Shown in pieces: positions 1 through 64,000 of a stretch of 64,000 nt of DNA. This DNA is from Prochlorococcus sp. AG-347-I06. Lineage in GTDB: Bacteria; Cyanobacteriota; Cyanobacteriia; PCC-6307; Cyanobiaceae. Numbering within the stretch: position 1 is the first letter of the stretch; each line of letters begins with the position of its first letter. The DNA is taken from the NCBI GenBank assembly GCA_003281605.1, contig QCBM01000002.1:124001-188000 (forward strand), read 5' to 3'. The notes beneath the pieces are model-generated. The model ran no database searches. It was given only the letters and a program-made list of their open reading frames with translations, and had not been told where the DNA came from. The translations under genes and the position numbers were made by a program.

Positions 1-102
1 TAAAACCTTATATTTTGGAGATTTATTTTTTAATTCAGCAGGTTTCTTTTCAATCACTGCTGAATTATTACTCGCACTTTGTTCTAACTTTATAGATAAC
101 AT
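1..102 (-). CDS. clpS: ClpS adaptor, N-terminal fragment cut by window edge
   Basis: The first 34 codons of a minus-strand gene are visible, starting at an ATG at 100-102 and running off the left edge. The fragment has a polar, Lys- and Ser-rich lead followed by SPKYKVL. That motif matches the beginning of the ClpS fold, which normally continues into an NDD segment that would lie outside the window. ClpS delivers N-degron substrates to ClpC/ClpAP-type proteases. It lies directly downstream of dapL on the same strand, with 27 bases between them. Identification rests on the short PKYKVL match and on remembered gene order in Prochlorococcus, so it is moderate. Confidence 0.65.
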   Translation of the reverse strand, partial: MLSIKLEQSASNNSAVIEKKPAELKNKSPKYKVL

Positions 103-129
103 TAAGATTTTATAGTCTAATACTATTAA

Positions 130-1356
130 TTATATATTAATTATTCTTTCCATTGCATCAATCACATTTGTACGTGAGTTAAATGCCGACAAACGAAAAT
201 AACCCTCTCCTGATAATCCAAATCCGCTGCCAGGTGTTCCCACTACACTAACTTTTTGGAGAAGAAAATCAAAAAAGTCCCAAGATGTCATTTGATCAGG
301 AACTTTAATCCAGATATAAGGTGCATTGTCCCCACCATAAACTTTATATCCTGCATTCTGAAGTTTATTTTTCATGATTTTTGCATTTTCCATATAAAAA
401 TCAATTAAACCTTTAACCTGTTTCTTCCCTTCAATAGAATAAACACTCTCAGCTCCTCTCTGAACCACATAACTCACCCCATTGAACTTTGTAGATTGTC
501 GCCTATTCCAAAGAGGCCATAAGTCTATTTCCTCATTGGTTGAGCTCAAACCTTTGAGATTTTTAGGAATTACTGTAAAAGCACATCTAATTCCAGTGAA
601 TCCTGCATTTTTTGAAAAAGATCTAAATTCAATAGCACAATCCTTTGCCCCCTCAATCTCATATATTGAATGTGGGATATCATTATCCTGAATAAATGCT
701 TCATAAGCTGCATCAAATAATATAAGAGATTTGTTTTGAAGCGCATAATCAACCCACTTTTTCAATTCTTCTTTACTAATGGTTGCTCCAGTAGGATTAT
801 TAGGAAAACAAAGGTATAAAATATCAACTTTTTTTTCAGGTAGTTCTGGTAGAAAGTTATTCCCCTCGTTTATTGCAAGATATGTCAATCCTTGATAAGT
901 ACCATTTTCGAGAGCATCTCCAGTTCTGCCAGTCATAACGTTACTATCAACATAGACAGGATAAACAGGATCTGTTACAGCAATTGAATTATTTTTACCA
1001 AGAATATCTAATATATTGCTACTGTCGCATTTAGAACCATCTGAAATAAAAATTTCTTCAGGTGAAATTTGACAACCTCTCGAAATAAAATCATGCTCAG
1101 ATATTTTTTCCCTGAGCCAATAATAACCTTGTTCTGGTCCATAACCTCTAAAACCATCTTTGGTTCCCATGTCATCTAAAGCTTTACCCATAGCCTCTAT
1201 GCATGTTCTAGGTAATGGTTCTGTAACGTCTCCAATGCCAAGCTTAATAATATCAGCACTCTTATTTGATTGAGAATATATTTTAACCCTTTTAGCAATT
1301 TCAGGAAATAAATAGCCTGCTTTGAGTTTTAAATAATTTTCGTTTACTTGAACCAC
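130..1356 (-). CDS. dapL: LL-diaminopimelate aminotransferase
   Basis: A 408-residue fold-type I PLP aminotransferase that should convert tetrahydrodipicolinate directly to LL-diaminopimelate with glutamate as amino donor, for lysine and peptidoglycan synthesis. This one-step route is the one used by cyanobacteria and plants. Visible marks are the substrate-binding [10 protein letters not shown] near residue 40, FPNNPTG at 184-190, FDAAYEAF near 214, and the PLP Schiff-base lysine in [10 protein letters not shown] (Lys249). Length is normal for DapL. It is divergent from rne across a 295-base gap. The family assignment is secure. Confidence 0.95.
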
Positions 1357-1651
1357 TTTAGATAAAAAATTTCACCAATATTAGAATAATGTATCAACGT
1401 GCTTTAGTGGTGATTAGATGTTAAGATTATCTTAGTTATGATTAATCTGAAGGATAATTATAGCTATGAATTAAGTTTCAATTAGTTTGAAAATCGTTTA
1501 AAGCTTAATAAATAGAAGAATTCAATCACCTTTAACTTTATTAGTTTCAAAAATAAAAAAAATAGCTTTAAAAATTGCTTTATTAAAAGAAAAAAATCTA
1601 ATTATTTTATTTAGATGATTTTCAAAATCCAAATCACTTATAATCATTTAT
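1357..1651. promoter_or_regulatory. Divergent dapL/rne intergenic region with rne leader
   Basis: A 295-base AT-rich spacer between two divergent genes, so it must hold both promoters. On the plus strand it is rich in A and T runs, as expected of an RNase E leader that could be autoregulated by cleavage in U-rich RNA. A perfect TATAAT lies just before the rne ATG and is listed separately. No convincing ORF, tRNA or long inverted repeat was seen. Confidence 0.6.
1639..1644 (+). promoter_or_regulatory. Consensus -10 box immediately upstream of rne start
   Basis: TATAAT occurs with its last base seven nucleotides before the ATG of rne. A transcript starting the usual distance after this box would begin at or within a base or two of the AUG, giving a leaderless rne mRNA. 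It would be an alternative to a longer-leader transcript from a promoter further upstream. The box is seen; its activity is inferred. Confidence 0.55.
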
Positions 1652-3460
1652 ATGTCTCAGCAAATTATCATCGCTGAGCAGGCTCGAATTGCAGCACTAC
1701 TCACAGATGATCGAGTTGATGAATTAATCGTCGCACAAGGTCATTATCAAATTGGCGATATTTTTTTAGGAACAGTTGAAAATGTTCTACCTGGAATCGA
1801 TGCCGCTTTCATAAATATTGGTGAAAGTGATAAAAACGGATTCATCCATATTTCAGATTTAGGTCCACTAAGACTCAAAAAAGGGACATTTGGAATAACT
1901 GAATTACTAGAACCAAAACAAAAAGTTCTAGTACAAGTAATAAAGGAACCCACAGGATCTAAAGGGCCTAGACTAACTGGAAGTATTTCAATACCAGGAA
2001 AATACATGATATTGCAGCCATATGGCCAAGGAGTAAATATTTCAAGAAAAATAAATACAGAAACTGAACGAAGTCGCTTGAAAGCTCTTGGGGTTTTAAT
2101 AAAACCGCCTAGCACAGGCTTGTTATTTAGAACAGAGGCTGAAAAGATCAAAGAAGAACTCCTAATTGATGATTTAGAACATTTAATTCAACAATGGGAA
2201 AATATACTAAAAGTTTCTGAGGCTTCTCATCCGCCAAATTTAGTAAAAAGAGATGATGATTTCTCTCTTAAGATTTTGAGAGATCATATTAAAGAATCAA
2301 CTAAAAGCATAATTATCGACAGTAAATCTTCAGTTGCAAGGGCAAAAGATTTTTTAAAAAATTATGAATCTGATATAGATATTGAATTTCACGATAACAG
2401 TTTATCCCAACATGTTTTAGATGAATACGAAATTAAGAAAACAATCCAAACAGCCCTCCAACCTAGAGTAGATCTTCCTTCGGGGGGTTATATAATTATT
2501 GAACCTACTGAAGCTTTAACAGTCATCGATGTAAACTCCGGATCATTTACAAGATCGGCCAACTCAAGACAAACCGTTTTGTGGACGAATTGCGAAGCAG
2601 CAGTTGAAATCTCAAGACAAATGAAGTTAAGAAATATTGGTGGAGTTATAGTAGTTGATTTTATTGATATGGAATCTAGAAGAGATCAATTTCAGTTACT
2701 TGAACATTTTACCTCAGCAATAAAAGATGATTCTGCTAGGCCTCAAATAGCTCAGCTTACAGAATTAGGCTTGGTAGAGTTAACCAGAAAAAGACAAGGT
2801 CAAAACATATATGAATTATTTGGTAAAAAATGTTCTACATGCGATGGGATAGGACATGTAGAAAATATATTAAATCGGGAAATTTCTAACTTAAAAATTA
2901 AAAATGATGAAAATAAATTTAATCAATCAGACAATTTAAAATCTTTAGATATAGATACTCCTCAATCAACTGATGAGCAAGAAAAAACAACTAACAAGGA
3001 ATTACTTAACTCAAAAGACCTAAGTAAAGAGAGTTCTTCTTATAAAAGAGAAAATGATTATGATAATTTGAACCAATCAAATTTAAAAGAAAAAAATATA
3101 ATAACAGTTGATCTTACTAATGAAGAAAAAATTGTTTTCAGCCAATTAGGTATTAATCCTCTTATAAAGTTAGGTAAAGAATATCTAACTAGCAATAATT
3201 TTGTGCGTTTAAAAGACAGTAATAAGGAAACGGAAAAAACATTAGATAAAAAAACAAAACCAAAACAAATTAAAAAAAGCTCTAAATCGGGAGAAGAAAA
3301 GATTCAAATTCAAATTGAAGATAAAGCAAATTTAAAAGACAACTCAACAAATAAAATTAATGAAGTTATATTTACAGAAGAAAAGGACGAAATTGAAGTT
3401 ACAGATGACCTAAAAAATGCAAGAAAAAAAAGAAGAAGATCTTCAGCAAGTATTGAATAA
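1652..3460 (+). CDS. rne: Ribonuclease E/G (cyanobacterial RNase E)
   Basis: A 602-residue endoribonuclease for mRNA turnover and rRNA/tRNA processing. An S1 RNA-binding domain occupies roughly residues 35-120. Catalytic metal-binding aspartates are in [10 protein letters not shown] (Asp293) and VVVDFIDM (Asp336). The zinc-link cysteines are C394-STC397. After about residue 410 the chain becomes a low-complexity Lys/Glu/Asn-rich tail, typical of cyanobacterial RNase E. The extreme C-terminus carries a basic RKKRRRSSA block (591-599) like the cyanobacterial nonapeptide reported to bind PNPase. That block overlaps the start of rnhB by 44 bases. A -10 box sits right before the ATG. Confidence 0.96.
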
Positions 3461-4034
3461 AGTATCCGAAGTTGGGATAGATGAAGTGGGAAGGGGAGCA
3501 ATTTTTGGTCCAGTTTTTTCAGCAGTTGTTGAGTTAACCGAAAAAAATAAATTCACTTTAAAACAATTAGGAGTAACAGATAGTAAAAAATTAACTCCCA
3601 AAAAAAGAAAATTACTTTTACCAAAAATTTTATTACTCTCTTCAGATTATGGAATTGGGCAATCCTCGGCTAGAGAAATAGATAAGTTAGGTATAAGAGT
3701 TGCGACTGAACTTTCAATGATAAGAGCTTTAAAAAAATTAAAAAAGAAGCCATCTGAATTGATAGTTGATGGCCCCTTATTATTAAGACCATGGAAAGGA
3801 ACTCAGAAAAATATAGTATCTGGAGACTCAAAGTTTATCTCGATAGCTTCAGCAAGCATAGTTGCAAAAGTTTCTCGCGATAATCTAATGGTGAGGTTAG
3901 AAAGAAAATACTCAGGATACTTGATATTTAAAAATAAGGGATATGGTACCAGAGAGCATCTTACATTAATCAAAAAAAATGGAATAACTAAACTACATAG
4001 GAAAAGTTTTTTAAAGAAGTCAAATCTTATTTAA
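3417..4034 (+). CDS. rnhB: Ribonuclease HII
   Basis: A 205-residue RNase HII that nicks RNA in DNA:RNA hybrids, including single ribonucleotides in DNA. The family motif GIDEVGRG is at residues 20-27 with catalytic Asp22 and Glu23. LIVDGPLLL and the [14 protein letters not shown] helix are also present. The ATG lies 44 bases inside the 3' end of rne. A TTG at 3453 would also be upstream of the active-site motif and shorten the overlap to 8 bases, so the exact start is uncertain. Translation is probably coupled to rne. It converges with the DUF1997 gene, overlapping it by 15 bases. Confidence 0.93.
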
Positions 4035-4538
4035 TTCACACCAATCAAAAAAATCTTTTACTAGTTGCTGTTGAACCCTCGACTTTATACCCAACAGAAT
4101 CCCATTTAATACCGAATGACCAGTAGATTCCAAAATTTTCTTTGGTACCAGCTTGAGCAGAGGGGGTTGGCTAACAGACACTCCTAGAAGCGCCTCACCT
4201 TCTAACCCAATATTAGTTGCTTCTAAATTCGCTTTCAAAATAAGATTAAAATCATCTATGATACCCAAGCCATCCAATGTACTTTCAAGGGCACTCATTT
4301 TTAAAATTCCATCTTTATTTTCTACTGCAATTGAGACAACAGGATTTATATCTAATTGAAAAACCCTAAAACTTGTTACTGTATACTTGTATCTACCTGC
4401 TCCTTCTGGTACTAATTTTTTGGAGTCAAGCATTGCTCCAACGACTCTTTCTTCTTCCAAAAGATATTTAGAAAGATAATCTTTATTACGTGTTACAGAA
4501 AGCTTTAGTTTCTGTTTAGCATCAAAAGACAATAGCAT
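4020..4538 (-). CDS. DUF1997 family protein
   Basis: A 172-residue protein with no signal peptide or membrane segment. It looks like the DUF1997 family common in cyanobacteria and plastids: an N-terminal LERV-type segment, an [14 protein letters not shown] strand region near residues 55-70, and an [18 protein letters not shown] amphipathic C-terminal helix. Function is unknown; similarity to START/SRPBCC-like lipid-binding folds is only suspected. It is divergent from pheA. The final 15 bases overlap the convergent end of rnhB. Confidence 0.75.
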
Positions 4539-4589
4539 TTTCTATATTCCTCCAATGCTTATTTGATCACTTTTTTTTTACGATTAATC

Positions 4590-5435
4590 ATGCGCAAACA
4601 AGTTGCATATTTAGGTCCAAAAGGAACATACGCAGAAAAAGCAGCTCATATATTATCAAAGCTTGCCAATTTTCAGACACCTATATTTGTACCATGTAAT
4701 GGGTTACATTCGGTCATTAAATCGTTAGCGTACAACATTTGTGATGCTGCTGTAGTTCCCATAGAAAATTCCGTAGAAGGGGGCGTTACGGCTACTCTAG
4801 ATTCCCTTTGGAAATTTCCTGAAATTTTTATAAATCAAGCAATTGTTTTACCTATAAAACATGCATTAATTAGTAATGGTGAACTTTCAAATATTTCAGA
4901 AGTATTATCTCATCCTCAAGCACTAGCTCAATGTTCAGAATGGTTATCTGAAAATATTCCAAATGCAATTCCTCTTCCAACAAATTCAACATCTGAAGCT
5001 GTCAATATGGTTAAGGGGAGTAAATTCAGAGCTGCTATCGGTTCAAAATCATTAATTAAAATCGAAGGACTTAAAGAATTAGCCTTTCCCATAAATGATG
5101 TTCCAGGTAATTGCACTAGATTTGTCTTATTGAGTAAAGAATCAAATTCAAATTTAGCTAATATTGCCAGTTTCGCTTTCTCATTAATATCAAATAAACC
5201 TGGAGCTTTGCTTAAAGCAATCAACTATATTGCAGATTTTGGGTTTAATATGAGTAAAATTGAATCTAGACCTTCAAAAAGAGAATTAGGCGAATATATA
5301 ATTTACATTGATTTGGAAATAAATAATCAACATAACATTGAAAAGTTTATTGAATTACAAAATAAGCTGAAACCACTTTGTAATAATTTTGTAGATTTCG
5401 GAAGTTATTTTTCTGAAAATATTGAACTAAATTAA
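4590..5435 (+). CDS. pheA: Prephenate dehydratase
   Basis: Converts prephenate to phenylpyruvate for phenylalanine synthesis. The catalytic domain begins with AYLGPKGTYAE and includes PIENSVEGGV and the catalytic-Thr motif NCTRFVLLS. A C-terminal ACT regulatory domain follows (NKPGALLKAI, then ESRP, the phenylalanine-binding motif), implying feedback inhibition. The ATG at 4590 gives 281 residues and starts just before the domain. An upstream in-frame TTG at 4563 would add nine hydrophobic residues and is less likely. It is monofunctional, with no fused chorismate mutase. It ends one base before the convergent methyltransferase gene. Confidence 0.94.
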   Translation: MRKQVAYLGPKGTYAEKAAHILSKLANFQTPIFVPCNGLHSVIKSLAYNICDAAVVPIENSVEGGVTATLDSLWKFPEIFINQAIVLPIKHALISNGELSNISEVLSHPQALAQCSEWLSENIPNAIPLPTNSTSEAVNMVKGSKFRAAIGSKSLIKIEGLKELAFPINDVPGNCTRFVLLSKESNSNLANIASFAFSLISNKPGALLKAINYIADFGFNMSKIESRPSKRELGEYIIYIDLEINNQHNIEKFIELQNKLKPLCNNFVDFGSYFSENIELN

Positions 5436-5436
5436 T

Positions 5437-6369
5437 TTATCCTCTACATTTATAAACTCCAAACTCCATTAAACCTTTTCTAAATGCCCAATTCATGAGA
5501 AGTATTGTTGGGATCTCTCTAATCGACTTTAATATGGCAAATGGGCCAAGTGACAAAATTGTGAAAGGCCTTCGAATGCCTTCAATAATGGAGTCATACC
5601 ATGAGGGATTAGTATAGGAATTCCAATTTTCAGCAATAACTCTTCCTGAACTATTTTTGTTAGATTTAAGAATGTTACCGAATTCATTAATGCTAATAAA
5701 ATTTGGATGTACCCATTGTTCGAGTAATTGTTTAAGAACTAACTTTTCAAAAAATGATGGGGGGTATGCCTCAAGATCTCTTGAGTTCCAATCAGCCAAT
5801 GCCAAATAACCATCAGGTCTTAAAGTTCTCAGCATTTCATCTGCAAACCTAGTTTTATCATTCATGTGTGCACCAGCCTCAACACTCCAGACTGCATCAA
5901 ATGATCCATCTTCAAATTTCAAATCCAAAGCATCCATAACTTGGAAGTTGCAATTTAGTCCATTAGCAGTAAGTTCTCTAGCTCTTTTAACTTGAGCCGG
6001 ACTAATTGTAATCCCGGTGACATTAAAACCATAATATTCCGCAAGAATCCTGGAACTTCCCCCTATTCCGCAACCTACATCGAGAATTCTGGATCCCTTT
6101 GGCAATTTATCTAAACCACTCCATTTGACTAATTCATGAACAAACTTAACTTTAGCCTTTCTAAAATCAATATTTTTTCCTGAGGGATAAAAACCCAAAT
6201 GTATATGTTCTCCCCACAATCTCTCAAGTAATTTATCATGGGTCCAAGCATCATATGCAGAAGCAACTGTGCTGGAAGAAATATATTTTCTAGCTTTAAT
6301 TCTCCAAATTATAGATAGCAATAGAAATAATAAAACTAGTAAAAAAAAAGGGAATAATAATTCAAACAT
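5437..6369 (-). CDS. MPBQ/MSBQ methyltransferase (plastoquinone/tocopherol pathway)
   Basis: A 310-residue SAM-dependent methyltransferase. A hydrophobic N-terminal anchor (about residues 4-23) is followed by SSTVASAYDAWT, WGEHIHLGFY and SAM motif I (DVGCGIGGSS, 97-106), then GITISPAQVKRA and WSVEAGAHM. The C-terminus IREIPTILLMNWAF closely resembles, from memory, Synechocystis Sll0418, the 2-methyl-6-phytylbenzoquinol methyltransferase. The expected role is methylation of phytyl/solanesyl benzoquinols at the thylakoid or envelope membrane. It starts one base after the LON-domain gene stop, so the two are probably cotranscribed. A gamma-tocopherol methyltransferase is the alternative. Confidence 0.82.
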   Translation of the reverse strand: MFELLFPFFLLVLLFLLLSIIWRIKARKYISSSTVASAYDAWTHDKLLERLWGEHIHLGFYPSGKNIDFRKAKVKFVHELVKWSGLDKLPKGSRILDVGCGIGGSSRILAEYYGFNVTGITISPAQVKRARELTANGLNCNFQVMDALDLKFEDGSFDAVWSVEAGAHMNDKTRFADEMLRTLRPDGYLALADWNSRDLEAYPPSFFEKLVLKQLLEQWVHPNFISINEFGNILKSNKNSSGRVIAENWNSYTNPSWYDSIIEGIRRPFTILSLGPFAILKSIREIPTILLMNWAFRKGLMEFGVYKCRG

Positions 6370-7026
6370 TTAATTTTCTTTTATATCAGGAAAACTTTCT
6401 TTTAATGCTGTTCTTGCTGCAAGTTGTTTTCTTGTATGATCAAGCATTTCATATTCTCTTTGCAAACGAGTAAAAGTATTTCTCTCTTCAAGAAGTCTTT
6501 GCTGTTCCTCCGCAACAGGTCCGCCCAAATGAGCTCCAATCCAAAATGATAAATCCAATGGGTTATCAGGTAATTTATCAGGTAGATTTTTCTTGGTATT
6601 AGTCAATTTGCTTGTTAAATTTATAACATCACTAAGTGCTTCTTTTACTGAGTCTTTTAGAGAATCTAATTTTTGTAAGTCTTCAATATTATCATCGCTA
6701 ATCCAACTAACCATCGCGGAACAAAATGGCGTCGAACGCATAATTTCTAAAACTTGAAATCTTTGTTGTCCGAGAGTGATGATATTACTTCTCCCATCCT
6801 CTGCAGTTTGATGTTTTATAATTTGTGCGCAACATCCAACATTAGCCATACTTTTAGTAGTTGAATCCCACTTGATAACTCCAAACATAGAATCACTTTC
6901 AAGAACAGATTGGAGCATCATCCTATATCTCGATTCAAAAATATGCAAAGGCAATACTTCTTGAGGAAAAAGAACTACCTCTGGCAAAGGAAATAAAGGT
7001 AATTCCCTTACAGAGAGTTCTCCCAT
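6370..7026 (-). CDS. LON substrate-binding domain protein (no protease domain)
   Basis: A 218-residue protein made only of the Lon N-terminal domain: LPLFPLPEVVLFPQEVLPLHIFESRYRMM near the start, then FGVI and GRSNIITLGQQRFQV. A helical C-terminal part follows (AEEQQRLLEERNTFTRLQREYEMLDHTRKQLAAR). There is no AAA+ or Ser-Lys protease region, so it is not Lon itself. Such stand-alone proteins are widespread in cyanobacteria and their role is not settled; substrate recognition is a guess. It follows rpsJ by 56 bases on the same strand and abuts the methyltransferase gene. Confidence 0.88.
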   Translation of the reverse strand: MGELSVRELPLFPLPEVVLFPQEVLPLHIFESRYRMMLQSVLESDSMFGVIKWDSTTKSMANVGCCAQIIKHQTAEDGRSNIITLGQQRFQVLEIMRSTPFCSAMVSWISDDNIEDLQKLDSLKDSVKEALSDVINLTSKLTNTKKNLPDKLPDNPLDLSFWIGAHLGGPVAEEQQRLLEERNTFTRLQREYEMLDHTRKQLAARTALKESFPDIKEN

Positions 7027-7082
7027 TTAAACCTCATTTCTTTTTGTTTATATTAATCAATTTAGGGCGGTTTCGGGATTTA

Positions 7083-7403
7083 TCAAAGTTTAACTTCTAT
7101 ATCTACGCCGCTAGGAAGATCTAGTTTCATTAAAGCATCAATAGTTTTTGCAGAAGGACTGTAAATATCTATTATTCTTCTATGTGTTCTTGTTTCAAAA
7201 TGCTCTCTAGAATCTTTGTCAACATGTGGTGATCTAAGGACACAATAAATCTTTCTTTTTGTAGGTAAAGGTATTGGACCAATTGCCGAGGCAGAAGTAG
7301 TATCAGCAGTTTGGATTATTTTGTCACAAGATAAATCCAGCATTCTTCTATCGAATGCTTTTAGTCTTATTCTTATTTTTTGTTGTGCAATTGATGCAGT
7401 CAT
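7083..7403 (-). CDS. rpsJ: 30S ribosomal protein S10
   Basis: 106 residues, full length for S10, with the conserved GPIPLPTK and [12 protein letters not shown] segments. S10 sits in the 30S head and, as NusE, in antitermination complexes. In cyanobacteria it lies at the end of the str operon after tufA rather than at the head of the L3-L4 cluster, and that is the case here. A 101-base spacer with a strong hairpin separates it from tufA. Confidence 0.97.
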
Positions 7404-7425
7404 AGTTTCAAATAACTTCTAGTAG

Positions 7426-7451
7426 AAGGGTCATTTTAATTAATGACCCTT
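7426..7451. other. Perfect 10-bp inverted repeat between tufA and rpsJ
   Basis: AAGGGTCATT and AATGACCCTT form a perfect 10-bp stem with a 6-base loop. No T run follows on either strand, so it is not a textbook intrinsic terminator. It could be a partial terminator, an RNase processing site or a 3'-end stabiliser that sets tufA and rpsJ levels apart. Confidence 0.6.
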
Positions 7452-7504
7452 ATCTATATTCTTATATTAAGTGATTGAGGTTAAATTTTTAAAATTCAAA
7501 TAAA

Positions 7505-8704
7505 TTATTTGAGTATTTTAGAAACAACTCCAGCACCAATAGTGCGTCCGCCTTCGCGGATTGCGAATCGCATGCCTTGTTCAATAGCTACCGGACAAAT
7601 TAATTCTCCAGTCATCTTAATTCTGTCTCCAGGCATAACCATTTCGACATTAGAACCATCGTCGGAGGTAAATGCTGTTATTTGACCTGTAACGTCAGTT
7701 GTTCTGATATAGAACTGAGGTCTATATCCTGCAAAGAAAGGAGTATGTCTTCCGCCCTCTTCTTTTTTGAGAACATAAACTTCTCCTTCAAACTGGGTAT
7801 GAGGAGTAATAGATCCTTTCTTAACAAGTACCATTCCTCTCTCAATATCTTCCTTCTGGACACCACGTAAAAGTAGACCAACATTATCACCAGCCATACC
7901 TTCATCAAGAAGTTTTCGGAACATTTCAACACCAGTAACAGTTGTTAGTCTTGTGTCTCTTATTCCAACTATTTCAACTTCTTCTCCAACCTTAACTTTA
8001 CCTCTCTCAATTCTTCCAGTAGCAACAGTTCCTCTACCAGTAATTGAGAAAACGTCTTCAACAGCCATTAGGAATGGTTTATCAACTTCTCTTTCAGGCT
8101 CAGGAATGCTAGCATCGACTGCTTTCATTAATTCTTCAATTTTTGATTCCCAAGTAGAATCACCTTCGAGAGCTTTTAAACCAGAAACTTGAACGATAGG
8201 AATATCATCTCCTGGGAAATCATAACTATCTAAAAGTTCTCTGATTTCCATTTCAACAAGTTCAATAATTTCTTCATCATCGACCATATCGCACTTGTTA
8301 AGAGCAACTACAAGAGCAGGTACTCCAACCTGTTTAGCTAAAAGAATATGCTCTTTTGTTTGAGCCATAGGACCATCAGTAGCTGCGCAAACCAGAATAG
8401 CGCCGTCCATCTGGGCAGCCCCTGTGATCATATTTTTTACATAATCAGCATGTCCTGGGCAGTCGACATGAGCATAATGTCTGCCTTCAGTTTCATATTC
8501 AACATGAGCTGTATTAATGGTAATGCCACGCTCTCTTTCTTCAGGAGCACCATCAATGTCTCCATAGTCTTGAGCTTGAGCTTGACCTTTTTTGGCTAAT
8601 ACATTAGTAATAGCAGCAGTTAGTGTTGTTTTTCCATGATCAACATGGCCAATAGTACCTATGTTGACATGTGGTTTGTTCCTTTCGAACTTCTCGCGAG
8701 CCAT
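7505..8704 (-). CDS. tufA: Elongation factor Tu
   Basis: 399 residues with the translational GTPase signatures: P-loop GHVDHGKT at 19-26, DCPGHADYV, and NKCDMVDD, followed by beta-barrel domains 2 and 3. It brings aminoacyl-tRNA to the ribosome. It follows fusA by 44 bases in the minus-strand str operon. Only one tuf copy is visible in this window. C-rich third positions are more frequent than in its neighbours, as expected for a very highly expressed gene. Confidence 0.98.
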
Positions 8705-8748
8705 TTTGAATTAAAGAATCGAGGGTTTAAGAGTGTTTAGTTTAGAGA

Positions 8749-10824
8749 TCAGGAGTTGCCCTGATTCTTGGAAATGATAGCTTCAGCAACATTACGAGGA
8801 ACTTCCTCATAATTTGCGAACTCCATTGAAAATATACCCCGACCTTGAGTCATTGATCGGAGTTGAGTGGCATAACCGAACATTTCGGCTAAGGGCACTT
8901 TGGCCTGAACCTTAGACAATCCATCATCAACAGATTGTCCTTCTACTTGACCTCTTCTAGAAGAGAGATCACCAATTACAGATCCAAGAAAGTCATCAGG
9001 ACTTTCGACCTCAACTTTCATCATAGGCTCTAAAAGGACAGGATTGCATTTTTTAACCCCGTCTTTAAAAGCCATGGAACCTGCAATTTTGAAGGCCATT
9101 TCAGATGAGTCTACATCGTGGAATGAACCATCGACTAGTGTTACTTTTACATCAATAAGTGGATAACCGGCAAGAACTCCAGATTCACAGGTTTCTTTCA
9201 TTCCATTAGATGCAGGACCTATATACTCTTTTGGCACAGCTCCACCAACAATTTTGTTTACAAATTCAAAACCTTTTCCAACTTCAGCAGGTTCCATTTC
9301 AATAATTACGTGACCATATTGACCTTTTCCTCCAGTCTGTCTTGCATATTTACCTTCCCCTTTAGAACTAGACCTAATGGTCTCTCTATATGAAACCTGA
9401 GGAGCCCCTATATTTGCTTCAACTTTGAATTCTCTTAGCATTCTGTCAACAAGTATTTCTAAGTGCAATTCACCCATACCTGCAATAACAGTTTGATTTG
9501 TCTCAGGATCTGTACTTACCCTAAAGGTTGGATCCTCTTCAGACAAAGCAGTTAAAGCTTTAGATAATTTTTCCATATCGCCCTTCGTTTTTGGCTCAAC
9601 AGCCACTGAGATAACTGGTTCTGGGATAAACAATGTCTCCAAAACTATGGGATCATCTGTATTACATAAAGTGTCGCCCGTTGTTGTGTTCTTAAGACCT
9701 AATACAGCTCCTAAATCACCAGCCCTCAATTCATCAACTTCCTCTCTTTCATCAGCCTTAAGAATCACTAATCTAGAGATTCTCTCTTTAGCATCTTTAG
9801 TGGAATTCATGACATAACTCCCCTTTGAAAGAACACCTGAATACATTCTTACAAAAGTTAATTTTCCATACGGATCTGACATCACTTTGAAAGCTAGTGC
9901 ACTGAAAGGAGCATTATCATCTGAAGGTCTTATATCTTCTTTGCCACTTGGCAAAACACCTTGTATTGGTTTCACATCAACAGGAGCAGGCAAGTAATCA
10001 ACTACAGCGTCTAATACAAGTTGGACACCTTTATTCTTAAAAGCTGAACCGCATAATACTGGAACCAATCCATGTTTTAAAACCCCTTCTCTGATACCTT
10101 TTTTAAGTTGTTCTTCAGATAATTCTCCTGTTTCGAGAAATATTTCTATTAACTCTTCATCATTTTCTGCAACACTTTCCATTAGCTTCAATCTCCACTC
10201 AGAAGCTTCATCCTCCATTTCAGATGGTATTGGTGCTTCTTCAATATCAGTACCTAAATCGTTTTTGTAAAGATATGCTTTATTGGCTACTAAATCAATA
10301 ATGCCTGTGAGATCACCTTCAGCCCCAATAGGTAACTGGATTGGAAGTGCATTTGCCTTAAGTCGATCTTTAATTTGCTTGTTAACCTTTAAAAAATCTG
10401 CGCCAGTTCTATCCATTTTATTAACAAAAACCATTCTTGGAACAGAATATCTATCTGCTTGACGCCAAACCGTTTCAGATTGAGGCTGCACTCCACCAAC
10501 TGCACAAAATACAGCTATGACTCCATCCAACACACGCATTGATCTTTCTACCTCAATAGTAAAATCAACGTGTCCTGGTGTATCAATAATATTAATTCTG
10601 TGATCTTGCCAACTAGTAGATATTGCAGCAGCAGTAATGGTTATTCCTCTTTCTCTTTCTTGATCCATCCAATCTGTTACGGCGGCACCATCATGAACCT
10701 CTCCTATCTTGTGAACCACACCTGAATAAAACAAAATTCTTTCGGTCGTTGTTGTCTTCCCCGCATCAATATGAGCGGCTATACCTATGTTCCTTACTCG
10801 TTCTAGGGGAAAGTCGCGTGCCAA
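8749..10824 (-). CDS. fusA: Elongation factor G
   Basis: 691 residues, full-length translocase GTPase. It has P-loop [10 protein letters not shown] near residue 17, the switch region [15 protein letters not shown] and [10 protein letters not shown], then domains II-V ending in the EF-G C-terminal region. It catalyses translocation and, with RRF, ribosome recycling. It lies between rpsG and tufA with a 97-base leader that contains a possible hairpin. Confidence 0.98.
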
Positions 10825-10861
10825 TTTTAAAGCTCCAAATAAAATAATTTTTGATAAGTAT

Positions 10862-10882
10862 AGTTCACTCTAAAAGTAAACT
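10862..10882 (-). other. Possible hairpin in the rpsG-fusA intercistronic leader
   Basis: AGTTCACT and AGTAAACT flank a 5-base loop. Read as minus-strand RNA the arms pair over 8 bp including one G-U. It lies about 40-60 bases before the fusA ATG, in the position where str-operon leader control or mRNA processing could act. The stem is AT-rich and of modest stability. Confidence 0.35.
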
Positions 10883-10921
10883 TTATTAATAATAAACTAC
10901 TTAAGCACCTTTTTGATGAAA

Positions 10922-11392
10922 TTAATATCTGTAATGTGCAAAAGCTTTGTTAGCTTCAGCCATTTTGTGAGTATCTTCTCTTTTTTTAACTGCACTACCA
11001 GTTTCATTTGCTGCATCCATCAACTCACCAGCAAGTTTTTGGGACATACTTTTGCCATTTCTTGCACGTGAAAATGTAACAAGCCATCTTAATGCCATAG
11101 CTGTGCCCCTCTCTTGGCGTACTTCCATGGGTACTTGATATGTTGCGCCACCAACTCTTCTAGCTCGTACCTCGACAAGAGGAGTAGCATTTTTTACAGC
11201 TGTTTCGAATAATTCCACTGCATTCCCACCTGTTCTCTCACTTATCAAAGAAAAAGCATCAGACAATATTCTTTGAGCTGTAGATTTTTTACCATGTTTC
11301 ATCAATCGAGAAATCATCATTGAAGCAAGACGACTATTAAATTGAGGATCTGGAAGAACTGGTCTTTTTACTGCGGCATTACGACGTGACAT
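10922..11392 (-). CDS. rpsG: 30S ribosomal protein S7
   Basis: 156 residues, full length. It shows the S7 core [14 protein letters not shown] and the [20 protein letters not shown]-binding strand. S7 nucleates assembly of the 30S head and in other bacteria can repress its own operon. It follows rpsL by 24 bases. Confidence 0.98.
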
Positions 11393-11416
11393 TTTTTAGA
11401 AAGTGATGTTTACAAA

Positions 11417-11791
11417 TTAATCTTTTGGAGCTTTTGCTCCATACTTAGACCTGGATTGTCGTCTATCTTTGACTCCAGCAGTATCTAAAGTTCCCCTTAT
11501 TATATGATATCTAACTCCTGGTAAGTCCTTAACTCTTCCGCCCCTTAGTAGGACTACAGAGTGTTCTTGCAAGTTATGTCCAATACCTGGTATGTAAGCC
11601 GTTACTTCGAAACCAGAAGTTAATCTAACCCTAGCAACTTTTCTCAAAGCTGAATTAGGCTTTTTTGGTGTTGATGTATAGACTCTTGTACATACCCCTC
11701 TTCTCTCAGGGCAAGATTTTAATGCAGGAGATTTTGTTTTCTTTGTCAGACGTTTTCTTTCTGAACCTACTAATTGGGAGATGGTGGGCAT
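11417..11791 (-). CDS. rpsL: 30S ribosomal protein S12
   Basis: 124 residues, first gene of the str-type operon rpsL-rpsG-fusA-tufA-rpsJ. The decoding-centre loops are present: [11 protein letters not shown], and [16 protein letters not shown] where streptomycin-resistance changes occur in other bacteria. Sequence at these loops looks wild type. It is divergent from gltB. Confidence 0.98.
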
Positions 11792-11982
11792 CTAATATAC
11801 TTAGTTAAAAATAAACATTTTTCTATAATAACCTTTTACGAGCACCTACTAAAAGTTTTTTATTATATTTTTTAAATTATCAAATTAAAATTCTTTGGTA
11901 AATATTCATTATCTTAAGATTTATTTTTATATTTATTTTTATAATAGAATTACATACGTAACTAAAAAGAATTAAATAATCA
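11792..11982. promoter_or_regulatory. Divergent rpsL/gltB promoter region
   Basis: A 191-base AT-rich spacer. On the plus strand a TATAAT at 11940-11945, about 37 bases before the gltB ATG, is a good -10 candidate. A GTA-N8-TTA at 11898-11911 only half resembles an NtcA box and is badly spaced from that -10, so nitrogen control by NtcA is not supported by the sequence. The str operon promoter must also lie here on the minus strand. Confidence 0.5.
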
Positions 11983-14900
11983 ATGGGAGAGAGTACTAAA
12001 AGAATCGTTGGACCATATCAAGATAGTTATTCCCCGACTGGAATAATTGGAGAAAGAGATGCATGTGGAGTAGGTTTCATAGCAAACGTCAAAGGAATAG
12101 AAAGCAACTGGATCCTTAAACAATCACTAAAGGGCCTTAACTGCATGGAGCATAGAGGAGGTTGTGGAGGTGATAGTGACTCAGGAGATGGAGCAGGCAT
12201 TTTATGTTCAATTCCATGGGGATATATAGAAAAGAAAATTAATCAAAAAAATACTCAAGAATTTAATAGAGGTTTAGGCATGGTTTTTATGCCTAATAAA
12301 AAAGAAAAAATTGAAATATGTAAATCAATATGTGATGCAGAAGCAGAAAAATTAAAAGTCAACAAAACATTTTGGAGAACAGTGCCTGTTAATAATGAAA
12401 TCTTAGGTCCTTTAGCTAAAGCAAATGCTCCATTCATCTGTCAGTGGATTTTACATATAAATAAAAAAGATCATCAGGATGTTGAAAGGCTTCTATTCCA
12501 ATTAAGGAAAAGAATTGAGAAAAAAATAAGAGAAACTTTCAAAAACGATGTTGGGGATTGTGAATTTTATTTTGCCTCACTAAGTTCTCAAACAGTTGTT
12601 TACAAAGGTATGGTTCGCTCTGAAATATTATCCAAGTTTTATCAAGATCTAAAAGAAGAGAGTTTTAAAGTTTCATTTTCTGTTTATCATCGTAGATTTA
12701 GTACTAATACACTGCCAAAATGGCCACTAGCTCAACCCATGAGATTTTTGGGTCATAATGGCGAAATAAATACTCTCTTAGGCAATATTAATTGGGCTAA
12801 AGCCTCAGAAACACATATAGATAATTTTTGGGGAGAGTTATCTAATGAAATTAAACCAATTGTAGATGTAAACAAAAGTGATTCATCAAATCTTGATGCA
12901 ACTCTTGAAATCAATATTCGTTCAGGTCAACCCATTACTGACTCATTATTAAAACTTGTTCCTGAAGCATTTAGAGATCAACCAGAACTTGAGCAGAGAG
13001 AAAATATAAAAGCTTTTTATGAATATTCTGCAAGCCTACAAGAAGCTTGGGATGGTCCAGCACTCCTTGTATTTGCTGATGGAAATTTTGTCGGAGCAAC
13101 GCTTGACAGAAATGGCCTAAGACCAGCAAGATACTCAATCACAAATGATGGTTTTGTAATAATGGGTTCTGAAACAGGAGTAGTAGATCTTGAAGAAGAA
13201 AGAGTTATAGAAAAAGGTCGATTAGGACCAGGACAAATGTTGGCAGTTGATTTTCATCAAAATAGAATCCTAAGAAATTGGGAAGTAAAATCTGAAGCCG
13301 CTCAAAGGCATGATTATAAAAATCTTCTTAGTAATAGAACTATAAAAATTGCAAATAATGAATGGGTTAAAGACTGCAAACTAAAAGACCTTGAGTTGTT
13401 GCAACAACAAACTGCATATGGGTTTTCAGCGGAAGATAATGACCTTATTTTAGATTCAATGGCTTCATTAGCTAAAGAGCCTACTTATTGCATGGGCGAC
13501 GACATCCCATTAGCAGTTCTTTCCTCTAAGCCACATATTTTATACGACTACTTTAAGCAAAGATTTGCGCAAGTTACTAATCCTCCTATTGACCCTCTGA
13601 GAGAAAAACTTGTAATGAGTTTAGAGATGCATCTAGGAGAAAGATGTACACCATTTGAAATTACAGATGCTAAACCTTTTGTTCATTTACAAAGTCCGAT
13701 TCTTAATGAGGAAGAACTAATTTCCATCAAAAAATCAAAAATTAAATCTCAGACAATTTCAAGTTTGTTTGATTTAGAGGAAGGTATTCAAGGTTTAGAG
13801 AATCAATTAAAAGCAATCTGTAAACAGAGTGAGCTTTCGATAAAAGAAGGTTGCTCTTTAATTATTATTTCTGATAAGGGAATTAATCCTAAAAAGACTT
13901 TTATACCTCCTTTACTTGCTGTTGGTGCAATTCATCATTATCTTCTTAAAAAAGAAATCAGGCTAAAAGCTTCTCTAATAATTGAGACCGGTCAATGTTG
14001 GAGCACACATCACTTAGCTTGTTTAATTGGATATGGAGCAAGTGCAGTTTGCCCTTGGTTGACCTTCGAAGCAGGTAGACACTGGTTAAAACATCCAAAA
14101 ACACAAAAACTCATTGATAGCAAAAAAATAAATCTATTATCAACAATTGATGTTCAAGAAAATATTAAAAAAGCTTTAGAAGACGGTCTAAGAAAAATTC
14201 TCTCAAAAATAGGTATCTCACTTTTATCTAGTTACCATGGTGCGCAAATTTTTGAAGCTGTAGGCCTTGGATCTGACTTAATAAAAATTGCTTTTGATGG
14301 TACAACAAGTCGTATCGCTGGCATAACCTTAAAAGAATTAACTAATGAAACACTTTCAATACATACGAAAGCCTACCCAGAGATCGATTTGAAGAAGTTA
14401 GAATTTTTAGGATTTGTACAATTTAGAAATAATGGAGAATATCATTCCAATAATCCAGAGATGTCCAAAGTTTTACATTCTGCGGTAAAACAAGGTCCAG
14501 GATACAATCATTTTGAAACTTACAAAAAACTTATTAGTAATAGACCGACAACATCTCTTAGAGATTTACTAACAATTAATTCAAAAAGAAAAAGTATTCC
14601 ATTAGAGGAAGTTGAAAGTGTTGAATCAATTTGCAAAAGGTTCTGCACTGGAGGAATGAGTTTAGGTGCTTTATCCAGAGAAGCGCATGAAGTTTTAGCA
14701 GTTGCAATGAATAGAATTGGTGGGAAAAGTAATAGTGGAGAAGGAGGAGAAGATCCAGCTCGTTTTAATGTTTTAAATGATATCGATGAAAATACCCAGT
14801 CAGCGACGTTGCCATTTATTAAAGGCTTAGAGAATGGAGACACCGCATGCTCAGCTATTAAACAAATAGCGTCAGGAAGATTTGGAGTTACACCTGAATA

Positions 14901-16554
14901 TCTAAGAAGTGGTAAACAACTCGAAATTAAAATGGCTCAAGGTGCAAAACCCGGAGAGGGGGGACAATTACCTGGTCCAAAAGTTGATTCTTACATCGCA
15001 AAACTAAGAAATAGTAAACCTGGAGTAGCTTTAATATCTCCTCCCCCGCATCATGACATTTATTCAATTGAAGATTTAGCTCAACTTATCCACGACTTAC
15101 ACCAAGTTCATCCACAAGCAAAAGTAAGCGTTAAACTTGTTTCTGAAATTGGTATAGGCACTATTGCTGCTGGAGTAAGCAAAGCCAATGCAGATGTAAT
15201 TCAAATATCAGGCCATGACGGAGGTACAGGTGCTTCACCTCTGAGTTCTATTAAACATGCAGGTTTGCCATGGGAACTAGGTGTTGCTGAGGTTCATAAA
15301 TCTCTCTTAGAGAATAACTTACGCGGAAGAGTAATTTTAAGAACTGATGGAGGTCTTAAAACAGGCTGGGACGTAGTTATTGCAGCTTTACTAGGTGCTG
15401 AAGAATACGGTTTTGGTTCTGTAGCGATGATTGCTGAAGGATGCATAATGGCTCGGGTTTGTCATACAAACAAGTGTCCTGTTGGAGTTGCCACTCAAAA
15501 AGAAGAATTAAGAAAAAGATTTAAAGGTATTCCAGAAAATGTTGTCAATTTTTTCGTGTATATTGCTGAAGAAGTAAGACATATAATGAGTAGTATCGGT
15601 GTTTCTAAAATGGAAGAACTGATTGGTAATCAAGAATTTCTTTCTGCAAGAAATATCGATCTTCCAAAAACTTCTAATATTGATCTTTCTTCTTTAGTAA
15701 ATGAATACTCAACCCCTGATAGATCATGGCTAAAACATTCAAAAACTGCCCATAGTAATGGTTCTGTATTAGAAGACGAGTTTTTGTCTGATACTGAATT
15801 TATAGATTCAATTAAAAATCACGAAATATTAACCAAAGAAATTGAGATAAAAAATACAGATAGAAGTGTTTGTGCGAAAATATCAGGCGAAATCGCAGAA
15901 CTTCATGGCAACACTGGCTTCAATGGCGAACTCAACTTAAATTTCAAAGGATACGCAGGACAAAGCTTTGGTGCCTTTTTATTGAAGGGAATGAATGTTC
16001 AATTAATCGGAGAAGCTAATGATTATGTTTGTAAAGGAATGAATGGAGGAATACTCACAATAATTCCGCCAAAAATAGAAGAAACTTCCTCCGAACAGGT
16101 TATTTTAGGAAACACCTGTCTTTATGGAGCAACAGGTGGGAAATTATTTGCATTAGGAAAATCGGGAGAAAGATTTGCCGTAAGAAATAGTGGTGCTACA
16201 GCAGTAACAGAGGGAGCAGGTGATCATTGTTGTGAATACATGACTGGTGGGAAAGTAGTTATTCTAGGTTCCACAGGAAGGAATATTGGTGCGGGCATGA
16301 CTGGCGGAATAGCTTTTATAATCGATGAGAAGAACAATTTAAGTAATAAAGTTAACAAGGAAATAGTCAGCATTCATAAAATAACTTCATCAAAGCAGGA
16401 ACATACCTTATTGGAAATTATTAGAGAATATCGAGCAAAAACAAATAGCTTAAAAGCTGCCAAAATAATTGAAAATTGGTCTTATTACAAGACTAATTTT
16501 AAATTAATAGTTCCACCAAGCGAAGAAGAAATGCTTGGTATAAAGAAAATGTAA
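11983..16554 (+). CDS. gltB: Ferredoxin-dependent glutamate synthase
   Basis: A 1523-residue Fd-GOGAT (also called glsF), which makes two glutamates from glutamine and 2-oxoglutarate using reduced ferredoxin. The N-terminal class II amidotransferase nucleophile is Cys28 in GERDACGVGF, so about 27 residues should be removed as a propeptide. The central domain is followed by the FMN-binding synthase domain (GGEDPARF, KPGEGGQLPGPKV, ISGHDGGTGASP). The 3Fe-4S cysteines are in CHTNKCPVG. The C-terminal GXGXG beta-helix domain ends the chain. Length fits the ferredoxin form without a separate NADPH small subunit. A YciI-like gene starts on the very next base. Confidence 0.97.
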   Translation: MGESTKRIVGPYQDSYSPTGIIGERDACGVGFIANVKGIESNWILKQSLKGLNCMEHRGGCGGDSDSGDGAGILCSIPWGYIEKKINQKNTQEFNRGLGMVFMPNKKEKIEICKSICDAEAEKLKVNKTFWRTVPVNNEILGPLAKANAPFICQWILHINKKDHQDVERLLFQLRKRIEKKIRETFKNDVGDCEFYFASLSSQTVVYKGMVRSEILSKFYQDLKEESFKVSFSVYHRRFSTNTLPKWPLAQPMRFLGHNGEINTLLGNINWAKASETHIDNFWGELSNEIKPIVDVNKSDSSNLDATLEINIRSGQPITDSLLKLVPEAFRDQPELEQRENIKAFYEYSASLQEAWDGPALLVFADGNFVGATLDRNGLRPARYSITNDGFVIMGSETGVVDLEEERVIEKGRLGPGQMLAVDFHQNRILRNWEVKSEAAQRHDYKNLLSNRTIKIANNEWVKDCKLKDLELLQQQTAYGFSAEDNDLILDSMASLAKEPTYCMGDDIPLAVLSSKPHILYDYFKQRFAQVTNPPIDPLREKLVMSLEMHLGERCTPFEITDAKPFVHLQSPILNEEELISIKKSKIKSQTISSLFDLEEGIQGLENQLKAICKQSELSIKEGCSLIIISDKGINPKKTFIPPLLAVGAIHHYLLKKEIRLKASLIIETGQCWSTHHLACLIGYGASAVCPWLTFEAGRHWLKHPKTQKLIDSKKINLLSTIDVQENIKKALEDGLRKILSKIGISLLSSYHGAQIFEAVGLGSDLIKIAFDGTTSRIAGITLKELTNETLSIHTKAYPEIDLKKLEFLGFVQFRNNGEYHSNNPEMSKVLHSAVKQGPGYNHFETYKKLISNRPTTSLRDLLTINSKRKSIPLEEVESVESICKRFCTGGMSLGALSREAHEVLAVAMNRIGGKSNSGEGGEDPARFNVLNDIDENTQSATLPFIKGLENGDTACSAIKQIASGRFGVTPEYLRSGKQLEIKMAQGAKPGEGGQLPGPKVDSYIAKLRNSKPGVALISPPPHHDIYSIEDLAQLIHDLHQVHPQAKVSVKLVSEIGIGTIAAGVSKANADVIQISGHDGGTGASPLSSIKHAGLPWELGVAEVHKSLLENNLRGRVILRTDGGLKTGWDVVIAALLGAEEYGFGSVAMIAEGCIMARVCHTNKCPVGVATQKEELRKRFKGIPENVVNFFVYIAEEVRHIMSSIGVSKMEELIGNQEFLSARNIDLPKTSNIDLSSLVNEYSTPDRSWLKHSKTAHSNGSVLEDEFLSDTEFIDSIKNHEILTKEIEIKNTDRSVCAKISGEIAELHGNTGFNGELNLNFKGYAGQSFGAFLLKGMNVQLIGEANDYVCKGMNGGILTIIPPKIEETSSEQVILGNTCLYGATGGKLFALGKSGERFAVRNSGATAVTEGAGDHCCEYMTGGKVVILGSTGRNIGAGMTGGIAFIIDEKNNLSNKVNKEIVSIHKITSSKQEHTLLEIIREYRAKTNSLKAAKIIENWSYYKTNFKLIVPPSEEEMLGIKKM

Positions 16555-16848
16555 ATGCCTTTCTTTATAAAAACTGAAATCATAAAAAAAAAATATTTAA
16601 CTAATCATGATTTAAAACAAAAAATAATTAACGAACATATTGATTGGATAAAAAAATTAAAAAAAGAGGGAATTAATATAAAAAGTGGTTTTTTAGTAGA
16701 TGAGTTAAAAAGGCCAGGTGACGGCGGATTACTCATTCTTGAGATGAATAATTATAAAAATGCACTAAAAATTATTAAGAGTGATCCAATGATTAAAAAT
16801 GATCTAGTTGAATGGAAATTAAATGAGTGGATAGATTCAAATAAATAA
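16555..16848 (+). CDS. YciI-like small protein
   Basis: 97 residues. The ATG directly follows the gltB stop, so it is almost surely translationally coupled to GOGAT. The layout is that of YciI-like ferredoxin-fold proteins: an early strand, NEHIDWIKKLKKEGINIKSGF with a conserved-type His, a GGLLILEMNNYKNALKIIKSDP segment, and a final strand with a short helix. Function is unknown. It is lysine-rich, as many genes in this genome are. The fold call is moderate. Confidence 0.75.
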   Translation: MPFFIKTEIIKKKYLTNHDLKQKIINEHIDWIKKLKKEGINIKSGFLVDELKRPGDGGLLILEMNNYKNALKIIKSDPMIKNDLVEWKLNEWIDSNK

Positions 16849-16853
16849 AAAGA

Positions 16854-17747
16854 CTATCTTGGATACTTTTTCATAAGTTTTTGAATTTCTTCAGCATGGT
16901 AACTGCTACGAGTTAAAGGAGAACTAACTACTTGCATAAAGTCCAAATCTTTTTCCCCAAAAACTTTATAATGATTAAATTTTGAAGGACTCACAAATCT
17001 TTGAACAGGTAAATGATTTGGGCCAGGAGATAAGTATTGGCCAATAGTAACAATATCAACGAAATTACTTTTTAAATCCTTAAGAAGACTTAAGACCTCC
17101 TCATCTTTTTCCCCTAAACCAAGCATAAAACCTGACTTTGTATAAACTTTGGGAGAATATTTTCTGGTCCTTTTTAACAACTCAAGAGTTCTCTCATATT
17201 TACCTTGAGGTCTTACTTTTTTATATAGCGAAGAAACAGTCTCAATATTATGGTTTAAAACGTTTGGATTAGAATCAAGTACTTTTTCAAGCGCTTTCCA
17301 GTTACCACAAAGATCGGGTATTAAAAGCTCAATAGTAGTTTCAGGCGATTTTTTTCTTACTTGAAAAACACAATCAAAAAATTGAGATGCCCCACCATCC
17401 TCAAGATCGTCTCTATTAACTGATGTGATTACAACATGTTTAAGTTGCATTCTATAAACAGCTTCGGCTAAACGATATGGTTCTGTTGGATCTAATTCTC
17501 TTTTAGATCTATCAAAATCAATATCGCAATATGGACATGCCCTAGTACAGCCAGGACCCATTATAAGGAAAGTAGCAGTGCCACTTGCAAAACATTCACC
17601 AATATTTGGACAACTTGCCTCTTGACATACAGTATTGAGATTTAAATCATTTAACAGATTTGCAGTATTCCCAATTCTCTCAACTTGCGGAGCTTTTACT
17701 CTTAACCAATCAGGTTTTGAAATTAAACTATTGGAATTATTAGTCAA
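16854..17747 (-). CDS. lipA: Lipoyl synthase
   Basis: A 297-residue radical-SAM enzyme that inserts two sulfurs into octanoyl groups on E2/H proteins. Both iron-sulfur sites are visible: auxiliary cluster C41, C46, C52 ([12 protein letters not shown]) and radical SAM C67, C71, C74 (CTRACPYC). The C-terminal RSSYHAEE includes the serine that ligates the auxiliary cluster. It converges with the YciI-like gene with 5 bases between them. Cyanobacteria may carry a second LipA; only this copy is in the window. Confidence 0.96.
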
Positions 17748-18037
17748 CTTAATTTTTTCTGCCTGTATTCTTATTTTACTAAAAACATTTTGAATTAACT
17801 ATTAATAATTTCAAAAATAAAGACTGCTCGATAGAGGGCGAAAAATAAATGAACTTAACTAGTCCATCGATAATTAAAAAAATCCTAATTCAAGATACTA
17901 CTTGTAAAATATTTTTGTTCTATCAACTAAATATAAAACAGTATTTAGAACGTTATTTTTAATATAGATATCAGAACACTTTTACATTTAATTTTCAAAT
18001 AAATCGTAATCAGAACAGTAACTTTTTGTACTAAAAA
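17748..18037. other. Intergenic region upstream of lipA and the resolvase-like gene
   Basis: 290 bases of AT-rich spacer between divergent genes. It should carry both promoters. A 37-codon ATG frame at 17849-17962 was examined and not accepted. No tRNA, long repeat or recombination-site-like inverted repeat was recognised, although the neighbouring gene is resolvase-derived. Confidence 0.5.
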
Positions 18038-18712
18038 GTGTTTTTTTATATATTTATTGATACAGTAAAAAATATACGTAATAAAACATTGACTTTTAAA
18101 TTTAAAAGAAAGCGTATTTTACTATCTGAAAAAAATAAAAACACTAAAGCTATAGGTTATGCTAGAGCTACTAATAATGAATATGAATATTTAGAAGAAC
18201 AAATAAAAATTTTAAAGGAAGAGGGTTGCAGTTTAGTTTTCTCTGAATTGATAAGTTTAGATGAAGAAATTAAACCCCAACTCAATAAAGCTATAAATTG
18301 CTTGTCTAAAGGCGATCAATTAATAATAACTCAGCTTGATCGAGCGTTTAAAAATAAAAAAGAATGTTTAAGGACAATAAATAAACTTATTAATAAGGAT
18401 ATTAAATTGCGAACTTTGACTGGTTTTTTTGCTGCTAATGAATCCTCTAATGCAAATTCTTCAATTTTTAAGATTTTATATGAATTAGATAATTTAGAAG
18501 ACAAAAGTTTAGGTGAAAGAAAAAAGGAACAACTATTACGCAGGAAATTATCTGGAAATAATTTGGGAGGCAGGCCCAAAATAAGTCCTTTAAAAGAATC
18601 TTTAGTAATCAGATTGCGCAATGAAGGATATTCATATCGATCAATCAGATCACAAACTGGAATTGCATTATCAACAATTAGAAGAGTGATTTTGGAGAGA
18701 GAATTAACATAA
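18038..18712 (+). CDS. Serine-recombinase-like protein, catalytic Ser replaced
   Basis: 224 residues with a resolvase/invertase architecture. The catalytic-type domain starts at GYARATNNE (40-48), then come a CLSKGDQLIITQLDR segment (about 88-102), the long E-type helix (about 145-170), and a C-terminal Hin-like helix-turn-helix (GGRPKI, GYSYRSIRSQTGIALSTIRRV, about 178-217). The nucleophilic serine of the usual YARVS motif is Thr45. The second arginine of the usual LDRLGR motif is Lys105. It is therefore probably unable to do normal recombination and may be a DNA-binding regulator. The GTG start gives a basic 35-residue lead; the true start may be later. A small gene follows one base later. 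Confidence 0.75.
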   Translation: MFFYIFIDTVKNIRNKTLTFKFKRKRILLSEKNKNTKAIGYARATNNEYEYLEEQIKILKEEGCSLVFSELISLDEEIKPQLNKAINCLSKGDQLIITQLDRAFKNKKECLRTINKLINKDIKLRTLTGFFAANESSNANSSIFKILYELDNLEDKSLGERKKEQLLRRKLSGNNLGGRPKISPLKESLVIRLRNEGYSYRSIRSQTGIALSTIRRVILERELT

Positions 18713-18713
18713 A

Positions 18714-18926
18714 ATGAGTAAGAAAGAAATTGAAAATTTAATAAAAGAAAATTTCAAAGATACAGCATTGCGTATTTATGAATTAGATAATGAAGATAGA
18801 AAAAGTTTGTTAGCAGAATATAGAGAATGGATTATGAATGATTTAGATATTAAAGAAGTAATGATGCTACCTTATGAAGCCTATACTGACAAATTAGATT
18901 CTAATTTCTTAGAAGACTCACTTTAA
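18714..18926 (+). CDS. Small acidic hypothetical protein
   Basis: 70 residues, ATG one base after the resolvase-like stop, so probably coupled to it. It is acidic and helical by eye (KKEIENLIKENFKDTALRIYELDNEDRKSLL, then EWIMNDLDIKEVMMLPYEAY), with no membrane segment and no cysteines. I do not recognise a family. Because it shares a transcript with a DNA-binding protein it might be its partner, but that is only context. Its last 4 bases overlap the convergent beta-lactamase-like gene. Confidence 0.65.
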   Translation: MSKKEIENLIKENFKDTALRIYELDNEDRKSLLAEYREWIMNDLDIKEVMMLPYEAYTDKLDSNFLEDSL

Positions 18927-19831
18927 TCTTTAATAGTATATCTCTTATTAAAATCGTATACTTCTTTTGCTATAAACGGTAAAAGGGAAGAATCTTTGGA
19001 ATATTGTTCTCCATTACAAAAAACTACTAATAAAGTTTGCAGAGATTGATTATTAATCCACCAAGCTGAATCATGTCTAACTTCAGACATTAAGCCTGCT
19101 TTACTCCAAAGATTAATGCTTTCTGGTAATCCTTCACCCAAAAAACCATCTATTTGATTAAGAGAATCGTTTTGAAGAACAACTTTATTCAAATTTCTTT
19201 TTAAAAAACTTCGCAAATTTAAATTATTTTCTTGATAATCAATATGAATCATAATTTCCTCCAAAACCCTTGCAGCCGAATCAGAGTTCATAGCGTTTCT
19301 ATTTTTATTATCATATCCATAAAATTCTTTCTCACGACCAAATGGTCCATCATCCCAAGTCTTCTGACAGCAATTTATACTAACCAATTCTTCCCAATTT
19401 AAATCATGTAGCCAATCATTTATTATACTTCTTTGGTATTTCCAATTTTCCCATAGTTCGCCTTCAATACGAGGTCCACTTGTTGTTCCAGTAAGTAAAT
19501 CAATTAAAAAGCTTGTTGCATTATTACTGGAGAAAGACAACATTTTCCTTACAGCATCAATAATTTCATCTGATAATAATAAACTTCCTTTTTTAATCCA
19601 ATAAAATGCGGCAAGGCCATAAACTAACTTGACTATGCTGGCAGGGTAAATCATTTTTTTGTTATTAATACCAGTTCCAAAACCTTTATATACACTTTTA
19701 TTTTCACTTTTATAATTAATCCAAGTTATCGAAATATCTTCTCTTGAAAAATCTTCATTATTAGAGCATACTCTCCTTAAAATATCATTTAAGGCTAGGC
19801 CCATCTCTTGACTTAAATAGTAAAAGGACAT
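18923..19831 (-). CDS. Class A beta-lactamase-like serine hydrolase
   Basis: 302 residues resembling the beta-lactamase2/penicillin-binding fold. The S-x-x-K motif is PASIVKL with Ser65 and Lys68. An S-x-N-type motif is SNN at 102-104, and a KAG triad candidate occurs near residue 250. No signal peptide is evident, so a periplasmic role is not guaranteed. It could act on peptidoglycan peptides or be an esterase/amidase; real antibiotic resistance is not implied. The start is 3 bases from the divergent NlpC/P60 gene, which suggests a shared cell-wall function. Confidence 0.78.
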   Translation of the reverse strand: MSFYYLSQEMGLALNDILRRVCSNNEDFSREDISITWINYKSENKSVYKGFGTGINNKKMIYPASIVKLVYGLAAFYWIKKGSLLLSDEIIDAVRKMLSFSSNNATSFLIDLLTGTTSGPRIEGELWENWKYQRSIINDWLHDLNWEELVSINCCQKTWDDGPFGREKEFYGYDNKNRNAMNSDSAARVLEEIMIHIDYQENNLNLRSFLKRNLNKVVLQNDSLNQIDGFLGEGLPESINLWSKAGLMSEVRHDSAWWINNQSLQTLLVVFCNGEQYSKDSSLLPFIAKEVYDFNKRYTIKD

Positions 19832-19834
19832 TCT

Positions 19835-20593
19835 ATGGAAATTTATAAAAATCCTATCTCACTATTTAAACAAACTAATTTTTCAAAAACTATTTGGTGG
19901 AGATTAAAAGTTAATATTTCTGGATATCAAAATGAAACAGAAGATAAATTAGTTACTGAAATATTTAAAGATAGAATTTTTAGGCTTATTTATCCAAATA
20001 TTCATCAAAACAACCATAAATTTTCAAGAATATTAGTTCAACTATATGAAGATGGTTACATCTGTTGGATAAATTTAGATGGATTAATTATTGAAAAATA
20101 CGAATTAGAAAAACCTGAGAATTCAAAAAAAGAAACCTTCTTTATAAAAGATAAAGTTAACTCAATTTTAAAATGGATCAAGGATCAATCTGATTTAAAT
20201 AATAAATATCTTTGGGGAGGTACATTAGGACCCAATTTTGATTGTTCTGGATTAATTCAGACTGCTTTTTTAAAGCATCAAATTTATATACCTCGAGACT
20301 CTTTTCAAATAAAAAGTTTTTGTAAGCATCTTTTTTGTTACGAAGAATCGTATGCTGCTCTAAGACCTGGCGATCTTTTATTTTTTGGAAATGAAGAAAA
20401 ATGTGATCATATTGGAATCTACAAAGGAAACGGATTGTATTACCATAGCTCTGGAACGGATTTTGGCAGAAATGGAATAGGATTAGATACCCTAAATAAC
20501 TCTAATGATAAAATCTCATTGCATTATAAATCTAAACTAATTTCGGCAGGAAGAGTAGTTAGAAACTATAGATGGGACCGCACTATACGTTAA
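19835..20593 (+). CDS. NlpC/P60 family peptidoglycan endopeptidase
   Basis: 252 residues. An N-terminal SH3-like region (about 20-90) precedes a C-terminal NlpC/P60 domain. The catalytic cysteine is Cys137 in GPNFDCSGLIQTAF. The histidine is probably His192 in CDHIGIYKGNG, with His204 nearby as a polar partner. YLWGG and LRPGDLLFF are family marks. Such enzymes cleave peptide stems of peptidoglycan. There is no obvious signal peptide, as in several cyanobacterial relatives. It is divergent from the serine hydrolase with only a 3-base gap. Confidence 0.88.
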   Translation: MEIYKNPISLFKQTNFSKTIWWRLKVNISGYQNETEDKLVTEIFKDRIFRLIYPNIHQNNHKFSRILVQLYEDGYICWINLDGLIIEKYELEKPENSKKETFFIKDKVNSILKWIKDQSDLNNKYLWGGTLGPNFDCSGLIQTAFLKHQIYIPRDSFQIKSFCKHLFCYEESYAALRPGDLLFFGNEEKCDHIGIYKGNGLYYHSSGTDFGRNGIGLDTLNNSNDKISLHYKSKLISAGRVVRNYRWDRTIR

Positions 20594-20595
20594 TC

Positions 20596-20612
20596 AAAAG
20601 AGATCATCTTTT
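20596..20612. terminator. Weak bidirectional terminator candidate
   Basis: AAAAGA and TCTTTT form a 6-bp AT stem with a 5-base loop between the convergent NlpC/P60 and psaL genes, followed by AATTTT on the plus strand. Its position suits a terminator, but the stem is weak. Confidence 0.3.
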
Positions 20613-20657
20613 AATTTTAAATTAAATATAAATATTACTTATTCTTTTATTTAGAAA

Positions 20658-21257
20658 TTAACCAGCAGTCCAAATATTTTTAATTATTGGCATTATGGTA
20701 TCTAAGTGTAATGTCCCAACAAGTAACCAAGCAAAAACAGCTCCTCCGCAGCCTCCTAACCAAAATCCACTTGTAAAATCAGCCCAACCAGCTCTTGTAA
20801 ATAAGTCCTTTGGCGGATTATTAACAGTCGTATCTGGAGGTTGAACATTAGGTGATTTTCCAGGCGCATTGTATAGAACAAAAAGTGCTGTCAAAATATG
20901 AACAGCTCCAATAGTAGCGAGAAGTCCTGCTGTTAGAGCAAATTCAGAATTTCTTAATGGTCCAGTCATAGTAAATGGTCCGTATAGAAGATATCCAAAA
21001 GCTGCTCCAGTTTCTAACCCTCTAAAATTAGGAGAAATACCTTCCCTATAAAAAGGTAGATTATTTATAAAGGCTTTTGTAAAATAACCACTATTAACTG
21101 GGGTAGCTAAATTACCAACACAAGGATCAGCAACTGTTTTTACTGCCCATTGTTCTGCTACGCCAATATCATTTGGTTGTACAGAAGTATCTATGTATTT
21201 CTCATCAAACTTGATAGAACTTGTTGATTCTGAGAATGATTTTTGAAAGTCGCTCAT
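20658..21257 (-). CDS. psaL: Photosystem I subunit XI PsaL
   Basis: 199 residues. PsaL organises PSI trimers (or tetramers) in the thylakoid. The conserved regions [14 protein letters not shown]-like ([16 protein letters not shown]), [29 protein letters not shown] and the two hydrophobic helices after it are present. The length is longer than in freshwater strains, mostly because of the N-terminus, as in marine picocyanobacteria. It follows psaI by 27 bases on the same strand. Confidence 0.97.
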
Positions 21258-21284
21258 TTTTTTAATAGTTTAGTGTTTGATAAT

Positions 21285-21398
21285 TTATTCAGTTGCTGTA
21301 ATTAATCTTCCAATCAATACAATAAAAACAGCAGGCATTGCTATACCAATTAATGGAACAAAAATTGAGGGTAAAAGACTTGGTAAATCAGATGGCAT
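21285..21398 (-). CDS. psaI: Photosystem I subunit VIII PsaI
   Basis: A 37-residue peptide, MPSDLPSLLPSIFVPLIG followed by one membrane span (AMPAVFIVLIGRLI) and a short TATE tail. This is the PsaI pattern: a single thylakoid helix next to PsaL at the trimer interface. It lies just upstream of psaL on the same strand, the usual psaI-psaL order. Two perfect tandem copies of a 10-base element lie directly before its ATG. Confidence 0.93.
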   Translation of the reverse strand: MPSDLPSLLPSIFVPLIGIAMPAVFIVLIGRLITATE

Positions 21399-21401
21399 AG
21401 T

Positions 21402-21421
21402 TCTTTAAACATCTTTAAACA
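21402..21421 (-). repeat. Tandem 10-bp direct repeat before psaI
   Basis: TCTTTAAACA occurs twice back to back on the plus strand. In the minus-strand leader it reads TGTTTAAAGA twice, 4-23 bases before the psaI ATG. Each copy includes AAAGA, which could act as a weak Shine-Dalgarno sequence. It may have arisen by slippage or duplication. Confidence 0.6.
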
Positions 21422-21490
21422 CTTTAGTATTTATCTGCTAAATAGTGTTAATTTTATTACTGGATGATATAAAAATTATTAACTTTTTAC

Positions 21491-21577
21491 ATGATAAATT
21501 TTTTGGCAATTTTACTTATTATTTTTATAGGAATATTACTTCTAGTTTTTAAAAAAGAAGCTTTAAAAAGTTTATAA
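21491..21577 (+). CDS. Possible 28-residue single-span membrane peptide
   Basis: An ATG frame encoding a short hydrophobic segment (FLAILLIIFIGILLLVF) ending in a basic KKEALKSL tail, the arrangement of a single membrane helix with a cytoplasmic positive end. It is divergent from psaI. I do not recognise it as a known PSI, PSII or cytochrome b6f small subunit. In AT-rich DNA such frames can arise by chance, so it is tentative. Confidence 0.4.
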   Translation: MINFLAILLIIFIGILLLVFKKEALKSL

Positions 21578-21704
21578 ATAAAAGAAATATATACTCTATT
21601 AAATTAAACAAAAATAATAAATTTTCATCTAATAAAAATAGTTTTTTTACAATCACGAAGAACAAAAGTACTCAGTATTTTATAAAAATTCTCAAAGAGA
21701 TAAA

Positions 21705-21869
21705 ATGATTAGTCTTTTTCAGGGTAATACAGAAAATAAATTAAAGGCATTAAAAATTGCGGAAGAATTGGCTGATAAATCAAGTTTGCCAATTTTACGA
21801 AAAGGCTTAAGAGACATTTCTCCTGAAGTAGTTGAAATTTCAGCTTTATTAATAAGAAAGTTCAAGTAA
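21705..21869 (+). CDS. Small hypothetical protein, 54 residues
   Basis: An ATG-started frame of 54 codons with protein-like composition: MISLFQGN, then an amphipathic helix (KLKALKIAEELADKS), LPILRKGLRDISPEVVEISALLIRKFK. AAAGAGATAAA lies just before the start as a possible ribosome site. There is no recognised family. The stop is 4 bases from the convergent glycosyltransferase stop, a spacing common between real genes in this genome. Confidence 0.55.
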   Translation: MISLFQGNTENKLKALKIAEELADKSSLPILRKGLRDISPEVVEISALLIRKFK

Positions 21870-21873
21870 ACAA

Positions 21874-22836
21874 TCAATTTTGATTAGCACTGTTTATTGA
21901 TCTAATTCTATAAATTGGACGACTTTGACTTTCATGATATGTCCTAATTAAAAGTTCACTCAATAATCCAAAGCTAAATAATTGAACACCAGCAATTCCT
22001 AATATTAATGCAAACATCAGCAACGGACGATTTCCAATATCCTCACCCATTATTTTTAAAACTATCAAATAAGAACTTATCGCAAGGCTACTGAAAATAC
22101 TTATAATTCCAACAAAACCAAATCCATACATAGGTCTTGTTAAAAATTTAGTCATAAACCAAACAGTTAGTAAATCCATTAAAACTCTAAAAATTCTATC
22201 AATTCCATATTTACTAGTTCCATATTGCCTGCTCCTATGATTTACTTTAATTTCTTTAATTCTTGCACCTTCAATATTTGCTAAAACGGGCAAAAACCTG
22301 TGAAGTTCTCCATATAACTTTATATCTTCTATTATTTCTTTCTTAAACGCTTTTAATGAGCAACCATAGTCATGTAACTTTAAACCTGTCACGTGAGCTA
22401 TTAACTTATTCGCTATTTTTGATGGTATCTTTCTGTTTATTAATTTATCTTTTCTATCAAACCTCCAGCCACAAACTAAATCATAACCATTGTTAATTTC
22501 TGAAATTAATAAAGGAATATCATTTGGATCATTCTGTAAATCACCATCCAAAGTAATAACAATATCGCCCTTAGAATTATCAAAGCCAGCTGACATTGCT
22601 GCAGTTTGCCCATAGTTTTTGCGAAGGGAAATTACTGATAACTCTTTAATTTTGAGAGTTAGTTGCTTTAATACTTGATGAGTATTATCTTTAGAACCAT
22701 CATTCACAACAATCAATTCAAAATTAAATTTATGAAATGACATTACATTTTTAACTTCATCCAATAAAAGACCAATACTCTCACTTTCATTGAAAACAGG
22801 AACGATAATAGAAATTAATTGTTTTATATCTGACAT
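21874..22836 (-). CDS. Family 2 glycosyltransferase, DPM1/GtrB-like
   Basis: 320 residues. A GT-A domain (SIIVPVFNESESIGLLLDEV, VVNDGSKDNT, TLDGDLQNDPNDIP) is followed by two C-terminal membrane spans (about 230-260 and 265-300). This is the architecture of bactoprenol/dolichol-phosphate sugar transferases. It probably charges a polyprenyl phosphate with a sugar for surface glycan modification; the sugar is unknown. It lies downstream of the psaB terminator on the same strand and so needs its own promoter within the short spacer. Confidence 0.85.
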   Translation of the reverse strand: MSDIKQLISIIVPVFNESESIGLLLDEVKNVMSFHKFNFELIVVNDGSKDNTHQVLKQLTLKIKELSVISLRKNYGQTAAMSAGFDNSKGDIVITLDGDLQNDPNDIPLLISEINNGYDLVCGWRFDRKDKLINRKIPSKIANKLIAHVTGLKLHDYGCSLKAFKKEIIEDIKLYGELHRFLPVLANIEGARIKEIKVNHRSRQYGTSKYGIDRIFRVLMDLLTVWFMTKFLTRPMYGFGFVGIISIFSSLAISSYLIVLKIMGEDIGNRPLLMFALILGIAGVQLFSFGLLSELLIRTYHESQSRPIYRIRSINSANQN

Positions 22837-22890
22837 TTATATTTAATAATAATTATATAATTTTAACTTAATTTAGAACATTAAAATTAA

Positions 22891-22920
22891 ACAAAAAAAA
22901 TCACCACGTTTGTGGTGATT
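22891..22920 (-). terminator. Intrinsic terminator of psaAB
   Basis: Read on the minus strand, AATCACCAC and GTGGTGATT form a perfect 9-bp stem with a 4-base loop, followed at once by a run of T. It lies about 20 bases after the psaB stop. It is the clearest intrinsic terminator in the window. Confidence 0.85.
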
Positions 22921-22939
22921 AAAATTATTTAAGGAAAAT

Positions 22940-25168
22940 TTAACCAAACTTACCTGAAGTTGATGCAATAACAAACGCACCGAATGTAAGTATGTTTCCA
23001 ATGGTGAAATGTGCTAGTCCAACTAATCTAGCTTGAACAATTGAAAGTGCAACTGGCTTATCTCTCCATCCAACAAGATTAGCAATTGGAGTACGCTGAT
23101 GTGCCCAAACTAATGTTTCAATTAACTCTTGCCAGTATCCGCGCCATGATATTAGGAACATGAAACCAGTAGCCCAAACTAAGTGGCCGAATAGGAACAT
23201 CCAAGCCCAAGGAGATAGAGAATTTACTCCAAATGGATTATATCCATTAATAAGTTGAGCAGAGTTTAACCAGAGATAATCTCTGAACCAACCCATTAGA
23301 TAAGTTCCTGATTCGTTAAATTGTGCTACGTTACCCTGCCAAATTGCTAGGTGTTTCCAATGCCAATAGAAAGTTACCCATGCTAGTAAATTTAATGCCC
23401 AGAACATAGCTAAGTACATAGCGTCCCAAGAAGAACTATCACAAGTACCTCCACGTCCAGGTCCATCGCAAGGGAATGCATAACCTAAATCTTTCTTATC
23501 AGGAATTAATTTTGTTCCTCTAGCATCAAGTGCACCTTTAATAAGGATTAATGCAGTTGTATGAAGACCTAAAGCGATAGCATGGTGAACTAAGAAATCT
23601 GCAGGCCCGATAGGTAAGAAAGCACTTAATGCATCTTGTCTATTGATAAGATCCATCCAGTAATGATTACCTGGTAATGAATTAGCTGCGAGAGTTGCTG
23701 AACTTGTAGGATCAGATAATAAAGCGTTAAAGCCATACATCATTTTACCTTGAGCAGCTTGAACAAATTGCGCAAATACTGGCTCGATTAGAATTTGCTT
23801 TTCAGGATTACCAAAAGCTACAACAACATCGTTATGAACATAAATTCCAAGAGTATGAAATCCTAACAACATTGTTACCCAGCTAAGGTGACTTATCAAA
23901 GCTTCCTTTGTTCCAAGTACTCTTGCTAAAACATTATCTTTGTTTAATTCGGGATCATAATCTCTTACAAAGAAAATGGCTCCATGAGCAAATGCACCAA
24001 CCATCAAGAACATTGCTATATATTGATGATGACTATATAAAGCAGATTGTGTGGTGTAGTCCCTGGCAATAAAAGCGTAAGAGGGAAGTGCACCCATATG
24101 TTGGGCCACAAGAGAAGTTGCTACACCAAGTGATGCTAATGCTAATCCAAGTTGGAAATGTAATGAGTTATTTACAGTTTCATATATTCCATCGTGGTTA
24201 ATTCCAAAACTACCTTTATGAGGATCATTAGGGTGTCTTGTATTATGAGCTTCTGTAATTTCTTTTAGGCTATGACCAATACCAAAGGTATTTCTATACA
24301 TATGCCCAGCAATTACAAAAACTGTTCCAATAGCAATATGATGATGAGCAATGTCAGTAAGCCATAATGCTTCACTTTGAGGATGAAGACCACCTAAGAA
24401 AGTAAAGATTGCTGTACCAGCTCCCTCAGCTGTCCCAAATACTTGGTCTAGCGAATCAGGATTTTGGGCATATGCTCCCCAGTTTAAAGTAAAGAAAGGA
24501 GCTAGTCCTGCAGGGTGTGGAAGCACTGTTAACCAGTTATCCCAACCTACATGTTGTCCTCTTGATTCAGGTATGGCGACATGAACCAAATGACCTGTCC
24601 AAGCGATACTACTAAAACCAAATAAGACAGCTAAGTGATGATTTAATCTTGACTCTGCATTTTTAAACCAAGCTAGAGAAGGTCTAAATTTTGGCTGTAA
24701 GTGTAGCCAACCTGCAAATAGAGTCCAACAAGCCAAAATACTCATAAATATTGAAGCTTGGAAGAGTTGCTCATTAGTTCTCATTCCAATTGTGTACCAC
24801 CAATGGTAGAGACCTGAATAAGCTATGTTTACTGGACCACTAGCTCCAGCTTGTGTCATTGCCTCTGTGATACCAGACCCAAAATGTGGATCCCAAATAG
24901 CATGAGCAATAGGACGAACGTGGGTTGGATCAAGTACAAATTGCTCGAAGTTACCTTGCCAAGCAATATGAAACAAGTTACCAGCTACCCAAAGGGCGAT
25001 TATTGCAAGATGTCCAAAATGGGTAGAGAAAAGCTTCTGATAAAGCTTTTCTTCAGTCATACCATCGTGACTTTCAAAGTCGTGCGCGGTAGCTATTCCG
25101 TACCATATTCGTCTGGTTGTAGGGTCCTGAGCTAGACCCTGGTTAAATGATGGAAATTTTGTTGCCAT
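22940..25168 (-). CDS. psaB: Photosystem I P700 apoprotein A2
   Basis: 742 residues, one of the two large PSI core subunits carrying P700, A0, A1 and half of the FX cluster. The FX loop [18 protein letters not shown] has both ligand cysteines. Eleven hydrophobic helices and many membrane histidines (for example [10 protein letters not shown]) are present. It lies 27 bases after psaA and ends before a strong terminator, so psaAB is a two-gene operon. Confidence 0.99.
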
Positions 25169-25195
25169 TGAATTAAAAAGGTGAAGTTCAGGTAA

Positions 25196-27499
25196 TTAGC
25201 CCAGGCCGAAAAGGCGAGCATGGAAGAAAGCCCATGTGGTAGCAATACCACCAACAAGGAAGTGTGTTACACCTACTGCTCTACCCTGAGTGATAGATAA
25301 AGCTCTTGGTTGAATAGTTGGAGCAACTTTAAGTTTATTGTGTGCCCAAACGATTGATTCGAATAATTCTTGCCAATATCCCCTTCCACTAAAGAGGAAC
25401 ATTAAACTAAATGCCCATATGAAGTGAGCTCCTAAGAACATCAAACCGTACATACTTATGGATTGACCATAACTTGTTAATACTTGCGAAGCTTGCGCCC
25501 AAAGGAAATCTCTTAACCAACCATTAATAGTAATGGAGCTTTGTGCGAAGTTTCCACCAGTAAGTCCCCAAACATCACTCTGCATTTTCCAAGAGAAGTG
25601 GAAAATAACTATTGATAAACAGTTATACATCCAGAAAAGGGCTAAGAACACGTGGTCCCATGAAGAAACTTGACATGTACCACCTCTTCCAGGTCCATCA
25701 CAAGGGAATCTAAATCCTAGAGAAGCTTTATCAGGGATCAACCTTGAACTTCTTGCATAAAGTACTCCTTTAAGAAGTATCAAAACAGTTACGTGGATTT
25801 GGAAAGCATGAATATGATGAATCATTAAATCAGCTGTCCCTAATGGAATTGGAGCTATAGCAACCTTTCCACCCACTTCTACTAAACTTCCATTAAAAAC
25901 TTCGCTTAAAGCTTTGTGAGGTAAAGCTTCTGCAGTACCTGCTAAAAGAGAAGTTCCAACAGCAGATGCTTGAATACTCTGTACCCATTGAGCAAAAATT
26001 GGCTGAAGTTGGATTGCAGAATCACTAAACATATCTTGAGGTCTACCCAAAGCTCTCATAGTATCGTTATGAATATAGAGTCCAAAACTATGAAATCCTA
26101 ACCACATACATACCCAGTTCAAGTGACTGATTAAGGCATCTCTTGCTTTAAGAATTCTGTCTAATACATTATCAATATGTTTTGCTGGATCGTAATCTCT
26201 GACCATTGCAATTCCAGCATGCGCGCCTGCGCCTACTATGAATAATCCACCTATCCACATGTGATGAGTAAATAATCCAAGAACTGTCATGTAGTCAGTA
26301 GCTATATATGGGTATGGAGGCATCGCATACATGTGATGAGATACAAGTATGCTTATTGATCCAAGCATTGCTAGGTTTACCGCAAGCTGGGCATGTCTAC
26401 TTTCTGCCATAAACTCAAAAAGACCTTGATGACCTTTAGGAGCAGGAAATAATATTGGGTCTCCTTGCTGTGAATCTAATATTTCTTTCATACTATGACC
26501 AATACCATAATTGGTTCTATACATATGACCACCAATGATTGCTATTACACCAAAAGCTAAATGATGATGTGAAACATCAGTCATCCATAAGCTTCCTGTA
26601 ACAGGGTTAAGCCCACCTTTGAAAGTAAGGAAATCTGAGAAAGCTAACCAATTTAAGCTAAAGAAATTACCTGTACCACTTGCTAATCCTGGAAATATCT
26701 GACCAATAATTTGTGGATCACAGAGTTGATGCGGCATAGGCATATCTGCAATAGTTGCTATTTCTTTACCATTAATTACTAAAGGAGAGCCTGCATCAAT
26801 TGCATCTAAGAGAGCTGCGGTAGGAGCTCCAATATGAATACAATGGCCAGCCCAAGCTAGAGATCCTAATCCTACTAAACCAGCTATATGGTGATTAAGC
26901 ATAGATTCAATATCTTGGAACCACTCCATTTTTGGAGCGGCTTTGTGATAATGAAAAATTCCCGCATGAAGCATTAGTGCAGCCATTACTACAGCACCTA
27001 TTGCTAATGCCATCAGTTCACTCTCGTTAGTAATTCCCCATGCTCTCCACATGTGGAATATTCCTGAACTGATTTGAATACCGTTGTAGTTAGCACCAAG
27101 ATCAGCATTAAGCATTTCTTGACCAACAATTGCCCAAACTTGCTGAGCCCCTGGTTTGACATGAGTTGGATCAGCTAACCAACCTGAATAATTAGAAAAT
27201 CTTGCTCCATGGAAAAAAGCAGCACTCATCCATATAAAGATGACTGCAAGATGTCCAAAATGAGCTGAGAAGATCTTTCTTGTTGCTTCTTCAGCATCGC
27301 CTGTATGCACATCAAAATCATGTGCATCTGCATGTAAATTCCAGATCCAAGTTGTAGTTTTTGGACCCTTAGATAATTTGGTTGACCAGAAACCTGGTTT
27401 ATCTAATTTGGCAAAATCAATAGGTCTTGGATCGGCCTTAACAGGATCCTCCAAAACCTTTTTGTTTTTTTCTCCACTTTCTGGTGGGCTGATGGTCAT
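25196..27499 (-). CDS. psaA: Photosystem I P700 apoprotein A1
   Basis: 767 residues, partner of PsaB in the PSI heterodimer. It shows the A1-specific N-terminus ([24 protein letters not shown]), the FX loop [18 protein letters not shown] with two cysteine ligands, and the C-terminal [20 protein letters not shown]. Length is close to that of other cyanobacterial PsaA. Its 334-base upstream region has two similar inverted repeats that may mark light regulation. Confidence 0.99.
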
Positions 27500-27833
27500 C
27501 TAGCACCTCGAAAATAATTGACTTTAAAGCCGACTGATCGGATCTTGAACTTATTTTTAATGATAATGTTCAAGAAAACGAATCCTTCGGAACTTTTGAT
27601 ATTCGTTTCAAAAATAATAAGGCAAAGATTCTTTCGTTATGCATTAACGTAACAAATGTTCTAATGATTGTTACTATATGAATATTATGTTAAATTTTAG
27701 ACTATGACTAGATTATGAGTATTTTTACTCAAATTTTATATAAATTTCTTAAATTTTTTTTAATATTTCAAAGAAAATTTTTTAAATCCAGCGACAGGAT
27801 ATAATTTCAACATAACTATCAATAGTTTCTGAT
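27500..27833. promoter_or_regulatory. Divergent psaA/cobJ control region with inverted repeats
   Basis: A 334-base gene-free stretch. Two inverted repeats stand nearest psaA: CTTGAAC/GTTCAAG at 27544-27574 and AAACGAAT/ATTCGTTT at 27576-27608, each with a 17-base spacer. A third, CGTTA/TAACG with a 5-base spacer, is at 27635-27649. They fall in the likely psaA leader or promoter and could be hairpins or paired binding sites. The cobJ-proximal part is plain AT-rich DNA. No clear HLR1 (RpaB) site pair was found. Confidence 0.5.
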
Positions 27834-29642
27834 TTGAAAGGAATTGCTATAGGTCTATCTAATAATTCAAAAGAAATTTTAAAAAGGCTTAAAAAAACAG
27901 AATTTGTAAAAGAGATATATATTGCAGGTTCCTCTAAAGACGATGGAAAGGAAAATGAACTTATTCAAGTACAAAAACCGAGAGAAATCTTACTTAAAAA
28001 ATGGCCTGAGATAGATTTAATAATTTTTATAGGCTCAATTGCTGCATCAATACGCATAATAAATTCTTTTTTAACCTCTAAAGATCAAGATCCAGGTGTA
28101 ATCGTTATAGATAAAAAATGTTCCAAGATAGTTCCCTTAATTGGCTTACATCAATCAAACACGCAAAATATTGCATATCAAATTGCTAATTTACTTGGTG
28201 GCGAAATAATAGAAACTAATAATTCCAATGATCAAAGCTTCTTAAATCTTGATGCATTTGGGAATCAATGGGGTTGGAAAAGATCTGGCAAAATAAAGGA
28301 TTGGTCAAAACTAGTAATTAAACAAGCTAAGAAAGAAGAAATATTTTGCAAACAATTATCTGGTAATAGCTTATGGAAAACTTCAGAATCAGGGGAAATT
28401 ATTAATCAAATTAATAAAAAAGAAATTGAAAAACCAGATTCAACATTTCATGTGACTATATTTAAGAATAATGAAAGAAATTGGCATCCTCCAGTATTGT
28501 GGGTTGGTATTGGATGTGAAAGAAATACAAGCAAAGAATTAATAGCAAATTCTCTAAATACTTTTTTGGAGTCAGGAAATTTATCACAGCAATCAATTGC
28601 GGGATTTGCAACTATTGATATTAAAAAAAATGAGAAAGGAATTTTAGAACTTTCTGAAGAAAAAAACTTACCTATAAAATTTTTTAGTAAAGAAGATCTT
28701 TCAACAATAATTGTTCCAAATCCATCAAATGTCGTACAAAAGGAAATTGGCACACCTTCCGTAGCAGAAGCCTCTTGCTTACTAGCAGCAGGAGAGGAAT
28801 CAAAATTATTAGAAGAAAAAAGAATTTTTAAAAATCAATCTGGGGCAGTAACTATCGCTATCGCAGAATCAAAAAATCAGTATAATCCAACCCATGGCGA
28901 AATACATATTATTGGAAGTGGGCCTGGTGATATCTCCTTCCTAACCAGTAATGCAAAAAAAGCACTTTCAAGATGTACTGCTTGGATCGGATACAAAATG
29001 TATTTAGATTTAATTAAGCCCTTAAAAAGGAGTGACCAAGTTTTAATTGAAAGTAAACTTACTGATGAAAAAGGGAGATGTAGTAAAGCAATTAAACTAG
29101 CGGAAGAAGGAATAAAAGTGGCTTTAATTTCTTCAGGTGAATCTGGATTTTATGGCATGGCTGGTTTACTTTTAGAATTGCTTCAAAAAATAAAAAAAGA
29201 ATATAGACCTTACTTTCAAGTACATCCAGGTATAAGTAGTGTTCAATTAGCGGCTGCGATTAGTGGAGCACCACTAATGAATGACTTTTGTTCAATAAGC
29301 TTAAGCGATAAATTAACTCCATGGCCTTTAATAGAAAAAAGAATTGAAGGAGCTCTAGTAGGTGACTTTGTAATAGCTTTATTTAATCCTCAATCCATTG
29401 AAAGAAATTGGCAGCTAAAAAGTGTAATAAATAGATGTTTACAGTCTAGGCGTGAGGATACTCCAGTTTTAATAGCTAGACAAGTAGGGAGAGAAAATCA
29501 AACCAAAAAATTTTTTACTTTAAACACCATTCCTTTTAAAGAGATTGATATGTTGACGGTCATCATTATTGGCAATTCTCAAACAACTTTAGTTGACGAA
29601 ATATTTCTGACTCCAAGAGGATATTTACAAAATCAAGTTTAG
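27834..29642 (+). CDS. cobJ: Fused CbiG-type hydrolase / precorrin-3B C17-methyltransferase
   Basis: 602 residues with two corrin-ring enzymes in one chain. Residues 1 to about 345 look like CbiG (GFATIDIKKNEKGILE, IGTPSVAEASCLLAAG), which opens the delta-lactone. Residues about 352-602 are CobJ/CbiH, the SAM-dependent C17-methyltransferase, starting at HIIGSGPGDISFLTSNA with the GESGFYGMAGLLLE and FNPQSIERNW motifs. They act in consecutive ring-contraction steps of cobalamin synthesis. The first usable codon is TTG, preceding MKGIAIGLSNNS. Fusion is known in cyanobacteria. It is divergent from psaA. Confidence 0.93.
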   Translation: MKGIAIGLSNNSKEILKRLKKTEFVKEIYIAGSSKDDGKENELIQVQKPREILLKKWPEIDLIIFIGSIAASIRIINSFLTSKDQDPGVIVIDKKCSKIVPLIGLHQSNTQNIAYQIANLLGGEIIETNNSNDQSFLNLDAFGNQWGWKRSGKIKDWSKLVIKQAKKEEIFCKQLSGNSLWKTSESGEIINQINKKEIEKPDSTFHVTIFKNNERNWHPPVLWVGIGCERNTSKELIANSLNTFLESGNLSQQSIAGFATIDIKKNEKGILELSEEKNLPIKFFSKEDLSTIIVPNPSNVVQKEIGTPSVAEASCLLAAGEESKLLEEKRIFKNQSGAVTIAIAESKNQYNPTHGEIHIIGSGPGDISFLTSNAKKALSRCTAWIGYKMYLDLIKPLKRSDQVLIESKLTDEKGRCSKAIKLAEEGIKVALISSGESGFYGMAGLLLELLQKIKKEYRPYFQVHPGISSVQLAAAISGAPLMNDFCSISLSDKLTPWPLIEKRIEGALVGDFVIALFNPQSIERNWQLKSVINRCLQSRREDTPVLIARQVGRENQTKKFFTLNTIPFKEIDMLTVIIIGNSQTTLVDEIFLTPRGYLQNQV

Positions 29643-29732
29643 ATAATTGATAGTTTTATAAATAGAATTTTTTTCTTTGCTTTTTCTTTTTAAAAATACT
29701 AATCTTTGATAATAATGATGTAAGAAAATTAA

Positions 29733-30521
29733 TTGAAAAATATTGGTTTAATTTTGTTTGACATTGATGGGGTAATCCGCAGCGTAGAAAATAGTTACAG
29801 ACTTTCATTAAAAAAAACAGTTTACAAATTTTCCGGATGGGAGCCAAGTTATATAGATATTGATAATGCAAAAAATGAAGGGATCTGGAATAATGATTGG
29901 GATTTAAGTTTAGAACTTATAAAAAGATATATAAAAAAAGAGAACTTAAATCTAAAAGTTCCTCCAAGAAAGGAAATAGTAAAGTGTTTTGAAGAGTTTT
30001 ACTTTGGTGGAGATCCAAATAAAGATAGTAAATATTGGTCTGGTTACATTACCAATGAGGAGTTATTAGTTGATAAAAAGTTTTTTGATTTAATTCAAGG
30101 TAATGGAATAATCTGGGGTTTTGTTAGTGGTGCAGAGTCAGCTTCTGCAAAATTTGTTTTAGAAAAAAGACTTGGACTAAAATCACCACCATTAATATCT
30201 ATGGGAGATGCCCCTGACAAGCCTGATCCTAGAGGTTTTATTAACTTATCAAAAAAGCTGATTGGAGATAAACTTGGCGAATCAAATATTCCCATTGCAT
30301 ATGTAGGAGATACTATTGCAGATATACATACAGTTATAAACGCTAGAAAGGAAATACCATCTCAGAAATTCATAAGTATAGGAATAGCTCCACCTCATTT
30401 ACATTTAAATTCACGATTAAAAGAACGTAATTCTTACGAAACAAATCTAAGAAATGCAGGCGCTGACTTGATTTTAAATTCTATTTATGACCTTAAAGAT
30501 ATTAATCTTGACTTATTTTAA
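29733..30521 (+). CDS. HAD-superfamily hydrolase (TIGR01548-like)
   Basis: 262 residues, TTG start. HAD motif I is FDIDGVI near residue 9 with the nucleophile and acid/base aspartates. A cap domain follows, then GFVSGAESASAKFVLEKRLGL and DKPDPRGFI (the motif III lysine), and motif IV AYVGDTIADIH. It resembles the subfamily IA HAD proteins of cyanobacteria and plants, whose substrate is unsettled. It is probably a small-molecule phosphatase. It ends 35 bases from the convergent tRNA-Ser gene. Confidence 0.85.
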   Translation: MKNIGLILFDIDGVIRSVENSYRLSLKKTVYKFSGWEPSYIDIDNAKNEGIWNNDWDLSLELIKRYIKKENLNLKVPPRKEIVKCFEEFYFGGDPNKDSKYWSGYITNEELLVDKKFFDLIQGNGIIWGFVSGAESASAKFVLEKRLGLKSPPLISMGDAPDKPDPRGFINLSKKLIGDKLGESNIPIAYVGDTIADIHTVINARKEIPSQKFISIGIAPPHLHLNSRLKERNSYETNLRNAGADLILNSIYDLKDINLDLF

Positions 30522-30556
30522 AACAAATATTAATTAAAAATTTTCTAAATAAATCA

Positions 30557-30645
30557 CGGAGAGGGAGGGATTCGAACCCTCGACAAAAGTTACCTCCTGT
30601 AACTCCTTAGCAGGGAGCCGCTTTCAACCACTCAGCCACCTCTCC
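30557..30645 (-). tRNA. tRNA-Ser(GCU)
   Basis: An 89-base class II tRNA. The acceptor stem GGAGAGG pairs with CCTCTCC, the anticodon loop CTGCTAA gives GCT, there is a long variable arm, and the T-loop is GGTTCGAATCC. The discriminator base is G and no CCA is encoded. It reads AGC/AGU codons. Confidence 0.95.
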
Positions 30646-30706
30646 AGCTCCTATACATTATCAATTTTTCTGCAAACATTCAAAATTTTTTATTTAATCG
30701 AAATGT

Positions 30707-31906
30707 CTAATCTACTTGAACTTTCGGCAATCTATTTTTAAAAGAACAAAGAATTTCCCAGGGAATAGTATTAGATTTTCTTGACCATTCAAGAGGAGAG
30801 ATTGTTTTATCTCCATCAGAACCTAGTAATACCATGGTACTACCAACTTTAATTTCATTAGAATTTGTTATGTCTACCATCATTTGGTCCATAGTTATAG
30901 ATCCAACTTGAGGATAAAATTTATTATTATGAATAACGTTAATCTTGCCTGAAAGATTTCTTGGTACACCATCTGCATAACCAATATTTAATACAGCTAA
31001 CTTAGTTTTTCTATGACTTACAAATTTGCCTCCGTAACTTACACTTACCCCTTTATCAATAGTTCTTATAAAAGCTACTTTGACCTTCAAAGATAAAGCT
31101 GGTTTAAGTAATAAATTTTTATCTATTTTAGCTAGAGGACTGTATCCATACATAGAAAGCCCAACACGTACCATGTGAAAATGAAAATCTTTGCTAAGAA
31201 GCATTCCCGCTGAATTAGCCAAATGAATCTTAATTTTATTATTTCTATCAAGATTAATTTGCTTTAATAATTCATTGAACTTCAGTCTTTGTGATTGTGT
31301 AATACTTTGAGAATCTAATGCGTTATTTTCATCTGCAGATGATAAGTGACTATATATTCCTTCTATTGAAATATTCTCAAAAGATTTTATTTTTTCAAAT
31401 TGCTGAACAAATTTTTTGGATTCAAATCCTAATCTTGACATTCCAGTATCAACCTTAAGATGTAAAGAAAACTTTAACCCAAAGTGCTTCCCAATATTAT
31501 TGCAAACTAAACACTCTCTTATACTACTTATGGTTGGCATAAGGTCATTTTTAAAGGATATTATTAAATCTCTTTTTGTATATAGATTTCCGAGAATAAG
31601 AATTGGTTTTTTAACTCCAAAATAACGTAGCTTAATCCCTTCTTCTAAAGTTGCAACGCCTAATTCCGAGGCTCCGCCTTTAATAGCGTAGTCAGATACT
31701 ACTTTCGCATCATGTCCATATCCATCAGCTTTGACAACCGCCATAAATTGACAATTTTTTCTTAATTTTGTTCTTAATTGCCTTACATTTGTCTCTAATG
31801 CTTTGCCTTTAACTTCAATCCATGCCCTTTGTTTTGGATCTAAATCTGGTTTAAAAATTGAATATTTATCAAAATTAAATTCCTGGTTAGATTTCCGAAT
31901 TTGCAT
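30707..31906 (-). CDS. alr: Alanine racemase
   Basis: 399 residues, PLP-dependent enzyme supplying D-alanine for peptidoglycan. The PLP lysine is Lys59 in FMAVVKADGYGHDA. The barrel includes LKVDTGMSRLGF and MVRVGLSMYGYSP, and the C-terminal domain carries the catalytic tyrosine in VSVSYGGKF and GSITMDQMMVDITN. The first 20 residues extend beyond the core. It is divergent from the HNH gene with 68 bases between the preferred starts. Confidence 0.95.
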   Translation of the reverse strand: MQIRKSNQEFNFDKYSIFKPDLDPKQRAWIEVKGKALETNVRQLRTKLRKNCQFMAVVKADGYGHDAKVVSDYAIKGGASELGVATLEEGIKLRYFGVKKPILILGNLYTKRDLIISFKNDLMPTISSIRECLVCNNIGKHFGLKFSLHLKVDTGMSRLGFESKKFVQQFEKIKSFENISIEGIYSHLSSADENNALDSQSITQSQRLKFNELLKQINLDRNNKIKIHLANSAGMLLSKDFHFHMVRVGLSMYGYSPLAKIDKNLLLKPALSLKVKVAFIRTIDKGVSVSYGGKFVSHRKTKLAVLNIGYADGVPRNLSGKINVIHNNKFYPQVGSITMDQMMVDITNSNEIKVGSTMVLLGSDGDKTISPLEWSRKSNTIPWEILCSFKNRLPKVQVD

Positions 31907-31974
31907 TAACTTTGCACAATTATATGCGCTTATTGAAATATACAGTTAGCATGACATGTAAATTGTATTTTGGC

Positions 31975-32481
31975 ATGGGCCAGACTCTAGTTTTAAATGC
32001 ATCTTATGAACCTTTAAACATCACTTCCTGGCGAAGAGCAGTAATTTTGATGATTAAAGGTAAAGCTGAAAGCTTAGAGGAAGATAAATCATATTCAATA
32101 CATTGTGGCAGAAAATTGCCTACAGTTATAAGACTTCGTTACTACGTGAAGGTCCCTTTTAGAGAAGTTTCTTTAACAAGAAAAAATATTCTTCTAAGAG
32201 ATAATAATGCTTGCCAGTACTGTAACTATAGGGGTAGTGACCTATCAATAGATCATGTTTTACCGAGAAGTAGAGGTGGAACAGATAACTGGGAAAATGT
32301 TACAACAGCATGTCTAAGATGCAATGTACAAAAAGGTAACCGAACTCCAGAAGAGGCAAATATGCCCTTAAAACGTAAGCCTTATCGTCCATTAAGTAAT
32401 CTAAATTTTGAAGCTACAAGACAAATTGACTCTGGCAAGCATAAAGAATGGAGTAAATACGTAATAGGGGTTGCAATCTAA
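31975..32481 (+). CDS. HNH endonuclease family protein
   Basis: 168 residues from the preferred ATG, giving MGQTLVLNASYEPLNITSWRR, the standard beginning of this cyanobacterial family. In-frame ATGs from 31912 would add 21 unconserved residues. The HNH core is CQYCNYRGSDLSIDHVLPRSRGGTDNWENVTTACLRCN split over residues about 80-120, with paired CxxC zinc motifs and the catalytic DH. It is a probable DNA nuclease, possibly in repair or recombination, with no partner gene nearby. It converges with prfA with a 10-base gap. Confidence 0.88.
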   Translation: MGQTLVLNASYEPLNITSWRRAVILMIKGKAESLEEDKSYSIHCGRKLPTVIRLRYYVKVPFREVSLTRKNILLRDNNACQYCNYRGSDLSIDHVLPRSRGGTDNWENVTTACLRCNVQKGNRTPEEANMPLKRKPYRPLSNLNFEATRQIDSGKHKEWSKYVIGVAI

Positions 32482-32491
32482 TAAAAAAATC

Positions 32492-33586
32492 TTAATTTAC
32501 TTCTTTATTAAAATCTTCCATCATTCTTTTTTGTTCTTGCGCTATGCATGCAGTAATCACTTCTTCTAATTGACCCGCAAGAATTGGCTCAAGAGAAAAA
32601 TTGGAACCTAACCTATGGTCAGTTGTCCTGTTATCTTTAAAATTATAAGTTCTGATTTTTTCACTTCTATCGCCTGTTCCAACCTGGGAAAGCCTTTGTG
32701 ATCTCTCTTTTGCATTGGCTTCTTTTAATTGAATTTCATATAATTTAGCTCTTAAAATTTCCATTGCTCGTTCGCGATTTTGCAATTGTGATCTCTCTTG
32801 AGTACAAAAAACCCTTATTCCTGTAGGCTTGTGGAGAAGATCAATAGCTGTCTCTACCTTATTAACATTTTGTCCCCCTGCACCTCCTGATCTTGCTGTT
32901 CCAACCTCTAAATCTGTTGGATCAATTTTAACTTCAACAGGATCAGCCTCAGGCATAACGGCAACAGTAGCAGTAGAGGTGTGGACTCTACCTTGAGATT
33001 CAGTAGCTGGAACTCTTTGGACTCTATGTACACCGGCCTCAAATTTAAGTTGACTATATACAGAATCTCCCTTAACGGAGATAACTAACTCCTTAAATCC
33101 ACCCATATCTGACTCAGAAGCACTAACAGGTTTTACAGACCATCCAATTTTTTGTCCATACCTTTCATACATTCTTGCTAAATCACCCGCCCAGATGCAA
33201 GCCTCGTTACCTCCAGCACCGGCTCTGATTTCTAACATTACACTTCTCTCATCTCTTGGGTCTTTTGGCAATAAGGCGATTGTTGTTTTTTGAATCAGTT
33301 CAATCTTAGATTCCTCTAGAATTATTAACTCCTCATTTATCAAAGATTCCATTTCTTTATCATTTTTATTCTCTTTTAGTAGATTTTTTGAATCTTCAAT
33401 TTCTTTATCAGTATCAAGCAACTTATTAAAATCAATCACCAAAGGTTCCAATTTTGATCTTTCTCTTGCTATTGATTCTAATTTTTTTGGATCATTAGCA
33501 ATATCAGGATCTGCAAGTTGCACTTCCAAATTTTCAAAACTTTCTGAAGCAGTTTTCAACCTTGCAATTAATGTTGAGTATTCCAA
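32492..33586 (-). CDS. prfA: Peptide chain release factor 1
   Basis: 364 residues, reads UAA/UAG stops. The stop-codon recognition PAT is in [10 protein letters not shown]. The catalytic GGQ is in [15 protein letters not shown]; its glutamine would be a methylation target. It is the last gene of the long ribosomal superoperon, 27 bases after rpmE. Confidence 0.97.
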
Positions 33587-33613
33587 TTGAAATTGTGCTT
33601 AATTTTGAAAATT

Positions 33614-33874
33614 TTATTTTTTAGAATCTTTTTCTTCTTTTTGATCTTTTGATGAGGCTGAATTAGCTGAACCCATTCCATATTTTTTCATAAACCTATC
33701 AACCCTTCCTTCCGTATCAAGAATCTTTTGAGTTCCAGTGAAGAAGGGATGATTACCACTCCAAACATCAACATGTAATTCAGGCTGCGTGGAACCAGTA
33801 GTCATTACAACTTCTCCATTACAAATAACTTTTGCATCTGGATACCATTTTGGGTGTATTTCTGATTTTGGCAT
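33614..33874 (-). CDS. rpmE: 50S ribosomal protein L31, zinc-free type
   Basis: 86 residues beginning MPKSEIHPKWYPDAKV. Only one cysteine is present, so the four-cysteine zinc site of the C+ form of L31 is absent, and this is the C- type. The C-terminal extension is Lys/Glu/Asp-rich (SSKDQKEEKDSKK). It lies 13 bases after rpsI in the superoperon. Confidence 0.95.
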   Translation of the reverse strand: MPKSEIHPKWYPDAKVICNGEVVMTTGSTQPELHVDVWSGNHPFFTGTQKILDTEGRVDRFMKKYGMGSANSASSKDQKEEKDSKK

Positions 33875-33887
33875 AATTTAAATTCCT

Positions 33888-34298
33888 TTAACGTTTAGAG
33901 AATTGAGGGGCTTTTCTTGCTTTTTTAAGACCATATTTTCTTCTTTCCTTAGCTCTAGGATCTCTACTGAGATGGCCTTCCGTTTTTAGCGGTTTCCTAT
34001 TGTCAGGAGATAATTCGCAAAGTGCTCGAGCTGCACCTTGCTTAATAGCGTCTGCTTGACCAGTCAATCCACCACCAAAAACATTTACAAAAATATCATA
34101 AGAATTTTCAAGGCCTAATGTTTGCAAAGGGGCTTTTATTGAATTTAAGTGCAGAGGATTAAAATTTAAGTAATCATCTCCAGCACGACCATTAATTTTT
34201 ATTAGTCCATTTCCTGGAATCAAGCGAACTCTAGCTACTGAAGTTTTTCTTCTTCCAGTTCCCCAATACACAGCTTTGTTTTTTATTTGACTATTCAT
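33888..34298 (-). CDS. rpsI: 30S ribosomal protein S9
   Basis: 136 residues. It has [19 protein letters not shown] at the start and a basic [18 protein letters not shown] tail whose last residues reach the P-site tRNA. It follows rplM by 9 bases, the universal L13-S9 pair. Confidence 0.97.
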
Positions 34299-34307
34299 TT
34301 TGATAAA

Positions 34308-34739
34308 TTAACTATTTAATAATACAGGATTCTGAGCAGCATGAGGATGATCAGCACCTTTATAAACTTTTAGTTTTTTAAATTGCTGTCTTCCTAAAGA
34401 GTTATGAGGCAGCATGCCCTTAACAGCTTGCTCGATAATTCTTTCAGGAATTCTTTCTTGTAAAGACTCAAATTTTTCAATTTTCATTCCTCCTGGCCTT
34501 CCAGAATGTCTCCTGTACAATTTTTGCGATGCTTTTTTACCTGTTACCTCAACTTTCTCTGCATTTACTACAATGACAAAATCTCCAGTATCTAGATGAG
34601 GTGTAAATGTTGGTTTGTTCTTACCTCTCAATACAGTTGCAATTTCTGTAGCAAGTCTACCAAGTGTCTTATCTTTTGCGTCAACTAAAAACCAATTTCT
34701 TTCAATTGTTTCTAAAGATGGAGTAATTGTTTTATTCAT
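34308..34739 (-). CDS. rplM: 50S ribosomal protein L13
   Basis: 143 residues, with [19 protein letters not shown] and the [16 protein letters not shown] core, ending in [10 protein letters not shown]. It is an early 50S assembly protein. The spacer to truA (113 bases) is long for this cluster and may contain an internal promoter. Confidence 0.97.
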
Positions 34740-34852
34740 TTACCAAATTTTTGTAAAAAAAATTTAAATTAGTCTTAAATTCTACCTTATTGAAGGAATA
34801 TTAAACAACAGTTTTGAATGATTTACAAAAAAATTTGCTTAATTAAACCTAA

Positions 34853-35659
34853 TTAAGAAAAACCCTTAATTAAAAATACAGGGAAAAAATCATTGTTATT
34901 AATCTTTTTAAAAACATTTTCTTCATAAACAGCATTTACAAAACATAATCCTTTAGCTGGAGCAGATTCTTTAACATCATTTTTCTTTTTGTTTACCCAT
35001 CTATCTGTAAAAATTTCTGGCGATATTTTGTTTTCTCCAACTAAAACTAGTTGACCAATAATTAAGCGGACCATTCCATATAGAAAACCAGTAGCTTTAA
35101 TATCAACAAAAATCAAATCTTCTACTCTTTTAATATCTATTTTTTTTATTTTTGTAATTGAGTTTGTTCTATTACTGCCACTTTTCTGAAAAGCAAAAAA
35201 ATCATGTTCTCCTATCATTTTCCTTGATGCATTTAACATTAAAGCTTCATCTAATACTTTTTGATATCTATGCCATGACCAATTATTGATGAATAAGTTT
35301 GGGAATTTACTGTTATTAATGACATATCGATAGTGTCTATACATCGCTGAATAACACGCATGCCAGCTATCTTTTACCTCAACTGATTCCAAGATCCTAA
35401 TTGATGAGGGTAAAAGACTATTTAAGACATCAGAATAACTATTTCCTGGAACAACACAATCCACATCAAAGTGTACTACTTGACCTGATGCATGAACCCC
35501 AGCATCAGTCCTCCCTGCTGCAAAAGTCTTTACTGTATGGTTTGTAATCTTTAAGAGAGCTCTGTCTAAAATTTCTTGAACAGTAGTTGCATTTTTTTGT
35601 TTTTGCCAACCTGAATAATGAGATCCATCATATTGGACTAGTAAAGCTACCCTTTTCAA
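34853..35659 (-). CDS. truA: tRNA pseudouridine synthase A
   Basis: 268 residues, modifies U38-U40 in tRNA anticodon arms. The catalytic aspartate is in AAGRTDAGVHASGQV near residue 52. YDGSHYSGWQKQ opens the chain and FLYGMVRLIIGQLV is the C-terminal motif. Placement between rplQ and rplM is the common bacterial order. It follows rplQ by 39 bases. Confidence 0.96.
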   Translation of the reverse strand: MKRVALLVQYDGSHYSGWQKQKNATTVQEILDRALLKITNHTVKTFAAGRTDAGVHASGQVVHFDVDCVVPGNSYSDVLNSLLPSSIRILESVEVKDSWHACYSAMYRHYRYVINNSKFPNLFINNWSWHRYQKVLDEALMLNASRKMIGEHDFFAFQKSGSNRTNSITKIKKIDIKRVEDLIFVDIKATGFLYGMVRLIIGQLVLVGENKISPEIFTDRWVNKKKNDVKESAPAKGLCFVNAVYEENVFKKINNNDFFPVFLIKGFS

Positions 35660-35698
35660 CAGTTATTTTTTTAGTAAAAGCTCCTTTAATTAACTAAC

Positions 35699-36049
35699 TT
35701 AAACAAGCTCGATTATGGCCATTTGAGCGTTATCACCTTTTCTAGCTACAGTTCTGACAATGCGTGTATAACCACCATTTCTATCTCCATATCTTTCCTT
35801 TGCTTTTTCAAATAATGAATGAACTAATTTTTTATCATAAATGTATCCAATAGCCCTTCTCCTAGAAGCTAAACTTCCCTCTTTGGCTAGTGAAATCATT
35901 CTTTCAGCTTCATTTCTTAAAGCTTTTGCTCTAGCTTTTGTAGTCGTTACTCTACCTTCTCTAATTAATTGTGTAGTTAAACCTCTTAGAAGTGCTTTCC
36001 TCTGATCAGCAGGTTTACTTAGTAATGGAATTCTAAGTTGGTGTCTCAT
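35699..36049 (-). CDS. rplQ: 50S ribosomal protein L17
   Basis: 116 residues, with [24 protein letters not shown] and [19 protein letters not shown]. It lines the exit-tunnel region of the 50S. It lies 14 bases after rpoA, as usual. Confidence 0.97.
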
Positions 36050-36063
36050 AATCTTAAAAATTG

Positions 36064-37002
36064 TTAAACAGATGTTCTGCTTTGTGGAATAGAAATGCCT
36101 ATCCGCTCAAGAGCTTCAATCACCTCATCTGCAGATTTAGAGCCAAAGTTCTTAATTTCAAGAAGATCTTCATAGCTGAAGCCCATTAAATCCGAAACTG
36201 AGTTAACTTGCGCCCGTTTTAAACAATTATATGCTCTAACGGACAAGTTTAGTTCCTCGAGAGGAATTTGAGCTTCAGGAGATGGTTCAGGTTCTTCAGG
36301 TATTTCTTCAACCATTGTGACAGTAGCAAGGGGTTGGAAGAGTTCTATTAATTGATTTGCAGCTTCAGCAATAGCATCGTCAGGACTAGTTGAGCCATCT
36401 GTTACTACCTCCATTTTTAATCTTTCTCTTCCCGTTCCGCCTTCTGCTACAGCAGTTTCATCAATCGTAAAGTTCACTCTCTTCACCGGCATAAATACAG
36501 CATCTATTTGAAGCAAATCAATAGCAGTTGTCTCTTCACTCTTTCGGTCGACGGGTCTATATCCAACACCTCTTTCAACATGGATTTCCAACTCTAAGTT
36601 ATGACCCTCCTGAATAGTCGCAATCGGTTTTTCGCCATCAACAATTTCAACTTGAGAGGAGAATTGAATGTCATTAGCCTTCACCTCCATTGGACCACTA
36701 GCTACTAACCTCCCGATTTCGAGCTCTGGATTAGTGCTATTTATTGATAGTTGCTTGCAATTAAGAAGAATATCTAAAACGTCTTCTCTAACTCCAGGAA
36801 TAGTGGCGTATTCATGATTAATTCCTGCTATTCTTACAGCAGTAACTGCGCTCCCTTCAAGTCCTCCCATAAGGACTCTTCTAAGAGAATTACCCAAAGT
36901 TGTAGCTTGTCCCCTTTCTAGAGGGCCAATTAAAAAAGTTCCTGTTTGGGAGCGATCATCTGCTATTTGATGGTCGATTCTGTCAATCTGGTATTGCAAC
37001 AC
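36064..37002 (-). CDS. rpoA: RNA polymerase alpha subunit
   Basis: 312 residues. The N-terminal dimerisation domain has [18 protein letters not shown] linker rich in Glu and Pro (about 230-245) follows, then the C-terminal domain ([42 protein letters not shown]) that binds UP elements and activators. It sits between rpsK and rplQ. A C9A8 homopolymer (minus-strand reading) lies 22-38 bases before its ATG. Confidence 0.98.
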
Positions 37003-37023
37003 GGAAAATAATGAGGTTAAGAG

Positions 37024-37040
37024 TTTTTTTTGGGGGGGGG
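37024..37040 (-). repeat. Homopolymer T8G9 / C9A8 in the rpsK-rpoA spacer
   Basis: Eight T followed by nine G on the plus strand, or C9A8 in the rpoA leader mRNA. A nine-base G/C run stands out in this AT-rich sequence. Length changes here could alter the rpoA leader. It is also a classic place for sequencing error. Confidence 0.7.
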
Positions 37041-37057
37041 TTGAGAATGGTTAAGAT

Positions 37058-37450
37058 CTAAACGCGTCTCCGTTTAGGTCTTCTACATCCATTATGAGGT
37101 AATGGAGTTACATCTCTTATTAGAGTTATTTCTAATCCGGCCACTTGTAAAGCTCTTATGGCCGTTTCCCTACCTGCGCCGGGCCCTCTAACTAGTACTT
37201 CTATTTGTCTCATACCTTGATCAAGTGCTCTTCTAGCTGCAGCTTCGGCAGCTGTTTGAGCAGCAAATGGCGTACCTTTCCTAGCGCCTTTGAATCCACT
37301 TGCGCCCGCAGAAGACCAAGAAATTACATGACCAGAGGTGTCAGTAATTGAGACGATAGTATTATTAAATGTGCTTTGGATATGTACCACACCATTAGGT
37401 ACATTACGTTTAGATTTCTTTGAACCTGTTTTTTTGACTGTAGCTGGCAT
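37058..37450 (-). CDS. rpsK: 30S ribosomal protein S11
   Basis: 130 residues, with [30 protein letters not shown] split across the first third and the conserved [18 protein letters not shown] end. It is a platform protein of the 30S. It follows rpsM by 44 bases. Confidence 0.98.
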
Positions 37451-37494
37451 GATTTTTTAAGTTAATACTTCAATTTGTAAATAGATTTAGTTAC

Positions 37495-37860
37495 TTATTT
37501 TTTCCTTCCAGCAACTGTTTTCCTAGAACCCCGTCTTGTTCTTGCATTGGTTCTAGTTCTTTGACCCCTTACTGGAAGACTCATTCTATGTCTTCTTCCT
37601 CTTACACACCCTATATCTTGTAGACGTTTTAAAGCCATTCCCTCTTTTCTTCTCAAATCCCCTTCTAAGGTGAATTCTTCTGTGGCACCTCTTAGTTTTT
37701 GCACATCAGAATCTGAAAGGTCTTTGACACGAGTATCGGGGTTTACGCCCGTATTAGCAAGAATTAGCTTTGATCTAGTTAAACCAATTCCATAGACGTA
37801 TGTAAGTGCAATTTCAATTCGCTTTTCGCGAGGTATGTCAATTCCTGCAATCCTGGCCAC
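37495..37860 (-). CDS. rpsM: 30S ribosomal protein S13
   Basis: 121 residues: [26 protein letters not shown], then a basic tail with [24 protein letters not shown]. It contacts the P-site tRNA and the B1 intersubunit bridges. It lies 41 bases after rpmJ. Confidence 0.98.
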
Positions 37861-37901
37861 GTGTTTTGAATAAGTAAAAGTTTGAATTTGAGGGTTGAAA
37901 T

Positions 37902-38018
37902 TTAACCCTGACGCTGTTTATTGCGAGGTCTTTTCTTGTTAATAACATAGATTTTACCTCTTCTCCTCACGATCTGATCGTCAGGACTAATTTTTTTGAC
38001 TGAAGATCGGACCTTCAT
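37902..38018 (-). CDS. rpmJ: 50S ribosomal protein L36, zinc-free type
   Basis: A 38-residue gene starting [20 protein letters not shown] and ending [11 protein letters not shown]. The basic pattern is clearly L36, but the C-C-C-H zinc ribbon of the usual bacterial form is entirely missing (no cysteine or histidine). It lies between adk and rpsM, the standard position. Confidence 0.95.
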
Positions 38019-38063
38019 AGGGGTTTAACAAATAAAACGTTAATACTATATTCTACATCATCA

Positions 38064-38612
38064 TCAAGCCATTTTTTGTTTGATATCAGAGGAAACAGTT
38101 TTTAAATCTCTATCAGCATCAATATATTCTAACAATGAGAGATCCTTAAAATATTGAATTAATGGTTCTGTAGTTTTTTTATAAATATCAACTCTTGTTC
38201 TAATTGTCTCTTCCGTATCATCTTTTCTCCCTCTTAAAAGCAAACGCTTAATTAGTACTTCTTCTGGAATATCTAAATAAAAAACTAATTCCAAAGGTTG
38301 ATTTATTTCATTCAAGACTTCATTCAATGAATTTGCTTGAGATAAATTTCTTGGGTAACCATCTAGAATCCAACCACTATTATCCTTGACTAAATTTTGT
38401 CTAACGATCTTTAATACAAGTTCATCACTAACAAGTTCCCCTCGATTCATAATATCCTTTACCTGAATACCCAGGGTAGTATTCATTTCGATTTCGTTTC
38501 TTAATAATTCACCAGTAGAAAGGTGTAAGTAAGAATTAGTTTGACTTAGCAATTCCGCTTGAGTACCTTTCCCTGCTCCAGGAGCTCCTAAAAATAGTAA
38601 ATGTTTCTTCAT
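38064..38612 (-). CDS. adk: Adenylate kinase, short form
   Basis: 182 residues. P-loop [10 protein letters not shown] near the start, then [11 protein letters not shown] and [10 protein letters not shown]. The LID region is short ([18 protein letters not shown]) with no zinc cysteines, giving the short-type enzyme rather than the roughly 214-residue form. It balances AMP, ADP and ATP. Its start codon overlaps the secY stop by one base. Confidence 0.96.
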
Positions 38613-39931
38613 TAATTGTTAATTAATCCCTCATACCTCTGTGAAATAACATAAGTTTTAATTTGCTTAGCAGTATCTATAGCAACACCTACAAGAATAA
38701 GTAATGATGTTGCTCCTAAACCTTGAAAGGTCTGAACATTTGTAGCTCTTTCTACTGCGGCTGGGATAATAGCTACTGAACCAAGAAATAAACCCCCCAA
38801 TAAAGTCAACCTATTTTGTATACCTGATAAGTAGTTTGCAGTATTAGTTCCTGGTCTAACTCCCGGTATCGCTACTCCTCCTTTTTTTAAATTTGAAGCT
38901 ACATCAACTGGATTGATAGTAAGAGATGCATAAAAATAAGAGAACCCCAAAATCAATGAGAAAAATGTAAGCGCATATGGCCATGGGTTAGAAGATCCAG
39001 GATTCAAACTACTGGCTAACTTGATTAGGACTGGATTACCCGTAACATTTGCAATAGTTATAGGTAAGAAGATTAAAGCAGATGCAAATATGATAGGCAT
39101 AACTCCTCCTGCATTTAATTTCAAAGGTAAATAACTTTGCCTTGTAGGAAGTAGTGTTGAACTTCCTATTTGCCTTTTTGCACTAACAATAGGAATGCGT
39201 CTTGCTCCCTCTTGGACAAAAATGATCCCAACAATTGTCAGTAAAAATACTCCAAGTAAAACTGCTATACCTAAAACATCTCCTCTATCGCCAGTTTGAG
39301 CTTTTTCAATGGTTGAATTTAGAGCCTTAGGTAAAGTCGAGACAATATTCAAAAAAATTACCAGTGAAGCTCCTTGACCAATCCCTTTCTCCGTAATAAT
39401 TTCGCTAAACCACATAACTAACATTGAACCAGTAACTAATGCAATAGAAGTTTGTAAGACAAATGTAGTTTCACTGATCCCCTGAATAGCATATTGTCTA
39501 AGAATTAAGGAAAAAATTATACTTTGCAAAAACCCCCATCCCAACGAAACATATCTTGTTATTTGAGCAATTTTTCTTCTTCCCGCTTCTCCTTCATTTT
39601 TTTGTAAATCTTCAAGAACAGGCAACGAAGCCGTGAGAAGCTGAATTATAATTGATGCATTGATAAAAGGAAGTATGCCTAGTGCGAATATTCCTAAGGT
39701 TGAAATGCCTCCTCCAGTAAAAATATCTAAAAAACCTATTAATTGACCCCCTTGATCTATAAAACTTTTAAAAGCAACCCTGTCAATACCTGGCATGGGG
39801 ATATATATACCAAGCCTGACCAAAAGGAGAAGACCTAAAGTTGTTAAAACTCTACTCCTTAACTCTTTATTTAAAAATAATTGGGAAAGAATTTCAGAAG
39901 CGCTAGGATTTCTACTTTTGTTGACAAACAT
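38612..39931 (-). CDS. secY: Protein translocase subunit SecY
   Basis: 439 residues with about ten membrane helices. It is the pore of the Sec translocon in plasma and thylakoid membranes. Conserved pieces are [12 protein letters not shown] in the first helix region and the cytoplasmic loops [18 protein letters not shown] and the C-terminal [12 protein letters not shown]. It follows rplO by 29 bases and overlaps adk by one base. Confidence 0.98.
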
Positions 39932-39960
39932 TTTAAAGCTTACCTAAATTTTTAGTAAAT

Positions 39961-40419
39961 TTATTTATTGTTTATAAGCTCGCAAGTTCCACCTGCGTCC
40001 TCAATTTTTTGTTTTGCAACTTTTGTAAATGCATGTGCTTGGACTTTTAGTTTTACATTAATTTTTCCATTACCAAGAATTTTTAAAGGAAATTTTGGTT
40101 TGAATATTAATCCCTTCTTCACTAGTGAGTCAAGATTAACTGTATCGTTATCTTTGAAATCATTTAATTTTTCTAAATTAATTATGGAAAAGTTCTTTTG
40201 ATTAATTATCTCAAAGTGCTTTAATTTTGGAACTCTTCTATATAAAGGCATTTGGCCACCTTCAAAACCTGGACGTGTAGGTCTTCCAGAACGTGACTTT
40301 TGTCCTCTCATTCCAAAACCACATGATGCTCCCTGACCGGCTGAAATCCCTCTACCCTTTCTTAGTTTTTTCTTTCTCGAGCCAGAGTTTGATTTAAGTG
40401 TATTTAATGTTGAAGTCAT
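39961..40419 (-). CDS. rplO: 50S ribosomal protein L15
   Basis: 152 residues from the ATG giving [24 protein letters not shown]. That start lies 4 bases after the rpsE stop. An in-frame ATG at 40443 would overlap rpsE by 20 bases and add eight unconserved residues. The glycine-rich [18 protein letters not shown] segment is typical. It binds 23S rRNA and is a late assembly protein. Confidence 0.96.
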
Positions 40420-40423
40420 AATT

Positions 40424-41044
40424 TTAAGAGTAGAGCTGTTCAAGTGAGATGCCTCTCTCCCTTGAGGCAGATTTGTGTGTTCTTAATTGAGCAAGAGCTA
40501 CCATAGCAGCTCTTGCATTATTCAAAGGTGTTTTACTACCCAATCTTTTTGCTAAGACATTTTTTATGCCAGCTAATTCTAAAACTGTTCTTATTGAACC
40601 ACCAGCAATTACACCTGTACCTGGGGCAGCTGGTCTTATCAGTACATTAGCAGCACCATCTCGACCTTTAGATAAAGTCGGTATTGAATTATTAGGGGTT
40701 AAAGGCACTCTAACAAGATTCTTTTTACCATCTGAAACTCCCTTTCTCACAGCACCAATGACATCTCCTGCTTTACCAACTCCAACTCCAACTTGACCTT
40801 TCTCATTACCTACAACAACAATTGCTCTAAAACTCATTTTTTTTCCACCCTTAACAGTCTTAGAAACACGTCGAATTTGAACAACTCTTTCTTGCCAATC
40901 AGAATCTCTCTCAAGATTTTTTGAATCACCTCTTTTATTTCTTTTTCGATCATTACGGTTATTCTTTTTTTGTTCTACGGGCATAGCTCCAGGAACGTTA
41001 TCGTTCTTGGATTGGATTTCTTGTTTTGTTGGAGTGTCAGTCAT
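40424..41044 (-). CDS. rpsE: 30S ribosomal protein S5
   Basis: 206 residues. A long charged N-terminal extension (about 1-48, rich in Lys, Arg and Asn) precedes the double-stranded RNA-binding part ([23 protein letters not shown]) and the [19 protein letters not shown] domain. The extension makes it longer than E. coli S5, as in other cyanobacteria. It follows rplR by 16 bases. Confidence 0.97.
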
Positions 41045-41060
41045 AGTAAAAAATTAAGAG

Positions 41061-41429
41061 TTAGAATTCTAAGCCAGCTTCACGAGCAGCGTCTGCAAGT
41101 GCCTTCACTCTGCCGTGATATAAATTACCTCCACGGTCAAAAATTACTTGCTTAATACCTTTTTTGATCGCTCTCTTTGCTAATAATTTTCCAACAATGG
41201 AAGAAGAATTACAGTCAGAAGATAATTTCTCAGATTTTTCTCTCAGTTCCTTATCAACAGTTGAAGCTGAGCAAATAGTTGTTTGAGCGGTATCATCTAT
41301 GACCTGGGCATAAATATGGTTATTAGAGCGAAAAACAGATAATCTTGGACGCGTTGCATCTCCAATTAAGTATCTCCTTAATCTTCTATGTCTTTTTTGG
41401 GTTTGTAATTTTCTGGAAAGTTTGGTCAT
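41061..41429 (-). CDS. rplR: 50S ribosomal protein L18
   Basis: 122 residues. It shows [20 protein letters not shown] and ends [19 protein letters not shown]. It binds 5S rRNA along with L5. It follows rplF by 14 bases. Confidence 0.97.
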
Positions 41430-41443
41430 TTTTTTAATTAGAA

Positions 41444-41983
41444 TTATTTTTTGCCAGATTTACCAGCTTTTCTGAGAATTCTCTCATCATGGTATTTAAT
41501 TCCTTTTCCTTTATATGGCTCTGGAGGTCTAATTGATCTGATTTTTGCTGCTTCATTGCCAACAATTTCCTTATCAATTCCAGATACAGTAACGTTTGTA
41601 TTACTCTCAACTTTGTATGTTATACCATCAGGGGGGATCATTTCTACAGGATGACTATATCCTGCACTTACAACTAGATTTTTGCCTTTTACTTGCGCTC
41701 TTGATCCGACGCCAACAATTTCTAGTTTCTTTGAAAAACCTTGAGTAACCCCTTCAACCATATTTGCAATTAAGGCTCTACATAAACCATGCCTCTGCCT
41801 CGAATATATTTTGGTTGTAGTAGGACTTACGACAACTGTATTTTCTTTCTTATCAAAACTAACTCCCTCAGGCATTAGACGTTTTAACTCACCCTTTGGG
41901 CCTTTCACTGTAACTGTTAATCCATCAAAATCAACTGTGACTTTCTCTGGAATAATTACTGGTGTTTTTCCGATTCTTGACAT
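41444..41983 (-). CDS. rplF: 50S ribosomal protein L6
   Basis: 179 residues, two repeated alpha/beta domains, starting [15 protein letters not shown] and ending [27 protein letters not shown] across the last 27 positions. It lies near the factor-binding site. It follows rpsH by 12 bases. Confidence 0.97.
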
Positions 41984-41995
41984 GATTAATTCTCC

Positions 41996-42397
41996 TTAAT
42001 ATACGTAGCAGAGGACTTCGCCGCCAATGCCTTGCTTTCTAGCATCGCGGTCACTCATAACGCCTTTAGAAGTTGAAATTATTGCAACTCCAAGACCTCC
42101 AAGAACTTTTGGTAAACCTCTAGTATTTTTGTATATTCTCAAACCAGGTTTACTAACTCTTTGCATAGATCGGATAGTAGGAAATTTGTTTTTACCACTA
42201 TATTTTAGACCGAGTATTATTTGTGATTTATAACCTTCACCTTCCTCATTTATATCTGAAATGAATCCCTCTTTTTGAAGCACTTTGGCGATACTTAGGG
42301 ACATTTTTGAACCTGGGATTGTTGTGGTTGTATGCTTTTTTTGACTCGCATTTCTAATTCGAGTAAGCATATCTGAAATAGGATCGTGATTTGACAT
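41996..42397 (-). CDS. rpsH: 30S ribosomal protein S8
   Basis: 133 residues: [20 protein letters not shown] and the C-terminal [25 protein letters not shown]. It binds the central domain of 16S rRNA; in E. coli it represses the spc operon. It follows rplE directly. The usual rpsN between L5 and S8 is missing here. Confidence 0.97.
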
Positions 42398-42406
42398 AGT
42401 TTTAAT

Positions 42407-42946
42407 TTAATTCTTACTAAAAGGCATTCCTAACTCCTGCAAAAGAGCTTTACCTTCTTGATCTGATTTTGCACTAGTGACAATAGTTATATCCATACCT
42501 CTTATTGAGTCTATTTTATCAAAAGAGATTTCAGGAAAAATCAATTGCTCTTTCACTCCAACGGTATAATTCCCTCTCCCATCGAAACTTTTTGGATTAA
42601 CTCCTCTGAAGTCTCTTATTCTTGGTAAAGCTAGATTTATAAATCTCTCCAAAAAGGAATACATCCTGTCTCCTCTCAAAGTAACAGTACAACCAATCGG
42701 CATGCCTTCACGAATTTTAAAACCCGCGATAGCTTTTTTGGCCCTAGTTACTAAAGCCTTTTGTCCTGTAATTGTTGCCATTTCATTTAAAGAGGCTTCA
42801 AGAGCTTTCGAATTCGAAGCTGCTTCACCAAGACCTCTATTAACGTTGACTTTGACAACTTTAGGTACTTGATGAATATTTTTAAGACCAAGGTCCTTTA
42901 AAAGTTTTGGTCTTATTGATTCTTTGTAGCGATTTTTTAGAGTCAT
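42407..42946 (-). CDS. rplE: 50S ribosomal protein L5
   Basis: 179 residues, with [38 protein letters not shown] and [17 protein letters not shown]. It binds 5S rRNA and contacts P-site tRNA. It is separated from rplX by 73 bases, long for this cluster. Confidence 0.97.
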
Positions 42947-43019
42947 AATTTTTTTTAATTCTGGTCTTTGTCAGAATTGATAAATTAGAAAAAGTTGAAT
43001 TCTAGTTTCTGATGAAAAA

Positions 43020-43376
43020 TTAATCAATTACTTCACCAGTTTTCTTCAATCTTCTTTTCTTAACCCCCTCTTTATCAATAAAGTATTCAATCTTACTTGT
43101 AAGATTTTTATCCTTTGAAAAAAACATTACATTTGATGCATGTAAAGATGCTTCTTCAGTAAGAATTCTTCCAGTTTCTCCTTCCTGAGTTGGTTTTACA
43201 TGTTTGGTCCTAAGGTTAATTCCCTTTACAACTACTCTATTTTCAAGAGGGATAGTTTTTAAAACTTCACCAGTTTTCCCTTTGTCCTTGCCGTTAATTA
43301 CTTTTACCAAATCTCCAGTTTTGATTCTCATTTTTATTCTCTGGAAATTTTTCTTTTGCTTTAATGAATCCAACAT
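43020..43376 (-). CDS. rplX: 50S ribosomal protein L24
   Basis: 118 residues. The KOW motif is [22 protein letters not shown]. The annotated ATG, adjacent to the rplN stop, gives a 15-residue lead before MRIKTGD; starting at that internal Met would leave a 46-base gap. The adjacent start suits the tight spacing of the operon. It initiates 50S assembly. Confidence 0.95.
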
Positions 43377-43742
43377 TTAAATCACCTCCGGAGCAAGAGA
43401 AACAATCTTTGTATAATTTTTATCCCGCAGTTCTCTAGCTACAGGACCAAAGACTCTAGTACCTTTTGGATTCTTATCTTCATTAATCAATACTGCCGCA
43501 TTATCATCAAATCTAATTGAATTACCAGTATTTCTTCTTAATGTTGCTTTAGTTCTGACGATAACAGCTTTAACAACTTCAGATTTCTTAACTCCCATGT
43601 TAGGAAGAGCATCTTTTACAGTTGCTACGATTACATCCCCGACATGTGCATACCTTCTATTAGAACCTAAAACCCTAATACATTGGAGTCTTTTTGCTCC
43701 GCTATTATCGGCAACTGTTAAATAAGTTTCTTGTTGAATCAT
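43377..43742 (-). CDS. rplN: 50S ribosomal protein L14
   Basis: 121 residues: [51 protein letters not shown], and [18 protein letters not shown] at the end. It forms an intersubunit bridge. Its start overlaps the rpsQ stop by 4 bases. Confidence 0.98.
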
Positions 43743-44005
43743 TTTTTAACCTCCTTAGCCTGACTTGTTTTATTGAGAATCTCTTCTATGGCCCATCTTT
43801 TATGAGCACTAAGCGGTCTAGTTTCTCTAATTTTAACTCGATCACCTAAAACGCATGTATTTTCTGGATCATGCGCCTTATATCGAGTAGTTCTACTTAC
43901 AATTTTTTTATAAGTGGGATGTGGATATCTGTTAATAACAGCAACAACAACTGTTTTATCCATTTTGTCGCTGACAACAGTACCAATTCTTTCTTTAAGT
44001 GCCAT
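43739..44005 (-). CDS. rpsQ: 30S ribosomal protein S17
   Basis: 88 residues: [22 protein letters not shown] and [24 protein letters not shown]. It is an OB-fold protein in the 30S body. It follows rpmC by 9 bases and overlaps rplN by 4. Confidence 0.97.
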
Positions 44006-44014
44006 AACTAATAA

Positions 44015-44230
44015 TTAATCAGAAGTTTTAGAAGCAGATTGACTCTTACTGAGAGTGAGTAATTGCGCAACTTGTTTCTTGATAATTTTAAATTTATGAG
44101 TTTCATTGAGCTGTCTTGTAGCTTGCTTGAATCTCAAGTCAAAAAGATCTTTTCGTAATTGGTCAATCTTTTCAGTAATTTGTTCAGAATTTAATTTTTT
44201 AAATTCCTTAAGTGACTCTGAGTTTTTCAT
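44015..44230 (-). CDS. rpmC: 50S ribosomal protein L29
   Basis: 71 residues, two-helix hairpin protein: [29 protein letters not shown] is split around the turn. It lies at the tunnel exit near L23. Its start overlaps the rplP stop by 4 bases. Confidence 0.96.
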
Positions 44231-44709
44231 TGTTTAACCTCCTCTTGAGATTTTTTAATATTTTTTTTATTTTCTTGGGAGGAATTTTCTAGATTTTTAT
44301 CAATTGAGATAAATTTAGTTTTTACAGGAAGTTTGTATTGAGCCAGACGCATAGCTTCCTTTGCAATTTCCTCAGTGATATCCTGACCACCCATTTCAAA
44401 AAGTATTCTTCCAGGTTTTACAACTGCGACCCAAAACTCTGGATTACCTTTACCAGAACCCATTCTGGTTTCGGCAGGTCTCATGGTTACGGGTTTATCA
44501 GGAAATATTCTTATCCAGATTTGACCACCACGTTTGATATATCTAGTCATAGCTCTTCTGCTTGCTTCAATCTGACGTGCAGTTACCCAGCCACAGTCTT
44601 GAGCTTGGAGAGCAAATTGACCGAATGCAATAGTATTACCTTTTGAGGCTACACCCCTCATTCTGCCTCTATGTTGTTTACGGAATTTAGTACGTTTTGG
44701 ACTAAGCAT
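44227..44709 (-). CDS. rplP: 50S ribosomal protein L16
   Basis: 160 residues: [43 protein letters not shown] and [19 protein letters not shown] lysine-rich tail of about 20 residues ([18 protein letters not shown]) extends beyond most homologues. It shapes the A site and peptidyl-transferase centre. Confidence 0.97.
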
Positions 44710-44720
44710 TTTTATACCTC

Positions 44721-45452
44721 CTATGAATTCTCATTTGAACGATCCTCAAATTGCTGAGGTCTTCTACTAGCTTTTCTCTTAGGGCTCGCACCCACAGGGA
44801 TAGTTTGTTCTTCTTTAGGGAGAACTTCACCTTTGAAAACCCAAACTTTAATGCCTAGAACACCGTAAGTTGTATTAGCTTCACGTGTTGCGTAGTCAAT
44901 TTCAGCTCTCAAAGTATGTAAAGGTACTCTACCTTCTCTAGTCCATTCAGTTCTAGCTATTTCAGCACCATTCAATCTTCCCCCTACTTGAATTTTAAGA
45001 CCTAGAACTCCAGCCCTTTGAGCCCTTTGTAAGGCCATCCTAATAGTTCTTCTAAAGGCGACTCTTTTTTCTAGTTGTTGAGCAATATATTCAGCTAGTA
45101 AAAAAGCATCAGCGTCTACGCGTTCAACTTCAACAACGTTTATTCTGACTTGCCTTGTTCTATCACCTATAGTTTTTTGAATGCCAGATCTTAATTCTTC
45201 AATACCACTTCCTTGTCTTCCAACAATAACTCCTGGTCTTGCTGTTTTTAATTCAAGTTCCAGTTGGTCAGCTTTTCTTGCTATTAAGACATCGCTAATT
45301 CCTGCTGCTCCATATTTTTTTTGTATGAAGGTACGAATTTTAAAATCTTCTTGGAGAAGAATTGGATATGTTTTAGAAGTAGCAAACCACTTAGAGCGAT
45401 GCTCTTGTGTAATTCCTAATCTTAGTCCAGAAGGATGTATTTTATGTCCCAT
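44721..45452 (-). CDS. rpsC: 30S ribosomal protein S3
   Basis: 243 residues. It begins [23 protein letters not shown] and carries the KH domain [20 protein letters not shown]. It sits at the mRNA entry site. Its first base overlaps the rplV stop. The C-terminus is serine- and arginine-rich. Confidence 0.98.
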
Positions 45453-45838
45453 TAGTTTTGTACCTCCGCATTAGTTTGAGTAGGAGCAGACTCAACAGAA
45501 ATACTGATGTGGCAAGTCTGTTTTTTAATTGAAAAAGCTCGACCTTGAGCTCTGGGTCTATACCTTTTCATTACTGGACCACTATTAGCCCATGCAGAGG
45601 AAATAACTAGGGTAGATGGATCCATTCCAAGGTTATGTTCTGCATTAGCAACAGCAGATCTTAGAACTTTAGTAATGGGGTCTGTAGATCTGTAAGGCAT
45701 AAATTCCAACATAATCAATGCATCTCTATAAGATCTACCCCTTATCTGATCCAAAACTCTTCTCACTTTAGAGGCTGATCCGCGAACATAATTTCCATGA
45801 GCAATTGATTTTTTTATTGTTTCAGGTGTTTTTGTCAT
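45452..45838 (-). CDS. rplV: 50S ribosomal protein L22
   Basis: 128 residues: [23 protein letters not shown] and the long hairpin region ending [22 protein letters not shown]. The hairpin lines the exit tunnel and is a macrolide-resistance site in other bacteria. It overlaps rpsS by 4 bases. Confidence 0.97.
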
Positions 45839-46113
45839 GATTTTGCTCCTTTCTTATCTCTTATATGACCTCGATAAGTACGCGTAGGAGCAAATTCACC
45901 GAGTTTATGACCAATCATTTGTTCAGTAATAAATACTGGAATGTGAGTCTTGCCATTATGTACAGCGATTGTATGACCGATCATTAAAGGTAAAATCGTA
46001 GAGGATCTTGACCAAGTTTTGATAACAGACTTGTCATTATCGGTATTTTGTTTTTCTACCTTCTTGAGCAGGCTATCTGCTATAAAAGGTCCTTTTTTTA
46101 GTGAACGTCCCAT
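45835..46113 (-). CDS. rpsS: 30S ribosomal protein S19
   Basis: 92 residues from [20 protein letters not shown], the standard S19 beginning. The frame is open further upstream to an ATG at 46206 inside rplB, but those 31 residues are unlike S19. The gene ends [16 protein letters not shown]. It lies 37 bases after rplB. Confidence 0.97.
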
Positions 46114-46150
46114 GATTATGTAATAGAAATTGAAATAATAAATGAAGTAA

Positions 46151-47014
46151 TCAAGAGTCTCTTCCTCCTCTACTCCTCTTAGAAATGCGACGGCGTCTTC
46201 GAACAACTAATTTATTACTTGGTTTGTTCTTTTTACGTGTCTTTAGACCAAGAGCTGGCTTACCCCATGGAGTAACTGGGCCTGCTCTACCAATTGGTGC
46301 TTTTCCCTCTCCTCCTCCATGTGGATGATCACATGGGTTCATTACACTACCTCTTACTTGAGGCCTTCTTCCAAGCCATCTTCTTCTTCCTGCTTTACCT
46401 AAGCTAGTATTTCTTATTTCAGAATTACCTACTTCACCAAGAGTTGCATAGCATTCTTTTCTTACAAGTCTTACCTCAGTAGATGGGAGTTTTAAAGCAA
46501 CATAATCTCCCTCTTTTGCCATAACTTGAGCACTAGCTCCTGCGGATCTAACCATTTGAGCACCCCTACCTGCGTATAACTCAACACAATGAACACTAGA
46601 TCCTAATGGCATAACAGAAAGCGGCATTGCATTTCCATCTTCAATTGGAACACTTTCCCCAGAAATGACATTTTGTCCTACTTTTACTCCTGCTGGAGCG
46701 ATAATATATCTTTTCTCTCCATCTTCGTAAAATAAAAGCGCCAACCTTGCATTTCTATGAGGATCGTAGTGTATAGCTGCAACTTTAGCGTTGATATTTC
46801 TTTTATCTCTTCTAAAGTCGACCAATCTATATTGCCTTTTGTGACCACCTCCACGATGACGACAAGTGATAACTCCACGATTATTCCTGCCTTTAACTCT
46901 ATGTTTTGAAACTATTAGTGATCTTTCAGGTTTTGCACTTGTGATTTCACTAAAGTCAGTAACTACTCTCTGCCTAGTGCCAGGTGTATAAGGTTTAAAT
47001 TTACGTATTGCCAT
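46151..47014 (-). CDS. rplB: 50S ribosomal protein L2
   Basis: 287 residues: [21 protein letters not shown], the [22 protein letters not shown] segment, and [21 protein letters not shown] with the conserved histidine near the peptidyl-transferase centre. It is followed by rpsS in the S10-type order. Confidence 0.98.
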
Positions 47015-47026
47015 GATTAAAACTCC

Positions 47027-47329
47027 TTAAGATTCTGGAAATAGTTGGATTTTGTCTCCTTCAGCAAGACGTACAATTGCCTTCTTGACCTGAGAACGTT
47101 TACCGGAAAATTTCCCGACTCTTCTTGTTCTCCTAGGAGGATTCATAGTGTTAACTCCTATGACTTTAACACTGAACAAGGCTTCAATAGCTGCCTTTAT
47201 TTGTGGTTTAGCCGCTCTATGATCTACTTCGAAAGTATATTGGTTAAGATCTAGTGCATTTGTAGCTTTTTCAGTAATAACTGGCTTTCGTATTACATCG
47301 GCTAAACGAGAATCGAATAATTTACTCAT
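47027..47329 (-). CDS. rplW: 50S ribosomal protein L23
   Basis: 100 residues: [46 protein letters not shown]. It forms the docking site for SRP and trigger factor at the tunnel exit. Its ATG overlaps the rplD stop by 4 bases. Confidence 0.97.
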
Positions 47330-47958
47330 GATGCATAAACCTCCTGAATTTTATCTATCGCTGATTGACCTATTACCAATTTATTGGCATTGAGAATATC
47401 AAATACATTTAATTGATCGGCGGCGATTAATTTTACTTTCTCAATATTATTAATGGATTTTTTTATAATATCGGAAGGGCTATCAAGAATAACCAAAACT
47501 TTTTCAGTTTTTTGTATACCTAATCGAGCAAGGCCATTGATGATATCACTTGTTTTAGGCTGCTTTAAAGAAGATCCAAAATCTTCAACAGCCTTCATAT
47601 CAGATACTCTGGACATAAGAGCTGTTCTAAGAGCTAATCTACGTTCCTTACGATTCATATCAAGATTGTAAGAACGTGGCTTCGGTCCAAAAATAATTCC
47701 GCCACCAGGTCTTAAGGGGGTCCTTATTGATCCTTGACGAGCTCTTCCTGTACCTTTTTGTTTGTATGGCTTTCTACCGCCCCCGCGCACTTCAGATCTT
47801 GTCAAAGTTGATGCTGTCCCTTGTCTTTTATTTGCTAACTGTCTAAGGACTGCTCTATGGATTAAGTCTGCCGAAGAAGTTTCTTTAGCAACTGCTAAAT
47901 CAAGAGTAACTTTGCCTGATTTTTTACCATCCCACTTTAAAGTTTCAAGTGTTGTCAT
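47326..47958 (-). CDS. rplD: 50S ribosomal protein L4
   Basis: 210 residues. The tunnel-loop segment is [29 protein letters not shown]. In E. coli L4 is the autoregulator of the S10 operon through a leader RNA; whether this holds here is unknown, though the leader upstream of rplC looks structured. It overlaps rplC and rplW by 4 bases each. Confidence 0.97.
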
Positions 47959-48608
47959 GATTTTTCACCTCCTTTTTTGCCTACAACATTATTTGGCTTA
48001 ATGTTGACAATTGAGCCGGGCTTACCTGGAACAGAACCCTTTACTACGAGCAAATTCTTCTGATCATCAATTTTTAGAACTAACAATCCTTTGGTAGTTA
48101 TCTGTTTTCCTCCATATCTTCCTGCCATTCTTTTCCCTGGATAAATTCTACCCGGAGTTGTTCCTGCTCCTGTAGATCCTGGTGCTCTATGATTTTTCGA
48201 ACCATGACTCATGGGACCTCTGCTAAAACCATGTCTTTTCTGGTAACCTGCAAAACCTCTACCCATAGATTTGCCACTGATATCAACTTTTTGACCAACC
48301 TCAAAGTTTTTTACAGTTATTTGTTTTCCGATTTCATAAGATGAAGTTTCTTCAACCCTATATTCTTTCAAATGCTTTAAAAGTTCTTCGCCTGATTTCA
48401 ATAAATGTCCCTTTTCAGGTTTGCTTAAATGCTTCTCTTTGGATAAGCCATAACCTATCTGAACGGCAGTATAACCATCCAAAGCAGTTGTTTTCAATTG
48501 AGTGACGCGGCATGGACCAGCCTCTATAAGAGTAACTGGTACAGAATTACCTTTATCATCGAAAAGTTGGGACATGCCCAATTTCTTTCCTAAAATTCCG
48601 ATAGACAT
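47955..48608 (-). CDS. rplC: 50S ribosomal protein L3
   Basis: 217 residues: [20 protein letters not shown], the central [34 protein letters not shown] loop (about 120-155), and a C-terminal [17 protein letters not shown]. It is the first gene of the superoperon, because rpsJ has moved to the str operon. It is divergent from ndhN across 279 bases. Confidence 0.98.
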
Positions 48609-48887
48609 AAGACTAAATTAGGCTAGCTCGTAATAATTTTTAAATTATCTAAACCCTTCAATTATTAAGGTGAAGTTAATAAAAAAACAATTAGTAAGGT
48701 CGAGACTTATCTGAAATAATAGATAGTTTCTCTCGGGATAAACCCACCTGAGTTTTTTAACGAAACGCTAAAAAATGTGAAATTTTCAGAGGCTCGGCTA
48801 GCTTGCGAGCATAAAAATTCACTGAATTACAATTGTACATCATCAAGTACCATAAAATAAAATAAAATAGAAATAAAGGAAATTTTT
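48609..48887. promoter_or_regulatory. Divergent rplC/ndhN region with structured leader
   Basis: A 279-base spacer. It has more G+C and more local pairing than other spacers here. GCTCG and CGAGC (about 48793-48811) flank a 9-base loop containing GCTAGC. On the minus strand CTC and GAG enclose a GGG...CCC hairpin around 48735-48755. These could be part of a ribosomal-operon leader. Near ndhN, (AAAAT) repeats include a TAAAAT -10 candidate, and AAAGGA before the ATG is a ribosome site. Confidence 0.5.
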
Positions 48888-49364
48888 ATGCCATTACTTC
48901 TCTCAGGGAAAAAGTTTCATAATGATTTAAAAACTAACAAATGTCTCGCAATATTTGCTCCTCTTGAAGGTGGTTATGAAACTCGTCTTTTGAGGAGAAT
49001 GAGGGCCAAAGGCTTTAAAACTTTTATAACTTCAGCAAGAGGGCTTGGAGATCCAGAGGTTTTCTTGCTCAAATTGCATGGCGTTAGACCACCTCACCTT
49101 GGTCATCAAAGTGTAGGAAGAAACGGAGCGCTTGGGGAAGTTCAACAAGTAATCCCACAAGCTTCTGAGTTATTTAATGAAAATGATAAAAATAAATTAC
49201 TTTGGTTATTAGAAGGTCAAGTATTATCCGAATCTGAATTGGAGAGCTTAATAGAGATTTGCACTAACGATAACAAACTAAAAATAGTCGTTGAAATGGG
49301 GGGTTCAAGAAAACTTGAATGGAAACCTTTAAGTAATTATATTTTGGATGAATTTGAAAGTTAA
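48888..49364 (+). CDS. ndhN: NDH-1 subunit N
   Basis: 158 residues, an oxygenic-photosynthesis-specific subunit of the NDH-1 complex in cyclic electron flow and respiration. It begins [14 protein letters not shown] and has [24 protein letters not shown] and [21 protein letters not shown]. There is no membrane span, consistent with a stromal-side location. It is followed 5 bases later by ldpA on the same strand. Confidence 0.95.
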
Positions 49365-49369
49365 ATTGT

Positions 49370-50377
49370 TTGATTAAAACCAAGAATAAAAAAGATAAAT
49401 GGACTAAGTTAATTTGTGGTGCCAGTAATGAAGATATTGTTGCCATAGAAGATTTATGTGCAATTTATACTGCTGCTGGTGTCGACTACATAGATGTTGC
49501 AGCAGAAGAATCTATAGTTTATGCAGCAAAAAAAGGAATCGATTGGGCAAAAAAAGTCTTTAAAAACTCCCCTGGATTAATGATAAGTATTAGTGATGGT
49601 AATGATATCCACTTTCGAAAAGCAAAATTTGATCCTTTAAAATGTCCCCCCAGTTGTCCAAGACCATGCGAAAAAGTATGCCCCACCTTCGCAATTGATA
49701 ATTTCGGAATTGAAGAGAGTAAATGTTATGGATGCGGAAGATGTTTAAATAGTTGTCCTCTAAATCTAATTAGTGAATATGAATATAATTTGTCAAAAAA
49801 TGATTTAGCATCAACACTTCAAAAAATAAGGCCTAATGCAGTAGAAATTCATACAGAAATCAATCGCCTAGATTCTTTTACAAAAGTTGTAAGTATCCTT
49901 AAAAGTTCTGGAATGAAATTAGACAAGATATCTATCAGTTGTGGATTAAATCAATCTTTCAATAAAGCCCAAGAGCCCGAAGATCTTTTGAAAGCTCTTT
50001 GGGAAAGATATGAAATTCTGAATGAGCTAGATATTCCCCTTATTTGGCAACTAGATGGAAGGCCAATGTCTGGCGATCTTGCTCCTACAACAAGTAGAGA
50101 TGCTGTTAAGTTGTTTGAAAAAATCGGTTCAGATCTTCCACCAGGATTAATTCAATTAGCAGGAGGAACAAATGAAAAAACTTATGAATTGTTGAATTCA
50201 AACAATCTCCCAGATGGAATAGCATTTGGAAGTGCTGCAAGAAAAATTATGCAGCCCCTTATTGAATTTGCTCACAAAAATAACAAAAAACTCTCTGAGT
50301 ATCCTGAAATAATGGGTTTGGCGATCAAAAAAGCTCAGAAATTTCTAGAGCCATGGAAATCGAGCTCATTCAAATAA
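49370..50377 (+). CDS. ldpA: LdpA-like iron-sulfur protein
   Basis: 335 residues, TTG start. Two iron-sulfur motifs lie in the middle (CPPSCPRPCEKVCP, then CYGCGRCLNSCP). The N-terminal part has ICGASNEDIVAIEDLCAIYTAAGVDYIDVA and the rest is TIM-barrel-like. In Synechococcus elongatus LdpA adjusts the circadian period in response to redox; Prochlorococcus has a reduced clock, so the role here may differ. It is probably cotranscribed with ndhN, which also points to redox sensing. Confidence 0.88.
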   Translation: MIKTKNKKDKWTKLICGASNEDIVAIEDLCAIYTAAGVDYIDVAAEESIVYAAKKGIDWAKKVFKNSPGLMISISDGNDIHFRKAKFDPLKCPPSCPRPCEKVCPTFAIDNFGIEESKCYGCGRCLNSCPLNLISEYEYNLSKNDLASTLQKIRPNAVEIHTEINRLDSFTKVVSILKSSGMKLDKISISCGLNQSFNKAQEPEDLLKALWERYEILNELDIPLIWQLDGRPMSGDLAPTTSRDAVKLFEKIGSDLPPGLIQLAGGTNEKTYELLNSNNLPDGIAFGSAARKIMQPLIEFAHKNNKKLSEYPEIMGLAIKKAQKFLEPWKSSSFK

Positions 50378-50471
50378 TATTTTTATTTTTCAAAACTAGC
50401 GCGATGTTTATAAAAAATTTGTATTTTTTGGATAGAAAAAAATCTTTTCATGTATTAAAATGTTAATTCAA

Positions 50472-50543
50472 TGGGCCGTCGCCAAGTGGTAAGGCATCGG
50501 GTTTTGGTCTCGACATTCCTAGGTTCGAATCCTAGCGGCCCAG
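50472..50543 (+). tRNA. tRNA-Gln(UUG)
   Basis: 72 bases. The acceptor stem TGGGCCG pairs with CGGCCCA, discriminator G. The anticodon TTG lies in the GGTTTTGGTCTCG arm and the T-loop is GGTTCGAATCC. No CCA is encoded. The HAD gene follows 16 bases downstream on the same strand. Confidence 0.95.
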
Positions 50544-50559
50544 TTCTAATATTCAATTG

Positions 50560-51336
50560 GTGTCTTCTCAAAAAATTTTTCTATTTGATTTTGATGGAGT
50601 AATAGTTGATGGAATGCAAGAATATTGGCATAGCTCCTTGCTGGCCTGTGAAAGATATTTAAATTCACCCAACATCACTATTGATCAAAAACTTTATCAA
50701 GGAGTACCAATTTCTTTCAAAGAAATTAGGCCTTGGGTCAAATATGGTTGGGAAATGATTCTAATTGTTCACGAAATTATAAAAACAGAAAATCCATTAA
50801 AAAGTGATAATAAAGATGATTTCATTAATAATTATCATCAAAATTGCCAGAGGATATTAAATGAAAATTCCTGGATAGCAGAAGATATACAAAAAATGTT
50901 AGATAAGTCTCGCAATTACCAAATTGATAAAGATTTTAAATCGTGGGTAAATTTACATAAACCTTTTTTTGAAATTATAAATTTTATGAAAGAATTAAGC
51001 AAAAGAGGAATAAAAACTGGAGTTATAACAACTAAAGGTAAAATATTTGCAGAAAAAATTCTTAAACAATTAAATATTTTTCCAGAATTTATTTTTGGTT
51101 ATGAATCAGGAACAAAGATCAAAATAGCTGAAGAACTTACACAAACTTATGAAATTTTAGGCTTTATAGAAGATAGGAAGAAAACTCTAATCGATATTAA
51201 ACAAAATTCAGAAACTTGTCACATTCCATGCTTCCTAGCTGATTGGGGATATTTGAAAGAATCAGATAAAAATAAGTTAGGTAATGAAATCAAATTATTA
51301 AAATTAGGAAACCTTGGAGAATTAGTTGCAATTTAA
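50560..51336 (+). CDS. HAD-superfamily hydrolase
   Basis: 258 residues from the GTG start; a TTG one codon upstream is also possible. HAD motif I is FDFDGVIVDGMQ near the N-terminus. A long helical cap follows, then motif II-type TGVITTKGKIFAEKIL and a motif IV-like GFIEDRKKTLIDI. The substrate is unknown. It differs clearly from the HAD protein at 29.7-30.5 kb. It begins 16 bases after tRNA-Gln and may share its transcript. Confidence 0.82.
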   Translation: MSSQKIFLFDFDGVIVDGMQEYWHSSLLACERYLNSPNITIDQKLYQGVPISFKEIRPWVKYGWEMILIVHEIIKTENPLKSDNKDDFINNYHQNCQRILNENSWIAEDIQKMLDKSRNYQIDKDFKSWVNLHKPFFEIINFMKELSKRGIKTGVITTKGKIFAEKILKQLNIFPEFIFGYESGTKIKIAEELTQTYEILGFIEDRKKTLIDIKQNSETCHIPCFLADWGYLKESDKNKLGNEIKLLKLGNLGELVAI

Positions 51337-51350
51337 AGATAATCAGCTAG

Positions 51351-51364
51351 AGTACAGATGTACT
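51351..51364. promoter_or_regulatory. LexA (SOS) box upstream of recA
   Basis: AGTACAGATGTACT matches the cyanobacterial LexA consensus AGTAC-WNW-TGTACT at every position. It is 85 bases before the recA ATG and overlaps a TATAGT -10 candidate at 51364-51369, the right place to block recA transcription until DNA damage. Confidence 0.85.
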
Positions 51365-51448
51365 ATAGTTTGTATTTATGAAGTTTGGTTTAAAAAAAAA
51401 TTTCCAAATTTAGAATAATTACAAGAACTTTAACCGATAAATCAAACA

Positions 51449-52546
51449 ATGAGCCTTGAAGAAAAGAAAAAAACTGAATCAAAAGAAAAAGACAAGGCAT
51501 TAAGTCTTGTCTTAGGTCAAATAGAAAGAAATTTTGGACGAGGTTCAATAATGAGACTTGGTGACGCCTCAAGAATGAAAGTAGAAACAATATCTACTGG
51601 AGCGCTCACCTTAGATTTAGCATTAGGAGGAGGCTATCCAAAAGGAAGAGTAGTAGAAGTTTACGGACCAGAAAGTTCAGGAAAAACTACATTAACGCTT
51701 CACGCGATTGCGGAAGTCCAAAAAAATGGAGGAGTAGCTGCATTTGTAGATGCTGAGCATGCACTCGATCCAGTTTATGCGGCCTCTTTAGGTGTTGATG
51801 TTGAAAATTTGTTAGTTTCACAGCCAGATACTGGTGAAATGGCGCTAGAAATAGTTGACCAACTTATAAGATCGAGTGCGGTAGATCTTGTAGTTGTTGA
51901 CTCGGTCGCAGCACTAACCCCAAGAGCCGAAATAGAAGGAGAGATGGGAGATCACGTAATTGGAAGCCAAGCAAGGCTAATGAGCCAAGCAATGAGGAAA
52001 ATAACAGGAAATATTGGCAAATCTGGATGTACGGTAATATTCCTGAATCAATTACGCCTAAAAATTGGCGTTACATACGGCAATCCAGAAACAACCACAG
52101 GAGGTAATGCATTAAAATTTTACGCCTCAGTAAGACTTGATATCAGAAGAATTCAAACTCTTAAAAGAGGTACTGAGGAATATGGCATAAGAGCAAAGGT
52201 GAAAGTAGCAAAAAACAAAGTTGCACCACCATTTAGAATTGCAGAATTTGATATTCTCTTTGGGAAAGGTATTAGTACAACAGGATGCTTATTAGATTTA
52301 GCAGAAGAGACTAATATCATCATAAGGAGAGGTGCTTGGTATAGTTATGAAGGAGAAAATATTGGACAAGGAAGAGATAATACAATTATTTGGCTTGATC
52401 AAAACTTAGAAATCAGGAATAAAGTAGAATCTATGGTTAAAGAGAAATTAACAGAAGGGACTGAAGTCAGTTCTAATTCAATGAAAGCATTAAATAGCAA
52501 TCCTGCTAATACAATCGCTGTTAATGATATAAAAACAGTAGCTTAG
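51449..52546 (+). CDS. recA: Recombinase A
   Basis: 365 residues. Walker A is [10 protein letters not shown] near residue 72. Also seen are the Walker B strand [11 protein letters not shown], the L2 loop [17 protein letters not shown], and a C-terminal Ser/Asn-rich tail. It performs strand exchange and, as an activated filament, triggers LexA cleavage. A perfect LexA box lies upstream, so SOS control is expected. Confidence 0.98.
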
Positions 52547-52548
52547 AT

Positions 52549-52794
52549 TTATAAAGAATCAGCTAAAGTCCACCACCCAGCAGCAGGTCCTATAAATCTC
52601 ACTACAATCCATAAGATTACTAACCCTCCGATTCCAAACCAACTGGCCTTAATACTTAATTTAATTAGGTTATCTCTTTGATTTATTGTAAAGGGAAGCC
52701 ATTCATACAATCTTGGAGACTCATCAATTTTAGTTTTAGTATTATTTTTTTTTGGAGGTAAACCAAGTGTTTTACGTCTTTTTGCTTCTCCCAT
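52549..52794 (-). CDS. DUF2839-like small membrane protein
   Basis: 81 residues. The N-terminus MGEAKRRKTLGLPPK is the hallmark of this cyanobacterial family. One membrane span (ASWFGIGGLVILWIVVRFI) precedes a short GPAAGWWTLADSL tail. Function is unknown. It converges with recA, 2 bases apart, and lies 28 bases downstream of the DinG-like gene on the same strand. Confidence 0.85.
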   Translation of the reverse strand: MGEAKRRKTLGLPPKKNNTKTKIDESPRLYEWLPFTINQRDNLIKLSIKASWFGIGGLVILWIVVRFIGPAAGWWTLADSL

Positions 52795-52822
52795 ATTTCT
52801 TTAGTTATTTACAAAACATAAA

Positions 52823-54271
52823 CTAATCAAAAGGTAGCATATAGTTAATTTGTTTTGAGGGTTGAATGTTTTGCAAAAGTAATCTTCCCCAGTTTCTTTT
52901 ATTTGCTCTTCCATCTAAAATTATTAACTTACCTGAATTTCTTCTTAAAGGAGAAATAGATCTTTCAAGTTTAATTCTAGCTTGAGGAAGAAAGAAGTCT
53001 CTAAACCAATCTTGAGAAAGCTTCTTTTTATGAGAGACAGTAATTGCATTAATGGGTTCTGACATATTCGGTATCGGAAGTAAAGGTATGATAATTTGTT
53101 CTGGAATTTGAATTAAATAAGAATTCATAATCCACCAATCAAAACTAGAGCAAAGGATTTCATTTTTACCTGAGGGAATTGTCTCTAGCAATACTCTCTT
53201 CCCGTAAGTAGAAGCTAATTCTGTAGCAAGATTAGTTTTTAAATCAATATCATCAGACAACACTAAAGTTAAACCCTTCCTAAAAAGTATTAACTTTTTG
53301 CATTTGTCCAAGATTGAATTGGTAAAAAGAGGATTATTAGGAAGCAACTGTTTAGAGGGTATATATAAAGAAATCTTTTTCTCTTCAAAATTACTCTTAA
53401 AATTAATAACCAAGTCAATATCTAAACTATGCTTTTTAAAATACATTTGGAAAAAATTATCTTTTCTCAATGCTGATAAAAAAACAAATTTATTATTTGA
53501 AAAAAATTCCTTAATTTGAAAAAGTTCATCTATTGGCTGTAAATACAAATTCCAATCTAAATTTGTATCGTTTAACTTTACCCAACATGCCCAGCCTTGA
53601 GATAATGCTTTGTTAACGCTTAAAAATTTGTCAGAAAAAAAAGAATTTTCATGAAAAAAATTTGATAAGTAACTAATTTCTTTCTGATCTAAATTGATAT
53701 AACTATTTCCTAAGACCTTTCTCAAGAAAAACTTTTTCTTCAACGAATCATATACTTTTATAAATTTTTGATTGATTAATTCAAATTCTTTAAGATTTTT
53801 TGTCCAATCCTTTTTAAGTAAAGAAATCCTAAAATGATTTTTTAAATCCTGTTTTATATCCTCAATTCCTGAATAAACTATTCGATGATTTCTAAGATTA
53901 CGAGAATTAGGATCATTAAGAAAATTTTGGATAGTTATCAAGTGAACATGATGATTTGCAAAAATAAATTGATCATTTTTCAAAATAAAATTAAAACCTA
54001 GATTTTTCAATGAATCAATCTGAAATTGGCTTATAAATTGGATTTTTTCTTTAGATAAAATAAAAGTTGAATCCTCTTCCTTTAAAAATAAAGAAATCAA
54101 GATTGGAGGTAACCAATCATAGCTAGAGAAAATTTCTGAATTAATTAGATAGGTAGAATCATTTTCAATACATTTGGAAACTATCCTCCCAAAAGAATAT
54201 ATATGCTCCCAATTAATACTTTGATCTCTCAAAAAATTTTTCAAATATTGATGACTTAAAATTTCAAGCAT
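52823..54271 (-). CDS. Degenerate DinG/XPD-type helicase-like protein
   Basis: 482 residues, no recognised Walker A (GKT/S) in the N-terminal half. The C-terminal 70 residues resemble the helicase C-terminal domain of DinG: FFLPQARIKLERSISPLRR, where active enzymes have a Q..GR.IR arginine-finger motif, then GKLIILDGRANKRNWGRLLLQNI. VLSDDIDLKTNLATELA may correspond to an earlier strand. The middle is Lys/Phe/Asn-rich and poorly conserved-looking. It is likely an ATPase-dead remnant or a repurposed structural protein, encoded between DUF2839 and divergent tyrA. The family call is tentative. Confidence 0.5.
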   Translation of the reverse strand: MLEILSHQYLKNFLRDQSINWEHIYSFGRIVSKCIENDSTYLINSEIFSSYDWLPPILISLFLKEEDSTFILSKEKIQFISQFQIDSLKNLGFNFILKNDQFIFANHHVHLITIQNFLNDPNSRNLRNHRIVYSGIEDIKQDLKNHFRISLLKKDWTKNLKEFELINQKFIKVYDSLKKKFFLRKVLGNSYINLDQKEISYLSNFFHENSFFSDKFLSVNKALSQGWACWVKLNDTNLDWNLYLQPIDELFQIKEFFSNNKFVFLSALRKDNFFQMYFKKHSLDIDLVINFKSNFEEKKISLYIPSKQLLPNNPLFTNSILDKCKKLILFRKGLTLVLSDDIDLKTNLATELASTYGKRVLLETIPSGKNEILCSSFDWWIMNSYLIQIPEQIIIPLLPIPNMSEPINAITVSHKKKLSQDWFRDFFLPQARIKLERSISPLRRNSGKLIILDGRANKRNWGRLLLQNIQPSKQINYMLPFD

Positions 54272-54367
54272 TTATAATTAATTTAATTTTAAAAAACATG
54301 CAAAATTTATGAACCTAATATACAAACAATTGGTATCAATAAAAGAGAGTCTTGAATTAATTAATTT

Positions 54368-55207
54368 ATGAAAATTGGAATAGTCGGATTAGGATTAATT
54401 GGTGGTTCTTTAGGATTAAAACTCCAAAGTCTAAATCATACAATTTATGGAATAGCAAATAATGAATTTAATGAAAAAAAAGCTAAGGATAAAAAACTTG
54501 CAAATTTTGTTAGCTGTGATCTGAGCTTATTAAAAAAATGTGAGTTAATAATTTTGGCATTGCCTATCAAAGATTTGATCAGTCCGTCGCAACAATTAGT
54601 AGCATCAATACCTCAGGAAACAATACTAACTGATGTAGGGTCTGTAAAAGAACCAATTGTAAATACATGGGAAAATTCACATCCTCTATTTATTGGATCT
54701 CATCCAATGGCAGGCACAGAAAAAAAAGGAGTTGATTCAGGTTTTGAAGGTCTTTTTAAACATGCAAAATGGATTATTACCCCAACACAAAATAGTGATT
54801 TAAATTCAGTCAAAACTATTTCCAAGCTCATAAAATCAATGGATTGTGAAATTTGCCAAGCTTCGCCAAAAGAGCATGATGAAGCGGTATCTCTAATTTC
54901 TCATTTGCCTATATTTTTAGCTTCTGCTCTCATAGAAACTGCGCAAACAAAAAATAATCAATCTTTATTAGATCTCTCGCAAAAATTAGCTGCTACAGGA
55001 TTTGCTGACACTTCGAGAGTTGGCGGAGGCAATGAACAACTAGGCCTAGATTTAGCTATTAATAATCAGATTAATGTTTTAAATTCCATAAATAATTTTA
55101 AAAATAAGCTGAATATATTGGAATCTCTTATTAAAGAAAAAAATTGGGATTTACTTTCTAAAAAACTTGCTGAAGCAAAAGAAAACAGAAAAAATTTTAT
55201 AAACTAA
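54368..55207 (+). CDS. tyrA: Prephenate/arogenate dehydrogenase
   Basis: 279 residues. The Rossmann motif GIVGLGLIGGSLG opens the chain. SHPMAGTEKKG and SLISHLPIFLASALIETA are TyrA motifs, and GFADTSRVGGGNEQLG is near the C-terminus. In cyanobacteria this enzyme usually uses arogenate and NADP to make tyrosine. No ACT domain is present. The last 11 bases overlap the convergent CrtD-like gene. Confidence 0.94.
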   Translation: MKIGIVGLGLIGGSLGLKLQSLNHTIYGIANNEFNEKKAKDKKLANFVSCDLSLLKKCELIILALPIKDLISPSQQLVASIPQETILTDVGSVKEPIVNTWENSHPLFIGSHPMAGTEKKGVDSGFEGLFKHAKWIITPTQNSDLNSVKTISKLIKSMDCEICQASPKEHDEAVSLISHLPIFLASALIETAQTKNNQSLLDLSQKLAATGFADTSRVGGGNEQLGLDLAINNQINVLNSINNFKNKLNILESLIKEKNWDLLSKKLAEAKENRKNFIN

Positions 55208-56702
55208 AATTTTCTATACCTTTGGAAGCTAAAATTTGCCTTGAAACCATTAATGCAGACTGACTAACACCTGCAGTCCCCTCTCCTGGATAAATCGAAT
55301 CTCCACATAACCATAAACCTTCAAAAGGTGTCCTACTTGATAATCCAAATAAACCAAAAATATCTGGATTTTGACCGAGCCCGCCTACTATTCCATTAGG
55401 TCTTTTTGTCCATTTTTCAAAGCCCAATGGAGTTGCTAATTCTCTATGTAGCCATTTTTCAGGATCAATATCAAATTGACTTTCCAATTCAAGGGATATT
55501 TTTTTCATGAAACCATTTTTTTTCTTTAAGTAAGTTTGTTTATCTAGATCAAACCAATCTTTAGTTTTGGTAAAGATACTGGCAATTAAAGTAACCTCAC
55601 CTTTTGGCGCTCTTCCATCACCATCATCACTAATTGATACAAATAACGAACAAAATTCTTTTGAAACAAATTGATAATGATTGGAGAATGTTTTTTTAAT
55701 ATGTTCCTTTTTTAATGCTGAATAAAAAACTACGGCTCCACTTGGATCAGGCAAATTATTAAGTCGATTTTTATAATTTTTTTTTCTTTCTAAAGGATCT
55801 TTCAAATGCTTGAGCAAAGATTGTGGAGGTGCGGTATAAATTACATCTTTTGCTTTATAAATAAATGATTTTTTTTTCGAATTAGCAGATAGTTGCCAAC
55901 ACATATTTACGTCGTCAAAAGTTATAGAATTAACTTCTTGTCCAAAAATTAAATTAACTCCAGTTTTAATTAATGAACTTTCTAATGATTCACTTAAAGA
56001 CTGCATAGATTTTTTAAGATGCCACAGACCATGTGGCTGTTGACACATCTGAAGAACAGTAGATCCATATAATGCTGCAGTACTATAAACGTCCTCTTGA
56101 GAATAAAGTTTTAGTTGAAGATTTAAAAATTTAATCAAGCGCTCATTCTTGGATAATCCACATATCCGCAATAGATCAAAAATAGTAGATTTAAGTAAGA
56201 TACCTGTGACAAGGTTTGAAGGTACTAGTGCTTTGAGAAGTTGAGAAAAATCCCAAAAATTACTTATTGGTAATACAGGATTATTATTAGCAAATATCCA
56301 ATTACTTTCATGTATTAGGGTACAAAGCTTCCAAAATCTTTGACTCCCAGGAAACTGCATTTCTCGTTCAGCAATCCATTTACTTTTTTCATGCCAAATA
56401 TGTATAGGATTACCACCATCATTTAAATCAACAATGCAAGCAGGGTCTAAAATTGTGGCTGCTGGGGATGGAATATCTAAAAAATCAAAAATTCTAGAAT
56501 GTATTCCTCCCTTCTCTAAACCAGCAACCTGAGTTGCGCCAACATCGAAAGTATAATTCTTTCTTTTAAAAGTACCGGCGCATCCTCCGGCTTGAGTATG
56601 AGATTCGATTAAAGTCACTGATAAGCCTTGTTTTGATAAAATCGCTGCAGAAGTTAGTCCTGCTATACCGGCGCCTACAACAATAACTTCAGACTTTTTC
56701 AT
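55197..56702 (-). CDS. crtD: CrtI-family carotenoid desaturase, CrtD-like
   Basis: 501 residues. The FAD-binding motif VIVVGAGIAGLTSAAILSKQG is at the N-terminus, followed by GGCAGTFKRKNYTFDVGATQV. The C-terminal FAD motif LWLCGDSIYPGEGTAGVSQSAL is typical of CrtI-type desaturases and CrtISO. It is the type of protein labelled C-3',4' desaturase (CrtD) in cyanobacteria, but a CrtH-like carotene isomerase cannot be excluded by eye. The true substrate is unclear, because Prochlorococcus is not known for myxol glycosides. It is divergent from the fructosamine-kinase gene with 4 bases between starts. Confidence 0.62.
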   Translation of the reverse strand: MKKSEVIVVGAGIAGLTSAAILSKQGLSVTLIESHTQAGGCAGTFKRKNYTFDVGATQVAGLEKGGIHSRIFDFLDIPSPAATILDPACIVDLNDGGNPIHIWHEKSKWIAEREMQFPGSQRFWKLCTLIHESNWIFANNNPVLPISNFWDFSQLLKALVPSNLVTGILLKSTIFDLLRICGLSKNERLIKFLNLQLKLYSQEDVYSTAALYGSTVLQMCQQPHGLWHLKKSMQSLSESLESSLIKTGVNLIFGQEVNSITFDDVNMCWQLSANSKKKSFIYKAKDVIYTAPPQSLLKHLKDPLERKKNYKNRLNNLPDPSGAVVFYSALKKEHIKKTFSNHYQFVSKEFCSLFVSISDDGDGRAPKGEVTLIASIFTKTKDWFDLDKQTYLKKKNGFMKKISLELESQFDIDPEKWLHRELATPLGFEKWTKRPNGIVGGLGQNPDIFGLFGLSSRTPFEGLWLCGDSIYPGEGTAGVSQSALMVSRQILASKGIENFSL

Positions 56703-56706
56703 TAAA

Positions 56707-57585
56707 ATGCAAAAATTATCTCCTATTGAAATTAACGAAATTTGTGAAGAATTAGGTGAAACCTATCCAAAAAGTATTGAACAAGTACATGGTGGCGATA
56801 TTCATAATGCATGGCGAATAGAATTCTCAAACAAAAAGTTATTCCTTAAAAGAAATATTAGAAACAAAAAATTTCTTGAATTTGAAAAATATTGTCTCCA
56901 CAATTTGAGGAAATATATTAATCAAGAAAACTTAGTTATTCCTGAAGTTATTGCATATAAAAATATAAAAAATATAGAGATTCTTTTAATTGAATGGATA
57001 GATATGGATAACTTTGACCAAAAAAAACTTGGAAAAGGTTTAGGTGAGTTGCACTTGAAATCAGCTGAATCTAACCCCAAAATGTTTGGGTTTCCAGTTG
57101 AGGGTTTTATCGGAACAAAAGATCAGAAAAAAGGCTTGGAAGATAATTGGATAGATTGTTTTTTAAACTTAAGGATAATACCTCAATTATTAAGTCTTAA
57201 ATCGAGAATTTTAGATAAAGAAATTATGAATAAAGTTAAAGAAAAAATTAAATCAGAATTGCTGACTCACAAACCAATAAATGCTCTAGTTCATGGTGAT
57301 TTATGGTCAGGAAATGCAGGAATTGACAAAAATGGAAGAGGGGTTATTTTTGACCCTGCATCTTGGTGGGCAGATAATGAAGTAGATATAGCTATGACAA
57401 AACTATTTGGAGGTTTTAGAAAAGAATTTTATGAAGAATACCATAAAATTTTTCCTAGAAAAAACGGATTTGAAAAAAGAATTATTATTTATAATTTTTA
57501 TCACATATTGAATCACGCCAATATGTTTGGAGGAGGTTACTTAAACCAAGTTGAAGATTACGTAAAAGCTATTCTTAATATGTAA
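56707..57585 (+). CDS. Fructosamine/ketosamine-3-kinase family protein
   Basis: 292 residues, APH-like kinase fold. Visible are VHGGDIHNAWRI near residue 28, the catalytic loop NALVHGDLWSGNAG (Brenner-type HGD), and the metal aspartate in VIFDPASWWADNEVDIAM. Family members phosphorylate glycated lysines or related sugars so that they can be removed (protein deglycation). It sits divergently 4 bases from crtD and converges with the CAAD gene, 7 bases apart. Confidence 0.9.
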   Translation: MQKLSPIEINEICEELGETYPKSIEQVHGGDIHNAWRIEFSNKKLFLKRNIRNKKFLEFEKYCLHNLRKYINQENLVIPEVIAYKNIKNIEILLIEWIDMDNFDQKKLGKGLGELHLKSAESNPKMFGFPVEGFIGTKDQKKGLEDNWIDCFLNLRIIPQLLSLKSRILDKEIMNKVKEKIKSELLTHKPINALVHGDLWSGNAGIDKNGRGVIFDPASWWADNEVDIAMTKLFGGFRKEFYEEYHKIFPRKNGFEKRIIIYNFYHILNHANMFGGGYLNQVEDYVKAILNM

Positions 57586-57592
57586 TCTTTAA

Positions 57593-57958
57593 CTACCCTA
57601 AATATGTCTTCTTAAGATTTTGTACCTTATCTAATACAGCTTCACGATTTTCACTGGTACGAAGATTTTGCCAGCTCCATTGACCAACAACAATGACCCC
57701 TAGCAGTTCTAGTAAACCAGGAAGAATTGGGAAAAAGTTTATCGTGTCAATGACAACTTTAATTATTATCTGAGCTATTACGACAACAGCAATTATGCCT
57801 GCCGCCTTGCCGTACTTGCCCATTTGAGTCCAATCAACATTACCAAGGGTTTCGTTGACTTTTCCCATAACGTCAGAGTACTTCTCTGAAAAACTTTTGG
57901 TTTCTGAGCTTGTATCGGAGCCGGAGTCTTGGTTTGACTCTGGGGTGTTATCACTCAT
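57593..57958 (-). CDS. CAAD-domain thylakoid protein (CURT1-like)
   Basis: 121 residues. An acidic, Ser-rich N-terminus of about 30 residues is followed by an amphipathic helix (SEKYSDVMGKVNETLGNV) and two membrane spans (AAGIIAVVVIAQIIIKVVID and FPILPGLLELLGVIVVGQW). The C-terminal helix NREAVLDKVQNLKKTYL ends it. This is the CAAD layout found in plant CURVATURE THYLAKOID1 and aminoacyl-tRNA-synthetase anchors. A role in membrane curvature or thylakoid organisation is inferred. Confidence 0.85.
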   Translation of the reverse strand: MSDNTPESNQDSGSDTSSETKSFSEKYSDVMGKVNETLGNVDWTQMGKYGKAAGIIAVVVIAQIIIKVVIDTINFFPILPGLLELLGVIVVGQWSWQNLRTSENREAVLDKVQNLKKTYLG

Positions 57959-58252
57959 GAATTCAGTAAACTTAATATATGAACCAGACAGTATCGGAAA
58001 AAACGTCTATTGACTACCTTTTTGTTGTGCAAAATTCCGAACCGAAACATTTTGTATTTTTTTAGAAGCGTTGGTATATATGCTTTCTGAAGATATTTAA
58101 ACTTAAAATTGATTTATAAAAACTTCACATTATGGTCTAGTTCTAACAAAAACATTAATTAATTAGAGTAATAAGAAGAATTTAAAAGTCTAAAATTTTT
58201 ATTTTAATTATTATATTTTCATAGTTTATCTCGCAAAAATTAAAGGATTTCA
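57959..58252. promoter_or_regulatory. Divergent spacer between CAAD gene and MoeZ-like gene
   Basis: 294 AT-rich bases holding both promoters. A 28-codon ATG frame at 57979-58065 has protein-like composition but no other support. AAAGGA lies shortly before the MoeZ-like ATG as a ribosome site. No long inverted repeats or tRNA were seen. Confidence 0.45.
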
Positions 58253-59398
58253 ATGTCCAAAGATATAAAATTTAATTTCTTAAACTCTGATGAAGAAGAA
58301 AGATATCAAAAACATTTGACGCTTAAAGAGATAGGTTATAAGGGCCAACTAAATCTCAAAAACAGCTCAGTATTATGCATTGGAGCGGGTGGGCTTGGTT
58401 CTTCCGTTTTGATTTATCTAGCTGCAGCAGGAATTGGGAGAATTGGAATAGTTGATAATGATCAAGTTGAAAAGTCTAATCTCCAGAGACAGATAATTCA
58501 TGAAACAAATACTATTGGCAATCTTAAAATTGATTCTGCTCGGGAAAGAATTAAAAAATTCAATCCTAATTGTGAAATATTAACCTTTTCAGAAAGAATT
58601 AACCCCAACAATGCTCTTGAATTAATAAAGGAGTTTGATGTTATTTGTGATTGCTCGGATAATTTTGGCACAAGATATTTAATAAATGATTCATGCCTGA
58701 TATTAAATAAACCCCTTGTCTTTGGAAGTGTACAAGGCTTTGAAGGGCAAGTGAGTGTTTTCAATTTATATAAAAATAGTCCTAATTTAAGAGACTTACT
58801 TCCAGAATCACCTTCTAAAAATGCCGTTCCTAGTTGTGCAGAATACGGGGTTGTAGGTGTTTCAACAGGTTTAATAGGAATTCTTCAGGTTAATGAAATT
58901 ATCAAAATCATTTTGAAAAAAGGTGAAACTTTAGATGGGAAAATTTTAATTTTTGATCTATTAAAGATGAATATAAAAAAATTAACTCTAAAAAGTGATC
59001 AGTTAAATAAACGAATTAAAAATCTTTCTCAAAATGAGGATTTTTATAATAGCGATGAATATTGTGATAAAAATAATGAAATTAATACTATTAATGCTAA
59101 TGACTTTAATAATTTATATAAAGCAAAACGCAACAAAATTCTTTTAATTGATGTTAGAGAAAATGAAGAATTTTCTACTTCTGCAATAGAGGGATCTATA
59201 TCAATTCCTTTAAGGCATTTGGACCAAAATTCTGACTTAAAATTTATTCAAAAAGAAAGTTTAAGTAAAGAGGTTTTCACTATATGTAAATCGGGGAAAC
59301 GTTCTGAAGAAGCATCAAGAATCTTGTCTAAATTCAAAATTCAGTCTAGATCTATTGAAGGCGGCATTGAAAAGTTGAGAAAATTATTGCGCAATTAA
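58253..59398 (+). CDS. moeB: MoeZ-like adenylyltransferase/sulfurtransferase (ThiF + rhodanese)
   Basis: 381 residues. The E1-like domain has the nucleotide motif CIGAGGLGSSVLIYLAAAGIG and VEKSNLQRQIIHE; NLRDLLPESP and VPSCAEYGVVG carry the conserved cysteine. A variable linker leads to a C-terminal rhodanese domain (about 285-381) with catalytic Cys in TICKSGKRSEE. It probably activates the C-terminus of MoaD or ThiS-type sulfur carriers for molybdopterin, thiamine or tRNA thiolation. The two CxxC zinc motifs of E. coli MoeB are not seen. Confidence 0.88.
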   Translation: MSKDIKFNFLNSDEEERYQKHLTLKEIGYKGQLNLKNSSVLCIGAGGLGSSVLIYLAAAGIGRIGIVDNDQVEKSNLQRQIIHETNTIGNLKIDSARERIKKFNPNCEILTFSERINPNNALELIKEFDVICDCSDNFGTRYLINDSCLILNKPLVFGSVQGFEGQVSVFNLYKNSPNLRDLLPESPSKNAVPSCAEYGVVGVSTGLIGILQVNEIIKIILKKGETLDGKILIFDLLKMNIKKLTLKSDQLNKRIKNLSQNEDFYNSDEYCDKNNEINTINANDFNNLYKAKRNKILLIDVRENEEFSTSAIEGSISIPLRHLDQNSDLKFIQKESLSKEVFTICKSGKRSEEASRILSKFKIQSRSIEGGIEKLRKLLRN

Positions 59399-59413
59399 TA
59401 ATTTTAAGAATAT

Positions 59414-60574
59414 TTAGTAATCTACACCTCTTTTCAAATCAACTCCTACATTTGCATAATGCTTATGACAAACCATTTCAGAGTAGACATCAGCAAGATC
59501 AAAGTATGAAGGTTCATTTTTACATCTCCCAGTAATAACAACTTCTGTGTCTGCTGGTTTTTTTAAGAGTGTTTGATGTATCGATTCAACAGGTAGCAGC
59601 TCTAAATCAACTGTTGGATTCAATTCATCTAATATGATTGTTTTATACAAACCAGACAAAATAGCAGCTTTAGCAATTTCCCATGCTCTTTCAGCCTCAA
59701 CATAATCAATCGGTTGTTGCTGCCCTCTCCAGACGATAGCATCTCTGCCTGAACGTAAATGATCTACTAAATGAGGGTAACTCTCTCTCAAAGCTTCTAT
59801 GGCAGCATCTTCGGTATAACCATTCCCACCTTTTAACCACTGTAGTATTAAAACTCTATGACTTTTATCTTGAGATATTCCTTTACCGATAGCTTGAAGA
59901 GCCTTACCAAGGGCACTTGTGGATTTACCCTTTCCTTCACCTGTATAAATCTCAATTCCACCACTAGAACTACTTTGTCTGGTTTGTGTTGATAAGTTTC
60001 CTGTCAAACGCGGTCTCATTTCTGAATGGAGTTGGGATATTCTTACCAAAGAGGAAGGGGCTGCCCTTCCGGTAATAATTATTTCTAAACCATCTGGACG
60101 ATTTTGAAGAGAGTCAACTACTTCATTGATATCAAGCATTCCTAAATCAAGAACTGGATTCAACTCATCTAGTACAACAACAGAATAAAGAGAACTTGCA
60201 ATTGCTCCTTTAGCGATATTCCAACCTCTCTCAGCCTCACCAACGTCAAACTTTGTGACTTGGTCAGCAGTAAAAAATTCAGATCTTCCTGTCCTAACAT
60301 GATCAATTAAATGTGGAAAGCCTCTTTGTAAAGCCTCTATAGCTGAATCCTCGTCGTATGGCCTCTCAGGACCTTTTAAAAATCTTAGAAGTAAAACTCT
60401 TGACTGTCTTTTTTCGCATATACCTAATCCTATTGTTCTGAGAACTACTCCCAAAGCAGCCTGACTTTTTCCCTTGCCCTCTCCATCATAAATATGTAAT
60501 TGACCTTTTGATCTTTCCTGACTGTCACTTGCAGTGACAATTCCAATTCCTCTATTTCTACTCGTATTCGCCAA
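59414..60574 (-). CDS. Two-domain CobO/BtuR-type protein
   Basis: 386 residues made of two tandem copies of the CobO corrinoid adenosyltransferase P-loop domain. Copy 1 has IYDGEGKGKSQAALG (Walker A 31-37) and VVVLDELNPVLDLG. Copy 2 has IYTGEGKGKSTSALG (212-218) and IILDELNPTVDLE. Intervening ED(S/A)AIEAL..(F/Y)PHL(I/V)DH motifs are also repeated. Both look intact. A classic CobO is about half this length, so either it adenosylates corrinoids as an internal dimer or it has another role. It converges with the MoeZ-like gene. Confidence 0.8.
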   Translation of the reverse strand: MANTSRNRGIGIVTASDSQERSKGQLHIYDGEGKGKSQAALGVVLRTIGLGICEKRQSRVLLLRFLKGPERPYDEDSAIEALQRGFPHLIDHVRTGRSEFFTADQVTKFDVGEAERGWNIAKGAIASSLYSVVVLDELNPVLDLGMLDINEVVDSLQNRPDGLEIIITGRAAPSSLVRISQLHSEMRPRLTGNLSTQTRQSSSSGGIEIYTGEGKGKSTSALGKALQAIGKGISQDKSHRVLILQWLKGGNGYTEDAAIEALRESYPHLVDHLRSGRDAIVWRGQQQPIDYVEAERAWEIAKAAILSGLYKTIILDELNPTVDLELLPVESIHQTLLKKPADTEVVITGRCKNEPSYFDLADVYSEMVCHKHYANVGVDLKRGVDY

Positions 60575-60661
60575 TTGAACAAAATTAGTAATTTTAATCT
60601 AAGATATAGATAAGAATATTATTAAAAATTTAATAATAAATTCAACCTATTCATAGGTAAT

Positions 60662-61507
60662 TTGAATTTTAAAGTAATTAGCATGTTCAATCAACTAGAA
60701 ATTCTTTCTGATGAACAAAGTGAAAAGCTTGATACAATTAGAAGATACATTAAGAGTCTTGATAGCGTTTGTATTGCTTATTCCGGAGGAGTTGACAGTA
60801 CATTAGTAACATCATTAGCATTCGAGCAATTAGGCAGTAAAGCAATTGCTATAACTGGTGTTTCTCCTGCATTAACCAATACTCTTCGTGAAGAAGCAAG
60901 GAGGCAAGCAAAATGGATTGGAGTAAAGCATATAGAAATTAAAACATCTGAATTAGACCACTCAAGTTATAGTAAAAATCCTAAGGATAGGTGCTTTGCA
61001 TGCAAAAAAGAGCTTCACAAACATACAACCTACCTCTCTAAAAAACTTAATTATAAGATTGTTTTAGATGGAGTCAATCTGGATGATCTTCAAGATTATA
61101 GACCAGGTATGCAAGCCTCAAAACAAGCAGGAGTTATCTCTCCCCTTGCAAAATTTAAAGTCTCAAAACAAGACATTAGGGATATATCAAGAGCATTGGG
61201 TTTCCCTTGGTGGGATAAACCTGCTCAACCTTGCTTATCATCTAGATTTCCTTATGGCCATGAAATAACTAGTGAAAGGCTAAAAATGGTTGAGAAAGCA
61301 GAAGAATATCTTAAAGAATGTGGATTATCGGAGGTTAGAGTTAGATGCCAAGGCTTAACTGCAAGAATAGAAATTCCCCAAGATGAATTAAAGCATTTTT
61401 TTAACAAATATAATTTTAGCAAGTTAGTTCAATATTTTTCTAATTTAGGATTTAATTGCACAAGTTTAGATCTTGAGGGACTAGTAAGCGGAAAATTAAA
61501 TAGATAA
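60662..61507 (+). CDS. larE: LarE-type sulfur transferase (PP-loop)
   Basis: 281 residues. The ATP pyrophosphatase motif is AYSGGVDSTLV (39-49). C111-FAC114 and Cys191 in PAQPCLSSRFPYG make a three-cysteine set; the last cysteine matches the sacrificial sulfur donor position of LarE. The family makes the nickel-pincer cofactor of lactate racemase by sulfur insertion. No larA, larB or larC is in this window, so the substrate here is open. An in-frame ATG at 60683 would shorten it by 7 residues. It converges with speD. Confidence 0.85.
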   Translation: MNFKVISMFNQLEILSDEQSEKLDTIRRYIKSLDSVCIAYSGGVDSTLVTSLAFEQLGSKAIAITGVSPALTNTLREEARRQAKWIGVKHIEIKTSELDHSSYSKNPKDRCFACKKELHKHTTYLSKKLNYKIVLDGVNLDDLQDYRPGMQASKQAGVISPLAKFKVSKQDIRDISRALGFPWWDKPAQPCLSSRFPYGHEITSERLKMVEKAEEYLKECGLSEVRVRCQGLTARIEIPQDELKHFFNKYNFSKLVQYFSNLGFNCTSLDLEGLVSGKLNR

Positions 61508-61513
61508 ATATTG

Positions 61514-61948
61514 TCAAACAACCGTTCTGATCTGTTTAGAGACTGATGAAGGTGGATTTCGCTCAATGACACGCAAAGAATGTTCTTTAGCCATCAAAGA
61601 TTCAATTAAATATTGACTAGCTAGTTCAGGCATCATATTTTTACCACATGTAAAAATATCGACTGCCGAATAATTAGATTCAGGCCAAGTATGTATTGAA
61701 ATATGAGATTCTGCCAGTAATGCAATTGCAGTAACCCCCTGAGGCTCAAATTTATTACTAATCAAATTCAAAACGGTAGCATTTGCCAATTTAGCGGCTC
61801 TATTTAAAATACAGCGTAAAAAGGATTCATCATTTAATTTTTCGCGATCGCATCTATACAGTTCCAACAAAAGATGTTTACTTTGATGACTTAATTTTAG
61901 CTCATCACTTAACGAACTTAAAATTTGACTTTTTTTGTAGATTTCCAT
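61514..61948 (-). CDS. speD: S-adenosylmethionine decarboxylase proenzyme
   Basis: 144 residues, prokaryotic class 1B form. Self-cleavage is expected between Glu80 and Ser81 in LLAESHISIHTWPE, giving the pyruvoyl group. The partner cysteine is in DIFTCG. It supplies decarboxylated SAM for spermidine synthesis. It lies 52 bases after recF on the same strand and 6 bases from the convergent larE. Confidence 0.94.
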   Translation of the reverse strand: MEIYKKSQILSSLSDELKLSHQSKHLLLELYRCDREKLNDESFLRCILNRAAKLANATVLNLISNKFEPQGVTAIALLAESHISIHTWPESNYSAVDIFTCGKNMMPELASQYLIESLMAKEHSLRVIERNPPSSVSKQIRTVV

Positions 61949-62000
61949 TTAAGAAATTTATATGAAATTAAGATTAGCTAAAAATCATGCCTTTTTAAAA

Positions 62001-63105
62001 TTATAAATGAATCATTTGTGAGGAGCCTAAGAAAGACTGATTAAATTTATCTAAATGTGTCGCACTTATAAAACATTGACTATCTTTACCAACAGAATTT
62101 AATAACAAATTTTGCCTGGTTAAATCTAGTTCAGCTAAGACATCATCCAATATCAGTATTGGAGGAATATTTAGTGTTTTAGTTAATAAATCGAGTTCAG
62201 CCATCTTTAAAGCCAAGATAAAAGTCCTTTGCTGTCCTGAGGAACCATATTTTCTAACTGAAACATTATTAATTAGAAACTCAATATCATCACGATGTGG
62301 TCCAAAATTACATTTACCAGTCAATGCTTCTATAGAACGCTGATTTAAGAGTTGATCTGCTATTTTTTTACTAATAACTTCTTCTTCTTCTTCTTCTGGA
62401 CTTATATTTTGTATCCCCGAAAGATAATTTATGTCTATTTGCTCTTGAGATTTACTTAGATGATTATGCCAATATTCAACATATGGTTTTATTTTTAATA
62501 AAGCTCTTCTTCTACGCCTAAAAATTCTTGTACTTATTATTGACATTTGAATATCAAAGCTTTCAATAATATCTGTGGATTGGGTTTTTAAGAAACTTTC
62601 CGAACGCCAAAAATGACTTCTTTGTTTTAAAAGCCTGTTAAATCTACTTATCAGGTCTAAATATACTGGTTCAAGCTGAGATACGACTTTATCAATCCAC
62701 GTTCTTCGATAACTAGGTTCACTTCTAACAATATCTATATCATTAGAACAGAAACATACACTTCGGATATAGTTCTTTATTTCACTTTGTTTTTTCAAGA
62801 TTGATTCATTTACATAAATTCTTTTAGGGCCTTTTCGGAATAAATTTAACTTTAAATCGTCTTTAAAATCTATCTGTCCTATAACTACAGCCATATCACT
62901 GTCGTTCTCTATTAAATCTTTATCGCTTAGTGCTCTATTAGATTTTAATTGACTTAAAAATTCAACTGATTCAAGTAAGTTTGACTTACCAACACCATTG
63001 CAGCCAAGAACAATTGCTCTTTGTTCTTTTAGATCAATTTCAAAACTTTTATGGTTCCGAAAATTTTTAATTTTTAATTTATTTAAAAAAATTTTTTTTG
63101 TGCAT
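62001..63105 (-). CDS. recF: DNA repair protein RecF, 5' end out of frame with its ATGs
   Basis: The full RecF chain is readable: FLNKLKIKNFRNHKSF, Walker A LGCNGVGKSNLLES, the signature YGSSGQQRTFILAL, and Walker B PPILILDDVLAELD. It loads RecA on gapped DNA. The first in-frame ATG is only at 62894, downstream of Walker A, so a start there would delete the ATP site. Two upstream ATGs at 63105 and 63109 are out of frame by an A8/T7 tract (63085-63099). One base less or more would join them as MHKKIFLN or MNAQKKIFLN. Without a change, an ATT at 63092 would give about 363 residues. See the finding. Confidence 0.85.
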
Positions 63106-63169
63106 TCATTAATTAAATTAGCTAAGTTTAAAATATTTAGATTTTCTTTAAAGAAATTGAAAAATTAAA

Positions 63170-63243
63170 GGGCATGTAGCTCAGTTGGATAGAGCATCAG
63201 ATTCCGGTTCTGAGAGTCGGGGGTTCGAATCCCTCCATGCTCG
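63170..63243 (+). tRNA. tRNA-Arg(CCG)
   Basis: 74 bases. The acceptor stem GGGCATG pairs with CATGCTC (one G-U), the anticodon arm TCAGA/TCTGA holds CCG, and the T-loop is GGTTCGAATCC. Discriminator G, no encoded CCA. It is divergent from recF, about 60-80 bases away. Confidence 0.95.
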
Positions 63244-63254
63244 TAAAGTGATTT

Positions 63255-63701
63255 TTAAAGTTTATATCCCATTACTCTTATTCCATTGGGATCTAGTATG
63301 AATCCATTTTCCTCTAGACTTCTAAAAGAAGATACTGGAGCCTGTACAGAAATACTGCATCCGGGCATTTCTCTATTTATTTTCTCAAGAGTTACTTGAA
63401 GCAATATTGAATAGTAAATTTGCTGATTATTCCCTGGTAATGCGCTTAAATTCCACAAGTTAGCATTCAATCCTCTATCGGACGTAACCCTTACAAAGCC
63501 ATATAATTTATTTTTTAATTCACTCTGTATGGTAAAAAAGAAATTACTTTTTTTAATAGCCTCAGAAAGAGGCTTTATTGGAAATGTCTCGCAACCACAA
63601 TTCGCTAAAAGTTTGTTAACTTCTTTAGCTAAGGGGATTTGAGAAGAGTTAACAAAATAACCTTCTGGAAGAACAAGTTTTTTTTTAGAAAAATATTGCA
63701 A
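63255..63701 (-). CDS. Possible GNAT-type N-acetyltransferase
   Basis: 148 residues. The order of elements suggests a GNAT fold: an early helix (LAKEVNKLLANCG), a strand with FFFTIQSELKNKLYGFVRVTSD, WNLSALPGNNQQIYYSILLQVTLEKI resembling motif A, and a C-terminal SFRSLEENGFILDPNGIRVMGY resembling the end of acetyltransferases. The Q/RxxGxG/A loop is not canonical. Substrate unknown. It follows ppc by 3 bases on the same strand and is likely in one operon with it. Confidence 0.6.
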   Translation of the reverse strand: MQYFSKKKLVLPEGYFVNSSQIPLAKEVNKLLANCGCETFPIKPLSEAIKKSNFFFTIQSELKNKLYGFVRVTSDRGLNANLWNLSALPGNNQQIYYSILLQVTLEKINREMPGCSISVQAPVSSFRSLEENGFILDPNGIRVMGYKL

Positions 63702-63704
63702 TTG

Positions 63705-64000
63705 TCAACCTGTATTTCTCATGCCAGCTGCTATCCCATTAATAGTTAAAAGTGCCCCCCTTAATAGCTCACTCCTGCTGTAAGCTCTTCTGGATTCATC
63801 TTTATCTATAATAAATTCGCTTATTGGAGGTTGTCTTGTCTGGTCTCTTAATCTTCTTAGAAGTGAAACCTGCAAAAAACCTAATGGAATAATTGTCTTA
63901 TTTCTTAAGCTTACTGATGATTTCAAGTCTCTATCAGATTCTAGAAGCTTATTTTTACCAGTAATTTCAAGTATTAAAGATTTTGTAAGATTATATTCTT
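63705..64000 (-). CDS. ppc: Phosphoenolpyruvate carboxylase, C-terminal part
   Basis: The visible 97 codons end in [15 protein letters not shown], the invariant C-terminus of PEP carboxylase. Before it come [28 protein letters not shown] and [19 protein letters not shown] in the same open frame, which runs off the right edge. PEPC makes oxaloacetate for anaplerosis. An internal Met at 63926 is not the start. Confidence 0.93.

Follow-up and report, generated by a model that had tools for sequence, protein, structure and literature searches.

A proposed non-canonical AUU or AUC start codon of recF, conserved across most of the family of Prochlorococcus

Genes with a conserved AUU or AUC start codon are a known but tiny kind, represented by infC and, with a GTC start, by sigR. 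The infC gene, encoding initiation factor IF3, starts with AUU in E. coli and with AUC in Streptomyces, as described in the sections of PMC5472188 and PMC1805508 used here. IF3 discriminates against such starts in E. coli, and in Streptomyces it represses the GTC start of sigR (PMC5472188, same sections). The latter start is GTC in 32 of 34 Streptomyces species and GTT in two; it limits stress-protein synthesis and had been misannotated (PMC5472188, same sections). AUU and AUC starts are extremely rare: according to the section of PMC5622118 used here, one of 61,358 ancestral AUG starts switched to AUU in 36 groups. In the open-licence literature searched, no recF gene with an AUU start was found for cyanobacteria or Prochlorococcus.

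Our analysis of the window, i.e. the whole 64,000-nucleotide stretch of DNA from Prochlorococcus sp. AG-347-I06, and of its relatives makes it very probable that recF starts at a non-canonical AUU codon (63092-63090), the canonical start having been replaced once, early in the family, and the replacement kept since. Like infC, recF would then be a core gene with a conserved non-canonical AUU/AUC start (PMC5472188 and PMC1805508, sections as above). Unlike recF, which mostly has no Shine-Dalgarno sequence, E. coli infC has a strong one (PMC1805508, same section), and the IF3 feedback loop of E. coli infC is proven, whereas control of recF by IF3 is hypothetical. The sigR start is likewise non-canonical clade-wide, but it differs from that of recF in codon and gene, in an extensive conserved ribosome-binding site, and in having experimental proof (PMC5472188, same sections). 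Compared with other cyanobacterial recF genes, only the start codon and the leader differ, the protein being an ordinary RecF (TIGR00611). The 5' end of the gene comprises the following features.

62001..63092, minus strand: recF coding sequence read from the ATT, 363 residues plus stop, a complete frame matching TIGR00611
63090..63092, minus strand: proposed start codon ATT (AUU), placed by the family column, the outgroup column and the alignment with the Met of solved RecF
63085..63099, minus strand: A8T7 tract containing the ATT (A8, 63099-63092; T7, 63091-63085), not conserved in length
63103..63105, minus strand: out-of-frame ATG (ATG CAC), 13 nt before the ATT
63107..63109, minus strand: out-of-frame ATG (ATG AAT), 17 nt before the ATT

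On the minus strand the 5' end thus reads ATG AATGCAC, then A8, then T7. The first-pass annotation had pointed out that the RecF frame has no ATG, GTG or TTG before the Walker A motif and that two ATGs stand just ahead of the A8T7 run, and both statements were confirmed. From stop to stop the frame is 387 codons long and open throughout, with none of these codons before Walker A (GCNGVGKS); the first canonical codon in it, an ATG well beyond that motif, opens a 297-aa ORF (62001-62894). Both upstream ATGs are out of frame. The encoded protein is an ordinary full-length RecF, scoring 278.2 bits against TIGR00611 (cut-off 172) and matching positions 1-339 of the 339 in the profile with residues 26-368 of the open frame. 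In phmmer searches, the residue encoded by the ATT pairs with the first Met of the solved RecF proteins 5z67, 5z68 and 5z69 (alignments inspected for 5z68 and 5z69), and the N-terminus of E. coli RecF fits the same register. Gene finders restricted to ATG, GTG and TTG would miss or truncate such a gene, the ORF list of the window being an example. Elsewhere in the window, a minus-strand ORF (59414-60574) has two GEGKGKS motifs in two similar halves, and its first listed start is TTG.

Conservation of the start was assessed at the start column, defined as the codon ten positions before the F of the FRN motif. The family sample comprised 232 genomes: 121 of the genus, that of the window included (113 counted of the 159 genus genomes with a recF match, plus 7 more genus genomes), and 111 of other genera. 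The latter were counted out of about 266 matches (82 first, then 29 from genera still unsampled, with G246 counted once) and cover, by hand count, 52 of the 58 other genera seen. The outgroup set consisted of the 30 best-scoring loci and 20 more, one per additional cyanobacterial family.

The start column holds ATT in 187, ATC in 35 and ATA in one of the family genomes (223/232); among named contigs, which overlap with the other genome set, it holds ATT in 80/80. The remaining nine genomes have ATG (four: L180, L310, L320 and L415), CCC (three) or CTC (two). All five CTC/CCC genomes (L426, L430, L432-L434) possess an in-frame ATG one to six codons upstream, so that a canonical start is supplied there and the codon in the column is free to change. 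In the outgroups, the column is canonical in 50/50 genomes sampled from other cyanobacterial families, with ATG in 18, GTG in 11 and TTG in one of the first 30 loci, and ATG in 16, GTG in three and TTG in one of the further 20; in outgroup locus L211 it is GTG. A rare ATT start at 63092, which the first-pass annotation had listed last among its options, is thus supported by the family column together with the canonical outgroups. As in the infC-like class, the recF column is non-canonical clade-wide, and 176 of the 223 ATT/ATC/ATA genomes have no usable canonical codon, none occurring in frame between the upstream stop and the column.

Relatives with names at 95-98% identity are mostly Prochlorococcus. 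The same A8T7 run is found in 28 of the 29 nearest relatives, the exception being L037, and 25 of the 29 have no in-frame ATG, GTG or TTG from the upstream stop to FRN; in the other four, the sole in-frame canonical codon is an ATG far upstream, 27 or 35 codons from the ATT. Judged against these genomes, the missing canonical start of recF in the window is more than chance.

A conserved Ile codon could also lie inside a longer protein, and the Ile-codon control was mixed, so that a conserved Ile by itself proves nothing. Within the genus, ATA occurs at the column in 0/121 genomes versus 218/596 pooled over five other conserved Ile columns; three of these five are likewise mostly ATT. In the other genera, the single comparable column shows a nearly identical ATT/ATC/ATA split. 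Among the 82 first-sampled genomes of other genera, mean diversity at codon positions 1/2/3 is.381/.227/.595 downstream of the column and.606/.563/.601 upstream; in the genus, including the genome of the window, the values are.064/.015/.176 downstream and.112/.168/.221 upstream. Judging from these values, coding-type substitution begins at the start column, with a third-position bias downstream and none upstream.

Such upstream extensions were also screened for in 200 kb of the genome of the window (about one-eighth of it) against the divergent relative G022, with 180 matched ORFs. In ten of the 180, the match extended for 12 or more residues ahead of the first canonical codon of each genome. 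The longest stretch, 40 residues, belongs to recF, and its substitutions are spread 3/0/14 over the three codon positions. Next comes a stretch of 35 residues (2/7/13) that overlaps an ORF on the opposite strand, and the third candidate (6/4/10) is only 40% identical; recF is the strongest of the ten.

These data bear on two other possible sites of initiation. Translation from an in-frame canonical codon further upstream, with the ATT as an internal Ile codon, could draw on the 47 of 223 ATT/ATC/ATA genomes that have some in-frame ATG, GTG or TTG between the upstream stop and the column; in 17 of the 223 such a codon lies within nine codons upstream, and recF could start there in those genomes. 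However, the other 176 have none, the upstream codons show no codon-position bias, and the probable -10 box described below stands downstream of many of these ATGs (codons -36 to -45). Moreover, 21 of the 232 family genomes have an in-frame stop no more than three codons upstream of the column, and 19 of these have no ATG, GTG or TTG from the stop to FRN, the two exceptions being L164, with a TTG inside the conserved L..L.L, and L185, with an ATG two codons before the ATT. We consider such an upstream start highly improbable as an explanation for the family. Translation from a Leu or Val codon (TTG/GTG) shortly ahead of Walker A, which would deprive RecF of its first beta strands, is harder still to credit: most genomes of other genera do have a TTG or GTG 5 to 18 codons past FRN, but there is no such codon before Walker A in the window, the codons from the ATT to Walker A vary mainly at third positions, and these TTG/GTG codons are also found in many outgroup genomes whose start column is ATG or GTG.

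Two further readings concern the A8T7 tract and the integrity of the gene. Slippage by RNA polymerase, or ribosomal frameshifting, on A8T7 could join an upstream ATG to the RecF frame; A8 is a plausible slippery run, the frame of the second ATG reads A AAA AAA, and both ATGs, 13 and 17 nt upstream, are present in 86/121 genus genomes. The suggestion that one A fewer would join ATG-CAC to the frame is borne out by natural A7 alleles in 5/121 genus genomes (L108, L117, L124, L141, L147), where this ATG is in frame without slippage. Tract length, whose comparison among relatives had been proposed as a check, speaks against a conserved slippery run: A8T7 occurs in only 69/121 genus genomes, the A-run ending in ATT ranges from 1 to 8, and some genomes, e.g. 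L037, L054 and L049, have the tract broken by C or G. The gene thus tolerates gain or loss of single bases immediately before the ATT, which is what an untranslated leader would allow. In the sequences inspected from outside the genus the tract was absent, though ATT/ATC persists. Since the window and most of the genus have upstream ATGs open to the site, the window alone could not decide the matter, whereas the family does: in 64 of 222 evaluable ATT/ATC/ATA family genomes, no ATG, GTG or TTG in any frame lies within 60 nt and open to the site. An upstream start running into the site, present in the window and most of the genus, is therefore lacking in these 64. Frameshifting or slippage, one of the options originally raised, is thus very unlikely, although it would rank ahead of the other alternatives considered here. 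The analogy with AT-rich endosymbionts offered in its favour is not applicable, as the relatives are mostly Prochlorococcus, which is free-living. From its variation, the A/T run at the recF start is best read as incidental.

A frame without a canonical start might also point to a decaying gene or to a sequencing indel in the window. Nevertheless, the full-length frame and strong protein conservation of recF are found in 159/200 genus genomes searched, including 64/66 of those at least 90% complete; the pseudogene reading was rejected because relatives keep this frame. The sequencing indel is excluded, since many genomes assembled independently of one another show this arrangement at the start. 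Decay or indel is the least probable of the alternatives, to the point of being negligible. With these set aside, initiation at the ATT remains the preferred reading, and we turn to the leader in front of it.

63114..63120, minus strand: TAATTTA, the window copy of the TANN[TC]TA element, probable -10 box of recF, 28 nt before the start codon
63170..63243, plus strand: divergent tRNA-Arg (CCG), the upstream neighbour, found with ARAGORN

A TANN[TC]TA element stands 26-31 nt before the start column in 215/232 family genomes. In 78 usable loci of other genera, its distance to the start codon is tight (sd 1.1 nt) and that to the tRNA-Arg loose (sd 14.3 nt), which assigns the element to recF; in the genus itself neither distance varies enough to be informative. 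The element is probably the -10 box of recF, in which case the transcript would start about 16 nt before the AUU. A promoter consensus scan of 62900-63300 gave no match, and the window leader folds no better than shuffled sequences, with no stable fold. A Shine-Dalgarno-like 4-mer (AGGA, GGAG or GAGG, 4-16 nt before the site) was found in only 11/232 genomes; a strong compensating Shine-Dalgarno sequence like that of E. coli infC and of sigR is therefore not a feature of these recF leaders. The L207-type genus g9 (L430, L432-L434) and L426, which have lost ATT/ATC and gained an in-frame ATG upstream, also lack TANN[TC]TA.

The divergent tRNA-Arg(CCG) lies next to recF in 281/283 family loci and 29/30 further loci, and beside recF in 0/30 outgroup loci; on this comparison the pairing is a family-specific gene arrangement. 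In several genera (e.g. L154, L150, L157), the gap between the tRNA-Arg and TANN[TC]TA contains short inverted repeats whose sequences differ, among them TGAGACT..AGTCTCA in L154 and TTTCTTTAAAGAAA at about 63144-63157 in the window; perhaps these form an operator or a hairpin.

The 41 family sequences form a monophyletic group (support 1.0) in a tree built from 71 full-length proteins. ATC is the codon of the deepest family branch (L422), and the five CTC/CCC genomes fall together in a single nested clade (0.986); some inner nodes are weakly supported (0.405, 0.737). A midpoint-rooted tree of 232 taxa on a short N-terminal alignment did not recover the family as monophyletic. A Fitch count on the larger short alignment, in which the CTC/CCC genomes were not included, gave 4 changes between canonical and non-canonical codons and 9 among ATT, ATC and ATA. 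Family monophyly, the ATC of the deepest branch and the nested CTC/CCC clade fit a single early switch to a non-AUG start in the family, with a few later returns to AUG. The start position, its conservation and the reversions are what sequence comparison demonstrates.

As to function, a -10 box of the TANNNT type would probably place the 5' end of the recF mRNA at the point given above, which would leave a short A/U-rich leader as the loading site of the 30S subunit. Pairing of the initiator tRNA with AUU or AUC would be imperfect, and with AUU it would involve the first two bases only. A Shine-Dalgarno sequence is usually missing from the leader, so one would expect weak initiation and little RecF, and the non-AUG start probably keeps RecF synthesis low. 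A more speculative reading, which we regard as rather doubtful, is that RecF is deliberately throttled family-wide by AUU/AUC on a short leader without a Shine-Dalgarno sequence, its level rising when initiation fidelity (IF3) falls. In the genus, infC starts with ATG in 13/15 loci examined (one truncated, one not resolved), so that an IF3 feedback of the E. coli type through the infC start codon is not apparent.

Although AUG could be regained by changing one base, only a few returns are observed in this very abundant bacterial family, and the retention of AUU/AUC suggests that weak initiation of this repair protein has been selected for. The AUU/AUC relatives, the AUG revertants and the AUG/GTG outgroups offer a natural comparison; within the genus, the A7 alleles bring an ATG (MHKK-) into frame four codons ahead of the ATT, so that AUG- and AUU-started recF can be compared in natural variants. 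If the throttling reading were true, recF would have taken on a control of the AUU type, which infC shows in E. coli but not in the genus, and single-strand-gap repair in these bacteria would be coupled to the state of the ribosome.
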